Positions 1-40,435 of a stretch of DNA of 40,435 bases are shown here, in pieces (position 1 is the first letter of the stretch; each line of letters opens with the position of its first letter). The notes under the pieces were generated by a model, which made no database searches, was not told where the DNA came from, and saw nothing but the letters and a program-made list of their open reading frames with translations. The translations under genes were made by a program, and so were the position numbers. Source of the stretch: Flavobacteriales bacterium (lineage in GTDB: Bacteria; Bacteroidota; Bacteroidia; Flavobacteriales_C; GCA-002722245); assembly GCA_002722245.1 (NCBI GenBank), contig PBLA01000025.1:1-40435 (forward strand), written 5' to 3'.

Positions 1-37
1 AATCCTTGTGTCCCTGGTTCGATTCCTGGAGGCACCA
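1..37 (+). tRNA. 3' part of a tRNA, probably tRNA-Phe
   Basis: The window opens inside a tRNA. Visible parts are the 3' strand of the anticodon stem (TCCTT), a five-base variable loop (GTGTC), a T arm with loop TTCGATT flanked by CCTGG on both sides, the acceptor strand AGGCACC and discriminator A at 37. CCA is not encoded. The anticodon lies upstream of the window. Phe is inferred because the two bases after the anticodon plus the stem resemble the GAA-anticodon arm of Bacteroidota tRNA-Phe; this rests on memory. The T stem has one U-U mismatch in its centre. Confidence 0.8.
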
Positions 38-42
38 CAAAT

Positions 43-72
43 AAAAAAGCGAGAACTAGTTCTCGCTTTTTT
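43..72 (+). terminator. Rho-independent terminator after the tRNA
   Basis: A perfect 18-base palindrome, GCGAGAACTAGTTCTCGC at 49-66, is followed by six T and preceded by six A, so it can work in either direction. It sits six bases after the tRNA 3' end. Confidence 0.9.
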
Positions 73-157
73 ATTGTATATATTTTATTGAAAATAGTCA
101 AATAGGTAAAAGAAAGTAATTACCTCAATCGAAAATTGATATTTTCAATTTTTAAAC

Positions 158-307
158 TCACAAATCATATTCATCAATATAAATATCATCAAGATCTTCT
201 TCAATCTCAACATTTGTTTCAAAGAAACTTGATGGGCAGGCAAGGAATACTCTCGTCATTTTTACGTCCTCAGAAACATCAAGAGCATGTACGTTTAAAT
301 TTTGCAT
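158..307 (-). CDS. Possible 49-residue acidic protein
   Basis: An ATG-started ORF of 49 codons with an in-frame stop seven codons upstream. The predicted peptide begins MQNLNVHALDVSEDVK and ends in a very acidic tail (EIEEDLDDIYIDEYDL). I recognise no family. Support comes from an exact Bacteroidetes-type promoter about 28 bases upstream of the ATG and from protein-like composition. The opposite-strand ORF covering 136-387 has a less protein-like composition and no supporting signal. No clear Shine-Dalgarno is seen, which is usual in this phylum. It may be a real small protein or chance. Confidence 0.4.
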   Translation of the reverse strand: MQNLNVHALDVSEDVKMTRVFLACPSSFFETNVEIEEDLDDIYIDEYDL

Positions 308-334
308 TTGACTTGGGTTTTTTAGTTATAAAAT

Positions 335-365
335 CAAACTTAAAGATGTTCTTAACTACTTGCAA
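335..365 (-). promoter_or_regulatory. Bacteroidetes-type promoter for the small acidic ORF
   Basis: On the minus strand TTG (363-365), a 20-base spacer and TAAGTTTG (335-342) match TTG-N(19-20)-TAnnTTTG exactly. The predicted start site is 20 or so bases upstream of the 49-codon ORF. Confidence 0.5.
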
Positions 366-453
366 TCACTACTTTGGGGTATACTAACACAAAGATGATT
401 TATGGAACTTAATAACTCATATTTTTTGTTGATAACAATAAACGCAATTACCA

Positions 454-493
454 TAAAAAGGGTACTTTTTAGTACAAAAGTAATTCTACCCTT
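454..493 (-). terminator. Probable minus-strand terminator downstream of the chaN-like gene
   Basis: Arms AAGGGTA (458-464) and TACCCTT (487-493) flank an AT-rich loop that can itself fold (GTAC-N6-GTAC). Read on the minus strand the structure ends in a run of T (455-459). The 494-614 stretch between it and the chaN-like stop codon would be a 3' untranslated region; I see no gene in it. Confidence 0.5.
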
Positions 494-614
494 CTACTTT
501 CTTGTTTTGACTTGCCGTGATCGCTCTGGTAATTATTTCCAATAAAAGTTATTCTTTCATTTTTTAACCTGTAATGCAAAACATTCCGAAAAGTAACCAA
601 TAAATTCAAAAAAA

Positions 615-1475
615 TTAATAAGTCTTAGTCATATCCGCATCAACAACAATAATAAAATCGGCTTTCCCTATATTTTCTTTCTTTAGCTTTTGAACGTTTT
701 CCTGACACACTGTTGAGATTGTTCCAAAACTTATATTTGGTTGCTGTTTTTTTACATACCATAAAATTCCTTCATAATAATTACTATGATAAGCACCATT
801 GTAATGAATAAATAGTTCCCCCTTTTGTAAATTTTGTATAATAAAATGAGCCATTGTTGCATCTTTACACGCCTGTGCCTTTATTAAATCTGGTGAACCG
901 TGACCACCCATCATTGAGAGAATAGCCTTATAACTTGGAATATCCGGATCAAAAGGTATCGGTAATGGAGCTATCCATTTTTTCTCTTTTGCAGACAATG
1001 AATCTAATGCTTTGAAACCACCCCTTTTATTAACTGCTGCCGCATACCTTCGAGGGATATTTGTTGCTATAAAAGGTAAGTTCATCTCCTTTGCATATTC
1101 AACTAGAGGCTGATAATCCGTTTTAAAATTTTTCCAAAGTCTAACTAACGAAACAAAATCTTGAATACTTATAGAATCTGACAAGTACCAATTCAGTTCA
1201 TTTTGATTATCTGATTCAAACATTTCAGCTCCTAGAATCAATTTCTTCTTTTTACCTAAAGCTATTGTTGTCTCTAATTGCAGCCAATGTGCTATTGGAT
1301 TATTATGTAGTTCCCCAAATAGTATAAGTTGTTTTTGCTCTAGTACTGAAATCATCGATGAAAATCTAACTTTTTTCCCTTTAGAATCATAAAGAACGTA
1401 GGCTGGTTTATCAAATTTAAACGCGGTTATCAAAACAATAACAAGTGAAAAAACAAACAACTTTCGCATATTCAA
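615..1475 (-). CDS. ChaN-family haem-binding exported protein
   Basis: A 286-residue protein with an N-terminal hydrophobic export signal (residues about 4-19). Residues about 50-250 look like the ChaN/DUF399 fold (Cofac_haem_bdg). The family hallmark GELH appears in LFGELHNNPIAHW near residue 52, followed by AEMFESDNQ and, near the end, IHYNGAYHSNYYEGI. Known members (for example Campylobacter ChaN) are iron-regulated surface lipoproteins that bind stacked haem. No lipobox cysteine is visible here, so it is more likely periplasmic or signal-peptidase-I processed. Its position near a haem-uptake locus fits, although the haem genes start 2.5 kb away. A near-consensus promoter (TTG-N18-TATGTTTTG) may lie upstream. 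Family assignment is firm; haem binding in this protein is inferred. Confidence 0.8.
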   Translation of the reverse strand: MNMRKLFVFSLVIVLITAFKFDKPAYVLYDSKGKKVRFSSMISVLEQKQLILFGELHNNPIAHWLQLETTIALGKKKKLILGAEMFESDNQNELNWYLSDSISIQDFVSLVRLWKNFKTDYQPLVEYAKEMNLPFIATNIPRRYAAAVNKRGGFKALDSLSAKEKKWIAPLPIPFDPDIPSYKAILSMMGGHGSPDLIKAQACKDATMAHFIIQNLQKGELFIHYNGAYHSNYYEGILWYVKKQQPNISFGTISTVCQENVQKLKKENIGKADFIIVVDADMTKTY

Positions 1476-1607
1476 ACTGTTTAAAAAAATGAATTCATTA
1501 ATTATGATACAATGAAATCCAATATGATTATAAATATTTTAGAACTAAAACACAAAACATAAGTAATCTTTATATTAAACAATGAAAAAACGTTTGAATC
1601 TAAACCT

Positions 1608-1631
1608 AAAAAGGAGCGAACTAGCGCTCCT
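1608..1631 (-). terminator. Terminator of the candidate small RNA
   Basis: On the minus strand GGAGCG (1625-1630), a six-base loop and CGCTCC (1613-1618) are followed by TTTTT (1608-1612). Confidence 0.75.
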
Positions 1632-1701
1632 CCCCTTAATTTACTTAAAGAATAGAATTCTCCTAAATTATCCACTATAGCAATGGCTTGCTATGACTTT
1701 G
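1608..1701 (-). ncRNA. Candidate small RNA of about 94 nt, three hairpins
   Basis: A gene-free segment with a complete transcription unit on the minus strand: a consensus promoter ending at 1708, a start expected near 1701, and a terminator at 1608-1631. Three stems can be drawn. Hairpin 1 is ATAGCAA-gcca-TTGCTAT (1677-1694). Hairpin 2 has outer arms TAATTTA/TAAATTA (1637-1643 with 1664-1670) and inner arms AGAAT/ATTCT (1649-1653 with 1657-1661). Hairpin 3 is the terminator. There is no ORF of useful length. The promoter carries the same operator as fumC and the haem operon. I cannot assign an Rfam family; flavobacterial motifs such as Flavo-1 should be tested. Confidence 0.65.
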
Positions 1702-1707
1702 ATTTTT

Positions 1708-1754
1708 CAAATTTACATCGAGATAAATACCCTAACAATAACCTATTTTAGGTA
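1708..1754 (-). promoter_or_regulatory. Small-RNA promoter with TACCT-type operator
   Basis: Reading the minus strand: a 16-mer TACCTAAAATAGGTTA (1739-1754), then TTG directly after it (1736-1738), a 20-base spacer and TAAATTTG (1708-1715). The -33 and -7 boxes match the Bacteroidetes consensus exactly. The distal half TACCT is intact; the promoter-proximal half is degenerate (GGTTA in place of AGGTA). Operator centre to the last base of the -7 box is 38.5 bp, the same as at fumC. Confidence 0.7.
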
Positions 1755-1764
1755 TTATATATTT

Positions 1765-1791
1765 AAAAAAAAGCCACCTTCAAAGGTGGCT
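1765..1791 (-). terminator. Strong terminator on the minus strand
   Basis: Arms AGCCACCT/AGGTGGCT (1772-1791) with a four-base loop, followed on the minus strand by eight T (1765-1772). It ends transcripts coming from the fumC direction before the small-RNA promoter. Confidence 0.85.
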
Positions 1792-1897
1792 AAAGAACGA
1801 CTTGACTTATCGAGAAACGAATCCGCTATTAGTAATTAACAGAAACGTTCTGGGGTACATTAAAAGATTACAAACCAAGGTGGATAATCCACCTTGG
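1792..1897 (-). other. Structured non-coding region between fumC unit and terminator
   Basis: No ORF. On the minus strand there is a perfect hairpin from CCAAGGTGG and CCACCTTGG (1875-1897), then a closing stem AGAACG/CGTTCT (1846-1851 with 1794-1799) abutting the terminator. The hairpin and terminator share the complementary words AAGGTGG and CCACCTT, so the first arm could pair with either. This could be the fumC 3' UTR, a 3'-UTR-derived RNA, or a separate small RNA; I found no promoter of its own. Bases 1898-2027 hold only AT-rich sequence with a weak TACTTT-AAA-AAAGTA hairpin. Confidence 0.4.
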
Positions 1898-2027
1898 TAA
1901 ATCACAAACAAATGACATTTATAAGATTAAATTACTTTTTTAAAGTACGATACTGCTAAAGAAATATTTAAAAAGCAACATCTATTTAGCTCTCTATAAA
2001 CATCAAACACCGATTAAAATGGTATTT

Positions 2028-2258
2028 TCAATAATATCCACAACCTACAAAAACTCTATATTCCCTTGATGACATTATGAATGTCTGAAATAAATAGTTC
2101 TCTTGGATTAAATATGCATAACAATCAATTGGTTCTTTATCATCTATTAACCAAATTGGTTCATATTTTTTTCTTTCGAGAAGTGACTTTTCTAATTTTT
2201 TTGTAGCTGTTTGAGGGGAAAGTCCTCTGATATCAACCCTCTTAAAATTAATTGCCAT
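2028..2258 (-). CDS. Unknown 76-residue protein co-transcribed with fumC
   Basis: A short ORF starting 15 bases after the fumC stop codon, so very likely in the same transcript. The product begins MAINFKRVDIRGLSPQTATK, has a basic helical stretch (KKLEKSLLERKKYE), then IWLIDDKEPIDCYAYLIQ and ends YRVFVGCGYY. It has no signal peptide or membrane segment, so it is probably cytoplasmic. Two cysteines (near residues 46 and 73) are present. I do not recognise the family. Tight linkage to fumC suggests shared regulation rather than a proven functional link. Confidence 0.75.
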   Translation of the reverse strand: MAINFKRVDIRGLSPQTATKKLEKSLLERKKYEPIWLIDDKEPIDCYAYLIQENYLFQTFIMSSREYRVFVGCGYY

Positions 2259-2273
2259 ATCTATACATTAATA

Positions 2274-3692
2274 TTAATTTGATTTAGTCATTTTCTCAGC
2301 GTCTACCCAATGATCAAATTGAGATTCATTAAGTATGTTTAGATTTATAGCAGCCTCTTTTAAACTAATCCCATCTTCAAACGCTTTTTTAGCAATTTTC
2401 GCTGATTTATCATATCCAATATGGGTATTAAGCGCTGTAACTAACATGAGAGAATTATTTAAGTGCTCCTTGATTTTAGAATAATTAGGAGTTATACCAA
2501 CAATACAATTTTCAGTAAATGATCTTACTGCATCTGAAAGTAAATTTGCAGACTCCAAAAATGCATAAATCATTACTGGCTTATATACATTTAACTCAAA
2601 GTGCCCATTTGAACCGGCAAATGAAATTGTAGTATCATTACCCAATATACGAGCGCAAACCATTGTTAAAGCTTCTACTTGAGTTGGATTTACTTTACCA
2701 GGCATAATAGAAGATCCTGGTTCATTAGAAGGAATTATTATTTCTCCAATTCCAGATCTCGGTCCAGAAGCCAACAAGCGAATATCATTAGCTATTTTAT
2801 TAATACTTACTGCTAATAACTTAAGAGCATTATGAGTTTCAACAATTGCATCATGTGCTGCTAAAGATTCAAACTTATTTGGAGCTGTTTCAAAAGGTAA
2901 ATCAGTTAATAAAGCAATCTTCTTTGCTACTAATTTTGCGTAACCATTAGGAGTGTTTAAACCTGTTCCAACAGCCGTTCCTCCTAAAGCCAAATGACTC
3001 AAATGTCTAAGGGAAGCATTAAGAGCATTTAACCCATATTCCAATTGAGCGACATAGCCGGAAAATTCTTGGCCAAGAGTTAAAGGTGTAGCATCCATCC
3101 AATGGGTTCTCCCAATTTTCACTACATCTTTCATTTCCTCTGATTTTCGATTAATTGATTCCTTTAACAACTGAATACTTGGAATTACTTTTTGCACAAC
3201 TGTTTTATAAGCTGCAATGTGCATGGCTGTTGGGAATGTATCATTTGATGACTGAGATTTATTTACATCATCATTTGGATGAATCAAATAATCTCCTTCT
3301 CCTAAAAGGTTACCTAATAATTCATGGCATCTATTTGATATTACCTCATTAACATTCATGTTCGATTGTGTTCCAGAACCAGTTTGCCACACAACGAGCG
3401 GAAAATGCTCGTTTAAACTCCCTTTTATTATTTCATCACAAGCTACAGCAATAACTTCGGCTTTTTCCTTTGATAATACACCTAACTCATTGTTTGTTAT
3501 TGCTGCAGCTTTTTTCAGATATCCAAATGCTTGAATAATTTCTTTAGGCATACTTGAAGGTTCTCCAATAGGAAAATTTTTTATTGATCGTTGTGTTTGA
3601 GCACCCCAATATTTATTATTAGATACTGATATCTCACCCAATGTATCTCTCTCAATACGATAAAGACCTGGTCTTTCTAGTAATTCTTCCAT
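2274..3692 (-). CDS. fumC: Class II fumarate hydratase
   Basis: Interconverts fumarate and L-malate in the citric acid cycle, in the cytoplasm. At 472 residues it has the normal class II length. The superfamily signature [13 protein letters not shown] is present near residue 328, and other conserved blocks are seen: [45 protein letters not shown] and [20 protein letters not shown]. Class II fumarases need no iron-sulfur cluster, unlike class I, which fits a gene sharing an operator with haem/iron uptake. The promoter has an exact -7 box and two TACCT-N6-AGGTA sites. It is transcribed divergently from the haem transport operon and followed by a small unknown gene. Confidence 0.97.
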
Positions 3693-3718
3693 TTTTATTT
3701 ATTTAGAATGATTCTAAA

Positions 3719-3765
3719 CAAATGTATGATGGAAAATTATATTCAGCAGTACCTTTATTCAGGTA
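3719..3765 (-). promoter_or_regulatory. fumC promoter with proximal TACCT-N6-AGGTA operator
   Basis: On the minus strand: operator TACCTGAATAAAGGTA (3750-3765), then CTG (3747-3749, one mismatch to TTG), a 20-base spacer and TACATTTG (3719-3726), which matches TAnnTTTG. The operator touches the -33 box, the position expected of an activator that contacts RNA polymerase. Centre to end of the -7 box is 38.5 bp. Confidence 0.7.
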
Positions 3766-3780
3766 AAAAAAATATTTAAA

Positions 3781-3796
3781 TACCTACATTAAGGTA
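3781..3796. promoter_or_regulatory. Second TACCT-N6-AGGTA operator in the fumC-hmuT gap
   Basis: TACCTACATTAAGGTA, a perfect 5-6-5 inverted repeat whose outer bases extend the symmetry (ATACCT...AGGTAT). Its centre is 31 bp, about three helical turns, upstream of the fumC-proximal site. It could serve fumC, the divergent hmu operon, or both. Confidence 0.65.
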
Positions 3797-3897
3797 TTAT
3801 TAATAATAAACAAGTAATCCTTTTGTGATTAACATAATAAGCTTTATTTAAGGATATTACAGGTTATTATCTTCTCAACTTATAAATCTAATTCAGA

Positions 3898-3947
3898 TAC
3901 CTTAAACAAGGTAAATTGAGGTGTTTTTATAAATTTTAAATGATTTG
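3898..3947 (+). promoter_or_regulatory. Haem operon promoter with TACCT-N6-AGGTA operator
   Basis: Plus strand: TACCTTAAACAAGGTA (3898-3913), two bases, TTG (3916-3918), 21 bases, then ATGATTTG (3940-3947), which keeps GATTTG of the -7 box but not the TA. The order operator / -33 / -7 is the same as at fumC, with centre-to-end distance 41.5 bp. The start of transcription would fall near 3954, 50 bases before hmuT. Confidence 0.55.
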
Positions 3948-4004
3948 ATATTAATTTAACCAGCCATGGAAAATTAAACTTTGCTTTAAAAATCAAATCA
4001 AAAA

Positions 4005-4871
4005 ATGAATTACAAACTATTTGCAGTATCAGTTTTTATCGGTCTCCTTTTTGTAAGTTGCCAGGAAAAAAAATCAGTAAAAAATGAGTCAAATTCAAAT
4101 AAAAAAACAATACGAATTGTATCCTTAAATGGTGCACTCAGTGAAATCATATACGCACTTGGTTATGAATCAAATCTGGTAGCAACAGATGTAACCAGTA
4201 ATTATCCAGAGAGCATTCATAAACTCCCTAAAGTAGGACATAACAGAAGTATACAGGCGGAAGGAATTTTAGCCCAAAATCCGGATGTAGTAGTCGGTAT
4301 TCAAAAAGAATTAAATCCAAAAGTCATAAAACAAATCAAAGCAAGTGGAATTAGAGTGGTTTTATTCAATCAAGAACATTCGATTGAAGGAACTAAAAAA
4401 TTAATACAAGGAGTTAAAGACAGTCTCAATTTTGATATTGAAAATGATTCACTAAATATTTTGATTGATCAATCAATTAACAAACTAGAGGCATTTGAGC
4501 AGTCCCCAAAAGTTTTATTTATATACGCTCGAGGGGCTGGAACAATTTTAGTAGCTGGAAAAAACACTCAAATGGATCAAATGATATCTATTGCCGGGGG
4601 AAAAAACGCAGTTGACAATTTTGAGTCATTCAAACCATTAACTGCAGAAGCTATTGTAACCGCTAACCCTGATGTTATTTTAATGTTTACAACTGGAGCT
4701 CAAAGTCTAAATGGTGTATTTGATAATGTCCCGGGAATACTTCAAACAAATGCCGGTAAAAACAAAAGAATTATTACAATGGACGGTCAATACTTATCAG
4801 GATTTGGACCTCGAGTTGGTAAAGCAGCATTGGAGCTTAATGAAAAGTTGGGTGAAATTTTTACAAAATGA
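4005..4871 (+). CDS. hmuT: Haem ABC transporter substrate-binding lipoprotein
   Basis: Binds haem in the periplasm and passes it to the HmuUV permease. The 288-residue product starts with a lipoprotein signal, with lipobox FVSC at about residue 19. It then has a periplasmic binding protein fold (PF01497): IRIVSLNGALSEIIYALG, VATDVTSNYP, LPKVGHNRSIQAEGILAQNPDVVVG, and later PLTAEAIVTANPDVILMFTTG. Ligand specificity cannot be read from the fold, which also serves siderophores and vitamin B12; haem is inferred from HmuS and the HmuY-like genes next door. First gene of the operon; its stop overlaps the hmuU start as ATGA. Confidence 0.88.
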   Translation: MNYKLFAVSVFIGLLFVSCQEKKSVKNESNSNKKTIRIVSLNGALSEIIYALGYESNLVATDVTSNYPESIHKLPKVGHNRSIQAEGILAQNPDVVVGIQKELNPKVIKQIKASGIRVVLFNQEHSIEGTKKLIQGVKDSLNFDIENDSLNILIDQSINKLEAFEQSPKVLFIYARGAGTILVAGKNTQMDQMISIAGGKNAVDNFESFKPLTAEAIVTANPDVILMFTTGAQSLNGVFDNVPGILQTNAGKNKRIITMDGQYLSGFGPRVGKAALELNEKLGEIFTK

Positions 4872-5905
4872 CCCAAAGAGTAAAAATAACCTATATTTCT
4901 CTTCTCGTATTGTTACCAATATGTATAATTGCGGGAACATCACTTGGTGCTTTTAAGATTGAATTTGAACAATGTGCAAATATTTTATTGAATTTATTCG
5001 GAGCTGATAATTACAGCGATTTTACTAACCCTCAACATAATGTTTTACTTTACATAAGGCTGCCGAGGGTTTGTTTAAGTATGATGATTGGAGCGGCATT
5101 GGCAGTAAGTGGCGCTGGTTTACAGGGGCTGTTTAGAAATCCACTTGCAGACCCTGGTCTAATTGGTATTTCAGCAGGAGCAATGCTCGCAGCCTCCATT
5201 GCCATAATAATGGGACTTCAGTTTACAAGTGGATTTTTAGGGTATTACAGTATTTCATTCGCTACTTTTTTAGGGGCTATTTTAACAACAATCATTGTAT
5301 TCAAATTATCAAAGTCAAATAAATCAACCAACATTGCAACCATGTTATTGGCAGGAATCGCAATTAATGCTTTGGCAGGTGCTGTTACAGGTTTTATTAT
5401 TTATTTATCGGATGATGATCAACTCAGAGATATTACGTTTTGGAGCTTGGGAAGTTTAGGCGGCGCTGATTGGGAAAAAGTTATAGCATTAATCCCACTT
5501 ATAATTTTACCAATTATAATGATTGCCCGACTGGCGAAAAAACTTGATGTTTACGCTCTTGGTGAATCTGAAGCATTATGCTTAGGAGTAAATGTAAACA
5601 GTCTTAAAAGAAGATTGGTTGTATGGGTTACTATATCCGTAGGAGCCTGTGTTGCTATTGCTGGTATGATCGGCTTCATTGGCCTTCTAATTCCGCACAT
5701 TACAAGATTATTAGTTGGGCCAAAACACAGAAATTTAATTTGGATTTCTGCAATTTTAGGAGCTTTGGTTCTCAGCATCTCCGATTTACTATGTAGGCTG
5801 ATTGTTGCCCCCGCAGAACTTCCTATTGGAATTTTAACTGCAATTTTAGGGACTCCATTATTTCTAGCTTTATTAATTCAACAAAAGAGAAAAATTAATG
5901 GTTAA
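4868..5905 (+). CDS. hmuU: Haem ABC transporter permease (FecCD family)
   Basis: Inner-membrane permease of the haem importer, 345 residues, with multiple hydrophobic segments typical of the FecCD/BtuC family (PF01032). Family landmarks include LPRVCLSMMIGAALAVSGAG, the following GLFRNPLADPGLIGISAGA, and near the C terminus GMIGFIGLLIPHITR and LPIGILTAILGTPLFL. It starts inside the hmuT stop (ATGA), showing translational coupling, and its 3' end overlaps hmuV by eight bases. It should work as a dimer with two HmuV subunits. Confidence 0.93.
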   Translation: MTQRVKITYISLLVLLPICIIAGTSLGAFKIEFEQCANILLNLFGADNYSDFTNPQHNVLLYIRLPRVCLSMMIGAALAVSGAGLQGLFRNPLADPGLIGISAGAMLAASIAIIMGLQFTSGFLGYYSISFATFLGAILTTIIVFKLSKSNKSTNIATMLLAGIAINALAGAVTGFIIYLSDDDQLRDITFWSLGSLGGADWEKVIALIPLIILPIIMIARLAKKLDVYALGESEALCLGVNVNSLKRRLVVWVTISVGACVAIAGMIGFIGLLIPHITRLLVGPKHRNLIWISAILGALVLSISDLLCRLIVAPAELPIGILTAILGTPLFLALLIQQKRKING

Positions 5906-6716
5906 AACTAAAAATATTTCTTTTGCTGTTGGAAAAAAAAATATCCTGAAAAATGTTAATTCAACCTTTGAAAATGGTAAAGTATCCGCAATTTTAGGAC
6001 CAAATGGAGCAGGCAAATCAACATTAGTCAAATGTATTTCGGGAACCATAACGCCAAATAAGGGAGTTATAGAATTAGATGGTAAAAACATTAAAAATAT
6101 TGGATTAGAAAATTTAGCCCTGAAAAGAAGTTATCTGAATCAACAATTTAACTTGTCTGTTGGATATACAGTTAAGGAAATTGTTTCTATGGGTAGATTC
6201 CCTCATTATAAAGTTTATCCATCAAAAAAAGATGATGAAATTATTACCTCAGCAATGAAATTACTCGATATAATTTCTTTATCAGATAGAATTACGAATA
6301 CCCTTAGTGGAGGAGAATTACAAAGGGTTCACTTTGCCAGGACTCTGGCCCAAATATGGCCGAATTCCAAAGAGGAACAAGAAGGGAAAATATTGATTCT
6401 AGATGAGCCCGTTAATAATTTAGACCCTCAATTTCAGCATTCAATATTAGAATTAGCAAAGAGATTTGCTGAGAATCATAATGTATGCGTGATTATAGTA
6501 CTCCATGATTTAAATTTAGTAGCTCAGTATTCAAACTACTCAATAGTAATGAGGCAAGGAGAAGTCATTACTCAAGGAAAAACTCGAGAAGTATTGACTG
6601 AAAAATTATTAGAAGAAGTATATAAAGTACCTATATCAATTATAAAAAACGACCACCATTTCAATATAGTAACTGGTGTCAAATATAACCGATTAGAAAA
6701 TGAATTAATTAGATAA
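5898..6716 (+). CDS. hmuV: Haem ABC transporter ATP-binding protein
   Basis: Cytoplasmic ATPase that powers the haem importer, 272 residues. Walker A is GPNGAGKST near residue 36, the ABC signature is LSGGELQR near residue 139, Walker B is ILILDEPVNNLDP, and the switch histidine is in VIIVLHDLNLVAQYS. Gene order after the permease and the eight-base overlap with it are typical of hmuUV operons. Eleven bases separate it from hmuS. Confidence 0.93.
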   Translation: MVKTKNISFAVGKKNILKNVNSTFENGKVSAILGPNGAGKSTLVKCISGTITPNKGVIELDGKNIKNIGLENLALKRSYLNQQFNLSVGYTVKEIVSMGRFPHYKVYPSKKDDEIITSAMKLLDIISLSDRITNTLSGGELQRVHFARTLAQIWPNSKEEQEGKILILDEPVNNLDPQFQHSILELAKRFAENHNVCVIIVLHDLNLVAQYSNYSIVMRQGEVITQGKTREVLTEKLLEEVYKVPISIIKNDHHFNIVTGVKYNRLENELIR

Positions 6717-6727
6717 ATTTATTTAAA

Positions 6728-7801
6728 ATGAAAGATATAAAAGTTAATGAAGAACCAACGTTAAAAAAACAATGGATTAAATTCAAAGCGGAAAACCCTA
6801 AAGTAAGAATACGAGATGCTGCCGAAATATTAAATACTTCTGAAGCGGAATTATTAGCTACAGGTTGTAATGATACTGTAACTAGACTTGATGTCAACTT
6901 CAGTGATTTTCTTACAAATGAAATACCCAGACTTGGAAAGGTTAAAGCGCTGACACGCAATGATGAAGTAGTGCACGAAAGAAATGGAGAGTATCTTAAC
7001 CCCAGTTTTGGTAAAAATGCTCACGTGGGATTATTTGTTGGAGAAGATATTGACTTGAGAGTTTTCTTGAACCATTGGGAATTCACTTTTGCTGTTTCTG
7101 AATTTGCCAGAGGTAGTGAACGTTTCAGTATTCAATTTTTCAGCAAAGACGGAAGTGCTATTCATAAAATTTATTTAATTAAAGAAAGTAATACTGAGGC
7201 ATTTCTAAAAATTAAAAAATCCTATAAACATCATATTCAAGGCATTGATGAAAACGAAATTAGTTCTAAAAAGATTGATCCTGTAAAAAGAAATGAAAAT
7301 CCCAATAAAGAAAAATTTCAGCAAGATTGGTTGAATTTAAAAGATACACATGCCTTTTTTCCATTAATGAAAAAACATGGTGTTACTCGCCTACAATCTC
7401 TGGAATTAGCACCCAATAAAGACGGTATTAAATATGCTAAAAAGGTTTCTAACGATGTGATTAAAAAATCTTTAAAAAAAGCAGCGGAAACCAATACACC
7501 AATCATGGTTTTTGTTGGAAACAAGGGGATGTTACAAATTCATACAGGTCCTGTAAAAAAATTACTTGAAATGAAAGAATGGTACAACATAATGGATGCA
7601 GATTTTAATTTGCACATTAAAATAAATAGTATTAGGGAGTGTTGGCTGGTAAAAAAACCAACCTCTGATGGTGATGTCAACTCTATTGAAATATTTAATT
7701 TCAAAGAGGAGCTTGTTTGTACTTTTTTTGGAAAAAGGAAACCTGGAATTCCAGAGGACTCAAACTGGAGAGAAATTATTAATGAAATGGATTTAAACTA
7801 A
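6728..7801 (+). CDS. hmuS: HemS/ChuS-type haem-handling protein
   Basis: Cytoplasmic protein that accepts imported haem, and in several relatives degrades or stores it. At 357 residues it has the two tandem HemS domains (PF05171) of full-length members. The first includes RIRDAAEILNTSEAELLATG and ends about residue 160. The second starts about residue 195 and carries the conserved block FVGNKGMLQIHTGPV, then NLHIKINSIRECWLVKKPT. Note the naming trap: in Porphyromonas gingivalis hmuS means a CobN-like protein, which this is not. Its stop codon is one base from the stop of the convergent hmuY-like gene, with no terminator between them, so read-through could make antisense RNA. Confidence 0.9.
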   Translation: MKDIKVNEEPTLKKQWIKFKAENPKVRIRDAAEILNTSEAELLATGCNDTVTRLDVNFSDFLTNEIPRLGKVKALTRNDEVVHERNGEYLNPSFGKNAHVGLFVGEDIDLRVFLNHWEFTFAVSEFARGSERFSIQFFSKDGSAIHKIYLIKESNTEAFLKIKKSYKHHIQGIDENEISSKKIDPVKRNENPNKEKFQQDWLNLKDTHAFFPLMKKHGVTRLQSLELAPNKDGIKYAKKVSNDVIKKSLKKAAETNTPIMVFVGNKGMLQIHTGPVKKLLEMKEWYNIMDADFNLHIKINSIRECWLVKKPTSDGDVNSIEIFNFKEELVCTFFGKRKPGIPEDSNWREIINEMDLN

Positions 7802-7802
7802 A

Positions 7803-8807
7803 TTACAACAGCATAAATTCAAATTTTATATTCCCTTTTTGACCACTATCGTTATAAAAATCAATTACATGAAATTTATAATAAAAACCTGACTTATCTT
7901 TTATGACAAAATTCTTTTCTGGATGAATGATGTAAGAACCTGATTCGTAATCATAGGTTTTCCAATCATATCCAATAACATTATGATTAAAACTATATTC
8001 TAAAGTTTGTGCTGCATCACGGTTTATATTTTCAAAACCAAAGATGGTATCTCGATGCACCGATATTCTACTTGGATTGAGCAGTATTCCAGTTACTCCA
8101 TATGGAATAGGAACTCCTTCACTCTGAAAAGTATGAGTATACTTCGTAAAAACTAAATCCCAATCATCTTTTGGTGGTTCTATAGATACAATAGCACCCT
8201 GATTTTCAAAAGATAAAAACACAAAATTGTAATCATTATCTTTTGAGATAAATTTTGTAAACTCATTTTCACCTGATAAATCAGCAATTTTAACTTGATA
8301 GCGATTATCGGATAAACCTAATATCTTCATTTTTTTATATCCTTGAGAATATCCTTCACTATTATATCCCATATCCAATACAAAAACTTGATTATTTGAA
8401 ATTATATCTTCTCCATTCTTTTGTCCCCATTCACCAATTGCTGTCGAGTCAATAGAGCCGTTTGGGTTATCCCAGGTCCATTCAGCTCCTGAATAAGACT
8501 CAACAGCAGAAAATGATGTTTCGCCTGAACACCAAACCTGCATTCCTTTACTTGCATTTAATTTAATGTGATATCCTTCATCACCGCATTCAAATCCAAT
8601 ATCCCATTCTGTAGTTATGTTTTTAGCAACCTCTTTATTAGACTCCAAATCATAAAAAATTTGATATTTATAATCCGAATCTAAAAATACTGATGCTGTA
8701 ATTTGTTCTCCTGTTTTTTTTTGTCTTTCAATGGGCTGTTCCTCTTTTTCACAAGAAAAAATAAAAAAAGAAATAAACAATAAGGTAATGCTTTTTATAT
8801 ATTTCAC
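7803..8807 (-). CDS. HmuY-like haem-binding lipoprotein
   Basis: A 334-residue lipoprotein (signal with lipobox IFSC near residue 19), probably on the outer membrane surface. HmuY proteins bind haem and deliver it to the paired TonB receptor. It shares with the neighbouring T9SS paralogue the landmarks EWDIGF, DWDLVFTKYTH, YGVTGILLNPSRISV and IGYDWKTYDYESGSY, so I assign it to the HmuY family (PF14064). Two cysteines, at GFECGDEG and VWCSGE, could form a disulfide. The start is GTG at 8805-8807, overlapping the receptor stop as GTGA, so the two are coupled. Last gene of the minus-strand haem cluster. Confidence 0.8.
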   Translation of the reverse strand: MKYIKSITLLFISFFIFSCEKEEQPIERQKKTGEQITASVFLDSDYKYQIFYDLESNKEVAKNITTEWDIGFECGDEGYHIKLNASKGMQVWCSGETSFSAVESYSGAEWTWDNPNGSIDSTAIGEWGQKNGEDIISNNQVFVLDMGYNSEGYSQGYKKMKILGLSDNRYQVKIADLSGENEFTKFISKDNDYNFVFLSFENQGAIVSIEPPKDDWDLVFTKYTHTFQSEGVPIPYGVTGILLNPSRISVHRDTIFGFENINRDAAQTLEYSFNHNVIGYDWKTYDYESGSYIIHPEKNFVIKDKSGFYYKFHVIDFYNDSGQKGNIKFEFMLL

Positions 8808-11080
8808 TTTATATTGATTTTAGTTTTTTTTATTCGGTTTCCGTTTAAATCAATTTTAATTGAAGTGAATACCGACATCCCCCAACTCATTGATACGGAA
8901 CCTGTACTGGAAGAATGAACCCCAGATGCGCCTCTAGAAACAATATTTTTAACATTAAATAAATTCTTACCACCCAAGGTCCACTTAATTTTATTTTTCC
9001 ATAAACCTTTCGTAGCTGTTAAATCAAGCGTGTTAAAATCTCCCAAAAAATTTTGTTGTATTTCATCATCTTCATCAAAGTAGTATCCAATAATTTCTCC
9101 TGAGTACTTATAAAAACCTGAAAAATTTAAATTATATCTTCGTAAATCATATGAAAAATTACTTCTTAATTCAGGAGAATAGCTAAAAGGTTCTATACTT
9201 AAATCCTCAGAAAGAGAATTGTATCTACCTGTATAAGTTCCTGAAAATGTACACTTAAAATGACTAATCACAAGCTCTATTTGAGCCAATGCACCAAGTG
9301 TTTTGTATTTATCGAGATTAAAATAAGAATATGAGTTCCCTTCACTAATCGCTAGTGTAATTAAATTATTTATGTTGTTGTAAAAACCTGAACCTGTCAT
9401 TTTAAATACTTTATTTTTTTTAACGATGGTTTTTACTCCTGAAAAACTAAAATTATGTGAAGTCTCTGCAGTCAAATTTGGGTTTCCCTGAATATCATGG
9501 TTACTGTCCACAAAATTAAAATACAGGTCTTTTATTGATGGCGCCCTAAATCCAGAGGAATATGAAGTCCTAAATATCCAATCTCTTATATTATATCTCA
9601 AATTTAAAGAGGGTATTAATGGAGATTTGTACGATGTATTATAGGAGTATCTTAATCCGGGACGGATGATTAATTTATTTAGAGGTTTATATTCTGCACT
9701 CCCAAAAATCGCATAATCTCCTATTGCTTGAGTTTTTTCTTTAATTCGCTTTCCGTATCCTGTTTCAAAATTAAAATCATATCCTAAGGCATAATTAAAT
9801 TTTGCAGAATCATTTAAGGTTGAGTAAGTCCCTCTGGCCATAAATAAGTCGAACAACGTTGTGTCCTGATCTGAGACATTTTCTGACAAATTACTTTGTA
9901 GAGTAGTTAAATCAGTATAAAATGTGTTTTTTTGTCTTCGAAAATAATTGTAGGCGAAAATCATGTTTAGTCGTGCTCTTTTGCTAAACTTTCGTCTGAT
10001 ATTTAAATTGTTACTCCATCGATTTGTATGATAAAAATCATCAAATGCTGTTTCATTATAGGGGGCTCTTGGATAGCCTTTGTTGATGATTTTTTCTTTA
10101 AAATAATCGGAAGAAAATCGATAATTTAATTTTAAGAATTTACCAGAGTGAAGTACTTTTAAAAAATTTTGCTCTTTGGGTTTCCATGAATTAAATCGAG
10201 TAGAGTCAGCGATTTTAATCCTATTTATATCAAAAAAGGGGTCAGAAACATTCCAACCATCAAAAAAATTCCTTCCTCCATTTATGGAATATTGATATCC
10301 TTTTCGATTAAATTTTAAACTGCCATCAAGGTTATATTGACCAACCGTTTCATAATAAGTATTGAGATTTAAGTTATATTTTTTTCTGGAGGACTTTTTT
10401 GTAATTAAGTTTATAGTACCTGCTAAGGCATTTGTCCCATATTCAACGGATAAAGGTCCTTCAATAATTTCAATACGCTCAATATCATTTAAATTAATTT
10501 GACTTAAATCGATATTTCCGCCTACACGTCCAATTATGGGAACACCATCAATTAATATTTTCACGTTTTGCCCACTCAAACCTTGAACACTTGTACTACT
10601 TCCTAAAACATTATCCTGTGTAATCCTAACATTAGTTTCATTGCTAAGAACATCTCTTAAATTTACTGCACCAAGAGATTCTATTTTCTTTTGATCAATT
10701 ACTTTAATTTTATGTACTGCTTTTTCAGGGCTGTTTTCAGCATATTGAGCTGTTACAACAACTTCATTGATATCAACCGATTCGTGTTCTAATTCAAACT
10801 TTTTGCTCTCTCCACCTTGAAGAGTATCTATGATATACTTATGTCCAACAAGGAAAATATAAACCTCTGTTCTTTTGGTAAAAGGATTTATTGCTCTTCC
10901 TTCTTTATTTGTAAGAACAAACTTGGTATTAAATTTAGTGCAATCTAGACACGTAAATTGAACATGCGCTCCCTCAGCAGGCCTTTCTCCTTTAGGCAGA
11001 AAAACTTCAATAAGACTTTGAGAAAAAATAGTATTTGTTAATCCGACAAAAAATAGTATTAACGCACCTAATCTTATCAT
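8804..11080 (-). CDS. TonB-dependent receptor, probably for haem
   Basis: Outer-membrane receptor of 758 residues, functionally HmuR-like. It has a signal peptide ending near SQS (residue 22), then a short carboxypeptidase-like beta domain with an unusual CxxC (FTCLDCTKF, near residue 45). The plug domain is about residues 120-230 (LGAVNLRDVLSNETNVRITQ, ILIDGVPIIGRVGG, IERIEIIEGPLSVEYGTNAL), followed by the 22-strand barrel. The substrate is inferred from HmuY-like genes on both sides. It is coupled to the downstream lipoprotein by a GTGA overlap and separated from the upstream HmuY-like gene by a long hairpin. Import needs TonB-ExbBD encoded elsewhere. Confidence 0.85.
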   Translation of the reverse strand: MIRLGALILFFVGLTNTIFSQSLIEVFLPKGERPAEGAHVQFTCLDCTKFNTKFVLTNKEGRAINPFTKRTEVYIFLVGHKYIIDTLQGGESKKFELEHESVDINEVVVTAQYAENSPEKAVHKIKVIDQKKIESLGAVNLRDVLSNETNVRITQDNVLGSSTSVQGLSGQNVKILIDGVPIIGRVGGNIDLSQINLNDIERIEIIEGPLSVEYGTNALAGTINLITKKSSRKKYNLNLNTYYETVGQYNLDGSLKFNRKGYQYSINGGRNFFDGWNVSDPFFDINRIKIADSTRFNSWKPKEQNFLKVLHSGKFLKLNYRFSSDYFKEKIINKGYPRAPYNETAFDDFYHTNRWSNNLNIRRKFSKRARLNMIFAYNYFRRQKNTFYTDLTTLQSNLSENVSDQDTTLFDLFMARGTYSTLNDSAKFNYALGYDFNFETGYGKRIKEKTQAIGDYAIFGSAEYKPLNKLIIRPGLRYSYNTSYKSPLIPSLNLRYNIRDWIFRTSYSSGFRAPSIKDLYFNFVDSNHDIQGNPNLTAETSHNFSFSGVKTIVKKNKVFKMTGSGFYNNINNLITLAISEGNSYSYFNLDKYKTLGALAQIELVISHFKCTFSGTYTGRYNSLSEDLSIEPFSYSPELRSNFSYDLRRYNLNFSGFYKYSGEIIGYYFDEDDEIQQNFLGDFNTLDLTATKGLWKNKIKWTLGGKNLFNVKNIVSRGASGVHSSSTGSVSMSWGMSVFTSIKIDLNGNRIKKTKINIK

Positions 11081-11091
11081 CTCTTAATTAA

Positions 11092-11125
11092 TTTTAGAGA
11101 TAGTTTTTTCAAACTATCTCTAAAA
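11092..11125 (-). terminator. 34-base perfect hairpin between hmuY-like and receptor genes
   Basis: Minus strand: TTTTAGAGATAGTTT, a GAAA tetraloop, then the exact complement (15-bp stem). GAAA is a GNRA loop. The following sequence TTAATTAAG is a poor U tract, so this looks more like a partial terminator or an mRNA-stabilising 3' end than a full stop. It would favour the upstream T9SS HmuY-like message over the receptor. Confidence 0.65.
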
Positions 11126-11141
11126 TCATAATTATACTATT

Positions 11142-12374
11142 TTATTTTACCATTATTTTTGACAAAATTGATCCACCTTGACTTGATATATTAATCATGT
11201 ATAGTCCTGATGCGTAATTATCTACATTTAATTTTAATGTATTTATACCTCTATGACCTTGAATTGTATTTGAATAAATTTTAACTCCAGATATATTATA
11301 AATATCAATTTTTGACTCGTCAGCGTTCTTCTGATCAAAAACTATATTTAACAAATTCGAAGCTGGATTGGGAAAAGTTCCTACACTTGAAATATTTAAT
11401 TCTTGAGTTCCTACAGATGACGTTATTTTTTCCTTTGTAAAGTAAAAATTCCCACTTGAACTTCCTCCAAAACCAGTAAATACTAACTTCCATAATTGAC
11501 TATCTTTTGCTTTAATAAAATAAGTTAAGCTATCATTTGCAGAATATTGTCTAGTTAAATAATCATATGTTTTCCAGTCATATCCAATCACTGAAATACT
11601 ATTTGAAAAAGATGTATTTAAGGTGTCTGCATCCTCGTTATGAATACCACTAACCTCATTCACAGATACACCATCGTTTCCTAGTACACCAGTTACTCCC
11701 ATGTAATATGAAGGAGTAATAGCTTTTCCGTATTTAGTAAATACCAAATCCCAACTTGTATTGTCAGGCTCTCTATCAATTTCAACTTCATTTTGAATTG
11801 AATAATATCCAAAATTTTTGTTGATATAATCATCTTTTTTCAGAGTATCTAGCACCTCATTACTTCCATCTAAGTCAGAATATTTAAAATAATACACCCC
11901 ACTTGCTAACCGATCTATCCAAAGTTTTTTGTATTCTAAATTTGATAATTTAATAATAAAAAGGGAATCCCCTGTAACATAATGAGTACTCATATTATAA
12001 ATCCCCCACCCTAAGTCAAACATCCCCGATGAAGTTTGACTAAAAGCTCCTTTAGACCAAGATGAATCAGAATTATAATATTTGGTCCAACTAGAAATTC
12101 CAGATGTATCTATACTAGACCAATGAGAAATGTCTCCATTTGGATAATTATATAACTCTGTTCCAGAAGCACCATTAATTCGAATTGTAGAACTCATTCC
12201 AGAAACCTGAAAAGCTATATCCCAATCTCTTTCAACAGTTTTAACTTCATTATTTTCAAGACTATAATAAACATCATTTACATATTCGGCACCTAAAGAA
12301 ACAGTATCCGTAATTTGGGCATTCAATCCAAAAACCGTTAAGGCACTGGATATAAGTAGAGTAATCTTTTTCAT
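11142..12374 (-). CDS. HmuY-like protein exported by T9SS
   Basis: A 410-residue secreted protein. Residues 1-19 are a signal peptide (ending LNA). Residues about 25-310 are HmuY-like: RDWDIAFQVSG, TSWDLVFTKYGKA, MGVTGVLGNDGVSV and VIGYDWKTYDYLTRQY match the lipoprotein paralogue 3 kb downstream. From about residue 325 there is a type A T9SS sorting domain (VGTFPNPASNLLNIVF ... GLYMINISSQGGSILSKIMVK). The combination suggests a haemophore released or anchored on the cell surface by T9SS, working with the receptor and the lipoprotein. It follows the response regulator gene by 112 bases, a gap that holds an inverted repeat. Haem binding is inferred. Confidence 0.8.
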   Translation of the reverse strand: MKKITLLISSALTVFGLNAQITDTVSLGAEYVNDVYYSLENNEVKTVERDWDIAFQVSGMSSTIRINGASGTELYNYPNGDISHWSSIDTSGISSWTKYYNSDSSWSKGAFSQTSSGMFDLGWGIYNMSTHYVTGDSLFIIKLSNLEYKKLWIDRLASGVYYFKYSDLDGSNEVLDTLKKDDYINKNFGYYSIQNEVEIDREPDNTSWDLVFTKYGKAITPSYYMGVTGVLGNDGVSVNEVSGIHNEDADTLNTSFSNSISVIGYDWKTYDYLTRQYSANDSLTYFIKAKDSQLWKLVFTGFGGSSSGNFYFTKEKITSSVGTQELNISSVGTFPNPASNLLNIVFDQKNADESKIDIYNISGVKIYSNTIQGHRGINTLKLNVDNYASGLYMINISSQGGSILSKIMVK

Positions 12375-12394
12375 ACGCGTTAATTTTAGATATT

Positions 12395-12423
12395 AAATTT
12401 GTCAAAATTGACATGACAAATTT
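12395..12423. promoter_or_regulatory. Inverted repeat upstream of the T9SS HmuY-like gene
   Basis: Arms AAATTTGTCA (12395-12404) and TGACAAATTT (12414-12423) are perfectly complementary over ten bases with a nine-base centre. A third TGACA half-site lies at 12409-12413, making TGTCA-N4-TGACA-TGACA. It lies about 20-50 bases before the ATG and looks like an operator for a dimeric regulator. It is unlike the TACCT sites. Confidence 0.5.
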
Positions 12424-12486
12424 GAAAGGATACTGTCTAAAAAACAATAACTATAAAACGTTATATTTTGAAAAAGCCCCCCATTT

Positions 12487-13125
12487 TTAGGGTAGCATCA
12501 ATAAGTTATTATTTACCGCATACAAGGTAAGTTCTGCTGAAGAATTTACTCCCAATTTTCTCATTGCATTTTTTCGATGTGTATGAACAGTATGATGACT
12601 TATGGAAAGTAATTTACCAATTTGTCTATTTGTATTTCCACCTGCTATATATTTTATTATATCTCTTTCTCTTTTTGTTAAATCATCTTCCTTAAAATGA
12701 ATTGACTCTTTAACATTTTTCTTATTCACCAAAATATTAATTATGTGAGAACAATAATATTTCCCTCCAGACATCACATTTCGTATCGCATTGCATATTT
12801 CTTCTTTAGAATTCTCTTTAGTCAAATACCCATGAACACCAAGATCTAGTACATTTATTATTCTTGACGGATCTGTATCATTCGAAATTACGATAATTTT
12901 AACCTTAGGAAAGTTTTGAACAATCATTGCAATATCAAGTTGAGAAAACTCTTTTTCCTTCGAATAATCAATAAAAAGTAAATCAGTATCGAATGCAAGT
13001 AAAGCATTTTTCAAAACTTCACTACAAGAAACGTGTCTGAAATTATTTGAAAAATTACTATTTTCTAAAAGACTTCGAAGACCTTCTGCGAATAACGGTT
13101 GAACCTCTGCATGTATTACTCTCAT
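12487..13125 (-). CDS. NarL/FixJ-type response regulator with altered acidic pocket
   Basis: A 212-residue DNA-binding regulator. The receiver domain (1-120) keeps a likely phospho-acceptor Asp in LLFIDYSKE (near 53), a Ser in VISNDTD and the Lys in GYLTKENS. Where relatives have two acidic residues (ADDHPL) this one has AEVQPL, so the metal-binding pair is weakened. The LuxR/GerE HTH (about 145-212) reads LTKRERDIIKYIAGGNTNRQIG, then LLSISHHTVHTHRKNAMRKLG. No kinase gene is in the window. It is the first gene of the minus-strand haem cluster, and its own promoter carries the TACCT operator, which has NarL-type 7-2-7 geometry. I infer it is an autoregulated haem-locus regulator. Confidence 0.88.
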   Translation of the reverse strand: MRVIHAEVQPLFAEGLRSLLENSNFSNNFRHVSCSEVLKNALLAFDTDLLFIDYSKEKEFSQLDIAMIVQNFPKVKIIVISNDTDPSRIINVLDLGVHGYLTKENSKEEICNAIRNVMSGGKYYCSHIINILVNKKNVKESIHFKEDDLTKRERDIIKYIAGGNTNRQIGKLLSISHHTVHTHRKNAMRKLGVNSSAELTLYAVNNNLLMLP

Positions 13126-13152
13126 AATTAATCAAGTTGGATTTTTATGATG

Positions 13153-13199
13153 TAAATTTCGAAAAGGGACTTAGGTATTTCAATAACTTAAATGAGGTA
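13153..13199 (-). promoter_or_regulatory. Regulator promoter with TACCT-type operator
   Basis: Minus strand: TACCTCATTTAAGTTA (13184-13199), then TTG directly after it (13181-13183), a 20-base spacer and GAAATTTA (13153-13160). The operator has one mismatch to TACCT-N6-AGGTA. The -7 box keeps only A and TTT of the consensus, as expected of an activator-dependent promoter. Centre to end of the -7 box is 38.5 bp. Confidence 0.5.
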
Positions 13200-13201
13200 A
13201 T

Positions 13202-13245
13202 AAACTCCCTAAGCGTACCCTATATGTGGTATGCTTTGGGAGTTT
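13202..13245. promoter_or_regulatory. Long imperfect hairpin containing a distal TACCC-N6-TGGTA site
   Basis: Arms AAACTCCCTAAGCGTACC (13202-13219) and GGTATGCTTTGGGAGTTT (13228-13245) pair over 18 positions with one mismatch and one G-T wobble, around an eight-base loop. Its core, TACCCTATATGTGGTA (13216-13231), fits the operator with 7-2-7 geometry. Its centre is 32 bp from the proximal operator, matching the 31-bp spacing of the two fumC sites. It lies in the gap between the regulator gene and the divergent yceI-like gene. Confidence 0.5.
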
Positions 13246-13343
13246 AAATTTATATCCATATTTCTGTAAAACAAGACTTAGAATTAAATCAAAAGTCAGA
13301 CTAAGATTGTAAATTTAATTTCCCATAATTAAATCATTGTATT

Positions 13344-13868
13344 ATGTATAGAATTCAACTACTCACGATTTTATTTTTTTGTGTAATAATTTTATCTAAC
13401 GGTCAAACTATTGATCAATCGAAATCAAAGGTACTTTTTGAAATTGATAACTTAAGCATTCGAACAGTTGAGGGAACATTAACAGGATTAAGCGGTGAAA
13501 TAAATTTCCAAGAAACCGATTTATCAAAATCCTACTTTAACGTGTGTGTTGATGCAAATTCAATCAACACAGAAAATACAAAAAGAGATCAGCATCTAAA
13601 AAAAGAAGATTTTCTTCAAACGAATTTGTTTCCTTCAATTTGCTTCAAATCTAAAGCAATCCAAAAGACAGATACTAGTTATTGGGTTGATGGTGAGTTA
13701 TCTCTACATGGTATAACACTACCCATCTCATTTCCATTTACCTACACGTCAAAGCTATTCAATGCGTCATTTGACATTAAACGATTAGATTTTGGAATTG
13801 GTGAAGATTATGGGAACTTCATGGTAGGTAAAAAGATCTCAATCAATATCTTTTGTTATATCAAATAA
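13344..13868 (+). CDS. YceI-like periplasmic protein
   Basis: A 174-residue exported protein (signal peptide ending SNGQ near residue 21). The mature part resembles the YceI family (PF04264), a lipocalin-like barrel that binds polyisoprenoid lipids: IDQSKSKVLFEIDNLSIRTVEGTLTGLSGEINF, then DQHLKKEDFLQTNLFPSICFKS and GELSLHGITLPISFPF. The order 'lies in a barrel, small-molecule binder' is established for the family; the ligand here is unknown. It is divergent from the response regulator and followed by a strong terminator. A role in the haem cluster is not shown. Confidence 0.8.
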   Translation: MYRIQLLTILFFCVIILSNGQTIDQSKSKVLFEIDNLSIRTVEGTLTGLSGEINFQETDLSKSYFNVCVDANSINTENTKRDQHLKKEDFLQTNLFPSICFKSKAIQKTDTSYWVDGELSLHGITLPISFPFTYTSKLFNASFDIKRLDFGIGEDYGNFMVGKKISINIFCYIK

Positions 13869-13918
13869 AAATCGGCGCATTTATATAAGCGCCGATTTAT
13901 TTATTTTTTGAACTCCTT
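13867..13918 (+). terminator. Bidirectional terminator after the yceI-like gene
   Basis: Arms AAATCGGCGC (13869-13878) and GCGCCGATTT (13889-13898) are followed by a T-rich tail to 13918. It overlaps the yceI-like stop codon and also faces the convergent giant T9SS gene. Confidence 0.85.
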
Positions 13919-13922
13919 TTAA

Positions 13923-16900
13923 TTATTTAAACACAACTTTCTTATGCACAGTGTTGCCTTTTCCTGTAAGCTCTAAGAAATAAACACCGGGTTCTGGCTT
14001 ATTATCAAGAGATATAGCGGAATATGTTCTTCCAGAAACAAATAAACTTGAAACTTCAGCTACTACTAGACCATTAGATGATAACAATCTAGCTTTGGCA
14101 AAATCACCTAAATTATCAAGTGCTTTCACAAAAATTAAATTGCTCGTATTTGGATTTGGGTACACATCAATTGTTTGTTGTGCGTCTGATGGTTCAGTCA
14201 AAACAATTATAATATCTGAATAAGCAAAGGCGCCATCAAAATCTATTTGTTTTAATCGGTAATAAACCAAATTTCCTGCAGTAACAACACCTTTATCCAC
14301 CCATGAATAGTGCGTCATTTCGCTCGTGTTACCTTGACCATATTCTACCTGAACAGGTTCAAAATCTTCTCCATTGTACGAACGCTCAAGTTCAAACTTC
14401 TCATTGTTAATTTCTGCAGCCGTAATCCAAGAGATAAGAATACCTTCATCTACTAAACTTGCCTCAAAACTGATCAGTTCAACTGGTAATGAAATTGGAG
14501 GTGTTTTAAATCCGAAAGAAAATGGGCTGAAATCAGATACAGTCGAAGCTGTTACAGAACCAGCTAATCCATCTACAGATGATGTTGCACCCACAGACTC
14601 CCAATCGGAACCATTATAATGTCCGATAACAATATCCGTAGCATCGTATGTTTTACTTCTTGCTGAATCTTTCCAATGAAAAGTAATATCAACATTACCT
14701 GCTCCCGATGTTCTTGAAATCTCCCAGTATTCTTCCGTTGAAATGTATACCAATTCATCGCCAACGGTTGTGGTATCGCTATAACCACTCGCAAAATATT
14801 CAACCTCATACGTGCTAGTCACATCATTTGTTAAATTGGCCATGTCAATTGGTGCCCAATATTGACCATCACCAACTGGAAAATTAAATCCTCCACTAAA
14901 AGAAATAAAACTTGCATCAACAACCATTTTACCATCCAGGTAACTCCCTGCGTTACCTCCTGAAACCGAAGCCGAGTTAGGTACTGTAAAATCAAATCCT
15001 TCACCAGAAAGAACACCATCTGTAAATGAGAAGTCTCCTGCAAAAGTAAAGTCTCCTGCAAGTCTTAATTGAGGAACGCTACTGAAACTATTATTTACCA
15101 CAATATTCTGAAAATTGAAAACATCGCCTGTTCCGCTACCACTTGTTCCCGGAATTGTTTGATTACCTGTTCCAACAAAGTTAACGGTTGAGGACCCGGT
15201 TGCATTAATTACTCCATATGCTGGTGATCCAACATTAATTGAACCGGATATGTTCATAATGGCTGTTCCGTTCATTTCGAGTTCCAATTTATCATCGGCT
15301 ACAGCAGTAAACGTTACATCCTTTAGGTTAAGGATTCCTCCTGTATTAACGGTGATTTTAGATTTAATACCTAAACCGGACTGGTCTAAGGATAAGTTAT
15401 TACCTATTGTAACAGTCCCTTCAATATCAAATGTCGTATTCGTTATTGTACCTCCTGTAGAATTAAAAATTAAATCATTACCAATTATCAAAGTTCCACC
15501 AGATTCTACATTTAATTCAAACACTTCACTTCCTCCGGTTCGTAAGAAGGTCATGTCAGAACTAACCTCAAGGGTACCCCCAGATTCAATAGTAATCCCT
15601 CCATAAAAACTTGATGAGGATGTATCTCGAACGGTTCCTAAAACAACCAAACGTCCGCCGTTTTGAATAATTATCCCCGTTGAATCTGTATTTACGTTAA
15701 AATTTATTCCTGCGATTGTATCTTGGGCATTTACGTAAACTAAGGCTCCTTCAATATTTGCAACATCTCCATTTTCTGGAACAGTACCAGTTGACCAAGT
15801 TGCTACATCATTCCAAAGACCGTTAACATTAAGCGCTTCATTTGCTCCACCAACACCGTTTACAAACAAGGAAAATGTACCTCTTCTAGTTGAAGATTGA
15901 ACGTCAACAGATATATAATATTCTTGACCAGCAGTTAATGCTGAAGTTGTAATTGATACGCTATCGGTATTTGTTACATATCTTGCACTAGCTACCTCAG
16001 TAGATGCATCGCTTTCCCAAATCGCTAGCTGTGTTCTTTGCTGATTCCCTCTGTCTCCTGCAACATCTACTCTTACAGTAAATTCATTTGTTAAAGCCGT
16101 AAACTTAAACCACCTATTAAATAATGGGCCTCCGTTATTCCAATTTGATCCTGCACTTCCATCAGCTGAGGCCCCAACTGTAGTATATGCCTCATTTGGA
16201 GATGACCAACTATTTAAATCTGTTAACTCAATAGCTCCATCTATATAGTCATAACTTGGAGTTGAATCCATACATAAAGTGAAAGAACCGTCATTACTAG
16301 CGTTCAATGCATCTACTGAGATATAGTAAGTATTACCCCCTGTTAAACCTGTTAAGTTTAATGCTACATCATCATGTAAGTCGTCATAAATTGCAGAATT
16401 AACTTCAGTTGTCCCATTAGACTCCCATACAGCTAATTGAGTTCTGTTTTGGGTTCCTTTTGCCCCATCAACGTCAACAGTTACGTTTGCAATTCCATTG
16501 ATTGGAGCTGTAAATTTAAACCACCTATTAAATAATGGTCCAGAGTTGTTCCAATTTGCTCCTGCATTTAAATCTGGCGTACCTCCTACAGTCGTGTAAG
16601 TAGCATCATCAGAACAACCACCAAATAATGAGGTTACATCAAGAGCTCCAGCGAAGAAGTCATAGCTAGGAGTAGTATCAATACATAAACTAAACGTTCC
16701 ATCATAGGTTGTACTAAATGCATCAACAGAAATATAATAAGTAGCCCCGCCTATTAAAGAGTTAGAGTTTAACTCAATATCATCTCCATTAGCAGCGTAT
16801 CTCGTACAAAGAACTTCCGTTGTACCATCACTTTCCCATAAAGCAATTTGTGATCTAGTTTGAGTTCCTTTTGCACCTCCTATATCTGCAGTAATTTTTA

Positions 16901-19607
16901 CTGTACCTAATGTTGGAGCAGTAAACTTAAACCATCTATTAAATCTAGGCCCTCCATTATTCCAGCAAGAACCTACATTTTTATCAGGAGTTCCATCAAT
17001 AGTAGTATATTCTGCATCATTTGAACACCCCCCTAATATTGATGTAACATCAATAGCTCCTTCATAAAAATCATAAGTTGGAACAGTATCATAACATAAA
17101 GTAAATGACCCAGTTCTTCCAACTGTTTGAGCGTCGACAGAGACATAGTAAGTAGCACCAGGAGTTAAACCTACTACCTCAGCAGTTACATCTTCAGTAT
17201 TTGTTACATATCTATCAGATGCAAGCTCAGTTGTACCATCATTTTCCCATATAGCTAATTGAGTTCTCGTCTGATCTCCTTTAGTGCCATCAACATCTAT
17301 AGTGATATGAGCTACTCCATTATTAGCAGCCGTAAATTTAAACCATCTATTGTACAAAGGACCTGAATTATTCCATGTAGACCCAGCGTTTCCATCAGCA
17401 GAGGCTCCAATGGTAGTATATTCAGCATCAGCAGAACAAGTTCCTTTTAAAGTATCAATATCAATTGCTCCAGCATACCAGTCATATGTAGTTGTTGTGT
17501 CAAATATAATTGAGAATGTCCCTGTGTATCCTATTCCATTTGCATCTACAGATAGATAGTATGTTGCACCTCCTGTTAAACCAATCGCACCAACTGTAAC
17601 GTCATCAGTAGCCCCACCATATCTTGAACAAGCTACCTGAGTTGTTCCATCACTTTGCCACAGAGCAGCCTGAGTTCTTCCTTGATCCCCTTTACCATCA
17701 TTGATATCAATGGTAATATCTACAGATCCTGTTACCGGTGCGGTAAATACAAACCACTTATTATAGCTTGGTCCAGCTGCCCAACAATCTCCAGCACTAC
17801 CGTCTGCTGAGGACCCAATTGTAGTGTAAGCGGCATCGGCTGATACACTTCCTTTAATGGGGTTAATATCCGTAGCCCCTGCTACATAATCATTGTTTAC
17901 TAGTGTATCAATGCAAAGGGTAAAGCTTCCGCTTCTGTTTGTAGCTTGGGCATCAACAGAAATGTAATATGTAGCTCCTGGAGTTAAAGCATCAGATGAA
18001 GCAATAACATCATCAGTATCATTATTATATCTACCACATGCTACTTGAGTTGTTCCATTTGATTGCCAAATTGCAACCTGACCTCTTATCATATCTCCTT
18101 TAGTCCCATCAACATCTGCTTTCACTGCTGCAAAACCAGTAATTGGTGCTGTAAACATGAACCATCTATTTTTTACAGCAAGTCCTCCAGTTGTATTCCA
18201 ACATGAAGCGGCATTTAAATCAGAAGTTGCATCATCATTATCATAAGCTGCATCTGCTGAACATCCTCCCAATAACGATGTAACGTCAATTGCACCTTCG
18301 TAATAATCGTATGAGGCAGTAGTGTCATAACAAACCGTAAAAGTTCCAGATCTACCTGATGTTGCATCAACTGATAAATAATAAGTATCACCAGCAGTTA
18401 AACCAACAGCCTCAACTGTTACATCTTCGGTATCGGTTACATATCTATCAGTTGCTATCTCAGTTGTTCCATCACTTGCCCAAATAGCTGCTTGGGTCCT
18501 AGTTTGATCTCCTTTTGTTCCATCTACATCAATTGTAAAATTAGCCACACCATTTACTGCTGCAGTAAATTGGAACCACTTATTGTATAATGGTCCTCCG
18601 TTATTCCAAGATGAACCAGCATTTAAATCTGCTGTTCCTCCTACAGTTGTATATTCTGCATCAGATGAACATCCGTCTTTTAAAGTATCAATATTAATTG
18701 CTCCTGCTAAGAAGTCATAAGAAGGCAAAGTATCAATACATAATGAGAAAGTGCTGGTATACTGGAAATTCTGAACATCAACAGACAAATAATATGTAGC
18801 CCCTGGAGTTAATGAATTAGAACTAACGTTTACATCATCTTCCTGAGAAGCATATCTAGCACTTGCTATTTCAGTTGTTCCATCACTTGCCCAAATGGCA
18901 GCTTCAGTTCTTAACTGATCTCCTTTTCCACTTCCTACATCAATAGTTATTTCGGCTAATCCTGTAGACGGAGCAGTAAACTTAAACCATCTATTCGCCA
19001 CGGTATTGGCAATATTCCAGTTTGCACCAGCATTTAAATCACCTATAGAATTTTTAGTCGTGTACTCAGCATCTGAAGAACAAGTCCCCAACAAAGTATC
19101 AATATCAATTGCTCCAACATAAGTGCTGTAATTAGCAACAGTATCAAAATCTATTGTAAAAGTTCCAAATCTTCCTGACCTGGCATCAACTGATAAATAA
19201 TATGTATCACCAGATGTTAATCCATTCGCTGCAATAACAATATCATCAGTATTATCTCCATATCTATTACTTACAACTTGAGTACTTGCATCACTTTGCC
19301 ATAAAGCAGCTTGTGCTTGATCCATAGTCCCTTTTCCACTTGCCACATCTACAGTTAATACAACTTGACCAGTTGTTGGTGCAGAAAACTTAAACCATTT
19401 GGTATACAGAGGCCCTGAATTATTCCAATTGCTTCCTGCTAAACCGTCAGCAGAACCACCAACGGTAGAATATTCAGCATCTGTAGAGCTAGTCCCTTTT
19501 AAAGTATCAATATCAATTGCATTCACAAAATCATCATTGGAAGACTGGGATAGACCAATAAGCGATAAACAGCTTAATAAACCCAATAGAATCTCTTTTT
19601 TCAACAT
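13923..19607 (-). CDS. Giant T9SS-secreted nine-repeat surface protein
   Basis: A 1894-residue exported protein with a signal peptide (1-20, ending LSQ). Residues about 25-1250 hold nine repeats of about 137 residues. Each has the pattern GAIDIDTL..CS.DAEYTT..., a WN..GP..N.WFKFTAP strand, a D..GD..RTQ.A.W.SDGTTE block and a YYISVDA strand; this is like a pre-peptidase-type beta-sandwich domain. Residues about 1255-1700 start with LWNDVATWSTGTVPENGD and continue as a beta-helix-like section. PVELISFEASL starts near 1708, followed by a T9SS type A sorting domain from about 1815 (IDVYPNPN). Likely a surface adhesin or matrix protein. It is followed downstream by a bidirectional terminator. Confidence 0.85.
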   Translation of the reverse strand: MLKKEILLGLLSCLSLIGLSQSSNDDFVNAIDIDTLKGTSSTDAEYSTVGGSADGLAGSNWNNSGPLYTKWFKFSAPTTGQVVLTVDVASGKGTMDQAQAALWQSDASTQVVSNRYGDNTDDIVIAANGLTSGDTYYLSVDARSGRFGTFTIDFDTVANYSTYVGAIDIDTLLGTCSSDAEYTTKNSIGDLNAGANWNIANTVANRWFKFTAPSTGLAEITIDVGSGKGDQLRTEAAIWASDGTTEIASARYASQEDDVNVSSNSLTPGATYYLSVDVQNFQYTSTFSLCIDTLPSYDFLAGAINIDTLKDGCSSDAEYTTVGGTADLNAGSSWNNGGPLYNKWFQFTAAVNGVANFTIDVDGTKGDQTRTQAAIWASDGTTEIATDRYVTDTEDVTVEAVGLTAGDTYYLSVDATSGRSGTFTVCYDTTASYDYYEGAIDVTSLLGGCSADAAYDNDDATSDLNAASCWNTTGGLAVKNRWFMFTAPITGFAAVKADVDGTKGDMIRGQVAIWQSNGTTQVACGRYNNDTDDVIASSDALTPGATYYISVDAQATNRSGSFTLCIDTLVNNDYVAGATDINPIKGSVSADAAYTTIGSSADGSAGDCWAAGPSYNKWFVFTAPVTGSVDITIDINDGKGDQGRTQAALWQSDGTTQVACSRYGGATDDVTVGAIGLTGGATYYLSVDANGIGYTGTFSIIFDTTTTYDWYAGAIDIDTLKGTCSADAEYTTIGASADGNAGSTWNNSGPLYNRWFKFTAANNGVAHITIDVDGTKGDQTRTQLAIWENDGTTELASDRYVTNTEDVTAEVVGLTPGATYYVSVDAQTVGRTGSFTLCYDTVPTYDFYEGAIDVTSILGGCSNDAEYTTIDGTPDKNVGSCWNNGGPRFNRWFKFTAPTLGTVKITADIGGAKGTQTRSQIALWESDGTTEVLCTRYAANGDDIELNSNSLIGGATYYISVDAFSTTYDGTFSLCIDTTPSYDFFAGALDVTSLFGGCSDDATYTTVGGTPDLNAGANWNNSGPLFNRWFKFTAPINGIANVTVDVDGAKGTQNRTQLAVWESNGTTEVNSAIYDDLHDDVALNLTGLTGGNTYYISVDALNASNDGSFTLCMDSTPSYDYIDGAIELTDLNSWSSPNEAYTTVGASADGSAGSNWNNGGPLFNRWFKFTALTNEFTVRVDVAGDRGNQQRTQLAIWESDASTEVASARYVTNTDSVSITTSALTAGQEYYISVDVQSSTRRGTFSLFVNGVGGANEALNVNGLWNDVATWSTGTVPENGDVANIEGALVYVNAQDTIAGINFNVNTDSTGIIIQNGGRLVVLGTVRDTSSSSFYGGITIESGGTLEVSSDMTFLRTGGSEVFELNVESGGTLIIGNDLIFNSTGGTITNTTFDIEGTVTIGNNLSLDQSGLGIKSKITVNTGGILNLKDVTFTAVADDKLELEMNGTAIMNISGSINVGSPAYGVINATGSSTVNFVGTGNQTIPGTSGSGTGDVFNFQNIVVNNSFSSVPQLRLAGDFTFAGDFSFTDGVLSGEGFDFTVPNSASVSGGNAGSYLDGKMVVDASFISFSGGFNFPVGDGQYWAPIDMANLTNDVTSTYEVEYFASGYSDTTTVGDELVYISTEEYWEISRTSGAGNVDITFHWKDSARSKTYDATDIVIGHYNGSDWESVGATSSVDGLAGSVTASTVSDFSPFSFGFKTPPISLPVELISFEASLVDEGILISWITAAEINNEKFELERSYNGEDFEPVQVEYGQGNTSEMTHYSWVDKGVVTAGNLVYYRLKQIDFDGAFAYSDIIIVLTEPSDAQQTIDVYPNPNTSNLIFVKALDNLGDFAKARLLSSNGLVVAEVSSLFVSGRTYSAISLDNKPEPGVYFLELTGKGNTVHKKVVFK
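15860..19535 (-). repeat. Nine tandem coding repeats of about 411 bp
   Basis: Nine successive units of about 135-137 codons inside the giant T9SS gene. Each unit can be recognised by the DAEYTT-like, WFKFTAP-like and YYLSVDA-like words. The first and last units are the most divergent. DNA-level similarity between units is visible but not exact, so the array looks old, with room for recombination between units. Confidence 0.85.
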
Positions 19608-19964
19608 CTAAAGCAAGTTTTTTCGGTCAAAAAGGACCTTTTATCAGTAGTTTTATTTTAGAAATTAAAACAGAACTCGAAAAAAAATTAAAACTTTTGG
19701 AAAATGAGTAACTCAGTAACTTTTTTATATCCTCTATTTTTGTTCATTCTTTGAATAATTTTGTTAAAAATTAAGGATTCATTGCAACTGAAGTTCACTT
19801 TTTCATAAATCGATAATAGTTCTCGTTGTTCGTTTAAATTCTTTTTATTGTATTAAATGCATTTAAAATGAGTATGAACCAATTAATAAAAAAGGTTTAA
19901 ACTCCATTTTAGCGCCTAAAAATACAATTTTTACAGATAAGTTGCTTTTAATATGACGATTTTT
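19608..19964. other. Gene-free gap between giant T9SS gene and pheT
   Basis: No ORF worth naming. It contains a small hairpin GGTC-N6-GACC at about 19640 in the leader of the giant gene, a direct repeat AGTAAC-TC-AGTAAC near 19711, a 14-base palindrome TTAAATGCATTTAA at 19853-19866, and TTTTAG-CGC-CTAAAA just after pheT (about 19906-19921). I found no exact TAnnTTTG promoter for the giant gene. Confidence 0.5.
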
Positions 19965-22382
19965 TTAGCGCAATTCCGCACCTAATTTTTCAGTAAATGC
20001 TTTTTGCAATTTACTCATTGAATGCTCAATTTGATCCTCTTTAAGTGTTGATTCTTCGGATTGAAGAATAAAACTCAAGGCGTACGACTTTTTTCCTTTC
20101 GGTAATTTATCTCCTTGATAAATATCAAAAAGAAAAACTTCCTTTAATAAGTTTCGCTCACTCTCAAATGCTATGCGTTCCAAATCTGCATACTGAACAG
20201 ATTCGTCAATAAGTAACGATAGATCGCGCTTTACTGGATGATATTTTGCCAAGGGTTTAAAATGAGTTTTAGAAAAATGGAGAAGTTTTAAAATTTCATC
20301 CCATTTTATGTCTGCAAAATAAACCGATTGTTTAACACCTGTTTGTTTTAGAAATGAAGAGCGTACTTTTCCATACTCTGCAATTAATGTCTTTTTGTGA
20401 TAGACCCCCAAGCCTTCAACAAGAAAATCATTATTTAACGCTCTCGTCTTTATTTTTTGAATACCGAATCGTTCAAATAAAAGGGTGAGATAACCTTTAA
20501 TTGTATAGTAGGATACCGAATTTGAATTTTGACACCAAGTCGCTTCCTGTTGTAAACCTGTTAAAAATAATGCTAAATGTTTTTGCTCAATGTAGGTTTC
20601 TTCTTGCTTGTGATAAGATTTTCCCCACTCAAAGAACTTAAGGTCTGCATTCTTTCTATTTTGATTTCTGGCCACACTTTCCAGTCCTCCAAAAAGAAGA
20701 TTTCTTCTCAAAATATTTAACTCTTGACTTAACGGATTGAGTAATTTAACATGTTGCTCCTCGTGAGTTTGATGAACTCCCGTGTAGTATTCTTGTTTTG
20801 TTAGAGAATTGGTTAAAATTTCATTGAATCCATTACCTACAAGTAAATTAGATATTTCTGAAACAATCTTGTGAGCAGAAAGACCTTTAGAATTGACAAC
20901 CGAGGAATTAAGAGAACGAGGAATTTCAATCGTATTATACCCATAAACCCGTAAAATCTCTTCTATTACATCACATTCTCTTTGCACATCTACACGATAG
21001 GGCGGCACCGTAAGTTGTAAAACGTCCTCCGTCTCTGAGATGATATTGATCTCTAAACTTGACAGTATTCCTTTAATGGTCTCTTTTGGTATAACATTAC
21101 CTAATAGTGAATCGCATCTGGAAAATGAAAAAGTTACTTCAAAAGGATGTGTCTCAGCTTTTACAACATCAATAAGTTCAGAGGCGATTTCTCCTCCTGC
21201 AACCTCAATGATAAGATTTGCAGCTCTTGTTAATGCTTTTGTGGTTATTTTAGGATCAATACCACGCTCAAATCGATAGGAGGCGTCTGTTTTTAACCCA
21301 AAATCTTTACTCGTTTTACGGACAGATACTGGATCAAAATAAGCACTTTCTAAAAAAATATTTTGGGTTGTTGCTTGAACACCAGATTTTTCTCCTCCAA
21401 ACACACCTGCTATACACATTCCTTCAACTGAATTGCATATCATTAAATGGCCATCTTTTAAAATTCGATCCTCGCCATCAAGCGTGGTGAATTTTTGACC
21501 GCCCAAATCACTTCTCACATTGATTTCATTTCCAGTAACCGCATAGTCAAACGCATGCAAAGGTTGCCCCAATTCATGCAGTACATAGTTTGTTACATCT
21601 ACCACGTTATTCACAGGAGTTAAACCAATTGCATTTAGTTTATTTTGTAGCCATTCAGGAGAAGGTTTTACGTTAACGCCTTTAATGGTCACTCCAGCAT
21701 ATCTGGAACATGCTTGATCATCATGAATAGTGACTTCAATAGGTAAATCTGCTTTTTTCTTAAGGGGTGTCAACTTAGGAAAGTTTGCGTTAATTTTTCT
21801 TCCCTTAAATTGATAATAAACAGCAAGATCTCGAGCAACACCGTAATGAGAAAGGGCATCTGCTCGATTAGGAGTAATGTCTACCTCTAAAATATAATCT
21901 TCTTTAACTTCAAAATAGTCTCTAGCCAACATACCTGCTTTCACGCCAGTTGGCAAAACCATAATCCCATCATGACTAGTTCCTAATCCGATTTCGTCCT
22001 CAGCACAAATCATTCCTTCAGACAATTCTCCTCTTAACTTTGTTTTCTTAATCGTGAAAGAATCATCCTTACTAAATAGGGTTGTACCAATAGGAGCAAC
22101 CACAACTTTTTGCCCAATTTGAACATTTGGTGCACCACAAACGATATTTAATAATTCATCCCTACCAATATCTACTTTTGTACAGCGCAATTTATCCGCA
22201 TTGGGATGTTGCCAACAATCCATTACTTCTCCAATAATCAAGCCCTCTAAACCTCCTTTTATAGATTCTTTTTTCTCTACTCCTCCAATCTCTAAACCTA
22301 AATCTGTTAAAATTTGAGACAGTTCATCGGGAGACTCAGTAATTTGAATATATTCTTTAAGCCAGTTGTACGAGATATTCAT
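19965..22382 (-). CDS. pheT: Phenylalanyl-tRNA synthetase beta subunit
   Basis: Charges tRNA-Phe as an alpha2-beta2 enzyme in the cytoplasm. At 805 residues it is full length for the bacterial long form. It begins MNISYNWLKEYIQ, then an EMAP-like tRNA-binding domain (about 40-150; WQHPNADKLRCTKVDIG and NIVCGAPNVQIGQKVVV), B3/B4 editing region (about 200-400), B5 domain (about 405-475), a synthetase-like core, and a C-terminal anticodon-binding FDX-ACB domain (AKYHPVKRDLSLLIDES). pheS is not in the window. It lies 51 bases after yaaA on the same strand and has its own promoter-like sequence. Confidence 0.97.
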   Translation of the reverse strand: MNISYNWLKEYIQITESPDELSQILTDLGLEIGGVEKKESIKGGLEGLIIGEVMDCWQHPNADKLRCTKVDIGRDELLNIVCGAPNVQIGQKVVVAPIGTTLFSKDDSFTIKKTKLRGELSEGMICAEDEIGLGTSHDGIMVLPTGVKAGMLARDYFEVKEDYILEVDITPNRADALSHYGVARDLAVYYQFKGRKINANFPKLTPLKKKADLPIEVTIHDDQACSRYAGVTIKGVNVKPSPEWLQNKLNAIGLTPVNNVVDVTNYVLHELGQPLHAFDYAVTGNEINVRSDLGGQKFTTLDGEDRILKDGHLMICNSVEGMCIAGVFGGEKSGVQATTQNIFLESAYFDPVSVRKTSKDFGLKTDASYRFERGIDPKITTKALTRAANLIIEVAGGEIASELIDVVKAETHPFEVTFSFSRCDSLLGNVIPKETIKGILSSLEINIISETEDVLQLTVPPYRVDVQRECDVIEEILRVYGYNTIEIPRSLNSSVVNSKGLSAHKIVSEISNLLVGNGFNEILTNSLTKQEYYTGVHQTHEEQHVKLLNPLSQELNILRRNLLFGGLESVARNQNRKNADLKFFEWGKSYHKQEETYIEQKHLALFLTGLQQEATWCQNSNSVSYYTIKGYLTLLFERFGIQKIKTRALNNDFLVEGLGVYHKKTLIAEYGKVRSSFLKQTGVKQSVYFADIKWDEILKLLHFSKTHFKPLAKYHPVKRDLSLLIDESVQYADLERIAFESERNLLKEVFLFDIYQGDKLPKGKKSYALSFILQSEESTLKEDQIEHSMSKLQKAFTEKLGAELR

Positions 22383-22398
22383 GCAAAAATAGTTTCTG

Positions 22399-22425
22399 CA
22401 AAAGTATGAATATTAGGTAGAACAA
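22399..22425 (-). promoter_or_regulatory. Probable pheT promoter
   Basis: Minus strand: TTG (22423-22425), a short 16-base spacer and TACTTTTG (22399-22406), an exact TAnnTTTG. The leader to the ATG at 22382 would be about 10 bases. Confidence 0.45.
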
Positions 22426-22433
22426 TCACTTAT

Positions 22434-23180
22434 TTAACGTGTGAAAACCCATTCATGCTCAGAAGACAATTCCTCATTAAACAGATATCCTGCTTGATTG
22501 AAATTTTTCAAATCCTGATAATTTTGAATTCTTTCTTTTATAATCCAATGCGCCATCATACCTCTCGACTGCTTTGCGTATACCATAACCACTTTGTAGT
22601 CCCCCTTTTTGAACTCTTTAAAAACGGGGGTAATTACTTTTCCGGAAAATTGCTTTAATCGAGCAGCTTTGCTGTATTCAGTTGAGGCTAAATTTACAAT
22701 CACCTCACTTTCTTCACGCTGAATAAAGTTCAAAATATCCTCCTCCCAAAATTGATATAAGTTTTTATGTCCTCCAATAGCAAGCTTGGTTCCCATTTCA
22801 AGTCTGTATGGCTCAATCAATGTGCTTGGAGTTAAAATTCCATAGAGCCCGGATAGTATCCTCAATTTTTCCTCAGCCTCAATCAAATCATCTTTCGTAA
22901 AAGAGGTAATATCCAAACCACTATATACCTCCCCATTAAACACAAACCCAGCACATCCTTTTTCATTTAAGGAACTTCCCATCATTTGGAATCGTTGATA
23001 ATTTAATTCCGAAAGTTGCGGACTCAACTTCATGACTTGTCCAATTTCTTGAGAAGAATATTTTTTTAATTCGTTTTGCAGTTGAGCTGTTTTTTGAGGA
23101 AATACAACATTGTTTACTTCCTTCAATTCAGGTGTTTTGGAAAAATCTAATTTCTTGGCGGGTGATAATAGAACTTTCAT
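22434..23180 (-). CDS. yaaA: YaaA-family peroxide stress protein
   Basis: A 248-residue cytoplasmic protein of the YaaA/DUF328 family. In Escherichia coli YaaA lowers free intracellular iron during hydrogen peroxide stress, and the fold binds DNA. Landmarks are the N-terminal SPAKKLDFSK, LSELNYQRFQMM, YSGLDITSFTKDDL, LRILSGLYGILTP and the C-terminal VVMVYAKQSRGMMAHWIIKE. Length is normal. It is divergent from the LytTR regulator and upstream of pheT. Iron-related function is known for the family, not shown here. Confidence 0.9.
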   Translation of the reverse strand: MKVLLSPAKKLDFSKTPELKEVNNVVFPQKTAQLQNELKKYSSQEIGQVMKLSPQLSELNYQRFQMMGSSLNEKGCAGFVFNGEVYSGLDITSFTKDDLIEAEEKLRILSGLYGILTPSTLIEPYRLEMGTKLAIGGHKNLYQFWEEDILNFIQREESEVIVNLASTEYSKAARLKQFSGKVITPVFKEFKKGDYKVVMVYAKQSRGMMAHWIIKERIQNYQDLKNFNQAGYLFNEELSSEHEWVFTR

Positions 23181-23283
23181 TTTTTTAAAATAATTACAAC
23201 ATCTTAAAAATATTACATTTTAAATCAAAATAAGCGAATAACTTTTGGAGAAAATTTTCGTAGTAAAGAAAGTTTTTAAAATT

Positions 23284-23976
23284 ATGAAGAAATATAAATC
23301 CATTATTATTGACGATGATCCTATAGCGCAAAAACTCATGGAGCAGTGCGTTAATCGAAATAATTCATTTGAGCAACCTTTCATTGTAAGTGATGTTATT
23401 TCATTAAAAGAGAAATTGAAAGAGGAAGCAATTGATGTTCTTTTTTTGGATGTTGAATTACCTGAACTTTCTGGAATCGACTTCATGAGAGTTTCCAAAG
23501 ACCTTCCCCAAGTAGTCCTGATGAGTAATATGAAACAATATGCTGCTGATGCTTTTGAGGTTGAAGCGTTGGAATTTTTACCAAAACCCGTAGATTATAA
23601 TCGATTTTTAAAAACGGTAAACAAGCTGGATCGAAATAGTTCATCTTCCACTATCCCTGAACAGGAAGAAAGTATTTTCTTCAAAATAAATGGTAAACTC
23701 CAAAAAATTAATCTGAGTGATGTTTTATTTTTTGAGGCCATGTCTGACTATGTTAAAATTATTACAGCTGCAAAAACCTATGTTGTTTTGCACACAATGA
23801 CTAAACTACAAAACCATCTACCCAATTCTTTTTTAAGATGTCACCGATCTTACTTGGTTAACCTAAAAAAGGTTGATGCCCTAGATGATCGTGTGCTAGA
23901 AGTAAAAGGTCACGCGATTCCAGTATCCAGAAGCTATTACAATACAATTAAAAATCGTTTGAAAGTATTTAATTAA
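23284..23976 (+). CDS. LytTR-type response regulator
   Basis: A 230-residue transcription regulator. The receiver domain (1-120) has the acidic cluster IIIDDDPIAQ, phospho-acceptor Asp in LFLDVELPELSGIDF, Ser in LMSNMKQ and the KP pair in FLPKPVDYNRF. A LytTR DNA-binding domain follows (about 140-228): FFKINGKLQKINLSDVLFFEAMSDYVKI and FLRCHRSYLVNLKKVD. I chose ATG at 23284 because MKKYKSIIIDDD is the standard family start; the extra upstream codons (from 23245) do not resemble it. No histidine kinase is adjacent, so it is an orphan in this window. Convergent with gyrB. Confidence 0.92.
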   Translation: MKKYKSIIIDDDPIAQKLMEQCVNRNNSFEQPFIVSDVISLKEKLKEEAIDVLFLDVELPELSGIDFMRVSKDLPQVVLMSNMKQYAADAFEVEALEFLPKPVDYNRFLKTVNKLDRNSSSSTIPEQEESIFFKINGKLQKINLSDVLFFEAMSDYVKIITAAKTYVVLHTMTKLQNHLPNSFLRCHRSYLVNLKKVDALDDRVLEVKGHAIPVSRSYYNTIKNRLKVFN

Positions 23977-24031
23977 ATCGATTCATTTAGTTAATAGTGA
24001 TATTGAAGAAATTCCATTTTTAACATAGAAC

Positions 24032-24059
24032 AAAAAAGGACTGATTAATCAGTCCTTTT
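24032..24059. terminator. Shared terminator between LytTR regulator and gyrB
   Basis: A 26-base perfect palindrome (24034-24059) with arms AAAAGGACTGATT/AATCAGTCCTTTT. The A and T runs at the ends make it a terminator in both directions, fitting the convergent genes. Confidence 0.85.
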
Positions 24060-24086
24060 CTTATATAAATTGATAATTAAAACTCA

Positions 24087-26108
<2,022 letters not shown>

Positions 26109-26236
26109 TTATAATACTTGATTTTTCGGTCTTTTTATCAACACGAAATTAACAGTACAATATACCAATAATTAAGGAATTTCAACTACTAAAATCAGTT
26201 CAATTTATATTGATTAATTTTACTAAAATTTCAATT

Positions 26237-26716
26237 ATGGAACTCGGGATAAAATTAGATGTTATCGACCTTAAAATATTGAGTATTCTTCAGGAAAAAG
26301 GGCGTATTACAAATCTTCAACTTTCTCAAGATATTGGTCTATCTCCAGCCCCAACGTTAGAGCGCGTAAAAAAACTTGAATCATCTGGAATTATTGAAGG
26401 GTATTACGCTCAAGTTAATGAAACCTTATTAGGAATGGGAATAAAAGCGTTTATCTCAATATCGCTAGAAAGACAAAAGGTAGACTCCATTGTAACTTTT
26501 AAACAAAAAATTCAGGCCATTCCCGAAATTCTTGAATGTTACCAAATAACTGGAAATGCAGATTACTTTTTAAAAGTTATCGTAAAAGACATTCCATCTT
26601 TCGAAAAATTAATTTCAAATAAACTTAGTCAAATTGAGGAAATTGGTCAGATGCAAACGATGATGATTTTATCTAAGGTGAAAGATGCTAAAGTTATTCC
26701 AATTGACATTGAATAA
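26237..26716 (+). CDS. Lrp/AsnC-family transcription regulator
   Basis: A 159-residue regulator with an N-terminal winged HTH (KLDVIDLKILSILQEKGRITNLQL, then DIGLSPAPTLERVKKLESSGIIEGY) and a C-terminal ligand-sensing RAM domain (ILECYQITGNADYFLKVIVKDI). Members bind amino acids or similar effectors and form dimers to octamers. I prefer the ATG at 26237 over the ORF beginning at 26210, because MELGIKLDVIDLKIL aligns with the usual family start and the extra nine residues do not. It stands alone between gyrB and the convergent thioesterase gene. The effector is unknown. Confidence 0.9.
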   Translation: MELGIKLDVIDLKILSILQEKGRITNLQLSQDIGLSPAPTLERVKKLESSGIIEGYYAQVNETLLGMGIKAFISISLERQKVDSIVTFKQKIQAIPEILECYQITGNADYFLKVIVKDIPSFEKLISNKLSQIEEIGQMQTMMILSKVKDAKVIPIDIE

Positions 26717-26813
26717 TCTAGCTTTTTAAAAAGTACTACACCATTTTTAGCTTTCAAGTGAATTTATAATATATGCAGTCTAATAGCAACTAAAACTATT
26801 GGATCGCTTCATA

Positions 26814-27203
26814 TTAATCTAATACTGGAATTGGCTTCATATGATCATCCACACAAACTAAGGTAAACATTGCATCAATAGCCTCTTTCCTACTTTCTGA
26901 GTACATTTCTTCCACATATACCTTAATTGATACTTTTAAAGACGTTTCTCCAATTTCCGCAACTTCTCCGGTTACCTCAATAATAGTATCCGCAGGAAGA
27001 GGATTGTTATAATTTACCGTGGAGCCCACTGTTATAAATCCTTTGCGCACAAATCGGGTGGCGGTTAAAAAAGCAATATCATCCATTAACTCCATGGCTT
27101 TACCACCGTGCATTGTATTGTGATGATTGGTTAATTCAGGAAAAACAGCTTTAAACAGATTTGTTTTTGAATTTTTTATCCTTTGTTTAATGTCTGGTGT
27201 CAT
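26814..27203 (-). CDS. Acyl-CoA thioesterase, hotdog fold
   Basis: Hydrolyses acyl-CoA to free acid and CoA; similar to the YciA/BFIT-type hotdog family. The conserved block TMHGGKAMELMDDIAFLTA carries the usual G-x-M/E-D region, followed by FITVGSTVNYNNPLPADT and FTLVCVDDHMKPIPV. I chose the ATG at 27201-27203 (129 residues). A TTG at 27237-27239, overlapping the ilvA stop, would add twelve residues and is possible as a coupled start. Last gene of the greA-HIT-ilvA unit. Confidence 0.88.
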   Translation of the reverse strand: MTPDIKQRIKNSKTNLFKAVFPELTNHHNTMHGGKAMELMDDIAFLTATRFVRKGFITVGSTVNYNNPLPADTIIEVTGEVAEIGETSLKVSIKVYVEEMYSESRKEAIDAMFTLVCVDDHMKPIPVLD

Positions 27204-27235
27204 TCCACACAATTTATCGCTATTCAATTCAAAAA

Positions 27236-28480
27236 TCAAATAAAGTATTGAAATAAATCGGGATCTTGATTAATCACTGTATAGTTAATGCCATATTGCT
27301 CCATACGTTTAATCAATCCATCATAGTCGTTTGGATCAGATAATTCTACTCCAATTAAAGCAGGCCCTGCTTCTCGTGCATTTTTTTTCACATATTCGAA
27401 TCTAGAAATGTCGTCTTTCGGACCAAGAACCTCGTTTACAAACTCTTTTAATGCTCCTGGACGCTGAGGAAAGCGAACAATAAAAAAGTGTTTTAACCCT
27501 TCGTAAATTAAGGATCTCTCCTTAATTTCTTGCATTCTTCCTATATCATTGTTACTCCCGCTAACTAAACAGACCACTTTTTTTCCTTTGATTTCATCTT
27601 TCATGAAATCAAGCGCAGCAATAGCTAAGGAACCAGCGGGCTCAACAACAATTGCTTCTTCATTATATAATTGAAGAATTGTAGAACACACCTTTCCCTC
27701 AGGAACCAATACAACATCATCTATAATTTTCTTTATGACTTCAAATGTTTTAAAGCCAATTCTCTGAACAGCTGCTCCATCTACAAACTTATCGATTGAC
27801 GGTAATTCTATAGGTAAACCAGCCTTTAAAGCTTCCTTTAAAGATGGGGCGCCAGAAGGCTCTATACCAATTAATTTTGTTGCTGGACGCTGTTGTTTTA
27901 TATAAGATCCTGTCCCGCTTGCTATTCCGCCACCTCCAACAGGTAATAATAAATAATCTAACTCAGGTAAATCTTCAAGAATCTCGAGACCAACTGTCCC
28001 TTGACCCTCCATAACTCTTGGATCATCAAATGGATGAACAAAGGTTAATCCCCCTTCTTCACAAGCCTTCATTGAACTTTTAAAGCTATCATCAAATGTA
28101 TCACCTGTAAGAATAACTTCAATATTGTCTTTACCAAAAAACTTTACCTTATCCACCTTCTGTTTTGGTGTCGTAGAAGGCATGAACACCTTACCTTGAA
28201 TACCTAACAAATTGCATGAATAAGCAAAACCCTGAGCATGATTCCCAGCACTTGCGCAGATTACTCCTTTGGACAATACTTTAGCGGGCAATGATTTTAT
28301 TTTATTATACGCCCCACGAATCTTGTAAGACCTTACAGGCTGAAGGTCTTCTCTTTTTAAATAAACCTCACAATCATACTTCTCACTTAAAGCCAAATTC
28401 TTTTGAAGTGGAGTTCGCTCTGCAACACCTTTAAGATTTTTAGCGGCAGTTTTAATTTTTTCAATTGATACTTCTCCCAA
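27236..28480 (-). CDS. ilvA: Threonine dehydratase (biosynthetic)
   Basis: Converts L-threonine to 2-oxobutanoate and ammonia, the first step to isoleucine. It is a PLP enzyme of 414 residues, the short IlvA form with one ACT-like regulatory domain (about 330-414). The PLP lysine is in RSYKIRGAYNKI (near 52), with SAGNHAQGFAYS binding substrate and the phosphate loop PVGGGGIASG. The start is TTG at 28478-28480; no ATG is available in frame before the conserved LKGVAERTPL. Ten bases separate it from the HIT gene upstream, and its stop overlaps a possible start of the thioesterase gene. Confidence 0.95.
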   Translation of the reverse strand: MGEVSIEKIKTAAKNLKGVAERTPLQKNLALSEKYDCEVYLKREDLQPVRSYKIRGAYNKIKSLPAKVLSKGVICASAGNHAQGFAYSCNLLGIQGKVFMPSTTPKQKVDKVKFFGKDNIEVILTGDTFDDSFKSSMKACEEGGLTFVHPFDDPRVMEGQGTVGLEILEDLPELDYLLLPVGGGGIASGTGSYIKQQRPATKLIGIEPSGAPSLKEALKAGLPIELPSIDKFVDGAAVQRIGFKTFEVIKKIIDDVVLVPEGKVCSTILQLYNEEAIVVEPAGSLAIAALDFMKDEIKGKKVVCLVSGSNNDIGRMQEIKERSLIYEGLKHFFIVRFPQRPGALKEFVNEVLGPKDDISRFEYVKKNAREAGPALIGVELSDPNDYDGLIKRMEQYGINYTVINQDPDLFQYFI

Positions 28481-28490
28481 AACGTGAATT

Positions 28491-28883
28491 TTATAAATTG
28501 CTTGAAATTTCTTTTGCTAAAGCTTGAAATTCTTCGGTGTTTAAATGGATTCTTTTTTTCGTAAAATCTAAATCCGAAATGGTATTTATCGGAACTAAAT
28601 GCACATGAGCATGAGGGACTTCAAGACCAATAACCGACACACCAATTCGTTCACAAGGGATTGTTTTTTTTATGGCTTGAGCAACTTTTTTTGCTAACTC
28701 ATTAACCTTTTGAAAAAGAGTATCATCAAGATCAAAATAAAAATCCACCTCTTTTTTAGGAATAACAAGAGTATGTCCCTTACTCAAAGGCTGAACATCC
28801 AAAAAAGCCAAACATTCCTCTGTTTCTGCAATTTTGTAACAAGGTATCTCCCCCTTAACTATTTTAGTAAAGATTGACTCCAT
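28491..28883 (-). CDS. HIT-family nucleotide hydrolase
   Basis: A 130-residue protein of the HIT (Hint/HinT-like) family, which hydrolyses nucleoside phosphoramidates or dinucleotide phosphates. It starts SIFTKIVKGEIPCYKIAE and has the catalytic triad motif HAHVHLVPI near residue 97. Length is typical. Its start codon directly follows the greA stop (zero bases between them), so they are translated from one message. The exact substrate is unknown. Confidence 0.93.
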   Translation of the reverse strand: MESIFTKIVKGEIPCYKIAETEECLAFLDVQPLSKGHTLVIPKKEVDFYFDLDDTLFQKVNELAKKVAQAIKKTIPCERIGVSVIGLEVPHAHVHLVPINTISDLDFTKKRIHLNTEEFQALAKEISSNL

Positions 28884-29357
28884 TTATCTTGAGATGTTTA
28901 CAACCTCTAGTTTTAATAATCCTGCAGGGACTTTAATTTCAGCTATATCGCCTACCGATTTTCCCAAAAGCCCTTTACCTATTGGAGAACTCACCGATAT
29001 TTTCTTTTCTTTTAAATTGGCTTCCTCTTCAGAAACGAGCGTATATTCCATCTCCATTTTATTTGCCAAATTTTTAACTTTAACCTTGGAAAGAATAAGC
29101 GCTTTAGATGTATCAATTTTACTTTCATCAATAACACGTGCATGAGCAACAAGCTCCTCCATCTGCGCTATTTTCATTTCCAAGAGACCTTGAGCTTCTT
29201 TTGCAGCATCATACTCTGCATTCTCGGATAAATCTCCTTTATCTCGGGCATCAGCAATTTGCTGAGAAACGCTTGGTCTTTCCACTTTTTTTAAGTGATC
29301 TAGTTCGGCTTTAAGTTTATCTAAGCCTTCTTGTGTAAAATAATTTGTCTCCGCCAT
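28884..29357 (-). CDS. greA: Transcription elongation factor GreA
   Basis: Rescues backtracked RNA polymerase by stimulating transcript cleavage. At 157 residues it has the normal length: an N-terminal coiled coil (about 1-75) with the acidic tip in ARDKGDLSENAEYDAAKEAQ, and a C-terminal FKBP-like domain with SPIGKGLLGKSVGDIAEIKVP. First gene of greA-HIT-ilvA-thioesterase, all tightly spaced on the minus strand. The terminator of the preceding PorV unit lies just upstream. Confidence 0.96.
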   Translation of the reverse strand: MAETNYFTQEGLDKLKAELDHLKKVERPSVSQQIADARDKGDLSENAEYDAAKEAQGLLEMKIAQMEELVAHARVIDESKIDTSKALILSKVKVKNLANKMEMEYTLVSEEEANLKEKKISVSSPIGKGLLGKSVGDIAEIKVPAGLLKLEVVNISR

Positions 29358-29379
29358 AAGTTATTACGCTATCTATAAT

Positions 29380-29412
29380 AAAAGAATCCTGAGGTTACCA
29401 GGATTCTTTTTT
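29380..29412 (-). terminator. Terminator of the TonB/T9SS/PorV operon
   Basis: Arms AAAAGAATCCTG (29380-29391) and CAGGATTCTTTT (29399-29410) with a seven-base loop and T tails in both directions. It lies between the PorV-like stop and the greA start. Confidence 0.85.
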
Positions 29413-29435
29413 ACATTATATTAAAGAATACAAAT

Positions 29436-30458
29436 CTACAAAATTATTCTTGCTCCGAAGGTGTGAATCCCTTCAAAAGGATTGGTATCTCGGTAGGTGT
29501 AATCAAAACCAAAGTATTGTCCTTCTTTTCCGTAAGGCAAATTAAAACTAAAACCTCCTGAAGGTCCCGTTATTGCCGTTTTTCGTGTAGCCATGTCAAA
29601 CACACCTTGCTCGTATATGAATCCTCCACGCAACTGAAGATAACGTTTAAATTGGTATTCTATCCCTACCCTGCTTTGATCATTTAAAAACATTCTAGCT
29701 GAGTAGTTAAATCCTGTTTGTAAATGATGATGCTGATTAAAATCAAATCGGTACCCAATTCCTAAATTCATAAGTAAAGGAAGTGTGTACGATGCTGAAG
29801 ACACTTGACCAGTTTGTGTATTTCCATTGGGAAACTGAAGTTGCATTTTTAACCCATTACCATTGTACCGCATATTGGGCCCCACATTTTTTATTGACAC
29901 TCCGAAGCTAATGTTTTCCTTTTTTCCAGATACATATTTTACTCCTGCATCCAAGGCCATTCCAAAAGCACTTACGTTATGAATACCCTCAGAGATCAAT
30001 TTAAGGGTTATTCCTCCGTCAATGTTGTTGGAAAACTTTCTACCATAGGTCAATCCTCCATTCACAAATTGTGGTCGGTAAGTACCTATACCCCCCTCAG
30101 GATTATCCACTGTGGTGATTTCAATATCTCCAAGATTAAAAGACATAACCGATAATCCTATAACTGAACGATCATTAAAACGTTGGGCAACGCCAAACGT
30201 ATTTATAAATATCTCGCTTCCTTGTAACCAGTTCGATCTTGAAAACAGTAGATCTGTTTTTTCAATACCTGCAATACCTGCAGGATTCATATAAACCATT
30301 TCAATCCCTTTACCATATGCTGCATCAGCCCCACCTACTCCTGAGGATTTCCCCCATGGATTAATCAACAATTGCGTAGCACCAGATTGCCCACCACTTT
30401 GACCATAAGTCACCGAAGCAATCAATAAAAAGCCTATTATTTTAAACCACTCATTCAT
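29436..30458 (-). CDS. PorV/PorQ-like outer-membrane barrel protein
   Basis: A 340-residue outer-membrane protein with signal peptide (ending YGQ, near residue 20). It matches the PorV/PorQ family: the early NPWGKSSGVGGADAAYGKGIEMVYMNPAGIAG block, then repeated barrel strands. PorV shuttles T9SS cargo from the translocon to the attachment complex. A single T9SS cargo gene is translationally coupled upstream, so I infer this is a dedicated, paralogous PorV for that cargo, not the core one. Its ATG overlaps the cargo stop as TAATG. It is followed by a clear terminator. Confidence 0.78.
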   Translation of the reverse strand: MNEWFKIIGFLLIASVTYGQSGGQSGATQLLINPWGKSSGVGGADAAYGKGIEMVYMNPAGIAGIEKTDLLFSRSNWLQGSEIFINTFGVAQRFNDRSVIGLSVMSFNLGDIEITTVDNPEGGIGTYRPQFVNGGLTYGRKFSNNIDGGITLKLISEGIHNVSAFGMALDAGVKYVSGKKENISFGVSIKNVGPNMRYNGNGLKMQLQFPNGNTQTGQVSSASYTLPLLMNLGIGYRFDFNQHHHLQTGFNYSARMFLNDQSRVGIEYQFKRYLQLRGGFIYEQGVFDMATRKTAITGPSGGFSFNLPYGKEGQYFGFDYTYRDTNPFEGIHTFGARIIL

Positions 30459-33400
30459 TAAAAACTATCAAGGTCGATTTCTCGCATTACTCCAAACCAT
30501 TTTATAATTTTCTCTCCTATTCCAGGGGCATTTACATGGAAAATATACAAGCCTGAAGCAACAGTAATTCCTTGCTCGTTTTTTAAATCCCATGCTATTG
30601 AAGTTCGATCGTCATTATCTTTTCTAAGAATTTTAACAAGCGTTCCATCTAATGTGTACACTTCCACAGTACACGTTTTAGGTAAATTGGTTATTTTAAT
30701 TTCATTACTTAATTTATTTTGCTCGTACTCACTAAATCCGTAATAAGGATTAGGGACTATGTTTGTTTTATCCAAATTCTCCTTTGCAATTGCTTGACTA
30801 TTGGATATCGCATAAATGTCAGCTGTATTAAATTCATAAACAGGTAATGCTCCTAATGTAGATTTATAAGGCTCATTTACTCGCATTTTAAAGGTTACCT
30901 CTGTCGCTAAAAAAGGGTAAGCATCACTTGTAACTGGATACCCATATACCCATGTGCAATTTTTAAAAATTTGTGTCTCAAAACCAAGCGAGCCCGAATT
31001 GTATTTATTTAAGATTCCTTTCCCTTCATCATATTTTCCTACAGGTGTAGCATTGCGAAAAATATAAACCGTATGCATTCCTCCAAAAATAGGCTGATTC
31101 ATATTATCATAGAGTGTTGAGGTTGGGTTCCAAATCATATCAGCCCCATTATCTCCCTCAAAAAAACTATATTCTCCAAAAGCAATATTAAGTCGTTCCC
31201 CTGTTAAAACATCTATAGCATACCCCGGGAAATACCCCAAACCTTCTTCCAATTCATTCCCGTTCCAATCTTTAGTTACTCCGCGCTTAATGTTTAATTT
31301 ATCATCTCCAAACTGAGAAATTGGATCGTCATCAGCCAATTCAAAAACCGGACAAATTGACCATTTACTTTGGTCAGGAGTAATTACTAGATCCACATTA
31401 TTGAGCTGCTTAATATCATTTTGATTTTGAGGGCCAGAGGGATTAACTGCAGGGCCAAAGTTTTCCCTACTAACATACTTGAAGGGGGCAATCCAACCAT
31501 CAACAACATTTTCAAAATCCCCATCTGTATCCTCTTCAGAAGAGCTCACATAATAATCTTTAAAATCTCCTAAACTATTGGAGGATGTTTGATCTACCCC
31601 AGCCCTGATCCAATTTTGCCAAGATTCACCTTCTTTGTCTTCTACCCCAGTAAGCCACGGTAACGCATCATCCTGATAATGTAAAGAATCACCAATGAAA
31701 CCAAAATTATCTGATCCTGATTCTGAAACGTCGTTAACTTGTTCTATTTCTACTGAAAGTCCCCAGTCAATAATTATTTGTTCATTTTTGATCGAAATAT
31801 TCTGATCTGAATAAACCGTATCCGTATATTCATTTTCATCTTGAGGCATAAAAAGTAATCGCCAATAGGCGTCCGACAAATCTCCTTCTGAGGTAGTATC
31901 CAAAAATTCCAACCTAAAATTACCATTTGGAACTCGCATCGGATCGGTAACTTTAACGCCTACAGGAGCTCCTGATTTACTATAAATAAGCGCTTCACTT
32001 TGATGCGTTGAGGACCCCATAATTTCATCAATTGTCTCCTTTGCTAAATTTACAAATCTACCCCCGTTTCCAGTCCCTGAAATTGTTCTTATTTTCGGAG
32101 AGGAACCATATAAGGCCTGAACATTTGTTCCATTCCCTTCAATGGTTGGATCATGGGGTATCGCTGAATAGTTTTTGATATTTCTCCGTCCTGCTTTGTA
32201 TGGAAATTTTTGTCCCTCCGCATTTACTGAATATTCTAAATAATTATTGTAGGCATAGGCTATAGCCATAAAGTAATATTCTTTTTCATTTACTAGTCTA
32301 TTATCTCCTGAAGCAAAAAGATCACGAGTAACCGAAAAACTATGTTCTATTCCACTATTATTCCCTTCAACCATAATTTGGGGAATATTAAACCCTGCAT
32401 CTTCATCGTAGATATGGTTTACAATTTTATCAACATTATCCTCAAGATCACTTTGCCATACGAGTCGTGCCTTTGAAATATCATCCAATTCAGCACTAGA
32501 CACTGAAGAATTTGCCAGTTGGTAAACTTGATACCCCTGAAATCGATACAATGAATCATAGGATTCACCAAATGGTGCAATAATAGAAGGATCTATTTCT
32601 ATATATTTCTCTCTGTAATTGTTGCTTGATTCTGCATTTGTAATTTGAAAAAGCAACTCATTTTTCATCTCTTGAATGGTGACATCAGGGGCATCAGGAC
32701 CATTTAAAATCTTGAAGTCATTATCAAATAAAGCTTGAGCTAGATCGTCTGCTTTTTTTAGGTTTTGAACCGCCGACCATGGATCACCTCCCTGATCACC
32801 CTGAGCCCAAACTACACCTGAGGTAATGTAATTCACCGCTCCTGGTTCTAATGTGAAAGGGCCAGCAGATTGTAAAAATCGTCGATCATAAGGCGCATTA
32901 TCTGCAGTAATCTCGCTCCATGGTTCAACAACAACACCTCCAGTACCCCAAAATTGATCTTGATCTGAATCGTCTGGAAACATAAAATCGCAAGGCGTTC
33001 CAGTAGTACTGAATCCACTTCCTCCATACCGCATCGGAGCGCCATTTTTCCACTTCCCTCGTGCATAATTATAAAAATCTATAGCCGTTACAGGGTCTCC
33101 TTGATCGCCAAATCCATTGTTATGATACATAAATTTAGACATCGTTATTAATTCTCCTTCTTCATCAAGAATACCATCCCGATCATTATCTATTCCATCC
33201 CCTATATCAGCTCGAGGTCCTTCAAAAAAATCAATCCCTACTGCGGGAGGATTATCCCCATAACCCTCTGAATTTTCATCATATGCATCTCCATTATAAC
33301 AATAGCCCAAACCACGTTCTACATCGCAACCAACATAATCATCAAATGCATACCCCAAATCTGTATCTGCCCATATTCCCATATAACAATCTTCAATGGT

Positions 33401-34222
33401 GAATGTTGATCGGTTTATAATTTTGTAATTGTAAAAGGTCATATTGTTAATCGCATCATTGGTGGCAAAACCAAACGCTTGCGCATGAATTTCTAAACCA
33501 ATTGAATTTCCCCCCGAGGCGGTATGCACGTTTCCAACATCATTGAACACCCACCATATGTTCTGATCACCTTGAAGTTTTCCGTTTGCATAACGATCAT
33601 TATCCTGACCGAGGTCAAAAGCAGGATAATCACCCTGAAGCGGATTATACGTTCCATTCGAATCAGCGTCAAAAAATGGCGCTAAGTAGTAATCATGACC
33701 ATCTCCAATTGATCCATGCGCTGGATAGGTCAACATACTACTCGGTACAGGCGGATTTTCTCCAGCTTTAAAAGCCGATATATAATCCTCTACTTCTTTT
33801 CGACTTATTTTAAAATGCTTATCATATTCCTCACATACGTCTACCGTTGTTGAAGTGGTGTTTTTGTTAATTGGTCCTGGCCAAAAATCTGTACCTCCAT
33901 CTCGATGCGTAAGTGCTGCAATTTTTAAGTTCCCTGTTTCATCTTTTCCTCCTATCATTATTGATCCCGCAAAAACAGAGTGTTTTCCACTTCCTTTAGG
34001 GATTTCATACTTTGCATTATCAAGATCCCACCACATATCACCACCATTCAAAATTGTTGTTCGCACGTTATTAATATCAAGATCAATTCTTGATGTTGGC
34101 GCAGTACACTCAGCTGCTCGGAACTGAAGAGCAGGCACCTCTTTCGACTTTGCTTTTTTTGTGTATTCTGCTCGTACAGAAAACGCTAGTATGAGGAATA
34201 ATATCGTAAGTATTCTATTCAT
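30458..34222 (-). CDS. Large T9SS-secreted protein of a TonB/PorV cassette
   Basis: A 1254-residue exported protein (signal peptide about 1-18). I do not recognise a catalytic domain. Visible features: a conserved-looking N-terminal region (MWWDLDNAKYEIPKGSG, FWPGPINKN), several acidic loops that look calcium-binding (FFDADSNGTYNPLQGDYP and DGIDNDRDGILDEEGE), and a C-terminal domain starting IVPNPYYGFSEYEQN (about 1150) with VASGLYIFHV near the end, a T9SS sorting-like module. Start overlaps the TonB receptor stop (TAATG), and its stop overlaps the PorV-like start the same way. The receptor, cargo and PorV are probably one machine. Function unknown. Confidence 0.75.
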   Translation of the reverse strand: MNRILTILFLILAFSVRAEYTKKAKSKEVPALQFRAAECTAPTSRIDLDINNVRTTILNGGDMWWDLDNAKYEIPKGSGKHSVFAGSIMIGGKDETGNLKIAALTHRDGGTDFWPGPINKNTTSTTVDVCEEYDKHFKISRKEVEDYISAFKAGENPPVPSSMLTYPAHGSIGDGHDYYLAPFFDADSNGTYNPLQGDYPAFDLGQDNDRYANGKLQGDQNIWWVFNDVGNVHTASGGNSIGLEIHAQAFGFATNDAINNMTFYNYKIINRSTFTIEDCYMGIWADTDLGYAFDDYVGCDVERGLGYCYNGDAYDENSEGYGDNPPAVGIDFFEGPRADIGDGIDNDRDGILDEEGELITMSKFMYHNNGFGDQGDPVTAIDFYNYARGKWKNGAPMRYGGSGFSTTGTPCDFMFPDDSDQDQFWGTGGVVVEPWSEITADNAPYDRRFLQSAGPFTLEPGAVNYITSGVVWAQGDQGGDPWSAVQNLKKADDLAQALFDNDFKILNGPDAPDVTIQEMKNELLFQITNAESSNNYREKYIEIDPSIIAPFGESYDSLYRFQGYQVYQLANSSVSSAELDDISKARLVWQSDLEDNVDKIVNHIYDEDAGFNIPQIMVEGNNSGIEHSFSVTRDLFASGDNRLVNEKEYYFMAIAYAYNNYLEYSVNAEGQKFPYKAGRRNIKNYSAIPHDPTIEGNGTNVQALYGSSPKIRTISGTGNGGRFVNLAKETIDEIMGSSTHQSEALIYSKSGAPVGVKVTDPMRVPNGNFRLEFLDTTSEGDLSDAYWRLLFMPQDENEYTDTVYSDQNISIKNEQIIIDWGLSVEIEQVNDVSESGSDNFGFIGDSLHYQDDALPWLTGVEDKEGESWQNWIRAGVDQTSSNSLGDFKDYYVSSSEEDTDGDFENVVDGWIAPFKYVSRENFGPAVNPSGPQNQNDIKQLNNVDLVITPDQSKWSICPVFELADDDPISQFGDDKLNIKRGVTKDWNGNELEEGLGYFPGYAIDVLTGERLNIAFGEYSFFEGDNGADMIWNPTSTLYDNMNQPIFGGMHTVYIFRNATPVGKYDEGKGILNKYNSGSLGFETQIFKNCTWVYGYPVTSDAYPFLATEVTFKMRVNEPYKSTLGALPVYEFNTADIYAISNSQAIAKENLDKTNIVPNPYYGFSEYEQNKLSNEIKITNLPKTCTVEVYTLDGTLVKILRKDNDDRTSIAWDLKNEQGITVASGLYIFHVNAPGIGEKIIKWFGVMREIDLDSF

Positions 34223-37200
34223 TAAAAAGTCATTACAAATCCAATCCTAATTTGCCTTGGTAAGGCATAATTTTCTGGATTAGCAATTTTCAAACTATAT
34301 AAATCTGTATACGATTCGTAATTTAACTGCGACTCTATTTGAGGTTGTGAGGTTGCAGCATCCAGATAGCCATCGTCCTCTGCATTTCCAGTCGCACTAT
34401 ATACTACTACAATATTTTTGGTATTGAACAAATTTTTCACAAGACAATAGAGCTCTGTTTTAAATTTATATGTCGCCTCTTTTTTTATCCCGAACACAAA
34501 TTTTTTAGTTAATCGAATATCCGATGTATAAATCCATGGTAACCTATTTCCATTAATAAGACCATCTAAAGCTCTCCGCTCTCTTCCGGTAATATTACCT
34601 TCCGGAGTGAAATTTGACTGTCCGGTGTATGGCCTTCCAGAACTTATTTTTGAAACAATATTGGCCGAAACACCACCTAAAATACTTCGACCTCTACCAT
34701 TCCAATTTGGACCAATATACTTTTTACCCGGTTTAAAACCATAATTAAAAATTGCCTTTATCGTGTGTCTTTGATCAAAAGCCATTGGTAACATTACCTT
34801 TAAATCTGGCTGGCCTTGAGAAACTAAAGATTGACTAGAGATTGGTGATGAGCCTGTTCCATCTGCAAATTGAAGTGTATATCCCGCACTCAAAGAGACA
34901 TTTGATGAAATTGGTCTCAAATCATACTTTAATGAAACTCCCTTCACTAGCGCCTTATCACTATTCCCATATGTAATATAATTCACCGGATAAGCATAAT
35001 TAATCCCTGTTAATTGAATTAAATCAATCATTTCTCGATAATATGCTGAAACTGTTAATGCACTTTTCGTATTTAGAGCCTGCTGGTAACCCACTTCATA
35101 ATCAATTGTCTTTTGAGGCTTTAAATTGGAATTTCTAATAAAGGCACCCACGTTGTTTTCCATAAACAAATAATCCATCGGGACAAAAGCAATTTGACCT
35201 TCGGCGGGTCTCTGGGTCAAAACATCATAATGTGCATAAAACGATGAAGATTCGGATAAATTAAAGGTAAAAGATATTCTTGGCATGAATGAATACTGCA
35301 CTTCATAATCCTTAAATGAAGAGGATGGATCATATCCTGCATCTCCAATTTTTGTAGTATTCTTAATATAAGGTGTTACTTCCCCCGAACTTGAAGCCTC
35401 TGCAATAATTGACGGATCTGCAATTTCTTCCCCTTGAGCATCAAACCATGTGCTGTTTAATCGATATCCAACAATCGATGGATTCTCACTCTCTAACGAA
35501 TTTACATAAACAACAGCATCATTATCAATACTACTAGGCACATGATATGCTCCTGATAAGTCTTTAACCCTGTATGAATCATAAAGGCAGTAAGGATCGG
35601 ATAACACAGGCTGGTTAGCATCATAGCGATCTACTCTCAATCCAATATTAAAAACTATATCATCAAATTGATATTTATCTTGTATATACCCCGATGCATA
35701 AATAGGTTTAAATGGGCTGACTTTTCTTGTATACGATCCGCCCTCATTTTTATCCTGGAAGAATCCATTTAAATTTGCATCATTAATTGGATTTCCTAAT
35801 TGATCATAACCCACCATATATAAGATACCATTTCCCTCCTGTAATAATTCATCAGCAGAAAACATATCAAGAGAGTACGATTCCGGCAAGTAGAAGTCCG
35901 AATCAAAATAATCGCTATACTCAATTCCATACTTATCCCTAACGTTTTCAAAAAATCCTTTTCCTTCACCAGCTGTATAAAGGAAATTATAATTCACCGT
36001 ATCTGTAAATACACCATTACTCATTGTCAATTCAGGATTATCAAGATCTAACTCCGTATTATTTGCATTCGCTAACTGCCGCATCCTTGTCCATAAATTG
36101 ATTGGATTTAAACCATAAACTCGCCCGATTCTTTCTTCATACTCAAATCCAAAGGTTAAATTATGCTGCTTAAATAATTTTGCGTTAAAACTACCTAATA
36201 TCCTTTTTTGAACTCGGCTTTCCTTTGCGTAGCTATTGTATTGTCTACCTGTATTAAACCATAAATCATACACATGATCAGGACGATCCCCATTCAACAA
36301 AGCTCCTCCGTTTGAGGCCTGTATATTGTCCTCATAATTCCCCTCAATTAACCCGTCATAAAGCGAGTAATATTGAGCCGCATAATTTGCTCCATTTTCA
36401 TTTGAACCACCTCCTAAAAATTCATACAACACATCCTTTTCCCCTTGGAAATAATAAGCATCTCCGTTTTCACCATCAACTTGATATTCATACAATGATT
36501 CTCTGTGTGTTTTAAAACGACCCACATGCCCGTATTTAAACACATCATGCTTGTGACTATCGTCCCATACTGTTTCCCTGTAATTAGAATAATCTACTTG
36601 AATTTGGTAAAAGGCATCACTAATCCACTTGATTGAATCAACATTTATTTTTTGTTTCCATCTAAAAAAAGCATTTAAATTGTCCGCTGTTACCTCTGGA
36701 TTATTGACTGAATTAAACAAGGAATAATCATAAATATATTGATGTCTTTTTGTATGTCTATAATTACTTCCTAACGTTACTGTGCTGGTTTTAGAAAGCA
36801 TAAAATCAATCTTTCCCGATAAACTAAGCTCAGTGAAACCAACATTTTGATTCGCTCGTTGATACATTAAATCTTCGCTGGTGACAAATTCGGAATTACG
36901 ATAGGTACCCAACCCTGAGGCTCCAGTTCTCAATGGATTTTGCTCTAAATCACTCAACACATCATCTTTTAATCTCCAAACTCCTAAAGCTGATGGCCTT
37001 GGATCTTTAATATTCTTATAAACGCCCGTAAGAAGATAACCAATAGGTGGCTTTTTCAAAACGGTCCCATTGGAATCTTTTTTTGATTTCATAAGAGATC
37101 CCGAGTAGCTTGCGGTTAAAAGATTATAATCAAATCCGTCTATACCTTTTGATGTCACCCCTTCAATTGCACCATATGGTTTGGCTGTTGCTCCCTTTGT

Positions 37201-37869
37201 GGTAACCACAATTACTCCTCCAATATTATCTCCATACATAGCGGGAAGTCCACCTGAAATAACTTCAATCTGCTCAATCGCATTTTGTGGAATGCTCAAT
37301 TTACCATTGATTTTAATCCCATCTACAATAAACTGAGTACCTTCTTTACGCTGCCCTCTTATGTTTATATCTCCGCTTCCATCATCTTGAGTAATGACAT
37401 CAACTGAAGTGGCCGCAATTTCTGAAATGTCTCGAGCAGCTAGATTTTCAATATCATCAGCAGTATAAACTTGAGCCTGTTTATCTTTGTCTATCAAAGG
37501 TTTTCGATAAATTACAATATCTACTGTACCCAAAAGTTGATTCTCGTTGTTTCCACTTAATTCAACATCTACCTCAACCTTTTGATTTGTTATTACGATT
37601 ACCCCTTTAACTGTTTTCTTTTTAAAATTTAATGACTCACAGGTAACATCATATTTCCCTGCATTTAGACCTGTAAAAAAGTAATCTCCATTAAAATCAG
37701 AATACGTCGCATTGATTTGAACACCATCCTTGAATAAAGAAACAAAAGTTGTGGGCAGTGTATCTCCTTCTTCACTCGTTATCTTACCAAATATTTCTCC
37801 TGTTTGAGCATGTATAGCAGATGCTATAAAAACAAGCATTAGTAATATCTTAATTCCTTTAGGATTCAT
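34222..37869 (-). CDS. TonB-dependent receptor of the T9SS/PorV cassette
   Basis: A 1215-residue outer-membrane receptor. I chose ATG at 37867-37869, because MNPKGIKILLMLVFIASAIHA is a good signal peptide; the ORF can be extended 26 codons upstream with no likely function. It has a carboxypeptidase-like regulatory domain (GEIFGKITSEEGDTLPTTF) after the signal, a plug with DINIRGQRKEGTQFIVDGIK and IEQIEVISGGLPAMYG, and a long barrel ending in Phe (RIGFVMTF). This is larger than typical siderophore receptors, with extended surface loops. Substrate unknown. It starts the three-gene coupled operon. Confidence 0.88.
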   Translation of the reverse strand: MNPKGIKILLMLVFIASAIHAQTGEIFGKITSEEGDTLPTTFVSLFKDGVQINATYSDFNGDYFFTGLNAGKYDVTCESLNFKKKTVKGVIVITNQKVEVDVELSGNNENQLLGTVDIVIYRKPLIDKDKQAQVYTADDIENLAARDISEIAATSVDVITQDDGSGDINIRGQRKEGTQFIVDGIKINGKLSIPQNAIEQIEVISGGLPAMYGDNIGGVIVVTTKGATAKPYGAIEGVTSKGIDGFDYNLLTASYSGSLMKSKKDSNGTVLKKPPIGYLLTGVYKNIKDPRPSALGVWRLKDDVLSDLEQNPLRTGASGLGTYRNSEFVTSEDLMYQRANQNVGFTELSLSGKIDFMLSKTSTVTLGSNYRHTKRHQYIYDYSLFNSVNNPEVTADNLNAFFRWKQKINVDSIKWISDAFYQIQVDYSNYRETVWDDSHKHDVFKYGHVGRFKTHRESLYEYQVDGENGDAYYFQGEKDVLYEFLGGGSNENGANYAAQYYSLYDGLIEGNYEDNIQASNGGALLNGDRPDHVYDLWFNTGRQYNSYAKESRVQKRILGSFNAKLFKQHNLTFGFEYEERIGRVYGLNPINLWTRMRQLANANNTELDLDNPELTMSNGVFTDTVNYNFLYTAGEGKGFFENVRDKYGIEYSDYFDSDFYLPESYSLDMFSADELLQEGNGILYMVGYDQLGNPINDANLNGFFQDKNEGGSYTRKVSPFKPIYASGYIQDKYQFDDIVFNIGLRVDRYDANQPVLSDPYCLYDSYRVKDLSGAYHVPSSIDNDAVVYVNSLESENPSIVGYRLNSTWFDAQGEEIADPSIIAEASSSGEVTPYIKNTTKIGDAGYDPSSSFKDYEVQYSFMPRISFTFNLSESSSFYAHYDVLTQRPAEGQIAFVPMDYLFMENNVGAFIRNSNLKPQKTIDYEVGYQQALNTKSALTVSAYYREMIDLIQLTGINYAYPVNYITYGNSDKALVKGVSLKYDLRPISSNVSLSAGYTLQFADGTGSSPISSQSLVSQGQPDLKVMLPMAFDQRHTIKAIFNYGFKPGKKYIGPNWNGRGRSILGGVSANIVSKISSGRPYTGQSNFTPEGNITGRERRALDGLINGNRLPWIYTSDIRLTKKFVFGIKKEATYKFKTELYCLVKNLFNTKNIVVVYSATGNAEDDGYLDAATSQPQIESQLNYESYTDLYSLKIANPENYALPRQIRIGFVMTF

Positions 37870-37975
37870 ATTTTCAGCAACCCTAAAATAACATAAAACC
37901 CCTAGTAAATGTTCATTTTTAAATGATATATTTTGAATAAAAATCAAGGCTTATTGGATCTGAAATATGATTTTT

Positions 37976-38284
37976 TTAGGTTTTTTTTCTTCTCTTTGTT
38001 TGATTCTTTCTGCTAAACCATCTATTCCACCATGGCTGAGGATGCTTGCCTTGTTTTCTTCTTTTAGCCTCTCGCCTTGATTTCTTCATTCGTCTTCGCG
38101 TTTCTTTGGTTTGCATTTTCTTGTGTTTTTTCAGGTATTCTTTTCGAACCTCCTCTCTACTTTTTTCTTTTTTAGCCTCACGCTCTTCAACAGCTTTTTG
38201 TTCTCTTTCGTCTTGAGCAAAGGAAACTGTTGGAAGTGAAAAAAACACAAATAACACCCCTAAAAACATCAACTTCATTTTCAT
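37976..38284 (-). CDS. Small exported lysine/arginine-rich protein
   Basis: A 102-residue protein with a signal peptide (cleavage after SFA, near residue 23). The mature part is extremely basic and charged, with a helical Glu/Lys/Arg stretch (EREAKKEKSREEVRKEYLKK), long Lys/Arg runs, and a tryptophan-rich patch (QPWWNRWFSRK). I recognise no family. It could bind nucleic acid, anionic polymer or cell-wall material in the periplasm; this is conjecture. It is the gene just upstream of the TonB/T9SS/PorV operon, on the same strand. Confidence 0.75.
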   Translation of the reverse strand: MKMKLMFLGVLFVFFSLPTVSFAQDEREQKAVEEREAKKEKSREEVRKEYLKKHKKMQTKETRRRMKKSRREAKRRKQGKHPQPWWNRWFSRKNQTKRRKKT

Positions 38285-38349
38285 AGTATTCCGAATGAGA
38301 ACATTAAAGTTAATTATTTAACGTTTATTAATTTGTAATTTTGAAGCTC

Positions 38350-38760
38350 ATGAAAGTTTTATTAATGGCATTCACTGTTTTTGTTCTTTGTGGATGTAAA
38401 AATCAATACGAGGACATTCCCTTAGTAAATGTTAATATTTACATTAATATTCAAAGTCCTGATTATCAAAATCTATCTGGCTTAGGTTCTTGGTCATACA
38501 TAGATGGTGGTTCAAAAGGAATAATTGTTTTTAATGTAGATAATGAAAATTACTTAGCTTATGAAAGACATTGTCCATATGATCCAGAGAATTCATGCGC
38601 TAAAGTATCTGTAGATGAAACAAATCTTTATGCCGTAGACACATGCTGTTCTTCGAGGTACCAACTTCTTGATGGAATACCTATAGATGGTCCTGGAACC
38701 ATACCACTGAAGGCCTACAACACCAGTTTCGACGGTAATATCATAAGAATCTGGAATTAA
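38350..38760 (+). CDS. Rieske-like lipoprotein lacking cluster histidines
   Basis: A 136-residue lipoprotein (lipobox VLCGC near residue 15). The fold looks like a Rieske domain: YLAYERHCPYDPEN, then VDTCCSSRYQLLDG and GPGTIPLKAYNTSF. A true Rieske centre needs CxH and CxxH pairs; here the first reads HCPY and the second CCSSRY, with no second-position histidine, so a classical 2Fe-2S centre is unlikely. I use the ATG at 38350, not the TTG at 38341. A consensus-like -7 box TAATTTTG (38336-38343) lies directly before it, implying a very short leader. Confidence 0.75.
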   Translation: MKVLLMAFTVFVLCGCKNQYEDIPLVNVNIYINIQSPDYQNLSGLGSWSYIDGGSKGIIVFNVDNENYLAYERHCPYDPENSCAKVSVDETNLYAVDTCCSSRYQLLDGIPIDGPGTIPLKAYNTSFDGNIIRIWN

Positions 38761-38777
38761 TAATTATATCGTAAAAT

Positions 38778-38803
38778 AAAAAAGTCGCTGATTGCGACTT
38801 TTT
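38778..38803. terminator. Shared terminator for the Rieske-like gene and ahcY
   Basis: Arms AAAAAGTCGC/GCGACTTTTT around a five-base loop TGATT, with A and T runs at the ends. It serves the two convergent genes. Confidence 0.9.
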
Positions 38804-38834
38804 ATTTCTTAATGTATCATTCAAGTTATCGTAA

Positions 38835-40151
38835 TTAGTATCGATAATGTTCAGGTTTATATGGACCCTCAACAGGGACATCGATGTATGCTGCTTGTTC
38901 TGGAGTTAACTCTTCCAACTCAACACCGATTTTTGCCAAATGCGCTTTCGCTACTTTCTCATCTAAATGCTTAGGAAGTGTATAAACTTTATTTTCATAG
39001 TTCTCCGCATGGTTCCATAATTCAATTTGAGCTAATGTTTGATTTGCAAAGGAATTACTCATAACAAACGAAGGATGACCAGTAGCACATCCTAAATTAA
39101 CGAGTCTTCCTTCCGCCAATATCAACACCTCATTTCCTGAACCAACTGTGTATTTATCAACTTGCGGCTTGATGTTTACTTTAGTCGCACCATATTTTTC
39201 ATTCAGCCAAGCCATATCAATTTCATTATCGAAATGACCAATATTACAAACGATTGTTTTGTCTTTCATCGCTTCAAAATGCTTCCCAACTATAATGTTA
39301 AAATTACCAGTAGTTGTCACAACAATATCTGCTTCTGGTATAGCATTATCCATTTTCTTAACCTCGAAACCTTCCATAGCAGCTTGTAAGGCACAAATTG
39401 GATCAATTTCAGTAACAATCACTCGGGCACCAGCGCCTCTTAACGATTCTGCAGATCCTTTACCAACATCACCAAATCCTGCAACCACAGCAACTTTTCC
39501 TGCCATCATAACGTCAGTAGCTCTTCTTATTCCATCTACTAACGACTCTCTACATCCATATTTGTTATCAAATTTTGATTTTGTAACAGAATCATTCACA
39601 TTAATAGCAGGCATGACTAACGTCCCATTTTTTTCTCGCTCGTACAATCGATGGACTCCTGTTGTTGTTTCTTCGGATAGTCCCTTAATTCCTTCAACAA
39701 GTGAAGGGTATTGATCAAACACCATATTCGTTAAATCTCCACCGTCATCAAGAATCATGTTTAAAGCCTTTCCACCATCAAAAGCTGTGAGTGTTTTTTC
39801 TATACACCAATCAAATTCCTCTTCATTCATTCCCTTCCATGCAAAAACAGGAATACCTGCAGCAGCGATTGCAGCGGCAGCATGATCTTGAGTAGAAAAA
39901 ATATTACATGAACTCCAAGTCACTTCTGCTCCTAAGTCAACAAGTGTTTCAATCAATACAGCAGTTTGAATTGTCATATGTAAGCATCCGGCTATCCTTG
40001 CTCCTTTTAAAGGTTTTAATTTAGAATATTCCTCTCTTAATTGCATCAATCCGGGCATTTCAGCCTCAGCAAGATTGATTTCTTTTCTTCCCCATTCAGC
40101 TAGACCAATATCTTTCACTTTATATTGGAGCGTTTCTATCTTGTTGTTCAT
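38835..40151 (-). CDS. ahcY: Adenosylhomocysteinase
   Basis: Splits S-adenosylhomocysteine into adenosine and homocysteine, in the methylation cycle, cytoplasmic. At 438 residues it is a normal-length NAD-dependent enzyme. Landmarks: [36 protein letters not shown]-binding loop [21 protein letters not shown], and the C-terminal YKPEHYRY. The promoter on its upstream side is a near-perfect consensus and overlaps the start of the divergent gene. Confidence 0.98.
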
Positions 40152-40170
40152 AATAATTTTTATTTTAGTG

Positions 40171-40201
40171 CAAAGCTACTTACTTTATTTTTATTTTCAA
40201 A
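40171..40201 (-). promoter_or_regulatory. ahcY promoter
   Basis: Minus strand: TTTG (40198-40201), a 19-base spacer and TAGCTTTG (40171-40178), an exact match to the Bacteroidetes consensus. The -33 box includes the first base of the divergent gene. Confidence 0.75.
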
Positions 40202-40435
40202 TGCCTTTACTAAAATCTCTATTAATAGATAATAAAATTCAAATCCACATATGGGAAATAGATGAAACTTTATTCAGTCTTAAAAAATTAGTTTCACTCT
40301 CTAGTGAACAAAAAAAAGTTTTTCAGACTCGTAAATCTTTAATTAAAAAAAAACAGTATTTAGCATCTCGAAGGTTAATGGAAATGTTTTCAATTAATGA
40401 TATATATGGAGTTTTTGATATTTCATCATTTGAAA
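40201..40435 (+). CDS. 4'-phosphopantetheinyl transferase, 5' part
   Basis: An ORF from ATG at 40201 running off the window edge (78 codons seen). It starts MPLLKSLLIDNKIQIHIWEI and contains FQTRKSLIKKKQYLASRRL, which fits the N-terminal half of flavobacterial 4'-phosphopantetheinyl transferase-like proteins; these are often beside ahcY. The family activates acyl or peptidyl carrier proteins by attaching phosphopantetheine. The catalytic part is outside the window, so the call is by resemblance and position only. Divergent from ahcY. Confidence 0.6.
   Translation, partial: MPLLKSLLIDNKIQIHIWEIDETLFSLKKLVSLSSEQKKVFQTRKSLIKKKQYLASRRLMEMFSINDIYGVFDISSFE

Follow-up and report, generated by a model that had tools for sequence, protein, structure and literature searches.

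TACC-N8-GGTA, a probable operator of atypical LuxR/NarL-type regulators at iron and haem promoters of Bacteroidia

Results

Genes of the haem locus

The window, i.e. the whole stretch of 40,435 nucleotides that was analysed, carries a haem locus with the genes given below. G001 and G002 denote two genomes of the same genus with the same haem locus.

158–307, minus strand: acidic open reading frame (ORF) of 49 aa (MQNLNVHALDVSEDVKMTRVF...), with a related ORF in G002
615–1475, minus strand: ChaN-like haem-binding uptake protein (Pfam PF04187, E 2.5e-55)
1608–1703, minus strand: short RNA of ~96 nt upstream of chaN, ending in an intrinsic terminator, its start placed from the -7 box
2274–3692, minus strand: fumC, class II fumarase (TIGR00979)
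4005–7801, plus strand: haem import operon with binding protein, permease and ATPase (hmuTUV-like) and HemS/ChuX
7803–12374, minus strand: outer-membrane haem uptake genes, namely HmuY (7803–8807), TonB receptor (8804–11080) and T9SS-sorted protein (11142–12374)
12487–13125, minus strand: atypical LuxR/NarL-type response regulator, the proposed binder (Pfam GerE and Response_reg)

The response regulator is the first gene of its minus-strand operon and is followed by the T9SS-sorted protein, the TonB receptor and HmuY; by this gene order and by the operators described below, the regulator is tied to HmuR/HmuY in the window. Class II fumarases are the iron-free type of this enzyme. The short RNA, conserved and about 100 nt long, contains hairpins and the conserved stretch GTAAATTAAGGG, is preceded by the same site in three species and represents a candidate iron- or haem-responsive small RNA. 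Rfam and tRNA scans of the window returned no matches. A segment of 6.9 kb (3897–10792), the left edge of which lies at the haem operator, is 98.9% identical to G001, with matched DNA outside of it at ~68–74%; judged from these identities, it appears to be a recent exchange of haem genes between species.

Operators and promoters in the window

The promoter elements found at these genes are the following:

366–381, minus strand: operator of the 49-aa ORF, TACCCCAAAGTAGTGA, then TTG, N20, TAAGTTTG
449–464, minus strand: further upstream core of the 49-aa ORF, TACCCTTTTTATGGTA
1739–1754, minus strand: operator of the short RNA, TACCTAAAATAGGTTA, then TTG
1708–1715, minus strand: -7 box of the short RNA, TAAATTTG
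3750–3765, minus strand: fumC operator TACCTGAATAAAGGTA, then CTG directly, with a same-phase orthologous site in G001 and G002
3719–3726, minus strand: fumC -7 box TACATTTG, 23 bp after the operator
3702–3718, minus strand: Fur box TTTAGAATCATTCTAAA, located shortly after the -7 box of fumC and conserved in G001 and G002
3781–3796, minus strand: second fumC-side operator, palindromic, 31 bp upstream of the first, not conserved in G001 and G002
3898–3913, plus strand: operator of the haem import operon, TACCTTAAACAAGGTA, conserved as TACCnTAAACAAGGTAAATT in G001 and G002
3940–3947, plus strand: weak -7-like box of the haem operon, ATGATTTG, 26 bp after the operator
12448–12463, minus strand: degenerate operator of the T9SS-sorted protein gene, TAACGTTTTATAGTTA, then TTG, N20, CAAATTTG
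13184–13199, minus strand: operator of the response-regulator operon, TACCTCATTTAAGTTA, then TTG; TACC-N7-RAGTTATTG is kept in G001 and G002
13153–13160, minus strand: weak -7-like box of the response-regulator operon, GAAATTTA
13216–13231, minus strand: second operator of the regulator operon, TACCACATATAGGGTA, 32 bp upstream (31 bp in G001 and G002)

The preliminary description of this DNA had placed three perfect TACCT-N6-AGGTA palindromes between fumC and the divergent haem operon, and all three are found in this intergenic region of 312 bp without a mismatch (3750–3765, 3781–3796 and 3898–3913). The probability of three copies occurring by chance within one such region is P ~1e-10, or ~3e-7 when corrected for the ~2,500 intergenic regions. 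Close variants of the palindrome stand at the remaining promoters of the haem locus, and nearly all of its transcription units begin with some version of the site.

At four promoters the layout of site, -33 element, spacer and -7 box agrees with what had been described: the order is site, CTG, N20 and TACATTTG at fumC; site, AA, TTG, N21 and ATGATTTG at the haem operon; TACCTCATTTAAGTTA, TTG, N20 and GAAATTTA, a weak -7 box, at the response regulator; and TACCTAAAATAGGTTA, TTG, N20 and TAAATTTG at the short RNA. Hereby, the spacing at the haem operon (26 bp from site to box versus 23 bp elsewhere; 26–27 bp with its relatives) is an exception and not the rule. Two promoters absent from that description precede the 49-aa ORF (site 366–381) and the T9SS-sorted protein gene (site 12448–12463). 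The -7 box TAnnTTTG of the Bacteroidota sigma-A promoter is found at fumC, the short RNA and the 49-aa ORF, and weakly at the haem operon and regulator promoters. Tandem sites spaced by 31–32 bp, or three helical turns, are seen at fumC, at one gene of contig C20 and at the regulator gene, where all three species have the pair. A further site at 12514–12529 was taken as a chance match, since it lies inside the regulator coding sequence.

Since the exact palindrome occurs at 9 places in the 3.0-Mb genome, compared to 12 for the reversed control, it cannot serve to mark such sites across the genome. With at most one mismatch, the full promoter pattern, made up of site, one base, TG, spacer and -7 box, has 8 matches in the genome, of which 5 fall on this 40-kb contig, corresponding to 1.3% of the genome (P ~2e-8). 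These five are the promoters of the 49-aa ORF, the short RNA, fumC, the T9SS-sorted protein gene and the response-regulator gene.

Elsewhere in the same genome, contig C20 carries a full promoter that matches perfectly (23424–23470) and, 31 bp upstream, a second core; the gene following this promoter begins with MNNYHILKHKNWTCEF. On contig C30 (73388–73434), the pattern TACCCCAAAAAAGGTATTTG...TAGTTTTG, with one mismatch, belongs to the sole DUF4856 gene match of this genome (C30:73553).

Conservation in sister genomes

Most sites recur at orthologous promoters in G001 and/or G002 with near-identical phase. At the fumC, hmuT and regulator promoters of the three species the sites are kept while the flanking non-coding DNA has diverged, and the distance from site to box is equal across the species at fumC and at the regulator and amounts to 26, 26 and 27 bp at hmuT. 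The letters kept are TACC-N8-GGTA, with GTTA as second half at the regulator promoter. The palindrome is real, but the core that can be defined from the letters kept in the relatives is TACC-N8-GGTA and not the TACCT-N6-AGGTA originally proposed. At the short RNA of G001 and G002, TACCTAAA-N8-ATTG-N20-TAATTTyG is kept and the second half-site is degenerate; at the operator of the T9SS-sorted protein gene, the right half TAGTTATTG alone is conserved in both genomes; and the orthologous 49-aa ORF of G002 is preceded by TACCTTAAAATAGTTA, TTG, N20 and TAAGTTTG. In G006 and G007, the fumC promoters show neither the site nor a Fur box, and membership of fumC is thus local to this genus.

A promoter pattern of fixed geometry across Bacteroidia

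The pattern TACC-N8-GKTA-YTG-N20-nAnnTTTG is present in 136 of 395 Bacteroidia genomes and its reversed control in 4, counts which are not independent, as the genomes are related. When TTG was not required and the gap between GGTA and TAnnTTTG was allowed to range between 8 and 38 bp, the 150 matches listed included 38 with a gap of 23 bp and 12 with a gap of 22 bp, compared to a mean of 3.4 at the other gaps. In related genomes the motif thus occurs neither at chance frequency nor without fixed phasing, and the identical phasing beside the -33 box, which had been noted for the promoters of the window, proves to be sharply fixed class-wide. The start codon mostly follows 15–60 bp after the -7 box (~60 sites). 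Among 61 first downstream genes, the enriched families are DUF4856 (13), TonB plug (10), GerE/LuxR-type regulator (5), HmuY (4) and FeoA (2), and the single cases include CbiX and an imelysin.

An independent set of 30 DUF4856 genes was compiled with the protein family as sole criterion. The full site is located upstream of 24 of these genes (23 with a gap of 23 bp and one with 22 bp), and the reversed control of none (0/30). Around HmuY, one of 30 stretches contains the full site, which we ascribe to HmuY rarely being the first gene of its operon.

Fur boxes

Positions 3702–3718 match the Fur box TTTAGAATnATTCTAAA without a mismatch, and TTTAGAATnATTCTAAA stands right after the fumC -7 box in all three species. 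A clear Fur box is found at fumC only, with none at the remaining promoters of the window. The Fur box ATTTAGAATTATTCTAAAT of Riemerella was tested by EMSA/gel shift (PMC5609570). This flavobacterial box, which is matched by 3702–3718 as well as by boxes at many of the class-wide sites, is known as a lone Fur site, whereas here it would be one half of a composite promoter that also holds an activator site. When up to 3 mismatches were allowed, 19 of the 24 site-bearing DUF4856 promoters contained a Fur-like box; the scrambled box gives 5 at this threshold, since it resembles the real one. This count is unbiased, as the loci were chosen by protein family and not for Fur boxes, unlike a tally of boxes at offset 19, part of the loci of which had been selected for such boxes. 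Most of the Fur-like boxes lie 53–67 bp from the start of the site, i.e. around the expected transcription start. In the genome of the window, TACCTATTTTTAGGTA (C2:27942–27957) and a Fur-like box, TTTAGAATTAGTCTAAA, precede a gene for a SufA/IscA-like iron-sulfur carrier, with a spacing that differs from the standard promoter.

The candidate regulator

The regulator encoded in the window comprises a receiver domain (PF00072, E 7e-9) and a GerE helix-turn-helix (PF00196, E 8e-19). Relatives are present in 211 of the 395 genomes, some of which have 2 to 4 family matches. A relative is found within 1 kb of a full site, mostly within 100 bp, in 17 genomes where ~0.2 are expected; hereby the regulator gene lies either directly downstream of the site (self-regulation) or immediately ahead of it. 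At five loci (L084, L098, L099, L112 and L115) the regulator gene ends 5 to 50 bp before the site driving the next operon, and regulator and target are often arranged head to tail. Neglecting phylogeny, the regulator is present in 110 of the 136 genomes with the site and in 101 of the 259 others (odds ratio 6.6, P 5e-16), and DUF4856 genomes carry the site in 23 of 25 cases with the regulator and in one of five without a regulator match, phylogeny again being ignored.

The recognition helix ISHHTVHTHRKNAM is identical in three species, the whole proteins of which share only 45–48%. In the receiver domain, the phospho-acceptor position is D in 30 of 31 aligned regulators and N in G001. The receiver is nevertheless atypical, since the second acidic residue of the Mg pocket is absent in all 31 and a conserved lysine occurs in 18 of them. 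No sensor kinase gene adjoins the regulator in the window. These features suggest that the regulator is an orphan that may act without phosphorylation. As judged from the sequence features described above, the atypical LuxR/NarL-type regulator of the locus is the best candidate and the most likely binder of TACC-N8-GGTA. The fixed distance, the iron and haem targets, the Fur sites and the adjacency to the regulator together indicate that the site is very probably the switch of this LuxR-type family.

Discussion

Relation to known regulators

NarL and NarP of Escherichia coli recognise TACYYMT heptamers in a 7-2-7 layout. With these proteins the system described here shares the LuxR/GerE DNA-binding domain, the TACC-N8-GGTA core and the 16-bp dimer site. 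The preliminary description had likened the site to this layout, which is borne out for the core, as the outer tetramers TACC...GGTA stand 8 bp apart in all three palindromes of the window and in the sites of G001 and G002 (some with GTTA), but not for the inner letters of the heptamer, which in 109 sites depart from YMT (position 6 is T, C or A and position 7 mostly A or T). Apart from the inner arms, the system differs from NarL/NarP in that its targets concern iron and haem instead of nitrate and that its site directly borders on the -33 element, with a single fixed phase. Likewise, HrrA and ChrA of corynebacteria are NarL-type, haem-responsive regulators of haem genes and in this resemble the proposed regulator; the ChrA structure was matched. 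They act with cognate haem-sensing kinases in Actinobacteria, whereas the regulator described here has no adjoining kinase.

Within Bacteroidota, the closest known regulator, likened by description and targets alone, is CdhR (PG1237) of Porphyromonas gingivalis, a DNA-binding response regulator which, according to the available parts of two later papers, activates hmuYR (Wu, Lin and Xie 2009, via PMC3832793 and PMC10101095). The link to CdhR is a strong lead by analogy; in the same parts, neither paper describes a sequence for the operator, a composite with Fur or a regulon that spans the class. The orphan, phosphorylation-independent response regulator SsoR of Shewanella oneidensis works with Fur in iron homeostasis, and no operator of the TACC-N8-GGTA type is reported for it in the available text (PMC12442407). 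In contrast to the family described here, which lacks part of the acidic pocket, SsoR is gammaproteobacterial and still phosphorylatable. The hfpR haem operon of Flavobacterium psychrophilum is subject to regulation by iron, with Fur as the only possible transcriptional regulator named in the accessible portion of the report (PMC9331221), and a genome-wide promoter study of this species presents sigma motifs and, in its main text, mentions neither TACC nor LuxR (PMC9723704). In line with the earlier remark that a described site of this kind was not known to its author for Bacteroidota, our literature search, which covered mostly papers outside subscription journals, found no description of a TACC-N8-GGTA operator.

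Proposed mechanism and alternative explanations

On evidence that comes entirely from sequences, we consider it highly probable that TACC-N8-GGTA is the operator of atypical LuxR/NarL-type regulators, which would activate by contacting sigma at iron and haem targets under co-control by Fur. In the window, the protein encoded at 12487–13125 would bind the site, and as a dimer it would touch the -33 element in the arrangement site, TTG, 20 bp, TAnnTTTG, most likely acting on the primary sigma factor as a class II type activator. We infer this contact from the geometry, in which the site ends at the -33 TTG with a fixed 23 bp to the -7 box; moreover, the -33 or the -7 box is poor at several promoters, which would fit a dependence on an activator. 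The targets would comprise iron and haem uptake genes, the gene of the regulator itself, the iron-free fumarase fumC and the short RNA. Many genomes have, at the same promoter, a Fur box that overlaps or flanks the start site, and a promoter carrying both elements would need the release of Fur as well as the presence of the activator. The likely logic would hence be that low iron lifts Fur from the promoter, upon which the regulator activates. Some observations stand against this explanation, namely the lack of genome-wide enrichment of the perfect palindrome, the gap of 26–27 bp at the haem operon, the poor -7 boxes at the haem operon and the regulator gene, the single half-site which relatives keep for the short RNA and for the T9SS gene, the restriction of clear Fur boxes in the window to fumC, and the site in one of the five DUF4856 genomes without a regulator match.

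That the three palindromes clustered by chance or represent a mobile repeat devoid of function could be argued from the control-level frequency of the exact palindrome in the genome; given the P value for three copies in one region, the orthologous promoters that keep their sites while the flanks diverge, the class-wide phase and the outcomes of the class-wide (136/395 versus 4) and DUF4856 (24/30) comparisons, this explanation is refuted and its probability is negligible. A site that is real and related to iron and haem might instead be bound by a paralogue of the LuxR family, the encoded regulator being a mere neighbour. NarL-type regulators have similar core sites, and LuxR-type regulators are numerous, with several per genome, so that a paralogue could be the binder. 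However, it is close relatives of exactly this regulator that stand beside the site in 17 genomes, and the presence of the site at DUF4856 tracks the regulator family, which makes binding by a paralogue improbable.

We likewise regard it as unlikely that the site is a repressor operator over the -33 region, at which the regulator would block RNA polymerase until released in low iron or haem. Such an arrangement would agree with the site abutting the -33 element and with one paper terming Porphyromonas PG1237 a repressor (PMC2671838). Activation, on the other hand, is favoured by the fixed phase of 23 bp and by the weak -33 or -7 boxes of several promoters, such as CTG in front of fumC and ATGATTTG in front of the haem operon. 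Moreover, repression is already provided by a separate Fur box, and PG1237/CdhR is reported to activate hmu in the available parts of PMC3832793 and PMC10101095.

Building on an activating LuxR-type regulator, a more far-reaching proposal, to which we give an even chance, is that of a class-wide two-key iron promoter, in which an orphan, phosphorylation-independent activator, bound to the -33 element in one fixed position, would act together with Fur at one of two preferred places. This promoter would govern haem and iron uptake, the gene of the regulator itself, iron-free metabolism (fumC) and, in this genus, a small RNA of the RyhB/PrrF type that responds to iron or haem.

Implications

Bacteroidota are dominant in gut and mouth as well as in many habitats of the sea and the soil, and how their iron and haem uptake is switched on beyond Fur is poorly known. 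The operator offers a possible DNA site for a haem activator of the CdhR type and ties the uncharacterised DUF4856 family to iron uptake. Together with the fixed geometry, the regulator family and the target list, it can be tested in any genetically tractable flavobacterium.

Apart from the standard spacing, genome G065 carries five related sites on several contigs, most of them TACCGCATTNNGGGTA, which are separated from the -7 box by 32–33 bp. Lying about one helical turn further out, these sites perhaps belong to a sister regulator.
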